A stretch of 62,568 nt of DNA. Origin: an uncultured Pelagibacteraceae bacterium. GTDB taxonomy: Bacteria; Pseudomonadota; Alphaproteobacteria; Pelagibacterales; Pelagibacteraceae. Each line of letters opens with the position of its first letter. Within the stretch, counting starts at the first letter, position 1. This document shows, piece by piece, positions 1 through 62,568 of this stretch. The notes beneath the pieces are model-generated. The model had not been told where the DNA came from. It searched no databases and saw nothing but the letters and a program-made list of their open reading frames with translations. The DNA lies in contig CACHZG010000005.1 of the NCBI GenBank assembly GCA_902584365.1, positions 1 through 62,568 of the forward strand, in the 5' to 3' direction. Both the position numbers and the translations under genes were made by a program.

Positions 1-284
1 ACATACTCAATTTATTTTTGAACAATAAAAATAAAGACAACAATTTTGACGAAATTCACAAAATTTCACTAAAAAAAATTAATGATAATTGCGTTATCAA
101 AAATATTGCTCAAAACAAAAAACCAGAAACCGTTGCTGAGATGATTTTCGACTTAATTGGTGAAATTAAAAAAATTCAAAAATTAGAAAAATTAGAAAAA
201 AGAGAGACTGAGTTAATGGAAAATTTTAACGAAAATTCATATAACGAATTTTTAAAGCTCAAAAATCAACTAAACAGTGATTAA
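1..284 (+). CDS. dnaG: DNA primase C-terminal fragment (5' truncated by window edge)
   Basis: The frame is open from base 3 to the stop at 282-284, so this is the end of a longer gene. About 94 residues are visible: a low-complexity Asn/Lys stretch, then a helical, charged tail rich in Lys and Glu that ends in LKLKNQLNSD. No catalytic motif of primase (Toprim or zinc finger) lies in this part. The call rests on position, directly upstream of rpoD on the same strand as in the classic dnaG-rpoD macromolecular synthesis operon, and on a helical tail like the DnaB-interacting C-terminus of DnaG. The TTG at 18 is probably internal. Another protein upstream of rpoD cannot be excluded. Confidence 0.55.
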   Translation, partial: ILNLFLNNKNKDNNFDEIHKISLKKINDNCVIKNIAQNKKPETVAEMIFDLIGEIKKIQKLEKLEKRETELMENFNENSYNEFLKLKNQLNSD

Positions 285-311
285 AAAAAGATAGATTTTT
301 AGAAAATACTT

Positions 312-325
312 ACTATATATATAGT
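312..325. promoter_or_regulatory. 14-bp perfect palindrome just upstream of rpoD
   Basis: ACTATATATATAGT is a perfect palindrome ending 8 bases before the rpoD ATG. No Shine-Dalgarno sequence is visible between it and the start codon. It contains TATA-like sequence usable as a -10 element, or it could be an operator. In an AT-rich genome chance is a real alternative. Confidence 0.3.
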
Positions 326-333
326 GTTTCTAA

Positions 334-2190
334 ATGTTGCAAAAATTAATAACAAAATCTTTTGAAAGACTGCTTGCTAAGGGTAACACCCGTGGTTTTA
401 TAACTTATGAAGAACTTGGTAAATCATTGGGTAAAAGAGGCGGATCATTAGAAAACGTAGAAAAAGCATTCATTATTATTGCTGATAACAAAGTAACACT
501 TGTAGAAAATAAATCTAAATATCAATCAAATAAAAAGAAAGAAGGTCAAGCGGTCACTGAAGAAAAAACTGCAGATAAAAGCGACGATCCTATTAGAATG
601 TATTTGCGTGAAATGGGAGGTGTCGAATTATTATCACGTGAAGGTGAAATAGCTATTGCTAAACGAATTGAAGCAGGGAAAGAGGTTATGTTAAATGCAC
701 TTACGCAAAGTCCTCTAGTTGCAAAAAAAATATTTGAATGGAAAGAAGAAATTGAAAATCAAAAAATTTTAGTAAGAGATATAATCGATATCGACTCTAC
801 CTATGAGGATTTTGAAGAGTCCGATGACGATGAGGAAAATATTACAAAGTCGAACAACAAGCAAAAACTTGAAAAAAAAGATAATCAAGAAAAAACAGAG
901 GATAATTTAACTGATGAAGACGAGTTTAATTTGTCATTGGCTAAAATGGAAGAAGAGATAAGACCAAAAATCATAAATATTTTAGAACTTTTAAACAAAA
1001 ATTATTTAAAACTAAAAAAATATCAAAGTGAACAACTTGACTGTTTATTAAAATCAAAACAACTCTCTATATCAAAAAACAAAAATTTTAAAAAAATACA
1101 ATCTGTTTTAGTTGATAGTTTTAAAAATCTTCAGCTGGCACCCCATATTTTGGAAGAGCTTGTTCAAGCACACTATAAAGAAAATAAAAAGATAGTTTCT
1201 CTTGAAGGGATACTTTTAAGGTTAGCGATAGATAATAAAATCTCTCGTGAAGATTTTTTAAAATACTATTTGGGTAACGAGATAAATCCTAAATTTGAGA
1301 CATTTTTAAATGAAAGTCCAAATTGGAAAAACTTTTTCAAAAAACATAAAAAAGATTTTTCTGAAATTAGGGATAGATTAGTTGAATTTAGTAAAAAAAT
1401 AGGACTATCGGTTGGAGAATTTAAAAAATTAGTAAGCAGGATCCAAAAGGGGGAGAGAGAGTCCAGACTTGCAAAGAAAGAAATGGTTGAGGCTAATTTA
1501 AGATTAGTTATCTCTATTGCAAAAAAATATACCAATAGAGGTCTTCAGTTTTTAGATTTAATACAAGAAGGCAACATTGGATTAATGAAGGCTGTAGATA
1601 AATTTGAATACAGAAGAGGGTATAAATTTTCAACTTACGCAACTTGGTGGATAAGACAAGCGATAACAAGATCAATCGCAGATCAAGCGAGAACAATAAG
1701 AATTCCCGTGCACATGATTGAGACAATTAATAAAATTGTTAGAACGCAAAGACAAATAATGAGTGAATTTGGAAGAGAACCAACGCCCGAAGAACTTTCA
1801 AAAAAATTAGCAATGCCTCTGGAAAAAGTAAGAAAAGTTTTAAAAATTGCTAAAGAACCTGTTTCTTTAGAAACGCCAGTAGGAGACGAAGAAGATACTA
1901 ATTTAGGAGATTTTATTGAAGATAAAAATGCTCTTCAACCTTTAGATACTGCAATTCAATCTAACTTAAGTGAGTCGACTACAAAAATTCTAGCATCATT
2001 AACCCCTAGGGAGGAAAGAGTTTTAAGAATGCGTTTTGGTATTGGTATGAATACTGACCACACACTTGAGGAAGTCGGACTCCAATTTTCTGTAACAAGA
2101 GAAAGAATAAGACAGATCGAGGCAAAAGCTTTAAGAAAGCTTAAACATCCAAGTAGATCCAAACAACTTAAAAGTTTTCTAGAAAAATAA
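334..2190 (+). CDS. rpoD: RNA polymerase primary sigma factor (sigma-70 / RpoD)
   Basis: The 618-aa housekeeping sigma factor directs core RNA polymerase to promoters. Region 1.1 covers about residues 1-75 and region 1.2 about 84-115 ([12 protein letters not shown]). A non-conserved region rich in Asp, Glu and Lys follows at about 150-205. Region 2 lies near 385-465, including the RpoD-box core and the -10 reading segment ([17 protein letters not shown]). Region 4 lies near 555-605, with the helix-turn-helix [20 protein letters not shown] that reads the -35 box. Length and domain order match full-length group 1 sigma factors. It follows the probable dnaG by 49 bases and was probably once co-transcribed with it. 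The ATG at 334 is the only start that keeps region 1.1 intact. Confidence 0.98.
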
Positions 2191-2216
2191 TTAAAATTAT
2201 AGTAAAAGTTTTTTAA

Positions 2217-2293
2217 GGGCCTGTAGCTCAGTTGGTTAGAGCAGTACACTCATAATGTATTGGTCCCAGGTTCGAGTCCTGGCGGGCCCACCA
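2217..2293 (+). tRNA. tRNA with CAT anticodon, probably tRNA-Ile2 (alternatively elongator tRNA-Met)
   Basis: A complete 77-nt cloverleaf with encoded CCA. The acceptor arms GGGCCTG and CGGGCCC pair over 7 bp with one G-U. The D-arm is GCTC/GAGC. The anticodon stem GTACA/TGTAT closes the loop CTCATAA, anticodon CAT. The T-arm CCAGG/CCTGG closes a TTCGAGT loop. The GGGCC acceptor start and the TTGGTC variable segment resemble bacterial tRNA-Ile2, whose CAT is converted to lysidine-AT by TilS, more than elongator tRNA-Met. Identity from one sequence is not certain. It lies 26 bases after rpoD and convergent with mlaC. Confidence 0.93.
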
Positions 2294-2306
2294 TTTTAAT
2301 ATTGAT

Positions 2307-2903
2307 CTAGTCAGAAGCAAACTCTTTAAGCTTATTCAATAGTGCATTTATATCATTATTATTAGAGTTTAAAATTGATGCAAACTCCTCTTTTTGAGTC
2401 TTTGCCAAACTCAAACCTTCTACAATCAAATCTCTAATTAATGGTTTATCTGGATTTTTTGTGTAGATACGCCAACTAATCTTTATTTCTGGATTTTTAT
2501 CACTAGGAGCTATTTTAGAATTAACTATCGTATAATTAGCACTTTTTTGTTCCTCATCTATTATTTCAAATTTTTGAGATGAATAATCAGTCAATCTTGA
2601 TGTCAAACTTTTTAAAAAATATTTTGAAAAAAGATCGTTATACTCATTTAATTTTTCTGAGTCTAAAGTTTTTCTGAGGCTTCCTAACGTGTACAAACCT
2701 AATGCAGGAATATCAACATTTTCTTTTGCTATTTCCTCGATTTTTCTATTTTTATCTTTTACTGAGGCGCCTGTCTCCGATAAAATAGAGACCACATCAC
2801 TAACAAGCTCATCTACAAATAACTTTGGCTGAGTTGAATAAGCAAAAAGGTAATTATAATTTATTAAAAAGGATAAAGAAATAAAGAAAACAAATCTTTT
2901 CAT
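2307..2903 (-). CDS. mlaC: MlaC-like periplasmic phospholipid-binding protein
   Basis: The 198-aa protein has an N-terminal signal peptide (about residues 1-21, ending near LFAYS) and the MlaC / Ttg2D fold signature: a helical N-terminal half followed by a segment with alternating beta residues (KFEIIDEEQ, NYTIVNSKI, IKISWRIYT, PLIRDLIVEGLSL). MlaC carries phospholipids through the periplasm between the outer-membrane MlaA complex and the inner-membrane MlaFEDB transporter to keep outer-membrane lipid asymmetry. It lies 7 bases downstream of mlaA in a two-gene operon. The mlaFED genes are not in this window. Confidence 0.88.
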   Translation of the reverse strand: MKRFVFFISLSFLINYNYLFAYSTQPKLFVDELVSDVVSILSETGASVKDKNRKIEEIAKENVDIPALGLYTLGSLRKTLDSEKLNEYNDLFSKYFLKSLTSRLTDYSSQKFEIIDEEQKSANYTIVNSKIAPSDKNPEIKISWRIYTKNPDKPLIRDLIVEGLSLAKTQKEEFASILNSNNNDINALLNKLKEFASD

Positions 2904-2910
2904 TAAATTT

Positions 2911-3648
2911 TTAATTATCTAAATTTCCCCATTCATCGTCGTCTATGACATCAGAATTTTTTATCTTTCTCTCTTTATTTTGTAGATAAATACTTTTTGT
3001 TGAAGAATATAAATCTATTGAATTTTCTTTTAAACTTTTAATATTTTTTTCATTATCGCCTCTAAAGTCAACAATACCAGCAGATTTTACACCTATATAC
3101 TCTCTCTTTTTTCCAGTTCTATTGAAAACTTCTTTTTGTCTCCAAGTCATTGTAGCAAATGGGTCTAAAAAAGTATCACCTACCATCGCAATTGAGTCTC
3201 TTACAGTAGTCGGACCAAGAACCGGTAGTACAAAATAACATCCATTTTGAATACCATACACACCTAATGTTTGACTTAAATCCTCTTTAGTGTCCTCTAA
3301 ACCTAGGCCTGATGCAACATCGGCAAATCCTAAAACCCCAAAAGTAGAATTTATTAAGAAACTTCCAAAAGCGTCTCCAGCACCGTCAAGGTTACCTTGT
3401 AAGAGGTGATTAGGTATACTTAAAAGAGTTGCGATATTCGACGTAAAGTTCCCGGTACCTTTTTTAATTGGCTCAGGTAATTTATTGTAGCCTCGGGATA
3501 TAGGGCCAATTATAATATTGTCCAAACCTTCATTAAATTTAAAAATTGATCTACTTACCTTCTCAAAGCATTCTTTTTCAGTTTCGGCTCTTAAATTGTT
3601 AGAGCCAATTATAAGTATTGCAGTGATTAATACTAATATTTTTCTCAT
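2911..3648 (-). CDS. mlaA: MlaA / VacJ family outer-membrane lipid asymmetry protein
   Basis: The 245-aa protein has a hydrophobic signal segment (about 1-21) and the VacJ core: FNEGLDNIIIGPISRGYNKL, a segment around residues 60-100 with LLSIPNHLLQGN and FGVLGFADVA, and the family motif NGCYFVLPVLGPTTVRDS. MlaA removes misplaced phospholipids from the outer leaflet and hands them to MlaC, encoded immediately downstream. Unlike the E. coli lipoprotein, no Leu-x-Gly-Cys lipobox is seen after the signal segment; the first Cys is in the mature part (ETEKEC). It may be a soluble or differently anchored form. The C-terminal tail is short, acidic and of low complexity. Confidence 0.92.
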   Translation of the reverse strand: MRKILVLITAILIIGSNNLRAETEKECFEKVSRSIFKFNEGLDNIIIGPISRGYNKLPEPIKKGTGNFTSNIATLLSIPNHLLQGNLDGAGDAFGSFLINSTFGVLGFADVASGLGLEDTKEDLSQTLGVYGIQNGCYFVLPVLGPTTVRDSIAMVGDTFLDPFATMTWRQKEVFNRTGKKREYIGVKSAGIVDFRGDNEKNIKSLKENSIDLYSSTKSIYLQNKERKIKNSDVIDDDEWGNLDN

Positions 3649-3720
3649 AAGCTATATTTGTTATATATATTGAATATTTGATCTAATACTAGATATAAAA
3701 TACAATAAAATTGCTGAATT

Positions 3721-4461
3721 ATGAGTAAAAAAACGACTTTTAATGAAATTCGATTAGATTTGACAAAACATGATCGGAGTAAGAGACGAAATAATGAAAT
3801 TAAATTCGTAATTATACATTATACTAATTTACAATCTACACTAGAATCTTTAAAACATCTTTGTAATCCCTTTTTAAAAGTAAGTTCCCATTATCTAATA
3901 TCTGAAAATGGAGTAATATTTAATTTGGTAAGCACTGATAAATCAGCTTGGCATGCGGGTAAATCTAAGTGGTCTAATTACAAAAATTTGAATAGAACAT
4001 CGATCGGAATTGAACTGCAAAACAAAGGTCATAAATACGGTTATGAAAAATTTTCAAAAAAACAAATTAAAAGTTTACTAAATCTGTGCTTGAGACTTAA
4101 AAAGAAATTTAAAATTAAATCAAACAATTTTCTTGGTCACTCAGATATTGCACCATTAAGAAAGTTTGATCCTGGTGTAAAATTCCCTTGGAAAAAATTA
4201 AGTCATTATGGGCTTGGAAAATGGTATAAAAAAAAGTTAGATTTACCAAAAGATATAAATTCTGGAAAAAAAAATACACGTAATTTTTTCTTTAAAAATT
4301 TACATAAAATAGGTTATAGATATTTTTCTCCAAATAATCCTTCATTTAAGGATAAATATATTATCAAAGCTTTTAAAGCCCATTTTAATCCATCTAACAA
4401 AAGTATAAAAATTGATAAAAAAAGTCTGAAAATCAGCCATATTTTAGCTAATAGCCTTTAG
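3721..4461 (+). CDS. N-acetylmuramoyl-L-alanine amidase, AmpD/AmiD type (Amidase_2)
   Basis: This zinc amidase cleaves the MurNAc-L-Ala bond in peptidoglycan or anhydro-muropeptides. The Amidase_2 domain spans about residues 25-160. Likely zinc ligands are H33 (VIIHYTN), H140 (LGHSDIAP) and D150 (KFDPG), with the family motif AWHAGKSKW and IGIELQNKG between them. After a Lys-rich linker, residues 190-245 look like the three-helix peptidoglycan-binding module seen in AmiD. No signal peptide is visible, so location is unclear: cytosolic recycling as in AmpD, or export by another route. It is divergent from mlaA across a 72-base AT-rich gap that must hold both promoters. Family call is firm; the subgroup is less so. 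Confidence 0.9.
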   Translation: MSKKTTFNEIRLDLTKHDRSKRRNNEIKFVIIHYTNLQSTLESLKHLCNPFLKVSSHYLISENGVIFNLVSTDKSAWHAGKSKWSNYKNLNRTSIGIELQNKGHKYGYEKFSKKQIKSLLNLCLRLKKKFKIKSNNFLGHSDIAPLRKFDPGVKFPWKKLSHYGLGKWYKKKLDLPKDINSGKKNTRNFFFKNLHKIGYRYFSPNNPSFKDKYIIKAFKAHFNPSNKSIKIDKKSLKISHILANSL

Positions 4462-4498
4462 CTATTGATTTTACTTCTGAAAGGTATAAATAATGATT

Positions 4499-4855
4499 TG
4501 CCAGATAATTGGACAGTCGCTGTAACTATGTTGCAGAGGAAAGTCCGGGCTCCATAAGGACACAGTGCCAGTTAACAACTGGCGAGGGTGACCTCAGGGA
4601 TAGTGCCACAGAAAATAAACCGCCTAATCGAGGCAAGGGTGAAAAGGTGTGGTAAGAGCACACCGGGTTTTTGGTAACAGAAACCGCATGGTAAACCCCA
4701 CTGGGAGCAAGGCTAAATAGAGGTAACCAAGCTCATTGAGCAAAAAACAGTCTTTAGTTAGTTACCTGGGTTAGCCGCAAGAATTTTAACGCGAGTTAAA
4801 ATCAAGATAAATGACATCTTCAATGACAAAACCCGGCTTATAGATTATCTGGCTT
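4499..4855 (+). ncRNA. rnpB: RNase P RNA, class A
   Basis: The catalytic RNA of RNase P trims the 5' leader of pre-tRNAs. The 5' universal core GAGGAAAGTCCGGGCTCC lies near 4537-4554, followed by ACAGTGCC, GGGATAGTGCCACAGAAA and GTAAACCCCAC. The 3' core ACCCGGCTTATAG lies near 4830-4843. Helix P1 closes the molecule: GCCAGATAAT at 4500-4509 pairs with ATTATCTGGC at 4844-4853. Size (about 355 nt) and motif order match bacterial type A. The gene sits alone between the amidase and the division cluster. Confidence 0.97.
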
Positions 4856-4922
4856 TGAAGATTGTTCTCACTTTGTACTCAGCATCTTTGATAATGTCAT
4901 CAAGCAGCAAAAAACTATAGTA

Positions 4923-4964
4923 TTGACTATTTCCATAAAACCCATAATATCCCATGTAATCCCA
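4923..4964 (+). promoter_or_regulatory. Putative mra/dcw promoter overlapped by three MraZ boxes
   Basis: On the minus strand TGGG occurs three times at exactly 10-base steps (plus-strand CCCA at 4941, 4951 and 4961), each followed by one base and a 5-base spacer. This is the TGGGN-N5 direct-repeat pattern known as the MraZ operator. It overlaps a possible sigma-70 promoter: TTGACT at 4923-4928, 16 bases, TAATAT at 4945-4950. A poorer TTCCA/TGGAA unit lies near 4931. The arrangement suggests that MraZ represses its own cluster here. Confidence 0.75.
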
Positions 4965-5014
4965 AAATGGAGGATTTTTGATAGATAAAAAAAATAGGTA
5001 TTTAGATTTTTACA

Positions 5015-5482
5015 ATGTTTTTATCAAGTTACGAGAACAAATTAGACAAAAAAGGGAGGGTTTCAGTGCCTTCAAGTTTTAGATCTTTTTTAAATTCTAT
5101 GAAATTTAATGGATTTGTAACTTATCCATCATTTATAAACTCTTCACTTGAAGCGTGTTCTAAAGATAGAATAGAAAAAATTTCAAATGCAATTGATACG
5201 CTAAATCCTTTTGAGGAAAAAAGGGATTACTTTGCAACATCAATCTTATCAGAAAGTGTTGAGTTACATTTTGACACTGAGGGAAGAGTAATCATACCAG
5301 AAAAATTACTTAATCACGCGAAAATCAAAAGCAACATTTTGTTTGTCGGATTAGGCAAAACTTTCCAAATTTGGGAGCCAAAAATTTTTAATAAATTTAA
5401 AAGTTTAGCTGTGAAAAAAGCATCTAAAAATAGATCAAAACTTAAATGGGATAATAAAGACATAACTAAGGGGGGAGAATGA
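5015..5482 (+). CDS. mraZ: MraZ transcriptional regulator of the division and wall cluster
   Basis: The 155-aa protein has two SpoVT/AbrB-like swapped-hairpin DNA-binding modules, the MraZ hallmark. The first contains DKKGRVSVPSSFR (about residues 11-23), the second DTEGRVIIPEKLL (about 88-100). MraZ forms rings that bind TGGGN repeats in front of its own operon, and three such repeats lie 50-75 bases upstream. It heads the dcw cluster as in most bacteria. The stop overlaps the ftsZ start by four bases (ATGA), so translation is probably coupled. Confidence 0.96.
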   Translation: MFLSSYENKLDKKGRVSVPSSFRSFLNSMKFNGFVTYPSFINSSLEACSKDRIEKISNAIDTLNPFEEKRDYFATSILSESVELHFDTEGRVIIPEKLLNHAKIKSNILFVGLGKTFQIWEPKIFNKFKSLAVKKASKNRSKLKWDNKDITKGGE

Positions 5483-6975
5483 CGATTAATGTTGGTGGAG
5501 GAGAATTAAAAGAGTTAAAGCCAAGAATTTTAGTTCTTGGAGTTGGAGGCGCAGGTGGTAACGCAATTAACGCAATGATCGAGTCTGGTTTAAAGGGAGT
5601 TGAATTTGTGGCAGTAAATACTGACGCTCAGGACTTAAGCGTAAATAAAGCTGATGCCAAAATTCAGATAGGGATGAATCTTACAAAAGGATTAGGAGCT
5701 GGCGCAAAACATGATATTGGACAAGCGGCAGCTGACGAGTCTTTAAATGAAATTGTAAACTACATACAGGGAAGCAATATGATATTTATTACCTCTGGAA
5801 TGGGCGGTGGAACTGGAACTGGCGCTTCACATATAATTGCAAGGGCAGCTAAGGAGCTCAACATTTTGACTGTAGGAGTAACAACTCTTCCGTTTTCATA
5901 TGAGGGACCAAAAAGAATGAGAAGAGCGATAGCAGGATTAGAGGAATTAAAAAAACATCTTGATACTGTAATAGTTGTACCTAATCAAAATCTTTTTAAA
6001 ATAGCAAATGAAGGAACAACCTTAAAAGAAGCTTTTAAATTATCTAATGATGTTTTGAAACATGGAGTTCAAAGTGTAACAGATTTAATGGTAAGACCCG
6101 GTATGGTAAATCTTGATTTTGCTGATGTCGAAACTGTCATGAGCAAAATGGGGAAAGCAATGATGGGTACCGGTGAAGCTGAGGGAGATAACAGAGCAAA
6201 GGCAGCAACTGAGATAGCTTTAAATAATCCTTTAATAGATGAGTACTCATTGAAAGGTGCAAAAGGCTTACTTGTTAATATAACAGGTGGAGATGACGTA
6301 ACCCTATTTGAAGTTGATCAAGTTGTAAACACCATAAGAGCAGAAGTCGATCCTGAAGCCGAGTTAATATTTGGTGCGATACAAGACGACGAACTAAAAG
6401 GAAAAATAAGAGTATCAATAGTAGCAACTGCTTTAGATGGACACAAATCAGAAAATAAAACAGTTTTAAATATGGTAAATAGAGTAATTAATAGAAACAA
6501 TAATTACTCTGATAGCCTTTTTTCCAGAAATAATACCCCCGAGAATAAAACGTTGAATCTAATTGATGGTGCAACCGCTCTTAAACTGGAAGACGAAGTG
6601 CATATGGAAAAAGATACTGAACAAAATATCAAAACTGAAAGTATTGATAATTTAGATTTAGAAAAAATTCCTTCGGGTTTATCTTTAGAAAATACATCAT
6701 ATATGGAGAAGAATAATACTAATCAATTAAATGATACAAACTTAACAAATGATAAATTTATCAATGATTATAATTCCTCAAATAATGAAGGAGAGTTAGA
6801 AAATATTAACTCTCCTAAAATTTTCACAGACGACTCATCTGAAATAAATGAAAATCTGGTTGAAAATGTAAAAAACGAAGAAGACCCAAGCGCTGGCAAT
6901 CTTTTTGATGAAGAAAATAACATCGAAGAAGAAGACTTTGAAATTCCAGCATTTTTAAGAAAGCAAAAATATTAA
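5479..6975 (+). CDS. ftsZ: Cell division GTPase FtsZ
   Basis: FtsZ is the tubulin homologue that forms the Z ring and recruits the divisome. The 498-aa protein shows the GTPase domain: GVGGAGGNAIN near residue 20, the tubulin signature GGGTGTG near 108-114, and NxDxxD-type T7 residues in NLDFADVETVM. A polymerisation domain runs to about 320. A long disordered linker rich in Asn, Glu and Asp (about 330-480) follows, then a conserved C-terminal peptide ending EIPAFLRKQKY, which binds FtsA and other tethers. The start at 5479 overlaps mraZ and has a strong GGGGGAGA ribosome site. The position directly behind mraZ is unusual; ftsZ normally follows ftsA at the far end of the cluster, where it is absent here. 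Confidence 0.98.
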   Translation: MTINVGGGELKELKPRILVLGVGGAGGNAINAMIESGLKGVEFVAVNTDAQDLSVNKADAKIQIGMNLTKGLGAGAKHDIGQAAADESLNEIVNYIQGSNMIFITSGMGGGTGTGASHIIARAAKELNILTVGVTTLPFSYEGPKRMRRAIAGLEELKKHLDTVIVVPNQNLFKIANEGTTLKEAFKLSNDVLKHGVQSVTDLMVRPGMVNLDFADVETVMSKMGKAMMGTGEAEGDNRAKAATEIALNNPLIDEYSLKGAKGLLVNITGGDDVTLFEVDQVVNTIRAEVDPEAELIFGAIQDDELKGKIRVSIVATALDGHKSENKTVLNMVNRVINRNNNYSDSLFSRNNTPENKTLNLIDGATALKLEDEVHMEKDTEQNIKTESIDNLDLEKIPSGLSLENTSYMEKNNTNQLNDTNLTNDKFINDYNSSNNEGELENINSPKIFTDDSSEINENLVENVKNEEDPSAGNLFDEENNIEEEDFEIPAFLRKQKY

Positions 6976-6993
6976 TGGTTGTTCAAAGAAGGT

Positions 6994-8010
6994 ATGAAAA
7001 AAAACATAACACTGGGAAAAAACATCCACTTTCCAGTGTTATTAAATGAGGTTGAAAATCTTTGCTCAAATATTCAAAAAGGTGAATTCTTAGATTGTAC
7101 TTTTGGTGGCGGAGGATACTCCCTTCAATTATTGAAAAAAACAAACTCTAAAATTGATGCAGTCGATAGAGATAAAAATATAAAATATATAGCTGACGAG
7201 ATAAAAAAAAAATTTCCTGACAGATTTACTTTTTTTAATCAAAAATTTAGCCAGATAGGTAAAACCTTTAAAGATAAAAAATTTGACGTGATAATTTTTG
7301 ATTTAGGATTATCTTCATATCAATTAAAAGATTTGAGTAGAGGTTTTTCCTTTAAATCCAAAGATAAGCTTAATATGAACATGGGATTGAGTGATTTAAA
7401 TTTAATAGAGGTGATAAACTCAATTACTGAAAAAAATTTAAAATTAGTTATCAAAGTTTTTGGTGAAGAAAAGGAAGCGGGCATTATAGCAAAAAATATT
7501 ATCAAGAGTAGAACACTAGATAAAATATCGAACACTGGAGATTTAGTCGAAATAATAAAAAAAAGCAAAAAAAAGAATTTTAATAATAAAATTGATGTTT
7601 GTACAAAAACCTTTCAAGCATTGAGAATGTTAATAAATCAAGAAATTTCAGAACTTTTGAATGGGTTGGTTGAGGCAACTAAACTATTAAAAATTGGGGG
7701 AAAAATTTTGGTTATTTCTTTTCATTCCATCGAAGATAAAATTGTAAAATATTTTTTTAAAAATTTCTCATTAAATAAGCCAAATTCATCTAGATATTTA
7801 CCAAGAAATAACAAAAAAAATAATATTTTATTCGAAAAATTCAATAAAATAATAAAACCATCCCTAAAAGAGATAAAAACAAATCCACCTTCTAGGTCCG
7901 CTAGATTACGTTATGCAATTAGATGTAAAAATAATTTTGAATTTCCTAACGAATTTTTTGAAAATTTTAAAGATTACATAAATTTAGAGAAAGTCTATGC
8001 TAAAAAGTAA
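6994..8010 (+). CDS. rsmH: 16S rRNA (cytosine1402-N4)-methyltransferase RsmH (MraW)
   Basis: RsmH N4-methylates C1402 of 16S rRNA near the ribosomal P site using S-adenosylmethionine. Family motifs are present: HFPVLLNEV at the N-terminus, the SAM loop DCTFGGGGYS, FDLGLSSYQL followed by RGFSF, FQALRMLINQE, VISFHSIEDKIVK and the C-terminal PSRSARLRYAIR. From ATG 6994 the protein has 338 residues, close to family length. A TTG at 6979 would add five residues and cannot be excluded. It lies 18 bases after ftsZ and overlaps ftsL by 14 bases. Confidence 0.96.
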   Translation: MKKNITLGKNIHFPVLLNEVENLCSNIQKGEFLDCTFGGGGYSLQLLKKTNSKIDAVDRDKNIKYIADEIKKKFPDRFTFFNQKFSQIGKTFKDKKFDVIIFDLGLSSYQLKDLSRGFSFKSKDKLNMNMGLSDLNLIEVINSITEKNLKLVIKVFGEEKEAGIIAKNIIKSRTLDKISNTGDLVEIIKKSKKKNFNNKIDVCTKTFQALRMLINQEISELLNGLVEATKLLKIGGKILVISFHSIEDKIVKYFFKNFSLNKPNSSRYLPRNNKKNNILFEKFNKIIKPSLKEIKTNPPSRSARLRYAIRCKNNFEFPNEFFENFKDYINLEKVYAKK

Positions 8011-8332
8011 AATAGTTTTATCTGTTATAATTTTCTTATTTTTATTTTCTTTAACTTCATTTTTGAAAAATGAAACAAGGATTATTGAGAAAAATATCAA
8101 CACTATCAAACTAAATATCAACAATTTTCAAAAAAAAATTTATGAAACTAAAATTGAATACCATTACCTGTCATCACCTGCAAATTTAGAAAAAGAAATT
8201 AAATTATTAGGAATTGATTATATCCCAATATCCAAATCAAACATTTATCAAAATTTAGATGAATTCTTGATTGAACAAAAAAAAATGTCAAAAATAGAGG
8301 AACGATATATTGAAAAAGAAAAGAAAAAATAA
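7997..8332 (+). CDS. ftsL: Cell division protein FtsL
   Basis: The 111-aa bitopic membrane protein has one N-terminal transmembrane helix (about residues 5-24, IVLSVIIFLFLFSLTSFL). A predicted periplasmic coiled coil with heptad-like Ile, Leu and Asn spacing follows (about 30-65), then a short C-terminal part with LSSPANLEKEIKLLGIDYIP, as in FtsL and DUF2730-like proteins. FtsL joins FtsQ and FtsB to activate the FtsW-FtsI synthase. Sequence identity in this family is always low. The call leans on size, topology and its place between rsmH and ftsI, overlapping both. Confidence 0.85.
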   Translation: MLKSKIVLSVIIFLFLFSLTSFLKNETRIIEKNINTIKLNINNFQKKIYETKIEYHYLSSPANLEKEIKLLGIDYIPISKSNIYQNLDEFLIEQKKMSKIEERYIEKEKKK

Positions 8333-10028
8333 TTTTAATTTAAATCAAAAAAGTTTTTATTTTGAAAATTTTATAGATCCAAATTTTGAAAAGAAGAAAA
8401 AATCTTTTATTTCAAATGATAGGATATATATACTATTTTTTTCTTTTTTATCATTAATAATTATATTTTCAATAAAAATTATTTCTGTCTCTATTCAAGA
8501 AAATAATTTTTATACCTCTAAAAAAAATTATGGTTATTTTAGTCCTCTAAGAAGAGATATTGTGGACAGAAACGGGGTTCTTCTATCGAGTAATTTAATT
8601 TCACACCATGCAGCAATTAGAAGTAACTTAGTGAAAAACAAAGAAAAATTTTTGATTAAATTAAAAATTTTATTTCCAAAAACTAACACAAAAAAAATCA
8701 AACAAAATTTAGAAACTAAAAAACAATTTTATTTTAAAAAAAGAATATCAATAGAAGAAAAAAATAAACTTTGGTCACTCGGAGAAAAAGCTATTATTTT
8801 TGAGCCTATCCAGACAAGAGTTTATCCTCAGGCCGCTCTTTTCAGTCATGTTCTAGGCCAAATAAATGACGACAATATTGGTATTTCGGGTTTCGAAAGA
8901 TATCTGGATGTTGAGCTTAAAAATAAGAGTAAAATAAATGAGCCAGTAATTTTAAGTATAGACTCAAACATTCAGTATATTTTAAAAACAGAACTAGAAA
9001 AATCACTAAAAACTTTTGATGCAATCGGTGCAGCTGGAATATTAATAGACTCAAGTAATGGTGAAGTTTTATCTTTAGTTTCTTTACCAGATTATAATAT
9101 TAATATTAGACAAAATATCTTTGAAAAAGAATTTAGTAATAAAATAACAAATGATATTTTTGAACTTGGTTCAATTTTTAAAACATTTACTGTAGCTCTT
9201 GCAATAGAAAATGGGATTGTCGAGTCAAATACGATAATAAAAAATATCCCAGAAAAAGTGAAGTGCTCAGTGCATGAAATAGGAGATATTAAAAAATTCC
9301 CAAAGGACTTATCTGTAGAGGATATTTTAATAAGATCATCTAACGTTGGTACTGTAAAAATTGCTAGACAAGTCGGAAAAGAAAAATTTATTAAATTTAT
9401 CAATAAAACAGACTTGATGAATAGACCATCAATTCAATTGAGTGAATTAGGTCAACCTTTAAGCTTTGAATGGGAAAAGTGCAGACTTGAGACAGTTTCT
9501 TTTGGTCACGGAATTACAACAACTCCACTCCAAGCCGCTACAGTTTATGCAGCTATCGCAAACAATGGATTGAAAATAAGACCAACCCTTGTAAAAAATG
9601 AAATTAATATATTAAATGAAAGATTAATTAGTGAAACTACAAGTCATCAACTACAAAAAATTTTAAGAAAAGTTGTGACAGATGAAAATGGTACTGCAAG
9701 TCTAGCTGATATTCATGGGTATTCAGTATCCGGGAAAACAGGAACTTCCCAAAATTACAATAATAAAAAGAATATCAACACATTTGTTTCATTTTTTGAT
9801 ATTGATGAAAAAAAAAAATATACCTTACTAGTTTTACTTGAGGATCCAAAGATAGCTAAAAACTTAATTTATGATTATAGAGGTCAAAAAATTAAAGCTT
9901 TAAGAAATGAGGCAGGGTGGAATGCCGTATACGTAGCCGGCAAAATAATAGAAAAAATTGGACCAATTTTAGCCATAAATAAAGAGGAGTTTCAATCCAA
10001 AAATGTTGTTAAAAAAATTAGTTTCTAA
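8310..10028 (+). CDS. ftsI: Peptidoglycan D,D-transpeptidase FtsI (PBP3)
   Basis: FtsI crosslinks septal peptidoglycan with FtsW. The 572-aa class B penicillin-binding protein has a transmembrane anchor at about residues 40-62, a dimerisation domain from about 75 (RRDIVDRNGVLL) and a transpeptidase domain from about 240. The catalytic motifs are SIFK (S288, K291), SSN (343-345) and KTGT from K476. The only start that keeps the anchor is TTG at 8310, supported by GAGG nine bases upstream. It overlaps ftsL by 23 bases and murE-murF by 26, so the cluster appears translationally coupled. Confidence 0.95.
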   Translation: MKKKRKNNFNLNQKSFYFENFIDPNFEKKKKSFISNDRIYILFFSFLSLIIIFSIKIISVSIQENNFYTSKKNYGYFSPLRRDIVDRNGVLLSSNLISHHAAIRSNLVKNKEKFLIKLKILFPKTNTKKIKQNLETKKQFYFKKRISIEEKNKLWSLGEKAIIFEPIQTRVYPQAALFSHVLGQINDDNIGISGFERYLDVELKNKSKINEPVILSIDSNIQYILKTELEKSLKTFDAIGAAGILIDSSNGEVLSLVSLPDYNINIRQNIFEKEFSNKITNDIFELGSIFKTFTVALAIENGIVESNTIIKNIPEKVKCSVHEIGDIKKFPKDLSVEDILIRSSNVGTVKIARQVGKEKFIKFINKTDLMNRPSIQLSELGQPLSFEWEKCRLETVSFGHGITTTPLQAATVYAAIANNGLKIRPTLVKNEINILNERLISETTSHQLQKILRKVVTDENGTASLADIHGYSVSGKTGTSQNYNNKKNINTFVSFFDIDEKKKYTLLVLLEDPKIAKNLIYDYRGQKIKALRNEAGWNAVYVAGKIIEKIGPILAINKEEFQSKNVVKKISF

Positions 10029-12753
10029 TTGTCCAAGTCACCTTAGAAATATTAAAATATCGGATTTAACTTCAGACAGTAGAGAAGTTAAAAAAAATTC
10101 TTTATTTTTTGCTATTAAAGGAAAAAATTATGATGGTTTTAATTTTGTAAATGAAGCAATAAAAAAAGGAGCAACGGTAATTATATCTTCAAAAAAATTA
10201 AAATACAAAAATTCGATTATTATTAGCGATAAAAAAATTAAAAAATTGATACCCGATGTTTGTAAAAAATTTTATAACAAAAAACCTTCAAACTTAATTG
10301 CAGTCACAGGAACAAATGGCAAGAGCTCTATCGCAGAATTTTATAGACAAATGATGTTAATGAGCAAAGAAAAAGTAGCCACAATAGGAACATTAGGAAC
10401 AATTATCAATAATAGAAAGAACTTATCCTACTTGACTACACCTGATATAATTAATTTGCACAAAACTCTTCAAAAATTAAAAAAAAAGGAAATAAATAAT
10501 GTCATTATTGAAACATCAAGTCACGGACTTAAACAAGGAAGACTTGGTGGGGTAAGTTTTAAAACAGGAATATTTACAAATTTCAGTCACGATCATTTGG
10601 ATTATCATAAAACAATGAAAGACTATTTTAATTCAAAAATGATACTATTCAAAAATAATCTAAAAAAAAAAAGTGACGTTATTATCTCGAGCAAAATAAA
10701 TGAATTTAAAAAAATAAAAAAAATTTCCTACAAAAACAAGTTAAAAGTAAATTTAACAGATATAATGGAGCAAAAAATAAGCAACTTTAAATTGAAGAAT
10801 TTAGTTGGTGAATTCCAAGCGACAAACTTAGCAATGGCATTACTAGCTGTTGAAAAGAGTGGAGTAAGAGTAAAAAAACTACTACGTCTTTTAAACAGAA
10901 TCAAACCAGTTCCTGGTCGATGTGAATTGGTCAAAACTTTTAAAAATAATATTAAAGTTTTTATTGATTACGCGCATACCCCCGATGCTTTGGAGCAATC
11001 TTTAAGAAATATTAAAAATAGTTACGGCAGTGCAACTGTCGTATTTGGTTGCGGTGGACAAAGAGATAAATCAAAAAGGCCAAAAATGGGAAAAATTGCA
11101 GCAAGGTTGGCAAAAAAAATAATTATTACAGACGATAACCCACGACTGGAAAATGCTTCTAGCATAAGAAAACAAATTCTTAAGCCGATAAAAAAACATT
11201 ATTTTAATATCCCAGACAGGGGAAAAGCAATAAATTTTGCTATACAAAACTCACTTCCAAACGAAGTAATTTTAGTAGCTGGTAAAGGACATGAGACATA
11301 CCAAGACTACGGTTCATATGTTAAGAAATTCTCTGATAAAAATTATATTAAAAATCTAAAATTAAAGAAAAAAATTAAAAAAAATAAAATTTTAATGAAT
11401 ATAAATAAGTATATTTTAAAAAAACTAAAACTTAAAAATGAAAGGGGTTTTAACCAAATTAAGATAGACTCTAGAAATGTAAAAAAGGGAGATATATTTG
11501 TTGCAATCAAAGGAAAAAACAAAGATGGCCATACTTTCATACAGAGTGCTTTTCATAATGGTGCAGTCTATGCTGTAATTACAAAAAAAATAGGAACAAA
11601 AAAAAACACAATTAAAGTTAAAAATGCACTTAGTTTTCTTAACTCTTTTGCTAATGTAAAAAGAAATTTAATTAATGCAAAAATAATTGCAATTACAGGC
11701 AGCTCTGGAAAAACAACTCTTAAAACTTTATTGTCTAAAGTCTTAAAAAATTATGGAGATACGTACTATTCGCCAAAATCTTATAACAATCACTATGGAG
11801 TTCCTTTGAGCTTATCAAATATGAAACTTAGTGATAAGTACTGTGTTTTTGAGATAGGAATGAGTAAAAAAGGTGAAATAAATACTTTAGCTAAAATGGT
11901 TAAACCTGACCTAGGGATAATAACAAATATTGGTGAAGCCCATTTGGAAAATTTTAAATCAATAAAAGGTATTGCAAAAGCTAAGTCAGAATTAATCAAT
12001 AATATCTCGTCGGGCGGTTATATTGTTCTTAATTCTGATGATAAATATTACTCCTTTTTAAAAAAAATAGCATTAAAAAGAAATCTCAGAATTATTTCTT
12101 ATGGTTATTCTAAAAAAGCAGATGTAAGTTTCAATTACTCAAAAAAAGATTTTATTATCATTAAATATCAAAATAAAAATTTTAAACTTTTTCTAAAAAA
12201 CCAAAAAAAAATAAATATTTTTAATCTTCTCTGTTGTTTTGCAGTTTTAAGTATTTTAAATCTTGATTTCAAAGAAATAACTAAAAAGAATAAATTTTTT
12301 GAGTCAATTGAAGGAAGAGGTAAGTTATATCGAATAAAAAGATATAATAAAATATTTAATTTAATAGATGAAAGTTACAATGCCAATCCATCATCCACTT
12401 CAACGGCAATTAAAGATTTTTCAAAAATAAAAACTAAAAATAAGAAATATTTTGTTCTAGGCGATATGTTAGAATTGGGTAAAAAAACTAAAAACTATCA
12501 CAAATTTATATCAAAGCAGATTAATAATTCTGATGTGGATAAAGCTTTTACTTATGGTGAAAACACTTTAACGACATTTAAAAATCTAAAAAAAGACAAG
12601 AAAGGTAATATACTACAAAATATAAATGATTTTGATTTTTTAATGAAGGATTTTATTCAAAACAATGATTACATTATGATAAAAGGTTCAAATGCGTCTG
12701 GAGTAAATAAAATCTCTAGAAGTTTTATTTTGGGAAACAAAAATGCTTTATAA
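10003..12753 (+). CDS. murE/murF: Bifunctional MurE-MurF fusion (mDAP-adding and D-Ala-D-Ala-adding ligases)
   Basis: One unbroken 916-aa frame holds two complete Mur ligases acting in order on UDP-MurNAc peptides. The MurE half (about 1-455) has the ATP loop GTNGKSS at 103-109, ETSSHGLKQGRL, and DNPR at 378-381, the signature for meso-diaminopimelate rather than lysine. The MurF half begins near M465 and has TGSSGKTT at about 566-572, EIGMSKKGEI, TNIGEAHLENF, DESYNANPSS and LGDMLELG. A Lys-rich linker near 445-464 joins them, with an internal ATG at 11395 where a separate murF would start. Genes for the two are usually adjacent but separate. Confidence 0.95.
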   Translation: MLLKKLVSNCPSHLRNIKISDLTSDSREVKKNSLFFAIKGKNYDGFNFVNEAIKKGATVIISSKKLKYKNSIIISDKKIKKLIPDVCKKFYNKKPSNLIAVTGTNGKSSIAEFYRQMMLMSKEKVATIGTLGTIINNRKNLSYLTTPDIINLHKTLQKLKKKEINNVIIETSSHGLKQGRLGGVSFKTGIFTNFSHDHLDYHKTMKDYFNSKMILFKNNLKKKSDVIISSKINEFKKIKKISYKNKLKVNLTDIMEQKISNFKLKNLVGEFQATNLAMALLAVEKSGVRVKKLLRLLNRIKPVPGRCELVKTFKNNIKVFIDYAHTPDALEQSLRNIKNSYGSATVVFGCGGQRDKSKRPKMGKIAARLAKKIIITDDNPRLENASSIRKQILKPIKKHYFNIPDRGKAINFAIQNSLPNEVILVAGKGHETYQDYGSYVKKFSDKNYIKNLKLKKKIKKNKILMNINKYILKKLKLKNERGFNQIKIDSRNVKKGDIFVAIKGKNKDGHTFIQSAFHNGAVYAVITKKIGTKKNTIKVKNALSFLNSFANVKRNLINAKIIAITGSSGKTTLKTLLSKVLKNYGDTYYSPKSYNNHYGVPLSLSNMKLSDKYCVFEIGMSKKGEINTLAKMVKPDLGIITNIGEAHLENFKSIKGIAKAKSELINNISSGGYIVLNSDDKYYSFLKKIALKRNLRIISYGYSKKADVSFNYSKKDFIIIKYQNKNFKLFLKNQKKINIFNLLCCFAVLSILNLDFKEITKKNKFFESIEGRGKLYRIKRYNKIFNLIDESYNANPSSTSTAIKDFSKIKTKNKKYFVLGDMLELGKKTKNYHKFISKQINNSDVDKAFTYGENTLTTFKNLKKDKKGNILQNINDFDFLMKDFIQNNDYIMIKGSNASGVNKISRSFILGNKNAL

Positions 12754-13828
12754 TTTTTTAACTTCACTAGCAGAGACTTATCCAGCTTTTTTCGTTTTTA
12801 ATTTTTTAACTTTTAGAACCGGATTGGCGCTTGGTACATCTTTAACTATAGCTTTCATCATAGGTGGTCCACTAATAAAGATTTTTTCTAAAAATCAAAT
12901 TACAGGTCCAATCAGAATGGATGGTCCAATAGACCATATCGTAAAAAAAACTGGTACTCCAACAATGGGAGGAATAATTATTGTTATCAGTATGATCGTG
13001 AGCACATTGCTTTGGTCTGATCTCAGTAATATCTATGTGTGGACCTTGATTTTTGTATCAGTTTTCCTTGCTTTTTTGGGTTTTTTAGATGATTTCTTAA
13101 AAATTAAAAATAAAAATTCAAGAGGCTTAAATTCGAAATTAAAATTCTTAGGCCAATTAGTTATAGGGTATATTACACTCATAATTTTAATAAATTTTTC
13201 AGATCACGAGTATCTCAAAAATCTTTATTTTCCTTTTTTAAAAGATTTTGTAATTAATTTAGGAATTGTTTTTATTCCATTCGCTTTGTTTGTAATCATT
13301 GGCGCCTCTAATGCTGTAAATCTAACGGATGGACTTGATGGTCTTGCAACAGTTCCTGTGATGCTAGTTGCATTATCATTTGCATTAATAAGTTATCTTG
13401 TTGGTAACATTGTATTCTCAGAATATTTATATATTCAATTTATACCTGGTGTGGGGGAGGTCTCTATTTTTTGTGGAGCGATAGTTGGATCTTGTCTAGG
13501 TTTCTTATGGTTCAACGCTCCACCTGCTAAAATTTTTATGGGAGATACTGGATCTTTATCACTTGGTGGATCTTTGGCAGCAGTAGCGATTATAGTTAAG
13601 CACGAAATTGTATTAGCAATTATTGGCGGTTTGTTTGTTCTAGAAACTGTTTCTGTAATAATACAAGTAATCTCGTTCAAGCTGACTGGCAAAAGAGTTT
13701 TCAGAATGGCGCCCATTCATCATCACTTTGAGAAAAAGGGTTGGGCAGAGTCAACAATAGTGATCAGATTTTGGATTATAGCAATTATTTTGGCGCTAAT
13801 TGGTCTTGCAACACTTAAATTGAGATAA
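12743..13828 (+). CDS. mraY: Phospho-N-acetylmuramoyl-pentapeptide transferase MraY
   Basis: MraY transfers phospho-MurNAc-pentapeptide to undecaprenyl phosphate, making lipid I at the inner membrane. The 361-aa polytopic protein shows PTMGGIIIV, the catalytic FLDDFLKI pair of aspartates near 115, NAVNLTDGLDGLA, FMGDTGSL and the C-terminal MAPIHHHFEKKGW. About ten hydrophobic helices are evident. Length matches E. coli MraY. It overlaps the fused murE-murF by 11 bases and ends one base before murD. Confidence 0.98.
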   Translation: MLYNFLTSLAETYPAFFVFNFLTFRTGLALGTSLTIAFIIGGPLIKIFSKNQITGPIRMDGPIDHIVKKTGTPTMGGIIIVISMIVSTLLWSDLSNIYVWTLIFVSVFLAFLGFLDDFLKIKNKNSRGLNSKLKFLGQLVIGYITLIILINFSDHEYLKNLYFPFLKDFVINLGIVFIPFALFVIIGASNAVNLTDGLDGLATVPVMLVALSFALISYLVGNIVFSEYLYIQFIPGVGEVSIFCGAIVGSCLGFLWFNAPPAKIFMGDTGSLSLGGSLAAVAIIVKHEIVLAIIGGLFVLETVSVIIQVISFKLTGKRVFRMAPIHHHFEKKGWAESTIVIRFWIIAIILALIGLATLKLR

Positions 13829-15118
13829 ATGTTGAATTTAGGATTAAATCGAAAAAATATAATTAATAAAAGGTTTTTAATTTACGGTTTTGGTTTGACG
13901 GGAAGGTCTGTTTTTAAATTTTTTAAAAAGAAAAAAATAAAAAAATTTACAATAGTTGACGATAAAATTAATAGATTCAAAATAAATCATAAAATCCTTT
14001 CAAATAAGATTAGAGAAACTGATTTTATTGTAATGAGTCCTGGGGTTAGTATTTTAAATTCAAAAATAAATAAATATTTCAACAAAAATAAAAAAAAAAT
14101 TATCTCAGATTTAGACCTATTCTCAATATTCTATCCAAAAAATGAATTATTAATGATAACTGGTACTAATGGTAAATCAACAACTTGTAAGATGCTAGAA
14201 CATATTTTAAAAAATAACAAAGTAAATATACATCTTGGAGGAAACATTGGGACACCAATTTTAAATATAAATCCCCATAAAAATTCAAAAATTATAGTAG
14301 AAGCATCATCTTTTCAATTAGCTTATTCAAAAATAATCAAACCTAAATATGCTACTATACTTAATATTTCTAATGATCATGAAGATTGGCATAAAAATTA
14401 CACAAATTACAAACACGCAAAATTTAAAATTTTTTCAAATCAAGATAAGAAAGATTTTGCATATTTACAAAATGATAATTTCATTAAAGACTTTAGAAAG
14501 AAAAAATTTAAATCTAAACTTATTAAAATTAAAAATAATTTAGAAAAAAACTTCTCAAAAAAAATTTCAAATAACTACTTTAATTATTTACCAAATTTAA
14601 AAAATTTTGTATTTGTATACTCGTTTTTAAAGACACAAAAAATAAAAGACAAATTAATATTTAATTCACTAAAAAAATTTAAGGGTCTTACTCATAGATA
14701 TGAAATTTTTCTAAAAAAAAGGAATAATAAGTTTATCAACGATTCAAAGGCCACAAGTTTTGATGCAACAAAGCATGCTTTAAAAGCTAATAAAAATATT
14801 TTTTGGATTGTTGGCGGTATACCAAAAAAAAATGATAAAATATCTATTCAAAAACTTAAACACAATATAAACGAAGCATTTATCATTGGGAAAAATATAA
14901 ATCACTTTAAAAAAAATTTCAAAGGCGTAATTAGATACACTATTTCTAAAAATGTAAAACAAGCTGTAAAAGATATTTTTAAAAAATTAGAATTAAATAA
15001 GGATAATACTATTCTTTTAAGTCCTGCTTCTGCCTCCTTCGACCAATTCAACAATTTTGAAGATAGGGGAAGAATTTTTAAAAAATACGTAAATATCTAT
15101 GCAAAAAAATATCTTTAA
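13829..15118 (+). CDS. murD: UDP-N-acetylmuramoylalanine--D-glutamate ligase MurD
   Basis: MurD adds D-glutamate to UDP-MurNAc-L-Ala. The 429-aa protein has an N-terminal nucleotide-fold domain (FLIYGFGLTGRSVFKFF), the ATP loop GTNGKSTT from residue 112, the LGGNIGTPI and EASSFQL motifs, SNDHEDWH for metal and substrate, HRYEIF, NDSKATS and a C-terminal LSPASASFDQF. Domain order matches the Mur ligase family. Its ATG follows the mraY stop directly, and its 3' end overlaps ftsW by 20 bases. Confidence 0.96.
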   Translation: MLNLGLNRKNIINKRFLIYGFGLTGRSVFKFFKKKKIKKFTIVDDKINRFKINHKILSNKIRETDFIVMSPGVSILNSKINKYFNKNKKKIISDLDLFSIFYPKNELLMITGTNGKSTTCKMLEHILKNNKVNIHLGGNIGTPILNINPHKNSKIIVEASSFQLAYSKIIKPKYATILNISNDHEDWHKNYTNYKHAKFKIFSNQDKKDFAYLQNDNFIKDFRKKKFKSKLIKIKNNLEKNFSKKISNNYFNYLPNLKNFVFVYSFLKTQKIKDKLIFNSLKKFKGLTHRYEIFLKKRNNKFINDSKATSFDATKHALKANKNIFWIVGGIPKKNDKISIQKLKHNINEAFIIGKNINHFKKNFKGVIRYTISKNVKQAVKDIFKKLELNKDNTILLSPASASFDQFNNFEDRGRIFKKYVNIYAKKYL

Positions 15119-16217
15119 AATCAGATTTCTAAATTACTGGAGAAATATAGATAAAAATATATTGATTTGTTTTTTAATTTTATTTTTTTTAGGTCTTTTT
15201 TTCTCATTTTCATCCACATCATCTCTTGCTGGAGAAAGATTAAATAAAGATTATTATTTCTTCTTCACAAAACATTTTATATTTATGACATTTTCAGTTT
15301 TGATAATGATAATAATTTCCTATATAGAATTAGATATTTTAAAAAAAACTATATTTCCTTTATTCGTAATATTCATTTTTTTACTAGTGCTTGTGCCAAT
15401 AATTGGAGTTGAAGTTAAAGGAGCAAAAAGATGGTTAAGTTTTTATTTATTTCGCATTCAACCAATAGAGTTTGTTAAGCCATTATTTGTATTAATGGCA
15501 AGTTTAATTTTGTCCAAAAAAAAAATCAAAAGTCAAAATTTAACTTTTTTTTTTAGTTTTCTATTGCTTTTTTTGATTTCAATCTTTTTAATAACCCAAC
15601 CAGACTTCGGTCAAACTTTTCTTTTATCTGTAACTTGGCTTGCATTAGTTTTTGTATCTGGCATTAATCTCGTTTCAATTTTTTTTCTTATATTAATTAT
15701 CCTCTCCACTCTCTCTGTTTTAATTTACATCCTTCCAAGTAAGTTTGGATATATAATTAATCGAATAAGTACCTTTTTGGACCCGACAAAAGGAGATAAT
15801 TTTCAGACTGACAAAGCTTTAGACGCAATTAAACTTGGAGGATTAAAAGGACAGGGAATGGGTGAAGGAGTTTTAAAAGAAAGGGTGCCAGAAGCTCACA
15901 CAGATTATATTATTGCCGTGATCACAGAAGAGTTTGGATCAATTACTTCAATAATGATAGTTCTTATTTTTTTGTATATTGTTTTCAGAGTAGTTAAAAT
16001 ATGTTTAAAAGAAAATGATGATGAAATAAAAATTTCTTTGTGTGGCTTGTCATCCATTTTAATATTTCAAATGTTTATACATATAGGTGTAAATACAAGC
16101 CTTCTTCCAACCACTGGAATGACACTGCCGTTTTTGAGTTATGGTGGATCATCTTTAATTGGAAGCGCCATTTTAGCTGGCTTTATATTAAATTATACGA
16201 AAAACAGAGTTGACTAA
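15099..16217 (+). CDS. ftsW: SEDS peptidoglycan glycosyltransferase FtsW
   Basis: The 372-aa integral membrane protein of the SEDS family has about ten transmembrane helices. FtsW polymerises lipid II at the septum together with FtsI. Recognisable signatures are the GVEVKGAKRWL loop, RIQPIEFVKPLFVL, TQPDFGQTFLL (containing the essential Asp of the family), HTDYIIAVITEEFG and the C-terminal GMTLPFLSYGGSSL. It is distinguished from RodA by its location between murD and murG; a separate rodA gene starts at 62101. Confidence 0.96.
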   Translation: MQKNIFKIRFLNYWRNIDKNILICFLILFFLGLFFSFSSTSSLAGERLNKDYYFFFTKHFIFMTFSVLIMIIISYIELDILKKTIFPLFVIFIFLLVLVPIIGVEVKGAKRWLSFYLFRIQPIEFVKPLFVLMASLILSKKKIKSQNLTFFFSFLLLFLISIFLITQPDFGQTFLLSVTWLALVFVSGINLVSIFFLILIILSTLSVLIYILPSKFGYIINRISTFLDPTKGDNFQTDKALDAIKLGGLKGQGMGEGVLKERVPEAHTDYIIAVITEEFGSITSIMIVLIFLYIVFRVVKICLKENDDEIKISLCGLSSILIFQMFIHIGVNTSLLPTTGMTLPFLSYGGSSLIGSAILAGFILNYTKNRVD

Positions 16218-16220
16218 ATC

Positions 16221-17294
16221 ATGGTAAAAAAAAAAATTTTTATAACTACAGGAGGCACCGGAGGACACATTATTCCTGCGATAGCTCTATTCGCAAATTT
16301 AAAAAAAAGAGGACACATTGTTGAAATTATATCAGATAAAAGAGGTCAAAAATTTTTAAATTTTTTTTCAAAAATAAATCCAAAGATTATTGACTCAAAA
16401 CCTCTACTGAAAAAAAATATTTTTAAATTTTTTTATGCATTATTAATTTTATGCAAAAGTTTTTTATTGTCATTTTTATATTTAATAAAAAATAAACCAG
16501 ATTTAATATTTGGTATGGGTGGATATTCTTCAATTCCAATTTGTATTTCTGCGAAAATAATAGGAATAAATTTTTTTATTTATGAAAATAATTTATTAGC
16601 AGGAAAATCAAATAGATTATTATCCCTCTTAGCAACAAGAATCTTAGTATCTTATAGAGATGTTAAGGGGTTTAGAGACAAATATTACAAAAAGGTCTCA
16701 TATGTTGGAAACATTATAAGAGAAAAAATCCTAAATTTTAAGACACAAAATAGAAGTCAAAAAAAAATATGCATATTAATTCTAGGCGGAAGTCAGGCGG
16801 CTAAAATATTTGCAGAAAAAATTCCAAGAATAATAAAATTATGCAAATCTCGTAAAATAGAAATAAAGATTTTTCAGCAATGTTTAATTAATCAAAATAA
16901 GTATTTAAAAACATTTTACAAAAAGAATAAAATTAATTTTAAATTATTTAATTTTGAGAAAGATATTCTTAATTACTACAAAAAAGCTAATTTAGTTATT
17001 ACTAGGTCAGGTTCATCTGTATTAGCTGAGCTAATTCATTGTCAAATTCCTTTTATAGCTATACCTCTCGAGTCATCTGCAGACAATCATCAATTAGTTA
17101 ATGCTAGTTATTTTAAAAAAAAGGGCATGTGTTACTTACTTAGAGAACATGAAATCGATAAAAAATTATTTTTATTGATAAAATCATTTCATAAAGATAA
17201 GTCTTTATTACTTAAAATTAAAAACAAACAAAAAAAAATTATTAATAAAAAAGTTTATGAAAATATAGAAAATGAAATTAATTTTTATTCATGA
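16221..17294 (+). CDS. murG: UDP-GlcNAc:lipid I N-acetylglucosaminyltransferase MurG
   Basis: MurG adds GlcNAc to lipid I to give lipid II on the cytoplasmic face of the inner membrane. The 357-aa GT28 enzyme has the glycine-rich loop TGGTGGHIIPAIAL at residues about 9-22, FGMGGYSSIP, ENNLLAGKSNRLLS, a second glycine loop LGGSQAAKIF, and the UDP-GlcNAc site SGSSVLAELIHCQIPFIAIP followed by DNHQLVNA. Fit and length are typical. It lies three bases after ftsW and overlaps murC by four bases. Confidence 0.97.
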   Translation: MVKKKIFITTGGTGGHIIPAIALFANLKKRGHIVEIISDKRGQKFLNFFSKINPKIIDSKPLLKKNIFKFFYALLILCKSFLLSFLYLIKNKPDLIFGMGGYSSIPICISAKIIGINFFIYENNLLAGKSNRLLSLLATRILVSYRDVKGFRDKYYKKVSYVGNIIREKILNFKTQNRSQKKICILILGGSQAAKIFAEKIPRIIKLCKSRKIEIKIFQQCLINQNKYLKTFYKKNKINFKLFNFEKDILNYYKKANLVITRSGSSVLAELIHCQIPFIAIPLESSADNHQLVNASYFKKKGMCYLLREHEIDKKLFLLIKSFHKDKSLLLKIKNKQKKIINKKVYENIENEINFYS

Positions 17295-18688
17295 AGAAAA
17301 TAAGTATTGGAAATAAAGAAGTAATTCATTTAGTTGGTATAGGCGGCATAGGGATGAGCGGGCTGGCTCATATCATGAAAATGATGGGATTTTCGGTTCA
17401 AGGTAGCGACATGAATTTTAATAAAAATATTGAAAACTGTAAGAAATTGGGAATACGAGTATTCATTGGACACAAAATAAATAATACAAAAAAAGCTACA
17501 ATTTTAGTTAAATCCTCTGCGATCAAGAAAAATAATATTGAGTTAGTTCATGCAATAAAAAAAAAATTACCAATCTACTCTAGGGCTGAAATGTTAGCCA
17601 ACATAATCTCATTAAAAAAGAATATTTTAGTAACTGGCTCTCATGGAAAAACAACAACCACGTCGTTAATTGCCAAAATTTTATCATCAGCAAATTTGGA
17701 CCCGACAATTATTAATGGAGGTGTAATAAATTCTTTAAAAAATAACGCAAAATATGGAAAGGGCAACTGGACAATAGTAGAAGCAGACGAGTCTGATGGA
17801 AGTTTTTTAAAATTACCTTTGAATTATTCAATTGTTACAAACATAGACAATGAACATTTAGATTATTACAAAAATTTAAAAAATCTCGAAAATGCATTTA
17901 TTAATTTTATAAACAAAACCCCACCAATTGGAAAATCGATTATTTGCATTGATGATAAGAATATAAAAAAAATAATAAAAAAAGTTAAGATAAAAAACTT
18001 TGTCACCTATGGTTTCGATAAACAGGCTGATGTAAGAATATCAAATGTGCTTTATAAAAAAAAGAAAACAATATTTGATGTGAAAATAAAAAATACAGGA
18101 AAGAAAGATTTAGTAATTAAAAAAATTAATGTAAATCTTTTAGGAAAATATAACGTTCTCAACTCAACAGGAGCAATAACTATATGTACAAATTTAGGAG
18201 TGAGTGAAAAACTAATTAAAAAATCTTTAAAAAATTTTAGTGGAGTTCAAAGACGTATGACAAAAATATTCAGTCAAAAAAATAGGGAGTTTTTCGATGA
18301 TTATGCGCATCATCCTACGGAAATAAGATCGGTAATTGAAAGTATAAAAAATATTTCTGATGGCAGAGAGTTGATAGTTATTTTTCAACCCCATAGATAT
18401 AGTAGAGTAATAAAATTGCAAAAAGAATTTACAAGATGCTTTTTAAATACAGATAAAGTATTACTTTGCCCTGTTTATCCCGCAGGAGAAAAAAAAATTA
18501 AAAAATATAATAATTTGAAATTCGCCAAGCAGATTAATATGCACTCTAAATCACAAGTCATAGTAATAAATTACTATCATGATTTGGTAAGATTTTTTAA
18601 AAGAAGTTTGAATAACAATGAAATTGTAATTGGTATGGGAGCGGGATCTATTTCTCAGTGGATTAGAAATTTAAAAAAAGATTTATGA
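17291..18688 (+). CDS. murC: UDP-N-acetylmuramate--L-alanine ligase MurC
   Basis: MurC adds the first amino acid, L-alanine, to UDP-MurNAc. The 465-aa ligase shows the N-terminal motif HLVGIGGIGMSGLA (UDP site), ATP loop GSHGKTTTT near 117-125, VEADESDGSFL, NIDNEHLDYY, GVQRRM, DDYAHHPTEI and FQPHRYSR. These are diagnostic of MurC rather than MurD, MurE or MurF. The start overlaps murG (ATGA) and the stop overlaps murB. Confidence 0.97.
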   Translation: MKKISIGNKEVIHLVGIGGIGMSGLAHIMKMMGFSVQGSDMNFNKNIENCKKLGIRVFIGHKINNTKKATILVKSSAIKKNNIELVHAIKKKLPIYSRAEMLANIISLKKNILVTGSHGKTTTTSLIAKILSSANLDPTIINGGVINSLKNNAKYGKGNWTIVEADESDGSFLKLPLNYSIVTNIDNEHLDYYKNLKNLENAFINFINKTPPIGKSIICIDDKNIKKIIKKVKIKNFVTYGFDKQADVRISNVLYKKKKTIFDVKIKNTGKKDLVIKKINVNLLGKYNVLNSTGAITICTNLGVSEKLIKKSLKNFSGVQRRMTKIFSQKNREFFDDYAHHPTEIRSVIESIKNISDGRELIVIFQPHRYSRVIKLQKEFTRCFLNTDKVLLCPVYPAGEKKIKKYNNLKFAKQINMHSKSQVIVINYYHDLVRFFKRSLNNNEIVIGMGAGSISQWIRNLKKDL

Positions 18689-19572
18689 GTACAACAGATA
18701 ATTTAAACCAGAACATAAAAAAAAATGTATTATTGTCACAATACAATTGGTTTAATTTAGGCGGCCCAGCTGAGTTATTTTTTAAACCTAAAGACAAAAA
18801 AGAATTAGTTGATATACTTAGATATTCAAAAGATAAAAATCTCAAAATTAACGTTATTGGCGCTGGGTCAAATACATTGATAAGAGATAAAGGAATAAAA
18901 GGACTTACAATTAAATTAGGAAAAAGCTTTTCTCAAATAAAATTATTAGACAACGAAACTATCGAGGTCGGAGCATCTGCACTAGATAAAAAATTAGCTT
19001 ATTATGCTCAAGAAAATTTAATATCAGGATTTGAGTTTTTGTCATGTATACCCGGTTCATTAGGAGGAGCCGTGATAATGAATAGTGGATGCTACGGTGA
19101 AGATATTTCTAAAGTGTTTTTGTCTTTAAGAGCTATTAATTTTAATGGCGAAGAAGTAGAAATTAAAAAAGAAAACATTAAATTTTTTTACCGAAAAACA
19201 AATCTTCCAAATGATTTAATTATTACATCAGTAGTGCTTAAGGGAAAACAATCAACAAAAAATTATATAGATACGAAACAATCACAAATGATTGAAACGA
19301 AGAAAAGATCGCAACCGTCTAACGTAAAAACTTGCGGGAGCACATTTAAAAATCCAGAGGGAGAGAAAGCATGGGAATTAATAAAGAGATCTCATTGTGA
19401 AAATTTATCAGTAGGAGATGCAAAAATATCAAAAAAACACTCCAATTTCTTTATAAATAATGGCAAAGCCACTTCTAAACAAATCGAGTCTCTGATTACC
19501 AAAGTAAGAGATAAAGTTTTAAAAAAAACAGGAATAGATCTTGAGCTAGAAATAAAAATAGTTGGTGACTGA
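18685..19572 (+). CDS. murB: UDP-N-acetylenolpyruvylglucosamine reductase MurB
   Basis: MurB is the FAD- and NADPH-dependent reductase that makes UDP-MurNAc. The 295-aa protein (type II size) has NWFNLGGPAELFFKP, the FAD-binding GAGSNTLIRDKG, CIPGSLGGAVIMNSGCYG, the YRKTNLP segment with the substrate Tyr/Arg, CGSTFKNPEG with the proton-donor Ser, and HSNFFINNGKATS. Overlaps murC by four bases and is followed one base later by the ddl ATG. Confidence 0.97.
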   Translation: MSTTDNLNQNIKKNVLLSQYNWFNLGGPAELFFKPKDKKELVDILRYSKDKNLKINVIGAGSNTLIRDKGIKGLTIKLGKSFSQIKLLDNETIEVGASALDKKLAYYAQENLISGFEFLSCIPGSLGGAVIMNSGCYGEDISKVFLSLRAINFNGEEVEIKKENIKFFYRKTNLPNDLIITSVVLKGKQSTKNYIDTKQSQMIETKKRSQPSNVKTCGSTFKNPEGEKAWELIKRSHCENLSVGDAKISKKHSNFFINNGKATSKQIESLITKVRDKVLKKTGIDLELEIKIVGD

Positions 19573-19573
19573 C

Positions 19574-20500
19574 ATGAAAAAAAAAATTTTAGTTGTTATG
19601 GGCGGGACTTCAAAAGAAAGAGAAATCAGTAAAAAGAGTGGATATGCGTGCATCAAAGCTTTAAAAGAGCTAGGTTGTAAAGTAAAAATTTTCGATCCTA
19701 AAAAAAAAAAATTAAACAAAATTATAAAATATAAAAATCATATAATATTTAATGCTTTACATGGTAAAGGAGGTGAAGATGGTATAGCACAAAGTTATTT
19801 TGAATTTTTTAATATTCCATATACGCATTCAGGAATTATTTCTTCAATTAATGCCATGGACAAACTTATTTCAAAGAAAATTTTTTTAAATAATAAAATT
19901 TTAACACCTAAATATTTTGATATAAGTCAAAATGAATATAATGATATTTTTCTATTGCAATCTATAAAAAAAAAACATTTCAAGTTTCCTATTGTAGCTA
20001 AACCAATTAACGAAGGATCTAGTATTGGTGTAAAAATAATAAAAAATATAAAAGATTTAAAATTTGAAGTAAAAAATTTATTAAAAAAGTATCAACACAT
20101 TATAATTGAGGAGTTTATACCAGGACAGGAAATTCAAGTAGCAGTGTTAAATAATAAAGCTTTAGGCGCTATTGAGCTGAAACCTAAAAGAAAGTTTTAT
20201 GATTATAAAGCGAAGTATAATAAGTCTGCAAAAACGCAACATATTATGCCAGCTGATATTGATAAGAAAAGCTATTTAGAAGTTTGTAAAATTGCTGAAC
20301 GAGTTCATAAAATAATGAAATGTAGGGGTGTTACTAGATCAGATTTTAAATATCACAATGGGAAATTTTTTATTCTAGAATTAAATACTCAGCCTGGAAT
20401 GACTAATCTATCTTTAGTCCCTGAGATAGCTAGATATAAAAAAATATCTTTTAAAAATTTAATTAAGAATATCGTTCTTGATGCTGACGTAAATAAATGA
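19574..20500 (+). CDS. ddl: D-alanine--D-alanine ligase
   Basis: Ddl joins two D-alanines for use by the MurF half of the fusion upstream. The 308-aa ATP-grasp protein has GGTSKEREISKKSG (residues about 8-21), NALHGKGGEDG, the FPIVAKPINEGSSIGVKI lid segment, IIEEFIPGQEI, GVTRSDFKY and the metal-binding LELNTQPGMT near the C-terminus. ATG 19574 is preferred to the in-frame TTG at 19562, which lies inside murB and adds only four residues. Overlaps ftsQ by four bases. Confidence 0.96.
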   Translation: MKKKILVVMGGTSKEREISKKSGYACIKALKELGCKVKIFDPKKKKLNKIIKYKNHIIFNALHGKGGEDGIAQSYFEFFNIPYTHSGIISSINAMDKLISKKIFLNNKILTPKYFDISQNEYNDIFLLQSIKKKHFKFPIVAKPINEGSSIGVKIIKNIKDLKFEVKNLLKKYQHIIIEEFIPGQEIQVAVLNNKALGAIELKPKRKFYDYKAKYNKSAKTQHIMPADIDKKSYLEVCKIAERVHKIMKCRGVTRSDFKYHNGKFFILELNTQPGMTNLSLVPEIARYKKISFKNLIKNIVLDADVNK

Positions 20501-21159
20501 GAATTAAAAAAAATTATCTTATTTTTTTTCTAATATTTATAATTTTTTCAACTTACTCACCAAAAAAATCATTTGAATATGATTTTTTTTCTATTGATGA
20601 GATAATTTTACTTAAAAACGAAAGTAATAATCTTAACATTCTTGATAGTGAATTTAAATTTATAAAAGGAAAAAGTATTATAACAATATCTCAAGCAGAT
20701 TTTAAAAATATAATTGAGAAGTACCCTTTAATTAAAGAAATTAAAATTAAAAAAGTTTATCCAAACAAAATTAAGGTAAACATTGAAATAAAAAAAATTC
20801 TAGGAATTTTGTTAGATAAAAAAGAAAAAAAACTAATTACATCAGACAATGAAATTTTGTATTTTAAAAAAAAATATATGTTTAAAAATCTACCTTACAT
20901 ATATGGAGGAGCGCAAAATTTTTATGAACTATATAGATTATTAAAAGAAATAAAATTTCCTATTCATGAAATTAAAACTTACTATTATTTTGATATAAAT
21001 AGATGGGATTTAAAATTACAAAATGATAAGATTATAAAATTACCGAATGAAAATATTAAAAAAAGCTTACTAAATTTTATGGAAAATTATGAGCTAAGTA
21101 CTTTCGGTAAATTTAAAATTTTTGATTATAGGATCAAAGATGAACTTATACTGAAATGA
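20497..21159 (+). CDS. ftsQ: Cell division protein FtsQ
   Basis: The 220-aa bitopic protein has an N-terminal transmembrane segment (about residues 5-19). A POTRA-like module follows with FSIDEIILLKNESN, a segment near 68-90 with IIEKYPLIKEIKIKKVYPNKIKV, and a C-terminal beta domain (INRWDLKLQNDKIIKLP). FtsQ links the early ring with FtsL and FtsB. It is shorter than most alphaproteobacterial FtsQ proteins and has a very short cytoplasmic tail. Placement between ddl and ftsA is canonical and supports the call. Confidence 0.88.
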   Translation: MRIKKNYLIFFLIFIIFSTYSPKKSFEYDFFSIDEIILLKNESNNLNILDSEFKFIKGKSIITISQADFKNIIEKYPLIKEIKIKKVYPNKIKVNIEIKKILGILLDKKEKKLITSDNEILYFKKKYMFKNLPYIYGGAQNFYELYRLLKEIKFPIHEIKTYYYFDINRWDLKLQNDKIIKLPNENIKKSLLNFMENYELSTFGKFKIFDYRIKDELILK

Positions 21160-22352
21160 CTTCAAAGAAATTATTTATAGAACTAAAAAATAAAAATATT
21201 ATATTTCAGGCTATTGAATTTGATAAAAATAATAATTACAAAGTTTTAGATGAAATAAATACTGCATCTTTAGGTTTGGAAAACGGAAATATTGTTGATC
21301 TAGAAGAATGTGCCTCGACTGTTCAAGATTGTCTATTTAAGATTGAGAAAAAATTAGATTATACTTTTAATAATGTTAATTTAATTATTAATAATCAAGA
21401 TGCAGAAATAATAAATCTAAATAACTCAAAAAAATTACATGGCGATCAATTAACTAAAGAGGATATTTCTTACATTATTAATAATGCGCAAAAACAAATA
21501 ATTGACAATAGTCCTAACAAAGAAATTATTCATCTTTTTAATACTTCATTTTTCTTAGACGGAGAGGAAAAAAGAAAATTACCTCTTGGACTGGCAGGAG
21601 ATTTTTACACTCATCAATTAACATTTTTTTTAATAAAAAAAAATAATCTTAAAAACCTTAAAATTTTGTTTGGTAAGTGTAATTTAATTATACAAAGGAT
21701 CATAGACAGTAATTTTCTTTTTAATATGAATGTTTATAATCTAAATTCTTCAATAAATTTTTTTTGTATAGATCTGGGAAAAGAAAAAAGTAGTCTAACT
21801 CTTTTCTATAATGGTTCTTTTTGTTTTCTAGAAAATTTTAATTTTGGTACAAATATTATTAAAAAAGATGTTTCAAAACTTTGCTCTATAGAATTAGACA
21901 TTATTGATAAAATTATATCTGAGATTAATTTTGAAAAAGAATTTAGTGAAGAATTGATAGATAAAAAGTATTTTTATGACAAACCTTACAGAAAGATATC
22001 AATTTCATATATCAAAGAGATCATGTTAGCTAGATTAAATGAACTTTTAGATATAATTTTTATTAAAAATATAAATATTAAAAATCTAAAAATAAACATA
22101 GAGAATTGCTTTATTTTCATAGAAGATCAAAACATTAACGTCAACTTAAGACAAAATTTGTTTGACTATCTGATTGAGAAGGAAAAAATGAAAAAATTTT
22201 TGATTAAAGAAATGACCCAAAATGATGAATACTTAAAATGCAATCTAGCAGCTAAATTAATTAATGATGGTTGGCAAAATGAAGTTTTACCATTGATACA
22301 ACCTAAAAAGTCTCTAATTTCTAGAGTTTTTATAAGTTTATTCGGTGATTGA
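21156..22352 (+). CDS. ftsA: FtsA-like cell division protein, divergent, ATP motifs degraded
   Basis: FtsA normally is an actin-like ATPase that tethers FtsZ to the membrane. This 398-aa protein has the right size and position (after ftsQ, before lpxC). It has a plausible C-terminal amphipathic helix (KKSLISRVFISLFGD) and LAGDFYTHQLTFFLI, resembling the FtsA 1C-domain entry. The usual phosphate-1 motif (DIGTSK type) is replaced by FIELKNKNIIFQAIEF. The phosphate-2 motif (DIGGGTTD type) is replaced by CIDLGKEKSSLTLF. The adenosine motif (GGGA type) is not seen near the end. It probably keeps the tether role without normal nucleotide binding. Assignment relies partly on context. Confidence 0.75.
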   Translation: MTSKKLFIELKNKNIIFQAIEFDKNNNYKVLDEINTASLGLENGNIVDLEECASTVQDCLFKIEKKLDYTFNNVNLIINNQDAEIINLNNSKKLHGDQLTKEDISYIINNAQKQIIDNSPNKEIIHLFNTSFFLDGEEKRKLPLGLAGDFYTHQLTFFLIKKNNLKNLKILFGKCNLIIQRIIDSNFLFNMNVYNLNSSINFFCIDLGKEKSSLTLFYNGSFCFLENFNFGTNIIKKDVSKLCSIELDIIDKIISEINFEKEFSEELIDKKYFYDKPYRKISISYIKEIMLARLNELLDIIFIKNINIKNLKINIENCFIFIEDQNINVNLRQNLFDYLIEKEKMKKFLIKEMTQNDEYLKCNLAAKLINDGWQNEVLPLIQPKKSLISRVFISLFGD

Positions 22353-22427
22353 GCAAGCTTGGATTTTGTTTTTTTTTGAAACATTAGTTGTTTATAAATA
22401 AGTCAACATTTTTTGTATATCTGCTCT

Positions 22428-23354
22428 ATGAATAATAATTTTCAGAAAACTCTTAAACAAAAAACAAGTTTTGAAGGTATAGGATTACATACTGGTAAAG
22501 TTGCTAAAGTTTCACTAAATCCAGCTCCTGAAAACTCAGGTATAGTTTTTAAAAGAACTGATATAAAAAAAAATAACATCATAAAAGCAAATTATGAAAA
22601 TATTTCTTCAACAAATTTGTGTACAGTTCTAAAAAATGAAAATAATTCAAGCATATCAACAGTAGAACATTTAGTTGCTGCATTTTATATAACAGGAATT
22701 GATAATGTTCTGGTAGAAGTTGACAACGCAGAGATACCAATAATGGATGGTTCTTCAAAAGATTTTATAAAAATTATAAATAATGCAGGTATTGAAGAAC
22801 AATCTAAAAAAAGAAAATATGTAAAAGTTTTAAAAGAGATTGAAATTAATGAGGGGAATAAACATATAAATTTATCGTCAGACTCTAAAAGCCTAAGAGT
22901 TGATTATGAGCTTGACTATGAAAATAAATTAATTTCAAATCAAAGAAACAAAATTAATTTTTTATCTGATAACCTTAAGGATATTTATACATCTAGAACC
23001 TTTTGTCTCTATAAAGATATCGAAAAAATTAAAAAAGCCGGTTTAGCAAAAGGTGGATCCTTAGATAATGCAATAGTAGTTGATGAAGATAAAATAATAA
23101 ATGAAAATGGATTAAGAAATGAAAAAGAATTTGTTAATCACAAGATTCTTGATCTTGCAGGCGATTTATTTTTAGCAGGTTATAGAATTGTAGGTAATGT
23201 TAAAACTAAACATGGTGGCCATGAACTAAATAAGAAATGCTTAGACTTATTATTCTCAGATAAGAATAATTATGAGATATCAGAAATGAGTCAGCCTAAA
23301 ATAAGAAAAGAAAATTTCGTTATTACATCGGAAAAAATCGCAGCTACTGCATAA
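22428..23354 (+). CDS. lpxC: UDP-3-O-acyl-N-acetylglucosamine deacetylase LpxC
   Basis: LpxC is the zinc deacetylase that commits precursor to lipid A, so this cell makes lipopolysaccharide. The 308-aa protein shows FEGIGLHTGK, the zinc-binding STVEHLVAAFY near residue 77, MDGSSKDFI, SRTFCLYKDIEKIKKAGLAKGGSLDNAIV, EFVNHKILDLAGDLFLAG and the catalytic HGGHELN. ATG 22428 gives the usual N-terminus; the upstream TTG at 22413 would add five unlikely residues. It follows ftsA by 75 bases, where ftsZ stands in most relatives. Confidence 0.97.
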   Translation: MNNNFQKTLKQKTSFEGIGLHTGKVAKVSLNPAPENSGIVFKRTDIKKNNIIKANYENISSTNLCTVLKNENNSSISTVEHLVAAFYITGIDNVLVEVDNAEIPIMDGSSKDFIKIINNAGIEEQSKKRKYVKVLKEIEINEGNKHINLSSDSKSLRVDYELDYENKLISNQRNKINFLSDNLKDIYTSRTFCLYKDIEKIKKAGLAKGGSLDNAIVVDEDKIINENGLRNEKEFVNHKILDLAGDLFLAGYRIVGNVKTKHGGHELNKKCLDLLFSDKNNYEISEMSQPKIRKENFVITSEKIAATA

Positions 23355-23402
23355 TAGTCATTTAAATTTACCTTATCTCACATATTTGGTATAGAAGAAT
23401 TC

Positions 23403-27968
<4,566 letters not shown>

Positions 27969-27981
<13 letters not shown>

Positions 27982-30017
27982 TTAAGAATCTTTTTACTCT
28001 TATATCTCTCCCATCCAGGGCTTCTATATTCATTCTCTTGCTCTATAAAAAGATCTTGATTAATATCAAATTCTTCAAAACTATTATTTTCTAAACTTTC
28101 ATTTTTTTCAATATTTTTTTCTGGTAATTCATTAACAAACCTTGATGGCAAAGAGTCCATCCAATCACCTTGAAAAGATCTTTTAATAGCGAAAGAAACA
28201 AAGGATTCTTTTTTTGCTCGAGTTATAGCTACATATGCTAATCTTCTCTCTTCCTCGAGTGCAAAATCACCTTTTTCTTCTAATGATTTTTGATGCGGAA
28301 ACAATCCTTCCTCCCAACCCGGTAAAAAAGTCACATCAAACTCAAGACCTTTAGCTGCATGCATTGTCATCAAATTAATTTTTTCCCCATCCCAATCTTG
28401 ATCGACTGAGGTTGCTAAAGCTACATGTTCCAAAAATGCATTTAAATTCTCGTAATCTCTCATAGCTCGAATAAGTTCCTTTAAGTTTTCTAATCTATTT
28501 TCATTTTCTAAATCTTTTTTATTTTTTAAAACTAGCGAATAACCAGATTCGTCTAGAATTAATTTCAAAAGATCGTAGTGTTTTATTTCTTTAGACTCTC
28601 TTCTCCATTTATGGATTAAGTTAATGAAAGAGCTTATATTTTTTTTAATCTTAGGTTTGAAACCATTTAATTCAATTATTTTTAAAATTGAATCTTCTAG
28701 GCATAATTTATGTTTATTAGAAAATTGATAAATTTGATTTATCGTACTATTACCAATTCCTTTCTTTGGCGCTGAAAGCACTCTTTCTAAAGCTAAATCA
28801 TCAAACTTTTGATTTACTATTCTTAAATAACATACAGCATCTTTTACTTCTGCTCTTTCATAAAATTTAATTCCTCCTAAAACTCTATAATTTATTCCAA
28901 CTTTTAAGAATCTTTCTTCAAATTCTCTTGTTTGGTAAATTGCCCTTAAGAGAATAGAAATGTTATTAAATGAATATTTTTTTTTAAGTTTCTTTTCTAT
29001 AATATCTGCTACACCCTCTGCTTCTTCTCTACCAGTTCTATAACAATTTAATTTTACTAGTTCACCATCTTCACTTTCTGACCATAATTTTTTTCCAACA
29101 CGATTTTCATTGTTGGAAATTAATCCTGAAGCAGTTTCTAAAATATTTTTTGTTGACCTGTAATTTTGTTCTAATTTATATATTTTACAAGTAGGGTAAA
29201 TTTTATCAAAAGTAAGGAAATTTTTAATTTCAGCTCCTCTCCAACTATAAATTGACTGATCATCATCACCCACACAACAAATATTTTCATTTTTGTTTAC
29301 TAAAAGATTTAACCATTTATTTTGAATAAAATTGGTATCCTGAAATTCATCCACTAAAATATATTTAAAATTATTATTATAAATCTTCCTAATCGAGTTA
29401 TCATTTTCGAATAACTTTACACAAAAAAGGATTAAATCTCCGAAGTCAAAAGCATTCAAATCTTTTATTTTATTTTGATAAACATGATAAATTTTTTTTA
29501 TAGTATTTTCTAATGATTTTGATTTATCTAATTTCACATCATCTGGAAGCAGGCCTCTATTTTTCCATCTATCAATAAAAGAAATTACAAACTGAGGAGA
29601 AACTTTTTTTAAATCTATATTTTCAGACTCTAATATTTTTTTTAAAAGTTTTTTCTGATCATCGGTATCAAGAATAGTAAAATTACTCTTATATCCAAGA
29701 GCCTCTGCATGACGTCTTAAAATTTTCACACTTATCGAATGAAATGTTCCGAGCCATGGCAAAGAATTAGAGCTATTCTTAAGGTTGTTTATAATTCTAT
29801 TTTGCATTTCTCTTGCAGCTTTATTTGTAAAAGTGACACAAAGAATTTGATTAGACCAAGCTTTTTTTTCACTTATTATATACGCAAGTTTTGTAGTTAA
29901 AACCTTGGTTTTCCCTGACCCAGCCCCAGCAACAATCAAGCTCGGACCTTCTGTATCAATTACAGCCTCTCTTTGATTTTGGTTCAATCCTGCTAATAAT
30001 TTATCAATTGATCTCAT
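27969..30017 (-). CDS. uvrD: UvrD/PcrA-type superfamily 1 DNA helicase
   Basis: The 682-aa 3'-5' helicase has all SF1 motifs: Q-motif LNQNQREAV, Walker A AGAGSGKT near residues 31-38, TFTNKAAREM, VDEFQDTN, GDDDQSIYSWRGA, LEQNYRST, LMTMHAAKGLEFD and AYVAITRAKK. It acts in nucleotide-excision and mismatch repair and in clearing stalled forks. It is shorter than E. coli UvrD (720 aa) mostly in the C-terminal tail, which is acidic and ends SPGWERYKSKKILKWKK. Named UvrD by family; PcrA or Rep are equivalent alternatives. Confidence 0.93.
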
Positions 30018-30083
30018 ATTTAATAAAAGTAATTTATATCACTTAAAAAATAAAAAAAAATGGAATTTAAGTTTTATATAAAT

Positions 30084-31472
30084 CTATTTTGGTTTAGTCA
30101 TTGAAATCGGGTTCATAATCTTTTTAAAACCCTTCTCGTCTAATACACCAGCTTTTATTATCTCATATTTTAGAGAGGTACCATTTTTATGTGCTAATTT
30201 TGCTATTTTAGCCGCTTGATCGTATCCTAGAGTTGGTGCTAATGCAGTGACATTCATTAAAGAATTATCTAACAAATACTTAATTCTTTTTTTGTTAGCT
30301 TTAATTCCTTTAACGCAGAATAAAGCGAAATTTTTTGCAGAGTCTGCCATTATTTCAATTGATTGAAGAATGTTGTGAATTATAAGAGGTTTAAAAACAT
30401 TTAGTTCAAAATGGCCATGTGAACCTGCCATAGTAATACCATTATGATTACCAATTACTTTAACACATACCATAGTAACAGCCTCTGACTGTGTTGGGTT
30501 TACTTTTCCGGGCATAATTGAGGAACCCGGTTCATTCGAAGGTAATATTAATTCTCCGTAACCAGCCCTTGGCCCAGATCCTAAAAATCTTATATCATTA
30601 GCTATTTTCATTAAACAAACTGCTGCAGTATTCATTGTACCGGAAAAATTAACTATGGAGTCATGAGCTGCTAAGGCTGAAAATTTATTTGAAGCGTTTT
30701 TAAAAGGCAATTTTGTTATTTTAGAAATTTCTTTAACAACTTTTCTGTCAAAATTTTTTCTAGTATTTAACCCTGTTCCTACAGCGGTACCACCTTGTGC
30801 AAGATAATAAATTTCTTTAAGTGCATTTTCAATTCTCTCAATGCATTTTTTTAGCTGATCATGATATCCTGAAAATTCTTGACCTAAGGTAATTGGAGTG
30901 GCGTCTTGCAAATGAGTCCTACCAACTTTTACTATATTTTTGAATTCCTTAACCTTTTTGGCAATTTCTTTTTCAAGTAGTTTGAGAGAGGGTAATAATT
31001 TTTGTTTGGTTTTTAATGCTATTGAAATATGCATAGCAGTAGGGAATACGTCGTTTGTTGATTGAGATTTATTTACATGATCATTGGGATGAATAGGTTT
31101 TTTTGTTCCCATTTTACCTCCCATCATCTGAATAGCTCTATTTGCGATAACCTCATTAACATTCATATTTGTTTGTGTACCCGAACCAGTTTGCCAAACT
31201 TTTAGAGGAAAATGTATATCATGCTTACCTTTGATAACCTCGTCAGCAGCTTTAACGATATATCTACTTAATTTTTTATCCAGATCATTATTTCTAGCAT
31301 TTACTATTGAAGCGGCCTTTTTTACGATTGCGATTGAGTGAATAACTATGGGTCTAACCTTAAAGTCACCAATATTAAAATATTTATTTGATCTCTCAGT
31401 GCTTGCTCCCCAATACTTATCACCAGGCACCTTTATTTTTCCAATGCTGTCGAATTCTATTCTGTATTTCAT
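30084..31472 (-). CDS. fumC: Class II fumarate hydratase
   Basis: FumC interconverts fumarate and malate in the TCA cycle and needs no iron-sulfur cluster. The protein (462 aa from ATG 31472) has [18 protein letters not shown], the B-site [14 protein letters not shown], the catalytic His segment [12 protein letters not shown] preceded by GRTHLQDA, and the superfamily signature [16 protein letters not shown]. An upstream GTG at 31496 would add eight residues; it overlaps TATTATA-like promoter sequence and is less likely. Divergent from the MazG-like gene. Confidence 0.97.
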
Positions 31473-31532
31473 TAGTGATTCTTTGCTATAATACACTTTT
31501 ATTAGTTAATTTTAAATTATAAAGGATGCGTT

Positions 31533-31904
31533 ATGACAAACTTTGAAAAGGTTAAAAAATTCATGCAAACCTTTGGTCAAGAGATAAAAGAAAATGCTGA
31601 ATTTCCCTCAGAAAGAATAACAAAACTTAGAACTGACTTGATCGATGAAGAACTTAGTGAGCTTCGGATCGCGATTAAAAATAAAAATATCAGAGAAGTT
31701 GCAGATGCTTTGACTGATATATTATATGTTACTTATGGAGCAGGACACTCCTTTGGAATTAATCTAGATGATTGCTTTAATGAGGTACAGAGATCGAATA
31801 TGAGTAAATTAGGATCTGATGGTAAACCAATTTATAATGAAAGCGGCAAGGTAATGAAAGGACCCAACTATTTTAAACCTGACCTAAGCAAATTTGTTGC
31901 GTAA
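31533..31904 (+). CDS. MazG-like / all-alpha NTP pyrophosphohydrolase
   Basis: The 123-aa protein has the all-alpha NTP-PPase layout. DLIDEELSELRIAI provides the first acidic helix (ExxE pattern), EVADALTDILYVTYGAG the second (ExxD), and there is a following FNEVQRSNMSKL helix. The tail carries DGKPIYNESGKVMKGPNYFKPDLSKFV, typical of a MazG-like subgroup. Such enzymes hydrolyse nucleotide triphosphates to monophosphates and may sanitise the pool. The substrate cannot be told from sequence. It is monocistronic or joined to a 26-aa ORF three bases downstream. Confidence 0.85.
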   Translation: MTNFEKVKKFMQTFGQEIKENAEFPSERITKLRTDLIDEELSELRIAIKNKNIREVADALTDILYVTYGAGHSFGINLDDCFNEVQRSNMSKLGSDGKPIYNESGKVMKGPNYFKPDLSKFVA

Positions 31905-31907
31905 TTT

Positions 31908-31988
31908 ATGAGAGAAAATTTTTATTGGATTTTAATAGGAATTAGTCTTGGGTTATTATTTTATCTTGGAGATAAATATATTTTTTAA
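31908..31988 (+). CDS. Possible 26-aa single-span membrane peptide
   Basis: A short ORF begins three bases after the MazG-like stop and encodes 26 residues. Nearly all of it forms one hydrophobic helix (FYWILIGISLGLLFYLGD), with a charged start (MREN) and end (KYIF). Its stop overlaps the end of the convergent gene by four bases. The tight spacing and clean helix suggest a real product. There is no Shine-Dalgarno and no homology support, so this is tentative. Confidence 0.4.
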   Translation: MRENFYWILIGISLGLLFYLGDKYIF

Positions 31989-33640
31989 TATTTATTTGAA
32001 AATTTTTTTACATCTATTACTGAAAAAGTGTCGATCGAGCTCAAGTGGTGAGTTCCCTTATATCCTTTTAAGAGTTTTGGGCTAACGATTTCACAAAGAG
32101 TTTCTTTATAATCCCTGTCGTTAATTTCATCAATAATGTTTATTTCAAATCCTGTTCCATAATTGTTAAATCCAATTTTTTGATTAAGTCTAAAATGATT
32201 TTTCCCATCAAAAATTAAACCAGCGTTCCTAGCTTTATTTGCATCTACTATTATTGGGTTTTTTTTATGTGTAATCCAATTTTCTGTGAGGGGCCCATTT
32301 ATAGAATAAAAAATAGAGAGCTCAGATGAAAACTCTAAATTATTTTTATCAGTATTGGTTAACATCCACCAAATATTATTCTTCTCAAATATGACTGTGT
32401 CAACAGCATTTATATTTTTTATTAAAGTTTTGAAATATGACCATTGATCTGGGAATCTATCACACTTGTAAATTCTAATTTCATTTTTTTCTTTTGTTTC
32501 CGGACACATAAAAAAATTTTCTTTGAATTTAAAAATGTAAGGAAATGAAAGATGAAAATCTTCATTTAAAACTTGACCTATAAATTTTTCTTTATCATCC
32601 ATTATTTGAATACAGGAAATTTGACCTTTTTTTTTTAGTAAATCGTAATCTTCTACAAAAATATAAATTGTATTTTGGATACTAACCACAAATGGATCAG
32701 CAAAAAATCTATTTTGAGGGTTATTTATAGTTTCATAATCTTTTAGACCCTCTTTTTTGAATTTTTCCCTTTTGAAGCAAATATTCCAAATTTCTTTATA
32801 ACCAAGACTACGCATTAAAATTTTTTTAAATATAAAGTAATAAGTTTTACTTATATATATTAACAGTTCTTTTAAATTTGGTTCTTTAAATATTTTAGAC
32901 TTATTTTCATCGCTAATTAAAAATTTAAAATTACCATCTTTTAAATAATTATTTAAAATCTTGTTAAAATATTTAATACTCTGTTTATAAACAAATTGTT
33001 GATTTAATATATAGTAGGGTTGAGTAATTGTATTTCCTTTAAATATAATTTCACCATCGTCAAGTTTCTCATTTAGTTTTTGTACCACAAAACCTGTCGA
33101 TGAGTCATTATTATAGACTTCCCAAAAACCTGGGGGCAATCCTCTATAAAATTTGTTATCTCCATGATGAAAAGAGATTATACCTTTTTTTGCGGACTTT
33201 AATATTTCACCTTTTAAAATACCGCTTTCAAGTCTTATTATTAAGTCTAAATTTCTATCTCTAATTTTTTTAATATCTTCATCAGAGTATCTAAAAATAT
33301 TCTTAAAAAAATCTATTTCTGGTTTAACATAAATTCGCTTTGCTTTTAAATTTTTTAAATCAGTATTTGTAAAATTTAAATTTTTTCTTAAAAGAATAGA
33401 AAACAAAGTTTCAAAAAATGCAACGATCTTAAAGAGAGTTTTTTCAAAAATTCTTTTTAAAGAATATTTTTTAAAAATATAAAAAATTTTATGTAAATTA
33501 TCCTGTTGCGGATTAATTATGATTGTGTCCAAAACTACATCTTTGTTATCAAGCAAATTTTGTATTAATTCTCCGTTAAAGTTTTTTTGCTCTAAATTTT
33601 TAACTAAAATAGCTATTCTATGTTTTTTTGAATTATCCAT
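31985..33640 (-). CDS. Formyltransferase-like domain fused to beta-propeller domain, surface carbohydrate gene
   Basis: The 551-aa protein joins two parts. Residues about 100-230 resemble the formyl_transferase family: LDLIIRLESGILKGEIL, then ISFHHGDNKFYRGLPPGFWEVYN and LNEKLDDGEII, matching the HxG / Asp arrangement of Fmt- and ArnA-like enzymes. Residues about 300-545 carry repeated beta motifs (RFFADPFVVSIQNTIYIFVEDY, FPYIFKFKENFFMCPETKE, WWMLTNTD, RNAGLIF) like the five-bladed propeller found in GH43-like proteins and in the N-domain of plant glucosamine inositolphosphorylceramide transferase. It probably formylates or otherwise modifies an amino sugar; no substrate can be named. It starts the accessory carbohydrate region. 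Confidence 0.7.
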   Translation of the reverse strand: MDNSKKHRIAILVKNLEQKNFNGELIQNLLDNKDVVLDTIIINPQQDNLHKIFYIFKKYSLKRIFEKTLFKIVAFFETLFSILLRKNLNFTNTDLKNLKAKRIYVKPEIDFFKNIFRYSDEDIKKIRDRNLDLIIRLESGILKGEILKSAKKGIISFHHGDNKFYRGLPPGFWEVYNNDSSTGFVVQKLNEKLDDGEIIFKGNTITQPYYILNQQFVYKQSIKYFNKILNNYLKDGNFKFLISDENKSKIFKEPNLKELLIYISKTYYFIFKKILMRSLGYKEIWNICFKREKFKKEGLKDYETINNPQNRFFADPFVVSIQNTIYIFVEDYDLLKKKGQISCIQIMDDKEKFIGQVLNEDFHLSFPYIFKFKENFFMCPETKEKNEIRIYKCDRFPDQWSYFKTLIKNINAVDTVIFEKNNIWWMLTNTDKNNLEFSSELSIFYSINGPLTENWITHKKNPIIVDANKARNAGLIFDGKNHFRLNQKIGFNNYGTGFEINIIDEINDRDYKETLCEIVSPKLLKGYKGTHHLSSIDTFSVIDVKKFSNKY

Positions 33641-33718
33641 TGTAAATCATCATTGAAAAAATCTTTAATTTGTAAGATAACTTCAAAATAACAAAAGTAA
33701 AACAATTTATTTAAATTA

Positions 33719-34753
33719 GTGAAAATCAAAAAAAATATTATTTATTTGTGTGATGCTGAAAAAAAAGCATCTGGAGGTGCAAAAATTATTTATCAACACT
33801 CTGAAATAATAAATTCATTAAAAAATTTTAGATCTGAGATTTTACATTTAAAACTAAAAAAAAGCGCTAAATGGAAAATATCTTTAGTCAAAAAAATTGC
33901 TCTTCAAAAGTTTGTAAATCAAGGTTGGCAGGCTAATCAGATTAAAGCTGCAGATAACTTTAAACACAAGTGGTTTCAAAATAAAATAATTACAAAAAAA
34001 AATTTAAATTTTGATGCAAAAAATGATTTTGTTATTATTCCTGAAATTTATGCTCACTTAGCGGATGATCTTCTGATCAATGAGAAAATAAATTATGCTA
34101 TTTTCGTTCAAAACGGCTATGCAATAAACTCTACAAGCAATTTAAAAAAAATTAATAAAGTTTACGATAAAGCTAAATTTATCTTATCATACTCTAAAGA
34201 TATCACAGATTGTATTATTTTTAATTTCCCTAAACACAAAAAAAAGATTGTTAAATTGAATATTTCTGTAAACACAAAAAAATATAAATTTAAAGGCAGA
34301 AAAAGAAATGTCATAACATATATGAGTAGAAAACTTCCTCAACATAGCGCAAGAGTTGTTTCACTATTGAAGGTATATCTCCCCTTTAATTGGATAATTA
34401 AAGATCTAAATAATATGCACGAAAAAGAAGTATTTAAAAATTTTTATTTATCGAAAATATTTATGTCTTTTTCTGATTTAGAGGGACTTGGCATACCTCC
34501 TATTGAAGCAGCATTATTTAAAAATAAAGTGATTGGATACACAGGAGAAGGTGGAAACGAATATTGGAAAAAACCAATTTTTACATTTGTAAGATCGGGA
34601 GATATTAAAAGTTTCGTAAGACATGTCATTAAAAATTTAGACATTAAGAACAATAATTTATCCAAACAACAAAAAAATCTTTCAAAAATATTCTCTAAAG
34701 AGAAAGAGGAAGTAAGTATAAAAAAATTTCTTAAAAATGTAACAAAGCTTTGA
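33719..34753 (+). CDS. Glycosyltransferase, GT4-like
   Basis: The 344-aa protein is a probable nucleotide-sugar glycosyltransferase. An N-terminal segment YLCDAEKKASGGAKIIYQHSEI has the Gly-rich acceptor-side pattern. The C-terminal half has YMSRKLPQHSARVVSLL, then the donor site FMSFSDLEGLGIPPIEAALFKNKVIGYTGEGG with the E(x7)E arrangement typical of GT-B retaining enzymes. It starts at GTG 33719, divergent from the formyltransferase-like gene 78 bases away. Sugar and acceptor are unknown. Confidence 0.75.
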   Translation: MKIKKNIIYLCDAEKKASGGAKIIYQHSEIINSLKNFRSEILHLKLKKSAKWKISLVKKIALQKFVNQGWQANQIKAADNFKHKWFQNKIITKKNLNFDAKNDFVIIPEIYAHLADDLLINEKINYAIFVQNGYAINSTSNLKKINKVYDKAKFILSYSKDITDCIIFNFPKHKKKIVKLNISVNTKKYKFKGRKRNVITYMSRKLPQHSARVVSLLKVYLPFNWIIKDLNNMHEKEVFKNFYLSKIFMSFSDLEGLGIPPIEAALFKNKVIGYTGEGGNEYWKKPIFTFVRSGDIKSFVRHVIKNLDIKNNNLSKQQKNLSKIFSKEKEEVSIKKFLKNVTKL

Positions 34754-34789
34754 TTTTAATTATCATAAATTCAGTATATAAATTTAAAA

Positions 34790-36010
34790 ATGTCAAATTT
34801 AATACTTAACGAAGGTTATTATAACAATAATAATTTTTTTGAAGGCGGTTCTGGCTCGAAAATTTTTTTAAAAGGGAGAAGAATTTTAGATTTATCATTT
34901 TGCGCTGGAAGTCTTTTGTTAGGTCATAATAGCAAGATATTTATAGAGTCTTTAAAAGAAATTCATAGAAAAAAAATTAGTTCGTTAGCTTCCCCTAATT
35001 TACAAGCTAATAATTTTGCAAAATTGCTGAAAAAAGTAATAACTTACAAAGATAAATTTATTTTTTGTAATTCTGGTACCGAAGCAATTACTAAAGCATT
35101 AAGAATAAGTTTTTCAATTTCAAATAAAAGTATGATAATTGCAACAACTGGAAGTTGGCATGGATCAGTAGATAATTTACTTTTTTCACCAGATAAAATG
35201 TTAAGACCAACACCAATCTCGAGCGGAATTTTAAATAGTCACAAACAAAATTTAAAATTCATACCCTATAACAACATAGAAAAATCTAAGAAAATAATTT
35301 TAAAAAATAAATTAAAAATTAATTGTATTATAGTTGAACCTATGCAAGCTAGCCTACCTTTACATGAGGCTAAAAATTATCTTATGTTTCTCAGACAAAT
35401 TTCTAAGAAACATAATATAATACTAATTTTCGATGAGCTTATCACTGGCCTCAGAACAAATGGAAGTACTTTGCAAAATTATTTTAAGATAAAACCTGAT
35501 ATTAGCACATTTGGAAAATGCTTTGGCGGGGGTTTTCCTATAGGAATAATTGGTATTACAAAAAAAGTTTACCAAAATTTATCAAAAAAAAATAAAAAAG
35601 TTTTTTTTGGTGGAACATTTTCTGCTAATTCAATCTCCACTTATGTAGGTATGAGAACAACGGACTATATTTTAAAAAATAAAAAAAAAATTTTTAAAAA
35701 ATTGGAGAAGTTCTCTAGTCTCTTTGAAAATACAATGAATAATTTTTTTAAATCACATATGATTCCAGCCAAGGTTTATAGATTTAAGTCTTTAATTAGA
35801 GTAGTATTTACCGATAGGCTTACTGAGGAGGGATCGAGGGGGAATTTTTTCATATCTAAGAAATTACAAAGAGTAGAGAAAATAAGAAAATTTTTACAAA
35901 AAAAAAATATATATATTCCAAGTAATGGACTTATTTATTTCTCAGATCAAACTTCTTTACAAGACATAAATTATTTAATAAAAAATTTAAAACTGGCATT
36001 TAAAACTTAA
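34790..36010 (+). CDS. Class III PLP aminotransferase, glutamate-1-semialdehyde aminomutase-like
   Basis: The 406-aa fold-type I PLP enzyme shows FCNSGTEAITKALRIS (phosphate-binding), TTGSWHGSVDNLL, VEPMQAS, LIFDELITGLRT with the PLP-ring Asp, and STFGKCFGGGFPIGIIG with the Schiff-base Lys. It resembles HemL and related sugar or amino-acid aminotransferases. The genomic setting, among carbohydrate genes and followed four bases later by an unknown ORF and an Old Yellow Enzyme, argues for a secondary role rather than haem synthesis. Confidence 0.85.
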   Translation: MSNLILNEGYYNNNNFFEGGSGSKIFLKGRRILDLSFCAGSLLLGHNSKIFIESLKEIHRKKISSLASPNLQANNFAKLLKKVITYKDKFIFCNSGTEAITKALRISFSISNKSMIIATTGSWHGSVDNLLFSPDKMLRPTPISSGILNSHKQNLKFIPYNNIEKSKKIILKNKLKINCIIVEPMQASLPLHEAKNYLMFLRQISKKHNIILIFDELITGLRTNGSTLQNYFKIKPDISTFGKCFGGGFPIGIIGITKKVYQNLSKKNKKVFFGGTFSANSISTYVGMRTTDYILKNKKKIFKKLEKFSSLFENTMNNFFKSHMIPAKVYRFKSLIRVVFTDRLTEEGSRGNFFISKKLQRVEKIRKFLQKKNIYIPSNGLIYFSDQTSLQDINYLIKNLKLAFKT

Positions 36011-36013
36011 AAA

Positions 36014-36493
36014 ATGAGTAATAATTATTGGTTAAAAATAGAGAAATTTGAATTCAAAGATGCTATTGAATGTTTAAATTCTTATGATAGAAAAAAATTT
36101 AAATTTAGCCCCTGGATAGAGGATATTGTAAAAAAAAATAATTATGCTTTTAATCAAAATTTACTGCCAATAAAACTTGTGAGAAAAAGTCTTAAGGATC
36201 TTGGCTTTAACAAACCAAAAGAATTAGAGGAAGTCTACGACTCTATTAATAAACATGGGCTAGGTTTAGTAACTCCTGAAATCGCAATTTATGCTAGACT
36301 TTTATACTTAGATCAGCCTAACGGGGAATGGCTACGTTTTGCTACGCCGTTTGACTCTATGATTGATACGGATGGAGTTCCGCATTTACCCAAACTAGGA
36401 AAAGCATTAAAATCTTATTTTATTGAAACATACTGGTCTTATCCAAAGGCAATATTCCATCCTCACAATGATTTTATTTTAATTTCAAAATGA
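36014..36493 (+). CDS. Conserved-looking protein of unknown function, 159 aa
   Basis: I do not recognise this family. The protein is soluble, with no signal peptide or membrane segment. It is rich in aromatic residues (YWLKIEKFEF, FSPWIEDIV, NGEWLRFATPFDSM, IETYWSYPKAIFHPHNDF). Helical segments around 45-90 (LPIKLVRKSLKDLGFNKPKE) precede a C-terminal half with several Asp, His and Pro residues. It lies between the aminotransferase and the Old Yellow Enzyme, with spacing of three and minus four bases, so the three are almost certainly one operon and probably one pathway. Confidence 0.8.
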   Translation: MSNNYWLKIEKFEFKDAIECLNSYDRKKFKFSPWIEDIVKKNNYAFNQNLLPIKLVRKSLKDLGFNKPKELEEVYDSINKHGLGLVTPEIAIYARLLYLDQPNGEWLRFATPFDSMIDTDGVPHLPKLGKALKSYFIETYWSYPKAIFHPHNDFILISK

Positions 36494-37554
36494 AAATTTT
36501 TAAGTCTTTTAAAATAAAAAAAATAAAGTTTAAAAATAGATTTTCTGTTGCTTCAATGTGCCAATATTCCGCTAATAATGGAAATCCCTCAAGATGGCAT
36601 TATAGTCACTTAGCTAAACTAGCTCAATCAGGAGCAGGTTTGCTTATGTTAGAGTCTACTGCAGTAAACTCCCGAGGAAGAATTTCAAAAAAAGATTTAA
36701 CGCTAATTAATAAAAAAAATGAAATTGAATTTAAAAAATTGGTAAGTTTTTTGAAATCAACTAATGATATTAATTTAGGATTACAAATTTCGCACTCTGG
36801 AAGGAAAGGATCAGCCGAAATACCTTGGATAAAATCAAACACTTCATTGAGCAAAAAACAAAAAAATTGGATAACCTGCGCTCCTTCAGCAATTAGGAGA
36901 CATCCTAAATGGCCGGTACCCAAATCATTGACAATTATTGAAATAAAAAAAATTATTTTAGATTTTAAGAATTCAGCGATCAAAGCAAATAGAGCGGGTT
37001 TTGATGTTTTAGAAATTCATATGGCTCACGGCTATTTACTTCACCAATTTTTTTCACCAATTTCAAATATTAGAAATGACAAGTATGGTGGAAGTTTGAA
37101 CAATAGGTGCAGATTATTAATTGAAATCATCAAAGAAGTAAAAAAAGTTTGGCCTAAAAATAAAGTTTTAGGTGCTAGAGTAAATGGCGATGATTGGCTC
37201 AAAAATGGAACTAGTATAAAAGATTGTACTTATCTGGTAAATAATCTTAAAAAAAATGGCGTAGATTATGTTTGTGTAAGTAGTGGAGGAATTATACCAA
37301 AAACAAATTTAAAATTTAAACCAGGCTATCAAGTTCATCTTGCGAGGCAAATAAGAAAAATGACTGGTGTAATTACAAGAACAACTGGAATGATAGATTC
37401 ATTGAACCAAGCTAATAAAATTATAAATTCTAATTCTGCCGACTTAATAAATATCGGAAGAAAATTTGTTCAAGACCCTTACTGGTTAATTCGTGAAATG
37501 AGAAGAAAAAAGATTAAATTTAATATACCTAATCAATATTTAAGATGTTTTTAG
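36490..37554 (+). CDS. Old Yellow Enzyme family NADH:flavin oxidoreductase
   Basis: The 354-aa FMN-dependent TIM-barrel ene-reductase of the YqjM/NamA type shows the N-terminal FKNRFSVASMCQYSANNGNPSRWHYSHL. This includes the Cys-Gln-Tyr motif of the thermophilic-like class. It also has GLQISHSGRKGSAEIPW, FDVLEIHMAHGYLLHQFFSPISN, RNDKYGGSLNNRCRLLIEI and INIGRKFVQDPYW. It reduces activated C=C bonds; the natural substrate is unknown. It overlaps the unknown gene upstream by four bases and the convergent methyltransferase by four bases. Confidence 0.93.
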   Translation: MKIFKSFKIKKIKFKNRFSVASMCQYSANNGNPSRWHYSHLAKLAQSGAGLLMLESTAVNSRGRISKKDLTLINKKNEIEFKKLVSFLKSTNDINLGLQISHSGRKGSAEIPWIKSNTSLSKKQKNWITCAPSAIRRHPKWPVPKSLTIIEIKKIILDFKNSAIKANRAGFDVLEIHMAHGYLLHQFFSPISNIRNDKYGGSLNNRCRLLIEIIKEVKKVWPKNKVLGARVNGDDWLKNGTSIKDCTYLVNNLKKNGVDYVCVSSGGIIPKTNLKFKPGYQVHLARQIRKMTGVITRTTGMIDSLNQANKIINSNSADLINIGRKFVQDPYWLIREMRRKKIKFNIPNQYLRCF

Positions 37555-38351
37555 TGTAAAGGTTTTACTAAACCGATATATTGTCTTGTTTTTGGATTCA
37601 AATTAAATTTTTTTGATAACCTTTTATAGAATAAAAATAACTTTATAATTTTTTGCTCCTCAAAAGTCCTTAATGTCTCATAAGATGCTAACGATCTATA
37701 CATTTCATCCTCATTTATTGGTCTTTGAGTAAATACATCATCACATAGAATTAAACCTTCTTTTTCAACTAAGTTTAAAGCGTTAACAATATCTATCGTA
37801 GCAACAGGATAACCGTGCGCGCCGTCTATCCAAATCAAATCATACTTTTCTTTAAAATTGATCATATTAATTGAATTTGTTTTCCTAAAAATTACATTGG
37901 CACTTTTTTTTAAAATTTTATCTCTTTCTAAAATAAAATCATTAAGTTTGTCTTGTCTATTATAAAACTTTGAAAAATTTTTATCCTTTTCATCTAAATC
38001 TAAAGTTACGATCTGAGAACTAGGAAACAACTTTGATAATAAATAAGAATTCCATCCATCGAAAGTGCCAATTTCTAGTATTTTATTAACTCTCTTTTTT
38101 GAAGAGATTGCTGAAAAAATAATTTCATGTTCCGATGACATTTCTCTTTTGGGATAATTAATATTTTTTTTTAAATCAATAAGTTTTTGCAAACTTTTTT
38201 TTCTATCAAAATTTAATGAATTAAAAATTTCGTTTTGTTTTTTTTCATATAATTCTAGATTATATTTTTTACTCAAAATAAAATTTTCAAATACTAATAA
38301 AAGTTTATTTAAAGCCCTCCTTGGATTTTTAAGATTATAAATTATGTTCAT
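37551..38351 (-). CDS. Class I SAM-dependent methyltransferase (O-methyltransferase-like)
   Basis: The 266-aa protein has the Rossmann methyltransferase motifs: KILEIGTFDGWNSYLLSKLFP (motif I, about 95-115), IVTLDLDEKD (acidic loop), YDLIWIDGAHGYPVATIDI and GLILCDDVF. The pattern is close to class I enzymes of the macrocin/catechol O-methyltransferase type (Methyltransf_24). In this neighbourhood it may methylate a surface sugar. It is followed upstream by the 2OG oxygenase gene, 10 bases away on the same strand. Confidence 0.82.
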   Translation of the reverse strand: MNIIYNLKNPRRALNKLLLVFENFILSKKYNLELYEKKQNEIFNSLNFDRKKSLQKLIDLKKNINYPKREMSSEHEIIFSAISSKKRVNKILEIGTFDGWNSYLLSKLFPSSQIVTLDLDEKDKNFSKFYNRQDKLNDFILERDKILKKSANVIFRKTNSINMINFKEKYDLIWIDGAHGYPVATIDIVNALNLVEKEGLILCDDVFTQRPINEDEMYRSLASYETLRTFEEQKIIKLFLFYKRLSKKFNLNPKTRQYIGLVKPLH

Positions 38352-38361
38352 GAAAACTTTT

Positions 38362-38991
38362 TTATATAAACCTGTTAAATAATCTATAAATATAAGGGTT
38401 AATTTTTTCTCTTAATTTTACTTTTAAAAAGCTTACTTCATCAACCTCACAAACTTTTTTTATATTTGATGTACACAAGTTATAAACTAAAGCCAATCTA
38501 TTTGAGACACCGTCACCTTTATAACTATGAAATGAATTTTTTTCATTTCTCGAAAAAAATAAAGCTCTGTTTTGTTTCCATTCAATAGTAGTAGGATCAT
38601 CTCCTTTTTCATTGCTGTAAAGAATAGTACCTGTATTTTTTTGAGGATGTAAATAAATTACTCCACTTAAAAGTTTATTTGGAGTGTCTCTATGAATTGG
38701 AAAACTACACTCAGAGCCAGTTAAGATTAAATTAAAGTCAGTGTATTCCCACAAAGGAATTTTTTTTGGGGCTAATTCTTCTAAAATTTTAAGTGCTTTT
38801 TTATTGTATTTATCTGCTAAAGATTTTGTAAATTCTTCAGAAAAGTTGTCAGATATTATTTTTCCACTATTAAAAATTTTATTTTGATAAACTTTAATTT
38901 GATTTTTATTTATCTGAGCCAACTTGACAGTACTTAAATAATTGAAGTCATGATCATCTAAAAAATTGTCTATTACTTTATAATCAAACAT
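38362..38991 (-). CDS. 2-oxoglutarate/Fe(II)-dependent oxygenase
   Basis: The 209-aa protein has the double-stranded beta-helix iron site of prolyl-hydroxylase-like oxygenases: H and D in FPIHRDTPNKLL, the distal H in NSFHSYKGDG and the 2OG-binding R in VSNRLALVYN. The N-terminal DYKVIDNFLDDHDF matches the usual opening of this family. It probably hydroxylates a small molecule or a carbohydrate precursor. It is co-directional with the methyltransferase gene downstream. Confidence 0.8.
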   Translation of the reverse strand: MFDYKVIDNFLDDHDFNYLSTVKLAQINKNQIKVYQNKIFNSGKIISDNFSEEFTKSLADKYNKKALKILEELAPKKIPLWEYTDFNLILTGSECSFPIHRDTPNKLLSGVIYLHPQKNTGTILYSNEKGDDPTTIEWKQNRALFFSRNEKNSFHSYKGDGVSNRLALVYNLCTSNIKKVCEVDEVSFLKVKLREKINPYIYRLFNRFI

Positions 38992-39083
38992 AATTGATAA
39001 TATTACTAAATTTTGGATTTTAAAAGATGCATTTTTTAACTGAAATAGGTTTTTTTATCAAATAATTGGCAAAAGATAAATTT

Positions 39084-39803
39084 TTATAGAAGTTTAAAAA
39101 TTGTATTTGTGAAAATATAAATCCCGTATAAAAATGTAAATATATTAAGTGAAATGTTATAAAAGTTGTTATTCATCTTTTTAAAAAGTTTTTGTGATAA
39201 GATAAAAATTATTACCGGTAACCAAATAAATTTTAGATAATCAAAATTTATCTGTTGAAATAAAATATTTATCAAAATTAATTGAAATAAAGCAAAAATC
39301 AGATATCCATTAGAAATATTAAATCTGATAATATTTTTGTCGTTATTAACATTTGCAGATATTAATGTGAGTAATGATCCTCCTAGATTTGTTAATCCAT
39401 GGAAAAATCCTAATATTTTTAGAGATAAACTTATATTTTTTATTTTAATCCTTTTACCTTTTAGATTTCTGATATTAAGAATTGAAAAAAAAATGAGAAA
39501 AACTGATGCAATTAAGATAAAATTTATTTTATCCTTGATGTTCTCTACAATAACTAAACCTAAAATTAAAAAGGGTATACTATTTTTAAGAATTTTATTT
39601 GCAAATTTAAAATTTTTTTCTTTGTACACACTTATTTGCAATAAACTAATTATAATTGAATATGGGAGCAAAATATTCAGAACTTCAAAAAAATTGTATC
39701 CAAATAAAAGAAATGTAGGTGTGCCCAGTAATAAAAGGCCAACTCCAAAAATAGACTGGAGTATGCAAAACAAAGAAATTAAGAATACTTCTATAAAATT
39801 CAT
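39084..39803 (-). CDS. TSUP (TauE/SafE) family membrane permease
   Basis: The 239-aa integral membrane protein has about seven to eight hydrophobic helices. The N-terminal repeat signature FGVGLLLLGTPTFLLFGY and a second-half FFHGLTNLGGSLLTLIS are the internal repeat of the TauE/SafE family. Such proteins move sulfite, sulfonates or other organic anions. It stands alone: 92 bases from the oxygenase gene and divergent from the FkbM gene. Confidence 0.82.
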   Translation of the reverse strand: MNFIEVFLISLFCILQSIFGVGLLLLGTPTFLLFGYNFFEVLNILLPYSIIISLLQISVYKEKNFKFANKILKNSIPFLILGLVIVENIKDKINFILIASVFLIFFSILNIRNLKGKRIKIKNISLSLKILGFFHGLTNLGGSLLTLISANVNNDKNIIRFNISNGYLIFALFQLILINILFQQINFDYLKFIWLPVIIFILSQKLFKKMNNNFYNISLNIFTFLYGIYIFTNTIFKLL

Positions 39804-39932
39804 TGAAAACAGTTTAGATTATAAATATAAATAATCTCTTATAAGTAAATATTTATCGAAAATCTATATGGAATTTAAGTTTATTTCTCCTGAACTAAAA
39901 AATTCAAAAAAAACCAAATTTCTAAATAAAAA

Positions 39933-40793
39933 ATGGTAAAAAAAATATCTTATTTTTTTTATAAAATAATTTTTTATTTAGATAAAATTTTTTATAAGAT
40001 TACGAAAAAAAAACTATTAATTTGGTTTAGTGAATTTATTCAAATAGACTCTTATAAATCTATCTTGATTCTGGACAAAAAAGTTAATTTTTTTACACCT
40101 AACGATATAACGAATTGGAGAGTAGACACATTCTTTACAAAAGAGCCAGAGACGCTTGAGTGGATTGATAGTTTTGAAAAAAAAGGAGATTTAATTTTTT
40201 GGGATATTGGTGCTAACATCGGACTATATTCAATTTATTGCGCTTTAAAGAATGAAAAATCTATTACTATTTCATTTGAACCATCTAGCTCAAATCTAAG
40301 AGTTTTGACAAGAAATATTTCAATTAATAATTTAGAAAACCGAATTAAACTATTCCCGATTTCCTTAACAGATAAAAATAATTCTTTTCAAATAATGCAT
40401 GAAGCAAACTTTAAGGAAGGCGGAGCTTTAAATACGTTCGGAGAGAAATATAATTTTGAAGGAAAAGAGTTTGAGCCTGAGACAAAGTACAGTGTATTTG
40501 GTACGTCTATAAACTCTTTAATAGAAAATAAAATCTTAGAATTGCCTGATTATATTAAAATCGACGTTGATGGAATCGAGTATTTAATTTTAAAAGGCGC
40601 TGATAATCATTTAAAAAACAAAAAAATTAAAAGTATATTAATTGAAATTAATGAAAAATTTGAAGAACAATTCAATGCGATTTTAAATATAATGAAAGAA
40701 AATGAATTTAAATTCCTCCACAAAAAAAGAAATGAAAAAATGTTTTCTGAGGATAAATTAAGCAAAGTTTTTAATTATGTTTTCGTAAGATAA
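39933..40793 (+). CDS. FkbM family methyltransferase
   Basis: The 286-aa SAM-dependent methyltransferase shows motif I IFWDIGANIGLYSIYCAL (about 89-106), SFEPSSSNLRVLTRNISIN, the FkbM-typical YIKIDVDGIEYLILKGA and IKSILIEINEKFE. FkbM enzymes commonly O-methylate sugars in capsules and antibiotics. A hydrophobic, basic N-terminus (residues 1-40) may attach it to the membrane. It ends seven bases before the convergent methyltransferase gene. Confidence 0.87.
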   Translation: MVKKISYFFYKIIFYLDKIFYKITKKKLLIWFSEFIQIDSYKSILILDKKVNFFTPNDITNWRVDTFFTKEPETLEWIDSFEKKGDLIFWDIGANIGLYSIYCALKNEKSITISFEPSSSNLRVLTRNISINNLENRIKLFPISLTDKNNSFQIMHEANFKEGGALNTFGEKYNFEGKEFEPETKYSVFGTSINSLIENKILELPDYIKIDVDGIEYLILKGADNHLKNKKIKSILIEINEKFEEQFNAILNIMKENEFKFLHKKRNEKMFSEDKLSKVFNYVFVR

Positions 40794-40800
40794 TATTTCT

Positions 40801-41967
40801 TTAAAAAAGAAATCTTCTTCCTGAGTGTTTGGATTTATCTAAAATTTTGATAACTCTTTTTTTGCTTGCTGTTGCAATAATCACTAATTCGTTATATTTA
40901 AAATTATATTCTTTAAAGGTCTTTATTTTTAAATTTGGTACTGAAGGCAAAAAATAATTTTTTTTTTCGTTATTGGAATCAATTATGCAAGTGATTTTAT
41001 TTTTATTTAACCCAAAAAGAGTCACTAAGTCATTTATCTGAGAACTTGCACCGAATATTAGAATGTCATTTTTATTATGATCAATAACCCTTTTTAATTT
41101 CTGCCTTTTTTTCTCAATATTTTTTTTGAAATAATTTAGCTTATTTTTAAAGTTTATATCTCTTTTAATTTTTTTAAATGTAATTTCTTTTTTAAATATC
41201 ATGATCATTACACTTTCATCAATGACCTGTTTGTTAACCAACTTAAAACCTGAAAAAACTTTCTCCAAAGCGTATTTTGAGAAGTAATGAAGATGTTGAT
41301 GTATAAACACTCTAGTTTTTCCAAGTTCTAAAATTTTATCCAAACATGGCGTTTCAACAATTAAATACCCGTTTTCTTTCATTATTTTTGATAAATTTAA
41401 AACAAAATTTTTTAGATCAGGCACATGTTCAATTACATGTCTAGTGATGACTAAATCAAAATTTCCATTTTTTTTATTTGCCAATTTTTCATCAAAAAAA
41501 CCAGTTATGGTGTCTATCTTATTTTTTTTTGCTATATTGCAACCCCTTAAATTAGGCTCAATAAGTAATTTATTTTTAAAAAACTTATTCAATTTTTTTA
41601 TCAACCAACCGTCAAAACCACCAACCTCACAAACGGAGATATTATTTAGTTTCTTTATTATTAAAAATTTCTTGATGTACTCGTAAGCGTCAGTTTCTAT
41701 ATCACCTATCAAATTAGGGTTTTCAATTAACGAAGTTGAAAAACTTTGTTCAGTTTTATACATGTGTATTATTTTTTTGTTGCTCAATTTATTTATTGTT
41801 TGAAGATAATCACACTTATTACATTTTCCAACTACCAGGTTAGATTTGTGGAATTTTTTAAAATTTTTCTTAAATTTTTTTTGAATGGGGTAAATTATTT
41901 CAGGCTGTTTTTTTTTACTAAAAAAAAATTTTACCTTTTCACCACAAATGTTACATAATGAATTCAT
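40801..41967 (-). CDS. Sugar C-methyltransferase-like protein with zinc-binding N-terminus
   Basis: The 388-aa protein has three parts. The N-terminal zinc ribbon is CNICGE with CNKCDY about 45 residues later. The central methyltransferase domain has VCEVGGFDGWLIKKL (motif I), NFDLVITRHVIEHVPDLKNF and YLIVETPCLD. The C-terminal Rossmann-like half has ILIFGASSQINDLVTLFGL and ITCIIDSNNEKKN. This is the order seen in NDP-hexose C-3 methyltransferases (Methyltransf_13/23/14). It is likely to build a branched surface sugar. Same strand as the PhyH gene 7 bases upstream. Confidence 0.82.
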   Translation of the reverse strand: MNSLCNICGEKVKFFFSKKKQPEIIYPIQKKFKKNFKKFHKSNLVVGKCNKCDYLQTINKLSNKKIIHMYKTEQSFSTSLIENPNLIGDIETDAYEYIKKFLIIKKLNNISVCEVGGFDGWLIKKLNKFFKNKLLIEPNLRGCNIAKKNKIDTITGFFDEKLANKKNGNFDLVITRHVIEHVPDLKNFVLNLSKIMKENGYLIVETPCLDKILELGKTRVFIHQHLHYFSKYALEKVFSGFKLVNKQVIDESVMIMIFKKEITFKKIKRDINFKNKLNYFKKNIEKKRQKLKRVIDHNKNDILIFGASSQINDLVTLFGLNKNKITCIIDSNNEKKNYFLPSVPNLKIKTFKEYNFKYNELVIIATASKKRVIKILDKSKHSGRRFLF

Positions 41968-41974
41968 TTAAATT

Positions 41975-42805
41975 TTACTCGAATACAGTGTATGATTGTT
42001 TCTGAGGTTTATAGAAATACCTTAAGACCAATCTATCATTTTTAGTTGGCGTAGATCCTCTATGAATACCACCTTCGCTAAAAATTATTGCATCTCCAGG
42101 ATTTGCCTCATAATCAAATTCAGACTCGCCAGCGTCTTTTAAATTTTCAGAAATTTTCATAAAGCTGTCAATTAGATTTTTATCATCCGAACTTGTTGTA
42201 ATGTAATCAAAATTTTTTTTTATTTTTAAAAATTCCCTAAATTGTTTTAATGACCAGTAAGGAGAATATTGTAATTTTTTAGTAAAAATACCTTTTCTAA
42301 TATGATACCCGATTTCATGAGACTTAGGAATATATGACATACATCCGTTACCGGGACCAACATTTGTTAAGTAAATAAAAATTTTTAAGTTACAGTCATC
42401 AGGATGAAGAAAATTCTTAATATTCTTGTCACCATGTTTATCAGTGTAAGCTCTATCAGTGTGCCAGGGTAAAATTACTGTATTTCCTTTTGGGCTGATA
42501 TACCCATCAATATTATTAATCTCAACAGTTTTACCAAAAAAATTTTGCCCAATATATGATAGTTTTTTTTCTTTTGTAATTTTAAATATTCTTAAGTCAT
42601 CATTAAATTTCTTGAAATTTAATTTCAGGATTTTTACTAAAAAAGATTTAAAATTGTGGGAAAAAAAACCTTCTTTATTCCCTTTGGATTTACATCGATA
42701 TTGACAAATTTTTTGAATTTTCTCTAACTCTGAGTCACTCAAAAATTTTTGGACTTTAATAAAACCGTTCGTTTTTAGTTTTAATATTGACTCAGAATTT
42801 AACAT
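41975..42805 (-). CDS. Phytanoyl-CoA dioxygenase (PhyH) family protein
   Basis: The 276-aa Fe(II)/2OG oxygenase has the iron site H and D in LPWHTDRAYTD, the distal H in GGIHRGSTPT and the 2OG-binding Arg in NDRLVLRYFY. The N-terminal FIKVQKFLSDSELEKIQKIC is the PhyH opening. The family hydroxylates many small substrates; here a sugar or lipid linked to the surface glycan is plausible. It is the last gene of the minus-strand carbohydrate group, 49 bases from the outermost tmRNA-derived repeat. Confidence 0.85.
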   Translation of the reverse strand: MLNSESILKLKTNGFIKVQKFLSDSELEKIQKICQYRCKSKGNKEGFFSHNFKSFLVKILKLNFKKFNDDLRIFKITKEKKLSYIGQNFFGKTVEINNIDGYISPKGNTVILPWHTDRAYTDKHGDKNIKNFLHPDDCNLKIFIYLTNVGPGNGCMSYIPKSHEIGYHIRKGIFTKKLQYSPYWSLKQFREFLKIKKNFDYITTSSDDKNLIDSFMKISENLKDAGESEFDYEANPGDAIIFSEGGIHRGSTPTKNDRLVLRYFYKPQKQSYTVFE

Positions 42806-42854
42806 TCTCTTATTATAAAAATATAGTCAGGTGTTTCAATCGTTTTAATTATTT

Positions 42855-42879
42855 AGGGGCGTTCTGTTGCCAGGTGCCC
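42855..42879. repeat. tmRNA 3'-end direct repeat, copy 1 (outermost)
   Basis: The 25-bp unit starts AGGGGCGTTCTG and ends GCCAGGTGCCC, identical to copies 2, 4 and 5. It is the mirror (same strand) of the terminal 25 bp of the tmRNA gene at 44205. To its right another 18 bp match copy 2 at 15 positions. To its left there is no similarity, so the left boundary is sharp. Confidence 0.9.
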
Positions 42880-42949
42880 TTAACCTTGTAACATTATTCC
42901 TTATTATACATCATTTGCAATTGTATAATATTAAAAACTTTGAGGGAAA

Positions 42950-42968
42950 TTACGAGTAGATTACGAGT
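42950..42968 (+). repeat. Two TTACGAGT repeats at 11-bp period (possible arm sites, element A)
   Basis: TTACGAGT occurs at 42950-42957 and again at 42961-42968. A third related copy, TACGAGTC, lies at 43276-43283 on the other side of the ORF. Period and placement inside both ends of the unit resemble integrase arm-type sites. Confidence 0.5.
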
Positions 42969-42994
42969 TTAATTTTATGCTAGTATCTTTGAGT

Positions 42995-43258
42995 ATGAAA
43001 AAATTCTTCACAACAGTGTTTTTGCTTTTTGGAACATTATTAATTTTTAATGTACCAGCACATAGTGGCGATAGAAAAAAATGCGCTGATTCTGCAGCAG
43101 AAGCTTATACTGAGTCAGCATCTAGAATATTATATTCAGCCTGTATAAGAGATAATAATATGGTTTTCAAAACTAAAAGACATAAATGTGCTTTAAAAGC
43201 AGCAAAAGCAAAAACAGAATCTGCATCTAGAAGAATATATTCACTTTGTATAAGATAA
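42995..43258 (+). CDS. Small secreted protein with two Cys-bearing 25-aa repeats (cargo of element A)
   Basis: From ATG 42995 the product has 87 residues. A signal peptide covers about 1-24 and ends NVPAHS. The mature part is two similar helical repeats: KKCADSAAEAYTESASRIL... and HKCALKAAKAKTESASRRI.... Each has two Cys separated by 19 residues and shares TESASR and the ending YSxCIR. An internal duplication is clear. The paired Cys could form disulphides in the periplasm. I do not recognise the family. An in-frame ATG at 42977 adds six residues before the signal peptide and is less likely. A hairpin CGACT/AGTCG follows at about 43267-43284. Confidence 0.75.
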   Translation: MKKFFTTVFLLFGTLLIFNVPAHSGDRKKCADSAAEAYTESASRILYSACIRDNNMVFKTKRHKCALKAAKAKTESASRRIYSLCIR

Positions 43259-43339
43259 TTTTAGAACGACTACAGTACGAGTCGCATGGTTGTATTTTTT
43301 AAATATTATTGATACTGCAAACTTAATTTACAATTGAGT

Positions 43340-43364
43340 AGGGGCGTTCTGTTGCCAGGTGCCC
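43340..43364. repeat. tmRNA 3'-end direct repeat, copy 2
   Basis: 25 bp identical to copy 1 and to the tmRNA end. The right flank continues TGAACCTTTTAACGTTAT, 15 of 18 matching copy 1 and more distantly matching the tmRNA interior (AACC and other positions shared). Confidence 0.9.
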
Positions 43365-43426
43365 TGAACCTTTTAACGTTATACAACAATTCTAGATCAT
43401 AAAAAACGGTTATTTCTTTTCTGGGT

Positions 43427-43455
43427 GAGTCCGTATTGAGTCCGCCAGTGAGTCC
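43427..43455 (+). repeat. Three GAGTCC repeats at 11-12 bp period (possible arm sites, element B left)
   Basis: GAGTCC at 43427-43432, 43438-43443 and 43450-43455, just upstream of the 61-aa ORF. They are on one face of the helix. Two more lie at the other end of the unit. Confidence 0.55.
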
Positions 43456-43470
43456 TGTTATATTTTTGAA

Positions 43471-43656
43471 ATGAAAAATTCTTTTGTTAAATTTTTAGTT
43501 GAATTAGTTATTTTTTTAGCTCTAGGGGGAGTCGTTAAGTTTTTGCTTAACGCCGTTAATATAACTAGCGATATTCCATTAATGATCTTTTTTGGGATAG
43601 GGCTTTTTATTTTATTTAGCAGGAATGAAAGTTTTTTTAAAAGTATTGGTGGATAA
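43471..43656 (+). CDS. Small membrane protein, 61 aa (cargo of element B)
   Basis: The product has two hydrophobic helices: about residues 9-27 (LVELVIFLALGGVVKFLL) and 35-50 (IPLMIFFGIGLFILF). Charged ends are MKNSFVK and RNESFFK. No family is recognised and no Shine-Dalgarno is seen (start context TTTTTGAAATG). The overlapping minus-strand frame 43458-43670 is less plausible as a protein. The ORF is the only sizeable one in its unit and lies between the two sets of GAGTCC repeats. Confidence 0.55.
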   Translation: MKNSFVKFLVELVIFLALGGVVKFLLNAVNITSDIPLMIFFGIGLFILFSRNESFFKSIGG

Positions 43657-43671
43657 ATTTCTTTTCTCACT

Positions 43672-43688
43672 GAGTCCTATGTGAGTCC
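43672..43688 (+). repeat. Two GAGTCC repeats at 11-bp period (possible arm sites, element B right)
   Basis: GAGTCC at 43672-43677 and 43683-43688, in the same orientation as the three copies on the other side of the ORF. Confidence 0.55.
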
Positions 43689-43733
43689 AAAATAAAAATA
43701 GTTGTGAATTAATAAGTGTTAACGCCAATACGC

Positions 43734-43756
43734 AGGGGCGTTCTGTTGCCAGGTGC
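43734..43756. repeat. tmRNA 3'-end direct repeat, copy 3 (23 bp)
   Basis: AGGGGCGTTCTG through GCCAGGTGC is identical to the others, but the match ends two bases earlier: the next bases are TTAATA instead of CC. This defines the minimal shared core as 23 bp. Confidence 0.9.
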
Positions 43757-43972
43757 TTAATATTTCTTTTTTTTACCTTTAGTTAATATTTGAGAAATTT
43801 TTTCCCAATTAGCAATTAAACTTGCGATAGAAAAAATTGCTAAGCCGTGATGTGAAGCAAAATCATCAAATTCATGGAGTCCAAGTTCTGCACCTATTTC
43901 TATCAGAGCAGAAAATAATAATATTCCATAAGTGAACAATGCTAATTTAGGATTTTTTTTAAAATCAATCAT
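43757..43972 (-). CDS. Small membrane protein, 71 aa (cargo of element C)
   Basis: The product has a first hydrophobic helix at about residues 10-27 (LALFTYGILLFSALIEIG), a middle stretch with His and Asp (HEFDDFASHHG), a second hydrophobic helix (LAIFSIASLIANW) and a basic tail (TKGKKKKY). No family is recognised. Its reading frame ends exactly where the tmRNA-derived core begins, so the gene and its attachment core are fused end to end. Start at ATG 43972, with no clear Shine-Dalgarno. Confidence 0.6.
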   Translation of the reverse strand: MIDFKKNPKLALFTYGILLFSALIEIGAELGLHEFDDFASHHGLAIFSIASLIANWEKISQILTKGKKKKY

Positions 43973-44005
43973 GCTTGATTATTTATCATGCTTAATTGTA
44001 ATGCA

Positions 44006-44039
44006 AGGGGCGTTCTGTTGCCAGGTGCCCCAAACCCCG
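44006..44039. repeat. tmRNA 3'-end direct repeat, copy 4 (34-bp match)
   Basis: The longest match to the present tmRNA gene: the 25-bp unit plus CAAACCCCG to the right, 34 bp identical to 44205-44238. It then diverges (ATCTT versus TCACT). The left flank is unrelated. Confidence 0.9.
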
Positions 44040-44047
44040 ATCTTATT

Positions 44048-44107
44048 CTAACCAAAGAAATGTAATACTATACCTATTACAATTACTCCAAATACAAACG
44101 TCTCCAT
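44048..44107 (-). CDS. 19-aa hydrophobic micro-ORF (cargo of element D)
   Basis: The ORF encodes METFVFGVIVIGIVLHFFG. It is preceded by AAAGGAG five bases before the ATG, one of the best Shine-Dalgarno sites in the window. The product would be a single membrane helix, like small toxic or regulatory membrane peptides. It has no homology support, but the ribosome site and its position as the only ORF of the unit favour a real gene. Confidence 0.45.
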   Translation of the reverse strand: METFVFGVIVIGIVLHFFG

Positions 44108-44204
44108 ATCAACTCCTTTCACTAATTGATGTGATTCGTCATAATACAATACCTTAATTTAAAAGAAAAAATTTTTAAATTAAATTATTTAATAAATAAC
44201 TAAT

Positions 44205-44229
44205 AGGGGCGTTCTGTTGCCAGGTGCCC
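44205..44229. repeat. tmRNA 3'-end repeat, copy 5 (resident copy inside ssrA)
   Basis: This is the end of the coding piece of the resident tmRNA on the minus strand. The outer bases GGGGC and GCCCC can pair and CTG/CAG pair inside, so the RNA end forms a hairpin. The other four copies lie downstream of the gene in the same orientation. Confidence 0.9.
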
Positions 44230-44462
44230 CAAACCCCGTCACTTAATTAACAAGTTAATTAAGCAGCAAGTGCAAATTTATTATTTGCATTTATAATTAG
44301 CCCGTTACGTCGGAACTATCTCGAACGAAAGAAAAGCCTTTAGACATCCGTCGAGCCTAATTCACCCCCCCTCGAAAATTAATGGTGGAGGTGGTGGGTA
44401 CTGCCCCCACGTCCGCAATGTTTATTACGAATTTCGTTTATCGTTATAGTTGGCAAGCCAAC
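44205..44462 (-). ncRNA. ssrA: Transfer-messenger RNA, circularly permuted (two-piece) form
   Basis: tmRNA rescues stalled ribosomes and tags the product for proteolysis. Reading the minus strand, the acceptor piece comes first (about 44462-44383). It has a T-arm GTGGG/CCCAC with loop GGCAGTA, then CACCTCC-A-CCA. After about 12 bases comes the coding piece, starting GGGGGTG (pairs with CACCTCC, one G-U) and GGCTCGACGG. Its tag frame runs GCA to TAA (44288-44259), peptide ANNKFALAA. GATGT of the coding piece pairs with ACATT of the acceptor piece as helix P2. The tag ending ALAA is the usual protease signal. The permuted order is the alphaproteobacterial type. Exact ends are estimates. Confidence 0.92.
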
Positions 44463-44467
44463 AGTTA

Positions 44468-44496
44468 TTTATATTTCGATATAACAAATATTTCAA
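44468..44496 (-). promoter_or_regulatory. Sigma-70 promoter of tmRNA
   Basis: On the minus strand TTGAAA (44496-44491) is followed by exactly 17 bases and TATAAA (44473-44468). Transcription would begin near 44461, just before the GTTGGC-AA-GCCAAC hairpin at 44449-44462, the first structure of the acceptor piece. Confidence 0.7.
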
Positions 44497-44580
44497 TATT
44501 AATAAGAATTAAGAATAATAGTTTGTTTGAACAAAAAACAACTTACCGATATAAGTGGCATTATTATATATAAAAAATTC

Positions 44581-46218
44581 ATGAATAAAGAAATTAATTG
44601 GGAAATCGATCAACCGTTTGATGAATTCCCCAAAGAGATTAAGAAAGTTTATCAAGACCAATTTATTATTTTAAGAAAAAGTTTTTCATCATGGATTGAT
44701 CTGATAAGTAAAAAATTTAAAAACAACATTGATTGGTGGTCTTCTTTTTCCTCAAGTCGAAATCCGAATTATTCAAATCTTTATCATTTCATTTGTGTTG
44801 TAGAGACATTAAAAGTCTTAAATAAAAAAAAATACTCAGTAAAGCTAACCACAAAATCAAAAGCCTTATTTAATTTTTTAAAAAATGATAATAAATTTAA
44901 CAAAAAATTTAAATTAACTTACATTAATAAAGAAATTCCATTTCTACGCAATATATCTCAGCTTTTTAAAAGTCTTTTTTTTCAATTGTATGTTTTTACT
45001 TTTGTTAAAATCATCATAAGAAAAAGAAAAATAAATCAAGATACTTTAATAAACACTTATCCAACTGCAAGTATTTTAAAACCGGAAAGATTATTTCAAT
45101 TTAGTGAAAAATTTGGAAAAAAAAATTTTTTATTTGTTCCATCATTTATAATAACCAAAAATGTTTTCTCTTTATCAAAACAGATCTTAAATATTAAAAA
45201 TAAAAATTATATTTTCAAAGAACACTACCTTAAATTTTCTGATTTAGTTTACGCTTTATGTTTTGTTTTAAGAACTCACACATTTCGCAAAAAATACCCT
45301 TTTTTTAAAAAAAAGGATTACTCAAATTTAATATTTGACGAAATTTCAAATTTTAAAAATTTAAATACAACAATTATTGGAGTCCTTAATTGTCATTTTG
45401 CTTATAGGTTAAAGGAGAAAAATATTAAAATAAGGAAAGTAATTTCGTGGTTTGAAAATCATGAAGTTAAAGGGTGGAATTATGGTTTTAGAAAATATTT
45501 TAAAAAAATTAACTCTATAGGTTATCTTGGAAGCGTTCCCCTTCTTCCTCTGATGAATTCATTTCCAACAATACAAGAACAGCAATCAAAAGTTATACCA
45601 AAAACTTTTGTTGTCATATCGAAAAAATATTTTAAAATCTTAAGAGAATTTAATAAAAATGTAAGCATAAAATTAGGACCAGCTTTAATTTTTAAAGAAA
45701 TATTTAAAAAATTTAAAAAAAAGAAAAAAATCAAATACTTAGTTGTATTAAGTGAATTTAAAAAAATTAATGAACAAATTCTTAAATGGATTTCTTTTAT
45801 AAATAAAAGATCCAAAAATATAAAATTTTTAATTAAAAAACCAAAAATTACTGACATGAGTGAAGCTATTAAACTTTATAAAGATAGTAATGTAATTTTC
45901 ACTGATGAATATTTACCAGATTTATTTAAGAAATCTGAGTTTGTTATCACTTCTGGTCTTGGTGTCTCAACCTCGGTGATGGAGGCAATGGCTTATGAAT
46001 GTAAAATCCTCACGCCGATAATTTATCCTTACGATGGAATGTATTTAAAAAGACTTAATATACCTAAGCAATTTTATAAAGTTTTTAATACTAAAAATGA
46101 ATTTTTAAATTTTTTTTTAAGTTCCAAACGTGAAAATTTGCGAAACTTCAAATTTAAAAAATTTAGAAATCAATTTTTTCATCAAAAAAATGAAAAAGTT
46201 TTTTTTAATTTAAATTAA
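44581..46218 (+). CDS. Probable surface-carbohydrate biosynthesis protein (glycosyltransferase-like)
   Basis: From ATG 44581 the product has 545 residues, no signal peptide and a hydrophobic patch near 130-150 (SLFFQLYVFTFVKIII). It contains LINTYPTASILKPERLFQF, WFENHEVKGWNYGFRKYF, a helical linker rich in Lys, and a C-terminal GT-B-like part with TDEYLPDLFKKSEFVITSGLGVSTSVMEAMAYECKILTPI. This resembles proteins annotated as surface carbohydrate biosynthesis (TIGR04326-like), an attribution from memory. It is divergent from tmRNA. The upstream TTG at 44527 would add 18 residues overlapping promoter sequence and is rejected. Confidence 0.65.
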   Translation: MNKEINWEIDQPFDEFPKEIKKVYQDQFIILRKSFSSWIDLISKKFKNNIDWWSSFSSSRNPNYSNLYHFICVVETLKVLNKKKYSVKLTTKSKALFNFLKNDNKFNKKFKLTYINKEIPFLRNISQLFKSLFFQLYVFTFVKIIIRKRKINQDTLINTYPTASILKPERLFQFSEKFGKKNFLFVPSFIITKNVFSLSKQILNIKNKNYIFKEHYLKFSDLVYALCFVLRTHTFRKKYPFFKKKDYSNLIFDEISNFKNLNTTIIGVLNCHFAYRLKEKNIKIRKVISWFENHEVKGWNYGFRKYFKKINSIGYLGSVPLLPLMNSFPTIQEQQSKVIPKTFVVISKKYFKILREFNKNVSIKLGPALIFKEIFKKFKKKKKIKYLVVLSEFKKINEQILKWISFINKRSKNIKFLIKKPKITDMSEAIKLYKDSNVIFTDEYLPDLFKKSEFVITSGLGVSTSVMEAMAYECKILTPIIYPYDGMYLKRLNIPKQFYKVFNTKNEFLNFFLSSKRENLRNFKFKKFRNQFFHQKNEKVFFNLN

Positions 46219-46265
46219 GACAAATGTTAAAAATCAGTATATCTAGGACATATCATTAGGTGCTA

Positions 46266-46313
46266 TTTATCAACAAATTTTGAAAAATAATTTAATTTTT
46301 ATTTGTTGATAAA
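46266..46313. promoter_or_regulatory. 13-bp inverted repeat upstream of thyX
   Basis: TTTATCAACAAAT at 46266-46278 and its exact reverse complement ATTTGTTGATAAA at 46301-46313 enclose 22 bases that are almost all A or T. TTATCAACA differs by one base from the DnaA box TTATCCACA. It could be a weak hairpin terminator for the gene upstream, an operator for thyX, or a pair of DnaA sites. No T-run follows on either strand. Confidence 0.45.
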
Positions 46314-46370
46314 AAGAATTTAAACTGTAATTAAAATTTACTTTAAGTTAATAATAATCTCTAAAATAAT

Positions 46371-47318
46371 ATGAAATTAACTAATGAGCAAAAAAAAGAG
46401 ATAAAAGATCAACAATCTCAAAATTTTAAAACTAAAAGAGTAACTTCACCAGAGTTAGAAAAAGTTCTTTATGAAGCTCTTCCAGTTTTAGATCACGGTT
46501 TTATAAGAGTTATAGACTATATGGGAGATGACTCTTCAATCGTGCAATCAGCTAGAGTATCATATGGCAAAGGTACAAAAAAAGTTTCTACAGACTCTGG
46601 ATTGATTAAATACCTAATGAGACACAGGCATAGTACACCTTTTGAAATGTGTGAGATTAAATATCATGTAAAGCTACCTATATTTATAGCTCGTCAATGG
46701 ATAAGGCACAGAACAGCTAATGTTAATGAATATTCGGCTAGATATTCTATTTTAGATAAGGAATTTTATATTCCAGATAAAAAAAATCTCGCTGCACAAT
46801 CCACGAGCAATAGACAAGGAAGAGGAAACTTAATTAATGGGTCTCAGGCTGACAATATTTTAAATCTTTTAAAAGAAGATGCTGAGAGAAATTATAACAA
46901 CTATGAGAAGATGCTTAATGAAACTTTTGATGGTAAAATTATTGATGAAAGTAAGCAGGGATTAGCTAGAGAGCTAGCTAGAATGAATCTTACTTTAAAT
47001 TCTTATACGCAATGGTATTGGAAAACAGATCTTTTAAACTTGTTAAATTTTTTGTCTTTAAGAGCAGACAGCCATGCTCAATACGAGATAAGAGCTTATG
47101 CAGAAATAATGTTAAACACTGTTAAAAAATGGGTTCCAACAACTTATGAAGCTTTCATAGATTATAGGGTGGGTGGTATGGAACTTTCATCTAAAGGAAA
47201 AAAAGTTATAAAAAAAATGATCCAAGGGGAAAAATGTGATTATGAAAGTTCTGGTTTGTCCAAAAGAGAATGGAATGAGTTAATGTCTTCCTTCGACTTT
47301 AGTGAAAAGATTGTTTAA
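46371..47318 (+). CDS. thyX: FAD-dependent thymidylate synthase ThyX
   Basis: ThyX makes dTMP from dUMP using methylene-tetrahydrofolate, FAD and NADPH, replacing ThyA. The 315-aa protein has the defining RHRx7S motif at 112-122 ([11 protein letters not shown]). It also has [60 protein letters not shown] and [16 protein letters not shown]. The length is at the upper end for the family because of an N-terminal extension. Converges on mrp with a 20-base overlap. Confidence 0.97.
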
Positions 47319-48093
47319 TTTTCTTTGCGATTTCCTCGAATAATTTTGAAACTTCATGGTTTGGTTTTTTGTAAGTTAAAGGTTCACCGTAATCAGCAGA
47401 CTTTCTTAATTCCATATTAAGAGGTAATTTCCCTAAAAAAACTTTGTTATATTCTTTAGCTGTTTTTTCCACACCACCTTCTCCAAATATTTTATAAATT
47501 TTATTATCATCACCTTTAAAGTAACTCATGTTATCTATCAATCCCAAGATTTTCACGCTCATCTTTTTAAACATTTGTATACCTCTTTTAACATCTAATA
47601 ATGCTAAATCTTGTGGAGTAGAAACTATGACTGCTCCATCAACTTTAATTTCCTGAGTAAAAGTTAATTGTGTATCTCCAGTACCTGGAGGCATATCAAT
47701 TATAATAACATCTCTTTCTTTCCACAAAACTTTTTGAGTCATTGTTTTAATTGCGCTTATCACCATCGGGCCCCTCCACATCATAGGAGTTTTTTCATCA
47801 ATAAGTAGCCCCATAGACATACATTGCAAACCAAATTTCTCAGACGGGATAATTAATTTACCATCCTCACTTTTTGGTTTTTCTTTTAAATTTAAAAGTT
47901 TAGGTAAAGAGGGCCCATAAACATCCGCATCTAAAAGTCCAATTTTTAACCCCAAGTTTTGAAGTGCAAACGCTAAATTTACAGCCACTGTAGACTTTCC
48001 GACTCCTCCTTTTGCACTAGAAACAAGAATTGTATGTTTAGTTCCAGAGATAGCGTATTTTGTAAATTGTTTAGGGGGCGGTTTTTGGCTCAT
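47299..48093 (-). CDS. mrp: Mrp/ApbC/NBP35-family iron-sulfur carrier ATPase
   Basis: The 264-aa P-loop ATPase has the deviant Walker [13 protein letters not shown] (about 25-36), [43 protein letters not shown] and [20 protein letters not shown]. It is the ATPase part only; the N-terminal DUF59 domain of full-length Mrp is missing. The region that normally has a Cys pair (NMSYFxCPxCG) reads [20 protein letters not shown] with no Cys. Its ability to carry a cluster is therefore doubtful. Divergent from hflK. Confidence 0.92.
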
Positions 48094-48176
48094 AGTTTAA
48101 ATTTAACTAATATTTTAGACATTTTAGCGCTCCTTCTTAACTTGTTTTTACCATAAAAGTCACTATATAAAGTGTC

Positions 48177-49283
48177 ATGCCACTAACAAAAGATATCTTT
48201 AAAAACCAATCACCCTGGGGTTCAGGTGGTCCCAGCAGAGGTGATGGTAATGGGTCTGGTTCAAGAAGAGAGCCACCAAGTTTAGATGAATTAATTGGAA
48301 ATTTACAAAATATAATAAACAAATTTTTACCGGGTGGAAGATCTGGAGGAGGCAAACCAATAATTTTAGGTTTAGTAATTTTATTAGTAATTTGGGCTTT
48401 AAGCGGACTATACAGAGTTCTTCCAGATGAACAGGGTGTAGTTTTAAGATTTGGTAAATTTGTAACTACAACTCAACCAGGTTTAAATTATCATATTCCG
48501 TTTCCAGTAGAGCGAGTTTTAAAACCAAAAGTTACAAAAGTTAATAGAATTGATGTCGGATTTAGAGGGGCGAGTGATAGCGGAAGGTCATCAGGGATTG
48601 GTGAGGTACCAGAAGAAAGCTTAATGCTTACTGGAGACGAAAATATAGTAGACATAAATTACTCAGTGTTTTGGGTAATTAAAGATGCTGGAAAATTTTT
48701 ATTTAATATTCAGGAGCCTGTTGAAACTGTCAAAGCAGCATCAGAAACTGCAATGAGAGAAGTAATTGCAAAAAGTGAGATACAATCAATTCTTACAGAG
48801 GGAAGATCTAATATTGAGGTCGAAGTTCAAGAAATAACTCAAAATATTTTAGACGAGTATGGATCAGGAATTCAAATAACTCAGGTGCAGACACAAAAAG
48901 CAGATCCACCAAGTCAAGTTATTGATGCCTTTAGAGATGTTCAAGCTGCGAGAGCCGATAGAGAAAGATCAAAAAATGAAGCTGAAGCATATGCTAACGA
49001 TGTTATTCCAAGAGCTCGAGGAGATGCAGAGCAAATTTTACAAAAAGCCGAAGCATATAAAAAAGAAGTTGTTGCTACAGCAGAAGGGGAAGCATCTAGA
49101 TTTTTAGCAATTTATAATGAATATAAAAATGCAAAACGGGTAACTCAAGAGAGAATGTACTTAGAAACAATGGAAAAAGTCTTAGCAGATATTGATAAAG
49201 TTATTATAGATAAAAATTCTGGCCAAGGCGTTGTTCCTTATCTTCCGTTACCAGAACTTAAAAAACCAAGAGGTGGAAGTTAA
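48177..49283 (+). CDS. hflK: HflK, SPFH-domain regulator of FtsH protease
   Basis: The 368-aa protein has a Gly/Pro/Ser-rich cytoplasmic N-terminus (about 1-55), one transmembrane helix (about 61-82) and a periplasmic SPFH/band-7 domain (GVVLRFGKFVTTTQPGLNYHIPFP). A long helical region rich in Ala, Glu and Arg (residues about 240-320) and a Pro-rich end follow. HflK and HflC form a cage around FtsH and restrain its membrane proteolysis. Followed by hflC with a one-base overlap (TAATG). Confidence 0.96.
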   Translation: MPLTKDIFKNQSPWGSGGPSRGDGNGSGSRREPPSLDELIGNLQNIINKFLPGGRSGGGKPIILGLVILLVIWALSGLYRVLPDEQGVVLRFGKFVTTTQPGLNYHIPFPVERVLKPKVTKVNRIDVGFRGASDSGRSSGIGEVPEESLMLTGDENIVDINYSVFWVIKDAGKFLFNIQEPVETVKAASETAMREVIAKSEIQSILTEGRSNIEVEVQEITQNILDEYGSGIQITQVQTQKADPPSQVIDAFRDVQAARADRERSKNEAEAYANDVIPRARGDAEQILQKAEAYKKEVVATAEGEASRFLAIYNEYKNAKRVTQERMYLETMEKVLADIDKVIIDKNSGQGVVPYLPLPELKKPRGGS

Positions 49284-50158
49284 TGAAATTATCTAAATTA
49301 TTTTTACCAATATTGGTTGTTCTAGGAATAACTGCATTCCAATCAATTTTTATTGTTCAAGAAATCAATCAAGCAATTGTACTACAGTTTGGTGATCCAA
49401 AAAAAATTATTAGAACTTCAGGCTTAAATTTTAAATTGCCTTTTATTCAAAACGTAGCTTATCTTGATAAAAGGGTTTTAAATCTTGATAATCCACCAGA
49501 AGAGGTAATTGCAGCAGATCAGAAAAGACTAATTGTTGATGCATTTGCTCGTTTCAAAATCGTTGATCCCTTAAAATTTTACATTTCAGTTGGCAACGAG
49601 AGAGTTGCTCGACAAAGATTAGCAACGATTATCAATTCAAGAATTAGAGGGGTTTTAGGTAAACAAGAATTAGCCACTCTATTATCAAAAGATAGAGCAA
49701 AACAAATGTCGATAATTCAAAATGACGTTAATACAGAAGCAAAAAATTTTGGAATTGAAATAGTTGATGTAAGAATTAAAAGAGCTGATCTACCTCAAGC
49801 AAACAGTGACGCTATTTACGCTAGAATGCAAACTGAAAGACAAAGAGAAGCAAAAGAATTTAGAGCTCAGGGTGCAGAAATAGCTACTAGAATTAAATCG
49901 ACAGCAGATAAAGAAGTTACAGTAATTCTCGCGACAGCTAATAAACAATCTGAAATAATGAAAGGTGAAGGTGATGGTGAGAGAAATAGAATCTTCGCTA
50001 ATGCTTTTGGAAAAGATCCTCAGTTTTTTAGTTTTTATAGAGCTATGCAATCTTATGAAAAAGCTTTAATCGGAGGCGATACTTCACTTATATTATCGCC
50101 TGATAGTGATTTCTTTAAATTTTTTGGCAAGGCAGGTTTAATTAAAAAAGCCAATTAA
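49283..50158 (+). CDS. hflC: HflC, SPFH-domain partner of HflK
   Basis: The 291-aa protein has one N-terminal transmembrane helix (about 5-24) and the SPFH domain (QAIVLQFGDPKKIIRTSGLNFKLPF). It also shows the HflC motifs VDAFARFKIVDPLKF, ELATLLSKDRA, IVDVRIKRADLPQ and a C-terminal helix with RMQTERQREAKEFRAQGAE. The end DTSLILSPDSDFFKFF is typical. It works with HflK on the periplasmic side of FtsH. Seven bases before the DUF2065 gene. Confidence 0.97.
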   Translation: MKLSKLFLPILVVLGITAFQSIFIVQEINQAIVLQFGDPKKIIRTSGLNFKLPFIQNVAYLDKRVLNLDNPPEEVIAADQKRLIVDAFARFKIVDPLKFYISVGNERVARQRLATIINSRIRGVLGKQELATLLSKDRAKQMSIIQNDVNTEAKNFGIEIVDVRIKRADLPQANSDAIYARMQTERQREAKEFRAQGAEIATRIKSTADKEVTVILATANKQSEIMKGEGDGERNRIFANAFGKDPQFFSFYRAMQSYEKALIGGDTSLILSPDSDFFKFFGKAGLIKKAN

Positions 50159-50164
50159 AGTTTT

Positions 50165-50350
50165 ATGAGAGACCTCATAACGGCAATTGGGCTACTATTT
50201 TTTATTGAAGGGTTGCTAATTGCCATGTTTCCGTCAAGAATAAAAAATATATTAAAAATTATTGAGAAAATACCTGAAAGCAAATTAAGGAAAACAGGAT
50301 TACTTTTTTTAGTTATTGGTTTTTTAATAATTTGGTATATTAGAAATTAA
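50165..50350 (+). CDS. DUF2065 family small membrane protein
   Basis: The 61-aa protein has two transmembrane helices: about residues 4-22 (LITAIGLLFFIEGLLIAMF) and 43-59 (TGLLFLVIGFLIIWYI). The connecting segment is SRIKNILKIIEKIPESKLRK. This is the DUF2065 (YjeT-like) pattern, usually found between hflC and degP in Proteobacteria, exactly as here. Its molecular role is not known; conserved linkage suggests work with HflKC-FtsH or DegP. Confidence 0.9.
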   Translation: MRDLITAIGLLFFIEGLLIAMFPSRIKNILKIIEKIPESKLRKTGLLFLVIGFLIIWYIRN

Positions 50351-51763
50351 ATGAATAATTTTAAAAAATTCTTTTTAATCATATTATTTACACTCACTTA
50401 TAATGTTTCAAATGCAAGACCCGTCCCAGACTCGTTTGCTGATCTAGCCGAGAGACTTATGCCTTCAGTTGTAAATATTTCAACTACACAAACAGTAAGA
50501 ACAACTAATAATAATTTTCCATTTCAATTTCCTCCTGGATCACCATTTGAAGATATGTTCAAAGAATTTCAAAGACCAACAGAGCGTAAAGCATCCTCTT
50601 TAGGCTCTGGTTTTATTATTGATAAAAACGGAACTGTAATTACAAACAACCATGTAATTGCAAATGCAGAAGATATTATTGTAAGAGTAGGTGACAAAGA
50701 GTATAAAGCGAAGGTTATTGGATCAGATCCATACGCAGATATAGCCGTCATAAAAATATCCTCTAAAGACTCTTTTAAACCTGTGAATTTTGGTGACTCT
50801 GATAAAGCTAGAGTGGGAGACTGGGTCGTTGCAATTGGAAATCCATTTGGTCTTGGTGGAACAGTCACATCAGGAATAATTTCTGCAAGAAACAGAGATA
50901 TAAATTTAACACGTTACGATGATTTTATTCAAACAGATGCGTCTATCAACCAAGGTAATTCCGGAGGACCGTTATTTAATTTAAACGGGGATGTTGTTGG
51001 GATTAACACAGCAATCATAGCTCCTGGACAAGCTGGTTCTATTGGAATTGGATTTGCTATACCAGCGAATGCTGCAAAAAATGTAATTGATCAACTCATT
51101 AAATATGGTGAAACAAGAAGAGGTTGGTTAGGAGTTAGAATTCAAGAGGTAACAAAAGAAATAGCAGACGTAGAAAACCTAAAAAAAGTTAAAGGTGCTT
51201 TAGTTGCGAGTGTTGGAGAAAAAAGTCCTGCAGACAAGGCAGGAATTAAACCTGGAGATATTATTTTAGAATTTGATGGGAAAGAAATAGATACAATGAG
51301 AACACTACCAAAAGTTGTTGGAAATACAGAGGTTGGTAAGAGCGTCACACTTAAAATTTGGAGGAATAAAAAACTTATTTCTAAACGACTAGTTCTTGGA
51401 CGATTAGAGTCAACTGCTGAATTTAAAGAAAAAAAATCTGTGCCTAAAAAAATCAATAAGTCAATTGATATAGAAAGTCTTAAAATTAATGTGCGAGATA
51501 TTAATAAAACTGATAAATCAGAACGTAACCTTAAAGCAAATCAAACAGGATCTGTTATCAATGAAATTTACCAAAATAGTCCTTTAAATGGACTTTTAAA
51601 TAAAAATGATATTATAATCGAAGTTCAAAAAAAATCTTTCCAAAATTCTTTAGAATTAGATAGAGTCATTAAAAATATTGTAAACAAAAAAGAAACAACC
51701 GTGCTTCTTACGATAATCAATAGCTCAAATCAAAGAAGATATTTAGGTGTTAAAATCAAATAA
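50351..51763 (+). CDS. degP: DegP/HtrA family periplasmic serine protease
   Basis: The 470-aa protein has a signal peptide (1-22, ending SNARP) and a trypsin-like domain with catalytic H101 (NNHVIANAE), D130 (PYADIAVIKI) and S204 (QGNSGGPLFN). It ends with two PDZ domains, about 255-345 (RGWLGVRIQEV, GIKPGDIILEFDGKEI) and 385-465 (GSVINEIYQNSPLNGLLNKNDIIIEV). It degrades or refolds misfolded envelope proteins. It directly follows the DUF2065 stop, and its end overlaps miaA by 17 bases. Confidence 0.96.
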   Translation: MNNFKKFFLIILFTLTYNVSNARPVPDSFADLAERLMPSVVNISTTQTVRTTNNNFPFQFPPGSPFEDMFKEFQRPTERKASSLGSGFIIDKNGTVITNNHVIANAEDIIVRVGDKEYKAKVIGSDPYADIAVIKISSKDSFKPVNFGDSDKARVGDWVVAIGNPFGLGGTVTSGIISARNRDINLTRYDDFIQTDASINQGNSGGPLFNLNGDVVGINTAIIAPGQAGSIGIGFAIPANAAKNVIDQLIKYGETRRGWLGVRIQEVTKEIADVENLKKVKGALVASVGEKSPADKAGIKPGDIILEFDGKEIDTMRTLPKVVGNTEVGKSVTLKIWRNKKLISKRLVLGRLESTAEFKEKKSVPKKINKSIDIESLKINVRDINKTDKSERNLKANQTGSVINEIYQNSPLNGLLNKNDIIIEVQKKSFQNSLELDRVIKNIVNKKETTVLLTIINSSNQRRYLGVKIK

Positions 51764-52682
51764 AGATTTCAAAAAGATAATTCTAATTGCCGGTCCCACA
51801 GCATCAGGAAAATCAAAAATTGCAATTGCTCTTGCAAAAAAAATCAATGGTGAAATAATTAATGCTGACAGCATGCAGGTTTATAAAGAAATTTCAGTTT
51901 TATCTGCTAGACCAGAAAATAAGGATCTCAAAATAATAAAACATCACCTATACGGTTTTTTATCTGTAAAAAAAAATTTTTCAGTTGGTCAATGGCTAAA
52001 ATTTGTGAAAAAAAAAATTAGTGATATTATAAGTCAAGGCAAAGTGCCTATTCTTGTGGGAGGCACTGGGCTTTATTTCAATGCAATTACTAAAGGTTTA
52101 AGCAAAATTCCTGTTATTCCAGAAAAAAAACGTTGTAAAATTAGAAACTTATATAAGAAAGTTGGTCGAGAAAAGTTTTATGAAAAATTACTTTCCATTG
52201 ATCCAAAATGTAAAAATAAAATTTTACCATACGATACTCAAAGAATTCTTAGAGCTTATGAAATTAAAAAATTTACAAATAAATCTTTATATGATTGGGT
52301 TAGAAATACTAAGTCTGAATTTAACAAATATACTTTAATAAAAATTTATTTAGATATGCCCAGAGAAAAACTGTTAAAGAGAATTTACTTTCGTACTACA
52401 AAATTACTTAATAAAAACTGTTTTTCCGAGGTAAAAAATTTTAACAAATTGAAGATAAAAAGCTCACTATCAGTAAATAAGATAATCGGGATTAAAGAGA
52501 TAAAAGACTATTTAGCTGGAAACCTTACATTGTCAGAAACTGAAGATCTTATTAATATCAGAACTAGGCAGTATGCCAAAAGGCAAAGTACCTGGGCTCG
52601 AGGTCATATGAAGAATTGGAATAAGCTATATAACGATGATTTTCCAATCCTTTTTAAAAAAATTTTAAAACTTGCAAGCTAA
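51747..52682 (+). CDS. miaA: tRNA dimethylallyltransferase MiaA
   Basis: MiaA adds a dimethylallyl group to A37 of tRNAs reading UNN codons. The 311-aa protein has the P-loop AGPTASGKS (about 15-23), INADSMQVYKEI, the RPENKDLKIIKHHLYG region, LVGGTGLYFNAI and the C-terminal TRQYAKRQSTWAR. The start is GTG at 51747, within the end of degP; no better start retains the P-loop spacing. hfq, often next to miaA, is not here. Confidence 0.95.
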   Translation: MLKSNKDFKKIILIAGPTASGKSKIAIALAKKINGEIINADSMQVYKEISVLSARPENKDLKIIKHHLYGFLSVKKNFSVGQWLKFVKKKISDIISQGKVPILVGGTGLYFNAITKGLSKIPVIPEKKRCKIRNLYKKVGREKFYEKLLSIDPKCKNKILPYDTQRILRAYEIKKFTNKSLYDWVRNTKSEFNKYTLIKIYLDMPREKLLKRIYFRTTKLLNKNCFSEVKNFNKLKIKSSLSVNKIIGIKEIKDYLAGNLTLSETEDLINIRTRQYAKRQSTWARGHMKNWNKLYNDDFPILFKKILKLAS

Positions 52683-52719
52683 AACTTGATTCAATTACAT
52701 TCTCCTGTAGATTGTGAGA

Positions 52720-54485
52720 ATGCCAAAATTATTATCAGGTGCACAAATTGTTTTTCAAGCTCTGATTGACCAAAAGGTAGAACATATCTTTGGATATCCA
52801 GGGGGAGCAGTTTTACCGATATATGATGAACTAAAAAATCATAAAACAATTAAACACATTCTAGCAAGACATGAGCAAGGAGCAGGGCATGCAGCAGAAG
52901 GTTATGCAAGATCAAGTGGTAAGCCGGGAGTAATGCTTGTAACATCAGGTCCAGGTGCAACAAATGCTGTTACTGCGTTAACAGATGCTTACATGGACTC
53001 GGTTCCTCTAGTTTGTATATCGGGTCAAGTTCCAACTCACTTAATAGGAACTGATGCTTTTCAAGAATGTGACACAACAGGGATTACAAGACCTTGTACA
53101 AAACATAATTGGCTAGTTAAAGATGTAAATAAATTAGCTGAGACTATGCACTTAGCTTTCGAGGTAGCAACAACAGGCAGACCTGGGCCAGTGTTAATTG
53201 ATATACCTAAAGATATACAATTTAAAAAAGGAAAATATAAATTCGTAAAAAATAAACTTAAAAAAAAATTAAACGGTAAAGTTATTAATAAAGTCTCTAA
53301 TAACGAATTAGATATCTTTATTGATATGATAAAAAAATCCAAAAGGCCGATTTTTTATACTGGCGGAGGAATAATCAATTCAGGTCCTGAAGCAAGCAAA
53401 TTACTTCGTGAATTAGTTTCTTTAACTGGTTTCCCTATCACATCAACTTTACAGGGTTTAGGTGCTTATCCTGGAGATGATCCACAATTTCTTGGAATGT
53501 TAGGAATGCACGGAACTTTCGAAGCTAATAACGCTATGCACGATTGTGATCTGATGATTAACATTGGAGCCAGATTTGATGATAGGATAACAGGTAAGGT
53601 TGATGAATTTTCTCCTAACTCTAAAAAAATACATGTTGATATCGATCCATCATCGATTGGTAAAAATATTAAAGTAGATTTAGCAATAGTAAGCGATGTT
53701 TCAAATTTACTTAAAGCTTTACTTAAAAGGTTTAAAGAAAAAAACAAAAATTTTTTAGATTCTAATAAAGAGAAAACATCCCAATGGTGGTCGCAAATTT
53801 CTAAATGGCGAGAAAAAAAATCACTAAATTTTATAAATAGTGACAAGGTTATAAAACCTCAACATGCTGTTCAAAGACTATATGAGCTTACTAAAAATAA
53901 AGATACTTTCATTACAACTGAAGTAGGTCAACATCAGATGTGGGCTGCTCAACATTATAAATTTGATAAACCAAATAGATGGATGACGTCAGGTGGATTA
54001 GGAACAATGGGCTATGGATTACCGGCTGCTGTTGGCGTTCAAATAGCACACCCTGAAAAACTAGTAATTGATATAGCGGGTGAAGCATCTGTTTTAATGA
54101 CCATGCAAGAAATGTCTACAGCAGTACAGTATAGGCTGCCAATTAAAATATTTATTTTGAATAATGAATACATGGGAATGGTTAGACAGTGGCAAGAGTT
54201 ATTACATGAAAAAAATTATTCTGAAAGTTATACAGCAGCATTACCAGATTTTGTAAAGTTAGCTGAGTCATATGGTTGCGTTGGAATTAGAGCTAAGACA
54301 CCATCAGAACTTGACGCAAAAATAAATGAAATGATTAATATTGATAAACCTGTGATATTTGATTGTGTTGTCGATAAAGCAGAAAATTGTTTTCCAATGA
54401 TACCTTCTGGTAAACCACACAATCAAATGATTCTTGGACCAGAAGAGGAAGAAGAAATTTCAGATGAAGGAAAGGTTTTGGTTTA

Positions 54486-54486
<1 letters not shown>
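52720..54486 (+). CDS. ilvB: Acetolactate synthase large (catalytic) subunit
   Basis: The TPP-dependent enzyme makes acetolactate or acetohydroxybutyrate, the first common step to Val, Leu and Ile. The 588-aa protein has HIFGYPGGAVLPIYDEL, the catalytic Glu in ARHEQGAGHAAEGYA, RPGPVLIDIPKDIQ, the central FAD-type domain and the C-terminal TPP/Mg site. That site reads AGEASVLMTMQEMSTA ... LNNEYMGMVRQWQ, with Glu in the place where many homologues have Asp. ATG 52720 is chosen; GTG 52714 would add two residues. Overlaps ilvN by one base (TAATG). Confidence 0.96.
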
Positions 54487-56056
<1,570 letters not shown>

Positions 56057-56166
56057 CCCATTCTGGAGTGATTTTTTAAACTATATCACGATAATAATTG
56101 CAAAATCTCGTATTAATTGTATTATGTTTTTCATAGGACTTGATTTTAAAGTCATTAGAAAATTTT

Positions 56167-58783
<2,617 letters not shown>

Positions 58784-58801
58784 TAAGATAATTAGATTTA
58801 G

Positions 58802-59653
58802 ATGTCTACAAGTAGAGATGATTTTGGCATAGCAGTACGTTCGGCTCTTTTACAAAAAGGAGCAAGACAAAAGTTTTCTTTATTTTTTCTAATTATTATT
58901 GCTTCAATAATATTTTTTCTTGACTATTATAAAATTAAACCAGTAAACTTTGCTAGAGCGTTTATAAGCGATGCTCTTTACAGAGCATCTAATATTGCAA
59001 CAGCTCCTTTTTTAATTTTCTCAGATTTAAAAACAAACACTATTAATTTATTTGTAACTTTCAAAGAAAATAAAGTATTAAAATTGGAAATCGAAGAATT
59101 GAAAAAAAAAGAATTTCAAGTTGAATTCTTAAAAAATCAAAATAAAAACTTAAGAAAGATTTTAGAGGGTGACTCAAAAATATTGGGAGAAAGCACTTTA
59201 GCCAAAGTATTAATCGATAAAAAAAGCCCTTATTTAAAATCAATCATTATTAATAGAGGATCAAAAGCTGGAATTTCAAAAGGGATGCCAGTGTTAGATG
59301 GAAATTATTTAGTTGGAAGAATTGTAGAGGTAAATTATTTGTCATCAAGAGTCTTACTACTAAATGATCTTAATAGCAGAATACCTATTACCTTTGGAGA
59401 AAATTCTACTCAAGCTATTTTGACAGGAAAAGGTGGCGATGATCCTAAACTTGAGTATTTACCAGAAGCTTATGTCCCTGAGATCGATATTTCAGTTTAT
59501 ACATCTGGAAAAGACGGAGTATTAATTCCTGGCTTGCCTGTTGGGAAAACAGTTCTAAAAGAGGAAAATGTTTTTGTTAAGCTGTTTTCTGATCCTAATC
59601 AACTTTCATTTGTAACTGTACAACTATCTGAAATTAATGAGGAAAACTTTTAA
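58802..59653 (+). CDS. mreC: Rod shape-determining protein MreC
   Basis: The 283-aa bitopic protein has an N-terminal transmembrane helix (about 26-43, LFFLIIIASIIFFLDYY). A coiled coil follows (about 78-118: ENKVLKLEIEELKKKEFQVEFLKNQ), then the MreC beta-barrel domain with INRGSKAGISKGMPVLDGNYLVGRIVEV and SRVLLLNDLNSRIPI. MreC links MreB to PBP2 and RodA. The stop overlaps the mreD start by one base. Confidence 0.95.
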   Translation: MSTSRDDFGIAVRSALLQKGARQKFSLFFLIIIASIIFFLDYYKIKPVNFARAFISDALYRASNIATAPFLIFSDLKTNTINLFVTFKENKVLKLEIEELKKKEFQVEFLKNQNKNLRKILEGDSKILGESTLAKVLIDKKSPYLKSIIINRGSKAGISKGMPVLDGNYLVGRIVEVNYLSSRVLLLNDLNSRIPITFGENSTQAILTGKGGDDPKLEYLPEAYVPEIDISVYTSGKDGVLIPGLPVGKTVLKEENVFVKLFSDPNQLSFVTVQLSEINEENF

Positions 59654-60171
59654 TGGCTATTCTATATAAAAATTTTAGAAGAAATGTAATTAATGCAGGC
59701 CCATTGATTTTACTTTATTACATTTCTATCAGTGAAATTGATACACAATTCAGTAACTTGTTTGAAATATTATCTTTCAATCTACAAATAATAATTATTT
59801 ATTATTGGACTCTCAAAAGTTCTTCTGTTTTGGGAAATGGACATATTTTTCTTGTAGGAATTATTAATGATGTTGTAATGGGGCTTCCGTTGGGTTTAAG
59901 TTCAATTACTTATCTTGTTGTGTCATTTGTTGCCTCTTACGTAAAAAATGTTACTGTAAATATTTCTTTGTTCACAGATTGGTTTACTTTTATAATTGCT
60001 ATATTTTTATCTAATCTAGCTTTGATGACCTTAATATATAACTTCTCTTCATTAAAAATGGAGTATTCTGATATTTTTTATAATTCATTTTTTACTTTTT
60101 TATTTTACCCGGCAGTTTGGGGATTATTTAATTTTTATCAAAAAATAATGGTGATTAGTCAGGATGATTAG
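59653..60171 (+). CDS. mreD: Rod shape-determining membrane protein MreD
   Basis: The 172-aa protein has about five transmembrane helices and the MreD pattern: hydrophobic N-terminus, VLGNGHIFLVGIINDVVMGLPLGLSSITYLVV, then SLFTDWFTFIIAIFLSNLALM. It belongs to the elongasome and sits between mreC (one-base overlap) and mrdA (eight-base overlap). Sequence conservation is low, as usual, but context makes the call firm. Confidence 0.93.
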   Translation: MAILYKNFRRNVINAGPLILLYYISISEIDTQFSNLFEILSFNLQIIIIYYWTLKSSSVLGNGHIFLVGIINDVVMGLPLGLSSITYLVVSFVASYVKNVTVNISLFTDWFTFIIAIFLSNLALMTLIYNFSSLKMEYSDIFYNSFFTFLFYPAVWGLFNFYQKIMVISQDD

Positions 60172-62101
60172 TAGTTTTGGATCAGGAAATACTGTTATTA
60201 AGTCAAAATTAATAACTAGAAGAATGTTCATTCTCTCAACTGCAAAAGCTATTGTTTTTTTTGGAATTTTTGGAAGGCTAGTTTCTTTACAAATTAATGA
60301 AGCTACAAAATACAAAACACTTTCTGATAAAAATAGGTTTCGAGAATGGAAGATCGCACCTCAAAGGGGCTTAATTAAAGATTACTTTAATCAAGAGATC
60401 GCATCTAATGAAAAAGTTTATCAACTTCATATTACACCAGAAAACTCTCCAGATTTGGAAAAATTATTTTTTAGATTAAAAACTATTTTAAATTTGAGTG
60501 ACAAACGAATAGCATTCTTAAAAAGAAAAATGAGTAAACAAAAGCCATGGGAGCCAATTATAGTTTCAGATAACCTTACATGGTCAGAATTTTCTAGAAT
60601 AAATTTATTTTTGCACGAATTACAAGGTGTTGAGCCTATCGTTTCTGTTGCAAGAGTTTACCCCGATAATTCTGCGGCTCATATAGTAGGTTACGTTTCA
60701 GAGGTTAGTGCTAAAGATTTAGAGAGAAAAGAGTATCTTAGAGATATGGCAGTGACAGGAATTTCAGTTGGTAAGACAGGTTTGGAACATAAGCTCGATA
60801 AAGACATCATTGGTAAAGTTGGCTTTCAAAGATATGAGGTAAATGCCTACGGAAAAAGAATAAAACAGATAAAATTAGATACCGGTCAAGCTGGTCAAGA
60901 CTATAGATTGACCATAGATAAAGAAATTCAAAAATTTGCTACTGAATTATTAGCAGATAAAGCAGCATCGATATGTGTAATGGATATTTTTAATGGAGAC
61001 ATAGTTACCATGGCGTCTTCACCGAACTATGATCCTAATGCTTTTGTTCACGGTATAGATAAAGACTATTGGAAACAGCTTATTGGCAATGATCTTAAAC
61101 CTTTAAACAACAAGGCTATTTCTGGATTATATCCACCAGGATCTACAATTAAAACAATCGTTGCACTAAGTGCTTTAGAAAATGATGTTTGGAATCCAAA
61201 AAAATATTTGTCATGCACGGGGTTAACAGAACTTTATGGTGAAAAATTTCACTGTTGGAAGAAAAAAGGCCATGGAAGTATTAACATGAGGACTGCAATT
61301 CAAAGATCCTGCGATGTATATTTCTATGAGGTCGCAAGATTATTAGGTGTTGATAGACTATCAGAAACTGCAAAAAAATTTGGGTTAGGAAAAAAAGTTC
61401 TTGACGGATTTATCGAGGAAAGATCAGGTGTGGTACCAAGTACCAGTTGGAAGAAAAAGTATATTGGAAAAAATTGGTACTTAGGAGAAACATTACACTC
61501 AGGTATTGGGCAAGGATACTTTCAATCAACCCCTTTACAAATTTGTTTGATGACAGCTCAAATAGCCAATGGAGGATTTGAAATAAAGCCAAGAATAATA
61601 GCTGACGAAAAAAGAAATAATATAAAAGATTTTATTACCTATCGAAATGAAAATCCAAATGATCCTCTTCCTTTAGATATGTTAATTGAAAATTTCAAAA
61701 TCAAGCCACTTTTTAGAAATCAAGAAAATATAAATTTCGTAAAAGATGCAATGTATGCTGCTACTAACGAAGTAGGCGGAACTTCGTACGGATCAAGAAT
61801 TGGCGATAAAAAATTCATGTTTGCCGGTAAAACTGGATCTTCACAAGTAAAAAGATTCACTGAAGAACAAAGGGAGCTAGAAGTAAAACAAAAAGATCTT
61901 GTTTATAAAGACAGAGACCACGCTTTATTTGTTGCTTATGCACCAGTTAGTAAACCCCAATATGCAATAAGTGTAGTTGTAGAACATGGTGGATCGGGAA
62001 GTAGTGCAGCAGCCCCAATTGCAAAAAAAGTTATTAAGAAAGTTTTAGAGAGACATGAGATTAGAGAAAAATTTGTAGATCAAATAGGAGAACAGGCATA
62101 A
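60164..62101 (+). CDS. mrdA: Penicillin-binding protein 2 (peptidoglycan D,D-transpeptidase)
   Basis: PBP2 crosslinks lateral wall and partners RodA. The 645-aa class B protein has a transmembrane anchor (about 22-42), a dimerisation domain starting WKIAPQRGLIKDYFNQEIASN and a transpeptidase domain. The catalytic motifs are STIK (S327, K330), SCD (382-384) and KTG from K556. RVYPDNSAAHIVGYVSEV is typical of PBP2. It directly precedes mrdB with a TAATG overlap. Confidence 0.96.
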   Translation: MISSFGSGNTVIKSKLITRRMFILSTAKAIVFFGIFGRLVSLQINEATKYKTLSDKNRFREWKIAPQRGLIKDYFNQEIASNEKVYQLHITPENSPDLEKLFFRLKTILNLSDKRIAFLKRKMSKQKPWEPIIVSDNLTWSEFSRINLFLHELQGVEPIVSVARVYPDNSAAHIVGYVSEVSAKDLERKEYLRDMAVTGISVGKTGLEHKLDKDIIGKVGFQRYEVNAYGKRIKQIKLDTGQAGQDYRLTIDKEIQKFATELLADKAASICVMDIFNGDIVTMASSPNYDPNAFVHGIDKDYWKQLIGNDLKPLNNKAISGLYPPGSTIKTIVALSALENDVWNPKKYLSCTGLTELYGEKFHCWKKKGHGSINMRTAIQRSCDVYFYEVARLLGVDRLSETAKKFGLGKKVLDGFIEERSGVVPSTSWKKKYIGKNWYLGETLHSGIGQGYFQSTPLQICLMTAQIANGGFEIKPRIIADEKRNNIKDFITYRNENPNDPLPLDMLIENFKIKPLFRNQENINFVKDAMYAATNEVGGTSYGSRIGDKKFMFAGKTGSSQVKRFTEEQRELEVKQKDLVYKDRDHALFVAYAPVSKPQYAISVVVEHGGSGSSAAAPIAKKVIKKVLERHEIREKFVDQIGEQA

Positions 62102-62568
62102 TGTTTCAACCAAGATCAATTCAGTCATCACTGAGCATACGAGAAAAAATTCTTTCTTTAGATTTTATTTTAGTTTTTTCAATTCTTATACTGGGTTTAA
62201 TGAGTATGTTTGCAATGTATTCAACAGATGGAGGAGAATTTAAATACCACACGAAAAGTCACATAATTAGATTTGGTGTTTTTTTTACAATGTTTTTACT
62301 CTTATCTTTTTTTCAAATAAGGTTTTGGTACAAGACAAGTACGTTGTTTTATTTCATAGTATTTTTACTTTTATTAGGCGTTAAATATTTTGGTTTAACT
62401 TCATCTGGATCGCAAAGATGGCTAAATTTATATTTTATGAATTTACAACCCTCTGAATTAATGAAAGTGGCTTTAATTTTGTTTTTGTCAAAATATTACC
62501 ATCGTATTTCAACTACTGACGTTAATCGAGTAAAACATTTATTTTTACCGATCGTTGTTCTTGTTGCA
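62101..62568 (+). CDS. mrdB: SEDS glycosyltransferase RodA, N-terminal part (cut by window edge)
   Basis: The first 156 residues of a polytopic membrane protein are visible. A cytoplasmic start (MFQPRSIQSSLSIREKILS) leads into a helix FILVFSILILGLMSMFAMYS, a helix around IIRFGVFFTMFLLLSFF, then LTSSGSQRWLNLYFMNLQPSELMKVALILFLSKYY, the SEDS loop shared with FtsW. RodA polymerises lipid II in the elongasome. The gene continues past the end of the window. Confidence 0.93.
   Translation, partial: MFQPRSIQSSLSIREKILSLDFILVFSILILGLMSMFAMYSTDGGEFKYHTKSHIIRFGVFFTMFLLLSFFQIRFWYKTSTLFYFIVFLLLLGVKYFGLTSSGSQRWLNLYFMNLQPSELMKVALILFLSKYYHRISTTDVNRVKHLFLPIVVLVA

Follow-up and report, generated by a model that had tools for sequence, protein, structure and literature searches.

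The window, as we call the whole 62,568-nucleotide stretch of Pelagibacteraceae DNA analysed here, contains four short units, A to D, strung between five copies of a 23-bp core that reproduces the 3′ end of ssrA, the tmRNA gene. The units are 199–485 bp long, with no recombinase ORF among them. SAR11 bacteria rank among the most abundant marine cells, and their genomes are very small. For gene gain, a cassette only some hundreds of base pairs long that needs just an att region of ~200 bp and the integrase of another element would be a cheap vehicle. We propose, with a probability of roughly three in four, that units A and B are integrase-less cassettes inserted at ssrA, and that the phased repeats inside their ends are putative arm-type sites for a tyrosine integrase acting in trans.

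The ssrA array of the window

The ssrA gene, whose 3′ part is the integration target, was also matched by the Rfam family alpha_tmRNA (44202-44500, 215.9 bits). Like integrative elements, the units are bounded by copies of the ssrA 3′ end and adjoin an intact ssrA gene; an integrase of their own, as integrative elements carry, is absent. The features of the array are collected in Table 1.

Table 1. Features of the ssrA array, in coordinates of the window
Feature	Position	Strand	Remarks
Core copy 1, left border of unit A	42856..42878	+	Identical to the ssrA core
Unit A, left putative arm-type pair TACGAGT / TACGAGT	42951-42957, 42962-42968	+	Class A slot +95
Unit A cargo, small protein	42995..43258	+	Signal-like start, two internal repeats
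Unit A, right putative arm-type pair AACGACT / TACGAGT	43265-43271, 43276-43282	+	Slot -76
Core copy 2, between units A and B	43341..43363	+	
Unit B, left putative arm-type sites, TGAGTCC three times	43426..43455 (43426, 43437, 43449)	+	Class B slot +85
Unit B cargo, 61-aa membrane-like protein	43471..43656	+	From the ORF list
Unit B, right putative arm-type pair, TGAGTCC twice	43671..43688 (43671, 43682)	+	Slot -64
Core copy 3, between units B and C	43735..43757	+	One mismatch
Unit C	43735..44006		71-aa ORF on the minus strand; without arm-type pair
Core copy 4, between units C and D	44007..44029	+	
Unit D	44007..44205		Without arm-type pair
ssrA, permuted (two-piece) tmRNA gene	44168..44478	-	Tag ANNKFALAA; ARAGORN
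Core copy 5, inside ssrA	44206..44228	+	

An earlier note on this DNA had drawn attention to GAGT-containing motifs inside the ends of units A and B. All of them were found on the plus strand where it had placed them: TTACGAGT at 42950 and 42961 and TACGAGTC at 43276 in unit A, and GAGTCC at 43427, 43438, 43450, 43672 and 43683 in unit B, with steps (unit A included) of 11, 11, 12 and 11 bp. A decayed partner had been overlooked: AACGACT at 43265 lies 11 bp before TACGAGT, so the right end of unit A is also paired.

The GAGT letters themselves carry little information. The same note had suggested counting GAGT clusters across the genome against a control; GAGT-N6-8-GAGT occurred 34 times in the 692-kb genome and the reversed pattern 39 times, a count that, taken alone, speaks against the arm-site reading. 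We therefore rejected plain GAGT statistics as evidence, being uninformative genome-wide. Within the window there were six GAGT pairs for 1.67 expected, and one of 100 shuffles reached six. The only two occurrences of GAGTCC-N5-GAGTCC in the genome are those at the left and right ends of unit B.

The cargo proteins of units A and B had no Pfam match and no relative in the fetched loci. For unit A we chose the ATG start; the ORF tool gives the frame from 42977. No phased repeat of the arm type was found in units C and D. Unit C recurs beside other neighbours in G134 (99.6% identity over 249 bp) and G018 (97.7% over 222 bp). Unit D may encode a 19-aa peptide, METFVFGVIVIGIVLHFFG, on the minus strand at 44048-44107; this is our own reading, as the peptide is below the limit of the ORF tool. 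Other units or unit starts of ~127-200 bp similarly seem to us to encode solely a minus-strand membrane peptide of ~16-21 residues (window 44007-44205; L050 7873; L058 10501; L063 11493; L079 280; L204 9050).

Distribution of the cores

Allowing up to two mismatches, at least one copy of the core was found in 45 of 101 genomes, that of the window included, and at least two copies in 27. All 45 belong to the genus of the window, and the remaining 40 genomes, of another family, had none. When a shorter pattern with one mismatch was applied to 60 genomes drawn from the family of the window, 41 matched, representing 11 of 14 genera and several of them with arrays. A tmRNA gene was present in 11 of the 15 loci fetched from this draw and in the three others covered by a later scan, which found it in all seven loci examined.

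The class A left end, defined below, was sought with 21 bases and one mismatch, and was detected in three of 297 genomes of the order, all in the genus of the window. Scanning named genomes for it yielded 19 contigs. Seventeen of them are titled Pelagibacteraceae or Pelagibacterales, and in all 17 the core stands just before the match; two titles say MAG, and the AG-named contigs are presumably single-cell genomes. The Clostridia and Lutibacter contigs with a class A end, like one IMG/VR hit, have no core and were discarded as chance matches.

Mean core mismatches, read outward, were 0.07 at ssrA (n 55), 0.53 at the next core (n 40), then 1.60 (20) and 1.36 (11), and 1.33 (6), 3.50 (4), 2.00 (3) and 3.00 (2) at the outermost positions. 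As the ssrA copy is under selection, only the later outward steps bear on the order of entry. New cassettes would enter beside ssrA and push older ones outward.

Cores also occur at secondary places. L064 and L149 (G059:C1) form a second core array with class B ends, on another contig away from ssrA; it contains tandem paralogues of a ~196-residue protein and ends near a tRNA-Thr gene. In G109:C1, two cores (L190, L191) lie 34 kb apart and far from the ssrA gene of G109. That they flank an ssrA prophage was rejected, given that the ssrA gene of G109 is elsewhere.

The repeats occupy fixed slots beside the core

The main evidence concerning the repeats is their position in relatives. Repeats 11 bp apart sit at about +95 after the left core in class A units and about +85 in class B units, and at about -76 or -64 before the right core. 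On the left-end side, phased 6-mer repeats accompany 41 of 142 cores, and on the right-end side 47 of 142, compared with 13% and 11% of random stretches of the window; most of those beside the cores sit in the fixed slots. Among 81 thinned units of at least 340 bp, an in-slot phased 6-mer repeat with two or more G/C was found at the left end of 29 and the right end of 35. Control slot sets of equal size gave means of 1.67 (left) and 0.71 (right) units, with maxima of 6 and 3; the slots had been picked after inspecting the same loci. In these 81 units, repeats were found at either end in 45, at both ends in 19 and at neither in 36.

The cores delimiting these units were searched with up to five mismatches in 23. 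This search misses the shorter core of the GTACATAGT superfamily described below, and hence some counted units are really two insertions. Units <120 or >3,000 bp were dropped, leaving 99, or 95 after thinning, by which units were removed only where the two ends were >93% alike; those <340 bp were left out of the slot and word counts. Duplicate contigs (L125, L127, L129, L131, L133, L136, L137, L140, L141) and chance hits (L124, L132, L142) were dropped before counting.

As a sequence layout, these units thus have phased, arm-type repeats on both sides of the core, as a lambda-type attP does. The proposal that the motifs are arm-type sites flanking the core holds in this respect: they are direct, spaced by 11–12 bp, located in fixed slots and mostly matched between ends, and the same layout recurs in an ssrA-inserted element of G047 that encodes an integrase-like protein. 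The expectation that the motifs be conserved in homologous units was borne out for their positions but not for their letters.

Repeat words differ between units and mostly agree between ends

The repeated words differ among elements but are mostly shared by both ends of any one element. In class A they read NNCGxxx, where xxx is AGT, ACC, GCA, CCC or TGT. In 16 of the 17 units having a pair on each side, a left triplet matches a right one; permutation, which ignores shared descent, gave a mean of 4.18 and a maximum of 12 in 50,000. To arrive at this set, nine loci with B-type left ends earlier taken as class A were excluded by name, L072 and L193 were added by hand as class A-like, and six of 23 units with class A left ends were dropped for having no pair on one side.

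In class B the words follow the pattern TGxxxxC (TGAGTCC, TGTGATC, TGTGCCC). Of 18 units, 16 have two identical copies at the right end, the word varying between units; the right word recurs at the left end in 13 of the 18 and is absent there in five. The left–right association of TGTGATC is modest (Fisher p 0.022), partly because most class B left ends carry two words. When all units ≥340 bp are taken together, 26 of the 36 left words are found again on the right and 29 of the 40 right words on the left, with a permutation maximum of 13 in both directions, shared descent again being ignored. A first comparison of this kind took in short units with overlapping ends and was repeated without them.

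The GAGT shared by units A and B had been taken as a sign of kinship, and this is not supported, since the two units belong to different word classes. They share these letters because unit A has the AGT variant of one class and unit B the TGAGTCC variant of the other; judged from the words, the common GAGT is a coincidence of two word families. Distinct integrases for units A and B, as had also been suggested, would fit the different words.

An ssrA element with an integrase-like gene

In G047 (L048), an element of 7,569 bp occupies ssrA, from a core variant at 7890 to a core at 15459. Its left end has two GTACATAGT copies (+60, +72), followed by a 409-residue ORF reading toward the core, and its right end three copies, at -80, -68 and -57. 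It also encodes a serine resolvase. Taken alone, the 409-residue protein had no integrase-family match in either Pfam, with the cut-off relaxed to E 1, or PHROGs, at E 0.01. A search of 297 genomes revealed relatives in four others. Alignments spanning most of the length, at 27-36% identity, were obtained for three of these, with 46 invariant columns that include R235, R345 and Y377, which we read as putative catalytic residues. In Pfam at E 1 or better, Phage_int_SAM_5 was matched by three of the four proteins (best 0.00087), PF00589 by two (best 0.0009) and Int_N by one (0.00019). Compared with solved structures, a profile of the four retrieved just the XerC-like 4a8e (E 0.006) and a four-helix bundle (E 0.19). 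The family matches of the relatives and the structure match of the profile make it likely, though not certain, that this divergent protein is a tyrosine integrase.

Pairs of GTACATAGT are present in seven of 387 family genomes, and a reversed control was found in none. The fetched locus includes a tmRNA gene in six of the seven; that of G332 is not on the fetched piece. In G396, three copies precede the ssrA core at -79, -68 and -57, next to 54 residues that share 70% identity with the end of the G047 resolvase. A 1,251-bp integrase-less cassette with one long ORF in G316 (L197) agrees with the left end of the G047 element at 100 positions of its first 105 bp, no difference occurring in the first 67. 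Its right words stand at -68 and -57, and beyond the words the right ends of G316 and G047 are little alike. Words at +60 and +72, with an ORF behind them, also follow a core variant in L204 (G332) and L248 (G192). Other words are seen in related units: the 5.4-kb L049 carries ACTTCGTGTA at both ends and encodes MT-A70 and N6_N4 methyltransferases, and L051 carries ACTTCAATGTA at both ends. Overall, matching words are found at both ends in four of seven GTACATAGT-superfamily units, and on the left only in three.

Iterons, too, consist of direct repeats spaced by about one helical turn. The repeats seen here might accordingly be iterons or packaging signals, bound by the replication initiator or terminase of a helper, with recombination using the core alone; in an excised circle, both repeat sets would indeed come to lie within about 200 bp around the core. 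This is improbable in our view, since the slots are set by the distance from the core on both sides, the same layout in G047 lies between the core and the integrase-like gene, and Pfam recognised no replication gene among the six ORFs of the G047 element that were scanned in addition to the integrase-like gene.

Conserved ends, variable cargo

The DNA of unit A matches other units almost solely over the first 45-147 bp, and at its right end in one or two. Unit B matches others over the first 37-118 bp and the last 40-81 bp, its right end reaching 97.3% identity over 75 bp in G134.

The ORFs of related units include short secreted or membrane-like proteins. Six larger ORFs that we picked gave the Pfam matches Peptidase_S9, MrcB_N with NOV_C, HNH, Exo_endo_phos, SAD_SRA, and DUF3427 with NucS_C. 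A defence library matched two of the four cargo proteins tried, and the other two had no match. Some of the cargo looks like phage defence, namely the MrcB_N/NOV_C, SRA, HNH, NucS-like and DNA methyltransferase proteins. A near-identical signal-like start (MKKLLAIVVLGLL...) precedes otherwise different cargo in L044, L049, L054, L056, L060, L062, L069, L071 and L202, as if swapped between genes.

The cassettes could instead be relics of complete elements that have lost their integrase, passed on along with the chromosome or reshuffled through homologous recombination at the cores, with no help in trans. Of the cores away from ssrA, many are decayed, and some units look fused or lack one end. 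Moreover, in G230 a decayed relative of the G047 protein is found beside and downstream of ssrA, with decayed words and a core-like stretch. Nevertheless, it is common for units of 0.4-2 kb to combine intact, matched ends with near-perfect cores and a cargo that varies from genome to genome, and drift would not keep changed words matched at both ends. We thus regard a relic origin as unlikely.

Search for a possible mover

No integrase was found in the class A or B units examined. PF00589 proteins are encoded in 41 of 61 genomes of the genus, and none of 46 listed places is inside an array. Searching the ORFs of the fetched loci by phmmer with five integrase sequences, and the loci by tblastn with nine, retrieved one array element (L048) and the G230 remnant; such searches miss integrases too distant from the queries. 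In the genus genomes and fetched loci, we found no integrase with TACGxxx or TGxxxxC arms.

The PF00589 protein of the host is mostly the product of one gene, of ~304-318 residues (26 of 30 loci). We set it aside as the mover, as in our reading it is too short to accommodate an arm-binding domain, and a single enzyme would not account for several words. Other tyrosine integrases of the genus (G010, G034, G043, G044, G050) were rejected too, being encoded away from the arrays and, in four of five cases, close to a tRNA gene.

Phages were searched as well. When IMG/VR was scanned for exact copies of the class A and B ends, one scan yielded a single match, within a long viral ORF and with no core, and the other yielded nothing; a phage origin of these ends was discarded. 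Natural right-end/core/left-end junctions had no match by blastn in the phage collection, nor did the G047 integrase-like protein in that collection.

Core scans of IMG/VR returned 8 and 22 contigs, with a tmRNA in 10 of the 18 scanned. On these ten contigs (L033, L034, L038, L040, L161, L165, L169, L170, L171 and L174), the tmRNA gene is permuted, of alphaproteobacterial type, and keeps the core. Phage-borne two-piece tmRNA has been described for marine phages (PMC9004378). The phage contigs L163, L166, L172 and L173 have a core-like stretch followed by CACTAAACCCCG and no tmRNA, possibly an att site or a gene remnant; no integrase was noticed among the ORFs of two of these contigs that were listed.

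A proposed model of cassettes moved by borrowed integrases

In the model that we favour, each cassette would be a minimal attP, composed of the ssrA core preceded by the right-end repeat pair and followed by the two to four repeats of the left end. Other ssrA-targeting integrative elements or phages would supply, in trans, a tyrosine integrase whose arm-binding domain would recognise the repeats as arm-type sites. Made by an element such as that of G047, this integrase would bind an excised cassette at its core and arms and integrate it at ssrA, the core of the cassette restoring the 3′ end of the gene. The different words may reflect dependence on integrases of differing arm specificity, as both ends must fit one protein. 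From the layout and the matched ends we infer this binding, the movement in trans and the integrases that would read class A and class B words; entry beside ssrA is likewise suggested by the outward decay of the cores.

In class A units, the left repeats are followed by TATGCT and then ATG, which in our reading marks a putative promoter. The left sites would overlap the apparent promoter of the first cargo gene, and a borrowed integrase may hence repress the cargo. That the repeats are simply operators of a cargo-gene regulator, unrelated to integration, is very improbable despite the position of the left repeats at the apparent promoter of the first ORF, since the same words recur at the right end, 50-76 bp before the core, and an overlap of arm sites and promoter is itself documented for an integrase gene, that of KplE1 IntS, in the part of PMC2951348 used here.

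On a broader and more tentative view of these borrowed integrases, SAR11 might possess an integron-like cassette system without a resident integrase, in which portable attP sites are tuned to competing ssrA integrases, the cassette population tracks the helpers, and binding at the left arm switches a cargo that is often defence-like. The matched words would provide a readable link between cassette and helper, such that pairs can be found by sequence.

Comparison with known systems

Among the systems described, the islands of Dehalococcoides are similar in that tandem units follow ssrA and are bounded by displaced ssrA ends. Some of them have no integration genes and were called possible cis-mobilizable elements (PMC3146451). 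In contrast with the SAR11 units, which can be <500 bp and whose candidate integrase is of the tyrosine type, these islands involve a serine recombinase and reductive dehalogenase genes, and the part of PMC3146451 used here mentions no arm-type repeats.

Additive flexible genomic islands with tRNA-fragment repeats have been described in Actinomarinales (PMC7771536) and Methylophilaceae (PMC10872708). Like them, the window harbours small, variable cassettes at an RNA gene of a streamlined aquatic bacterium, each marked by a repeat of the gene end. The additive islands, however, target tRNA genes, and arm words, a helper element and the matching of ends are not described in the parts of these two papers used here; the word integrase is absent from the main text of PMC7771536. 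A tycheposon, as presented in the part of PMC10872708 used here, spans 4-200 kb, is located at a tRNA gene and carries cargo together with a tyrosine recombinase. The window units differ from it in having 199-485 bp and no recombinase, and the 7.6-kb G047 element is nearer to it than they are.

CIMEs (PMC3146451) and CALIN (PMC11389934) have no integrase of their own and are movable by that of another element. Like CIMEs, the window units are devoid of integration and transfer genes and keep both att sites. According to the parts of these papers used here, CIMEs move with an adjacent element, by accretion, whereas each SAR11 unit seems to hold a complete attP, and CALIN use attC sites and IntI, whereas the borders of SAR11 units are ssrA copies. 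Short arm sites beside a core are also a feature of lambda-type integrases such as KplE1 IntS (PMC2951348, in the part used here), with the difference that the gene behind the apparent promoter in SAR11 is the cargo rather than the integrase.

Neither SAR11 cassettes at ssrA nor covarying arm words turned up in a word search of the open-access literature, preprints excluded. Published precedents exist for cassettes with tRNA-fragment borders and for ssrA islands devoid of an integrase; what is new here is the covarying arm words and the pairing of a helper with a cassette.
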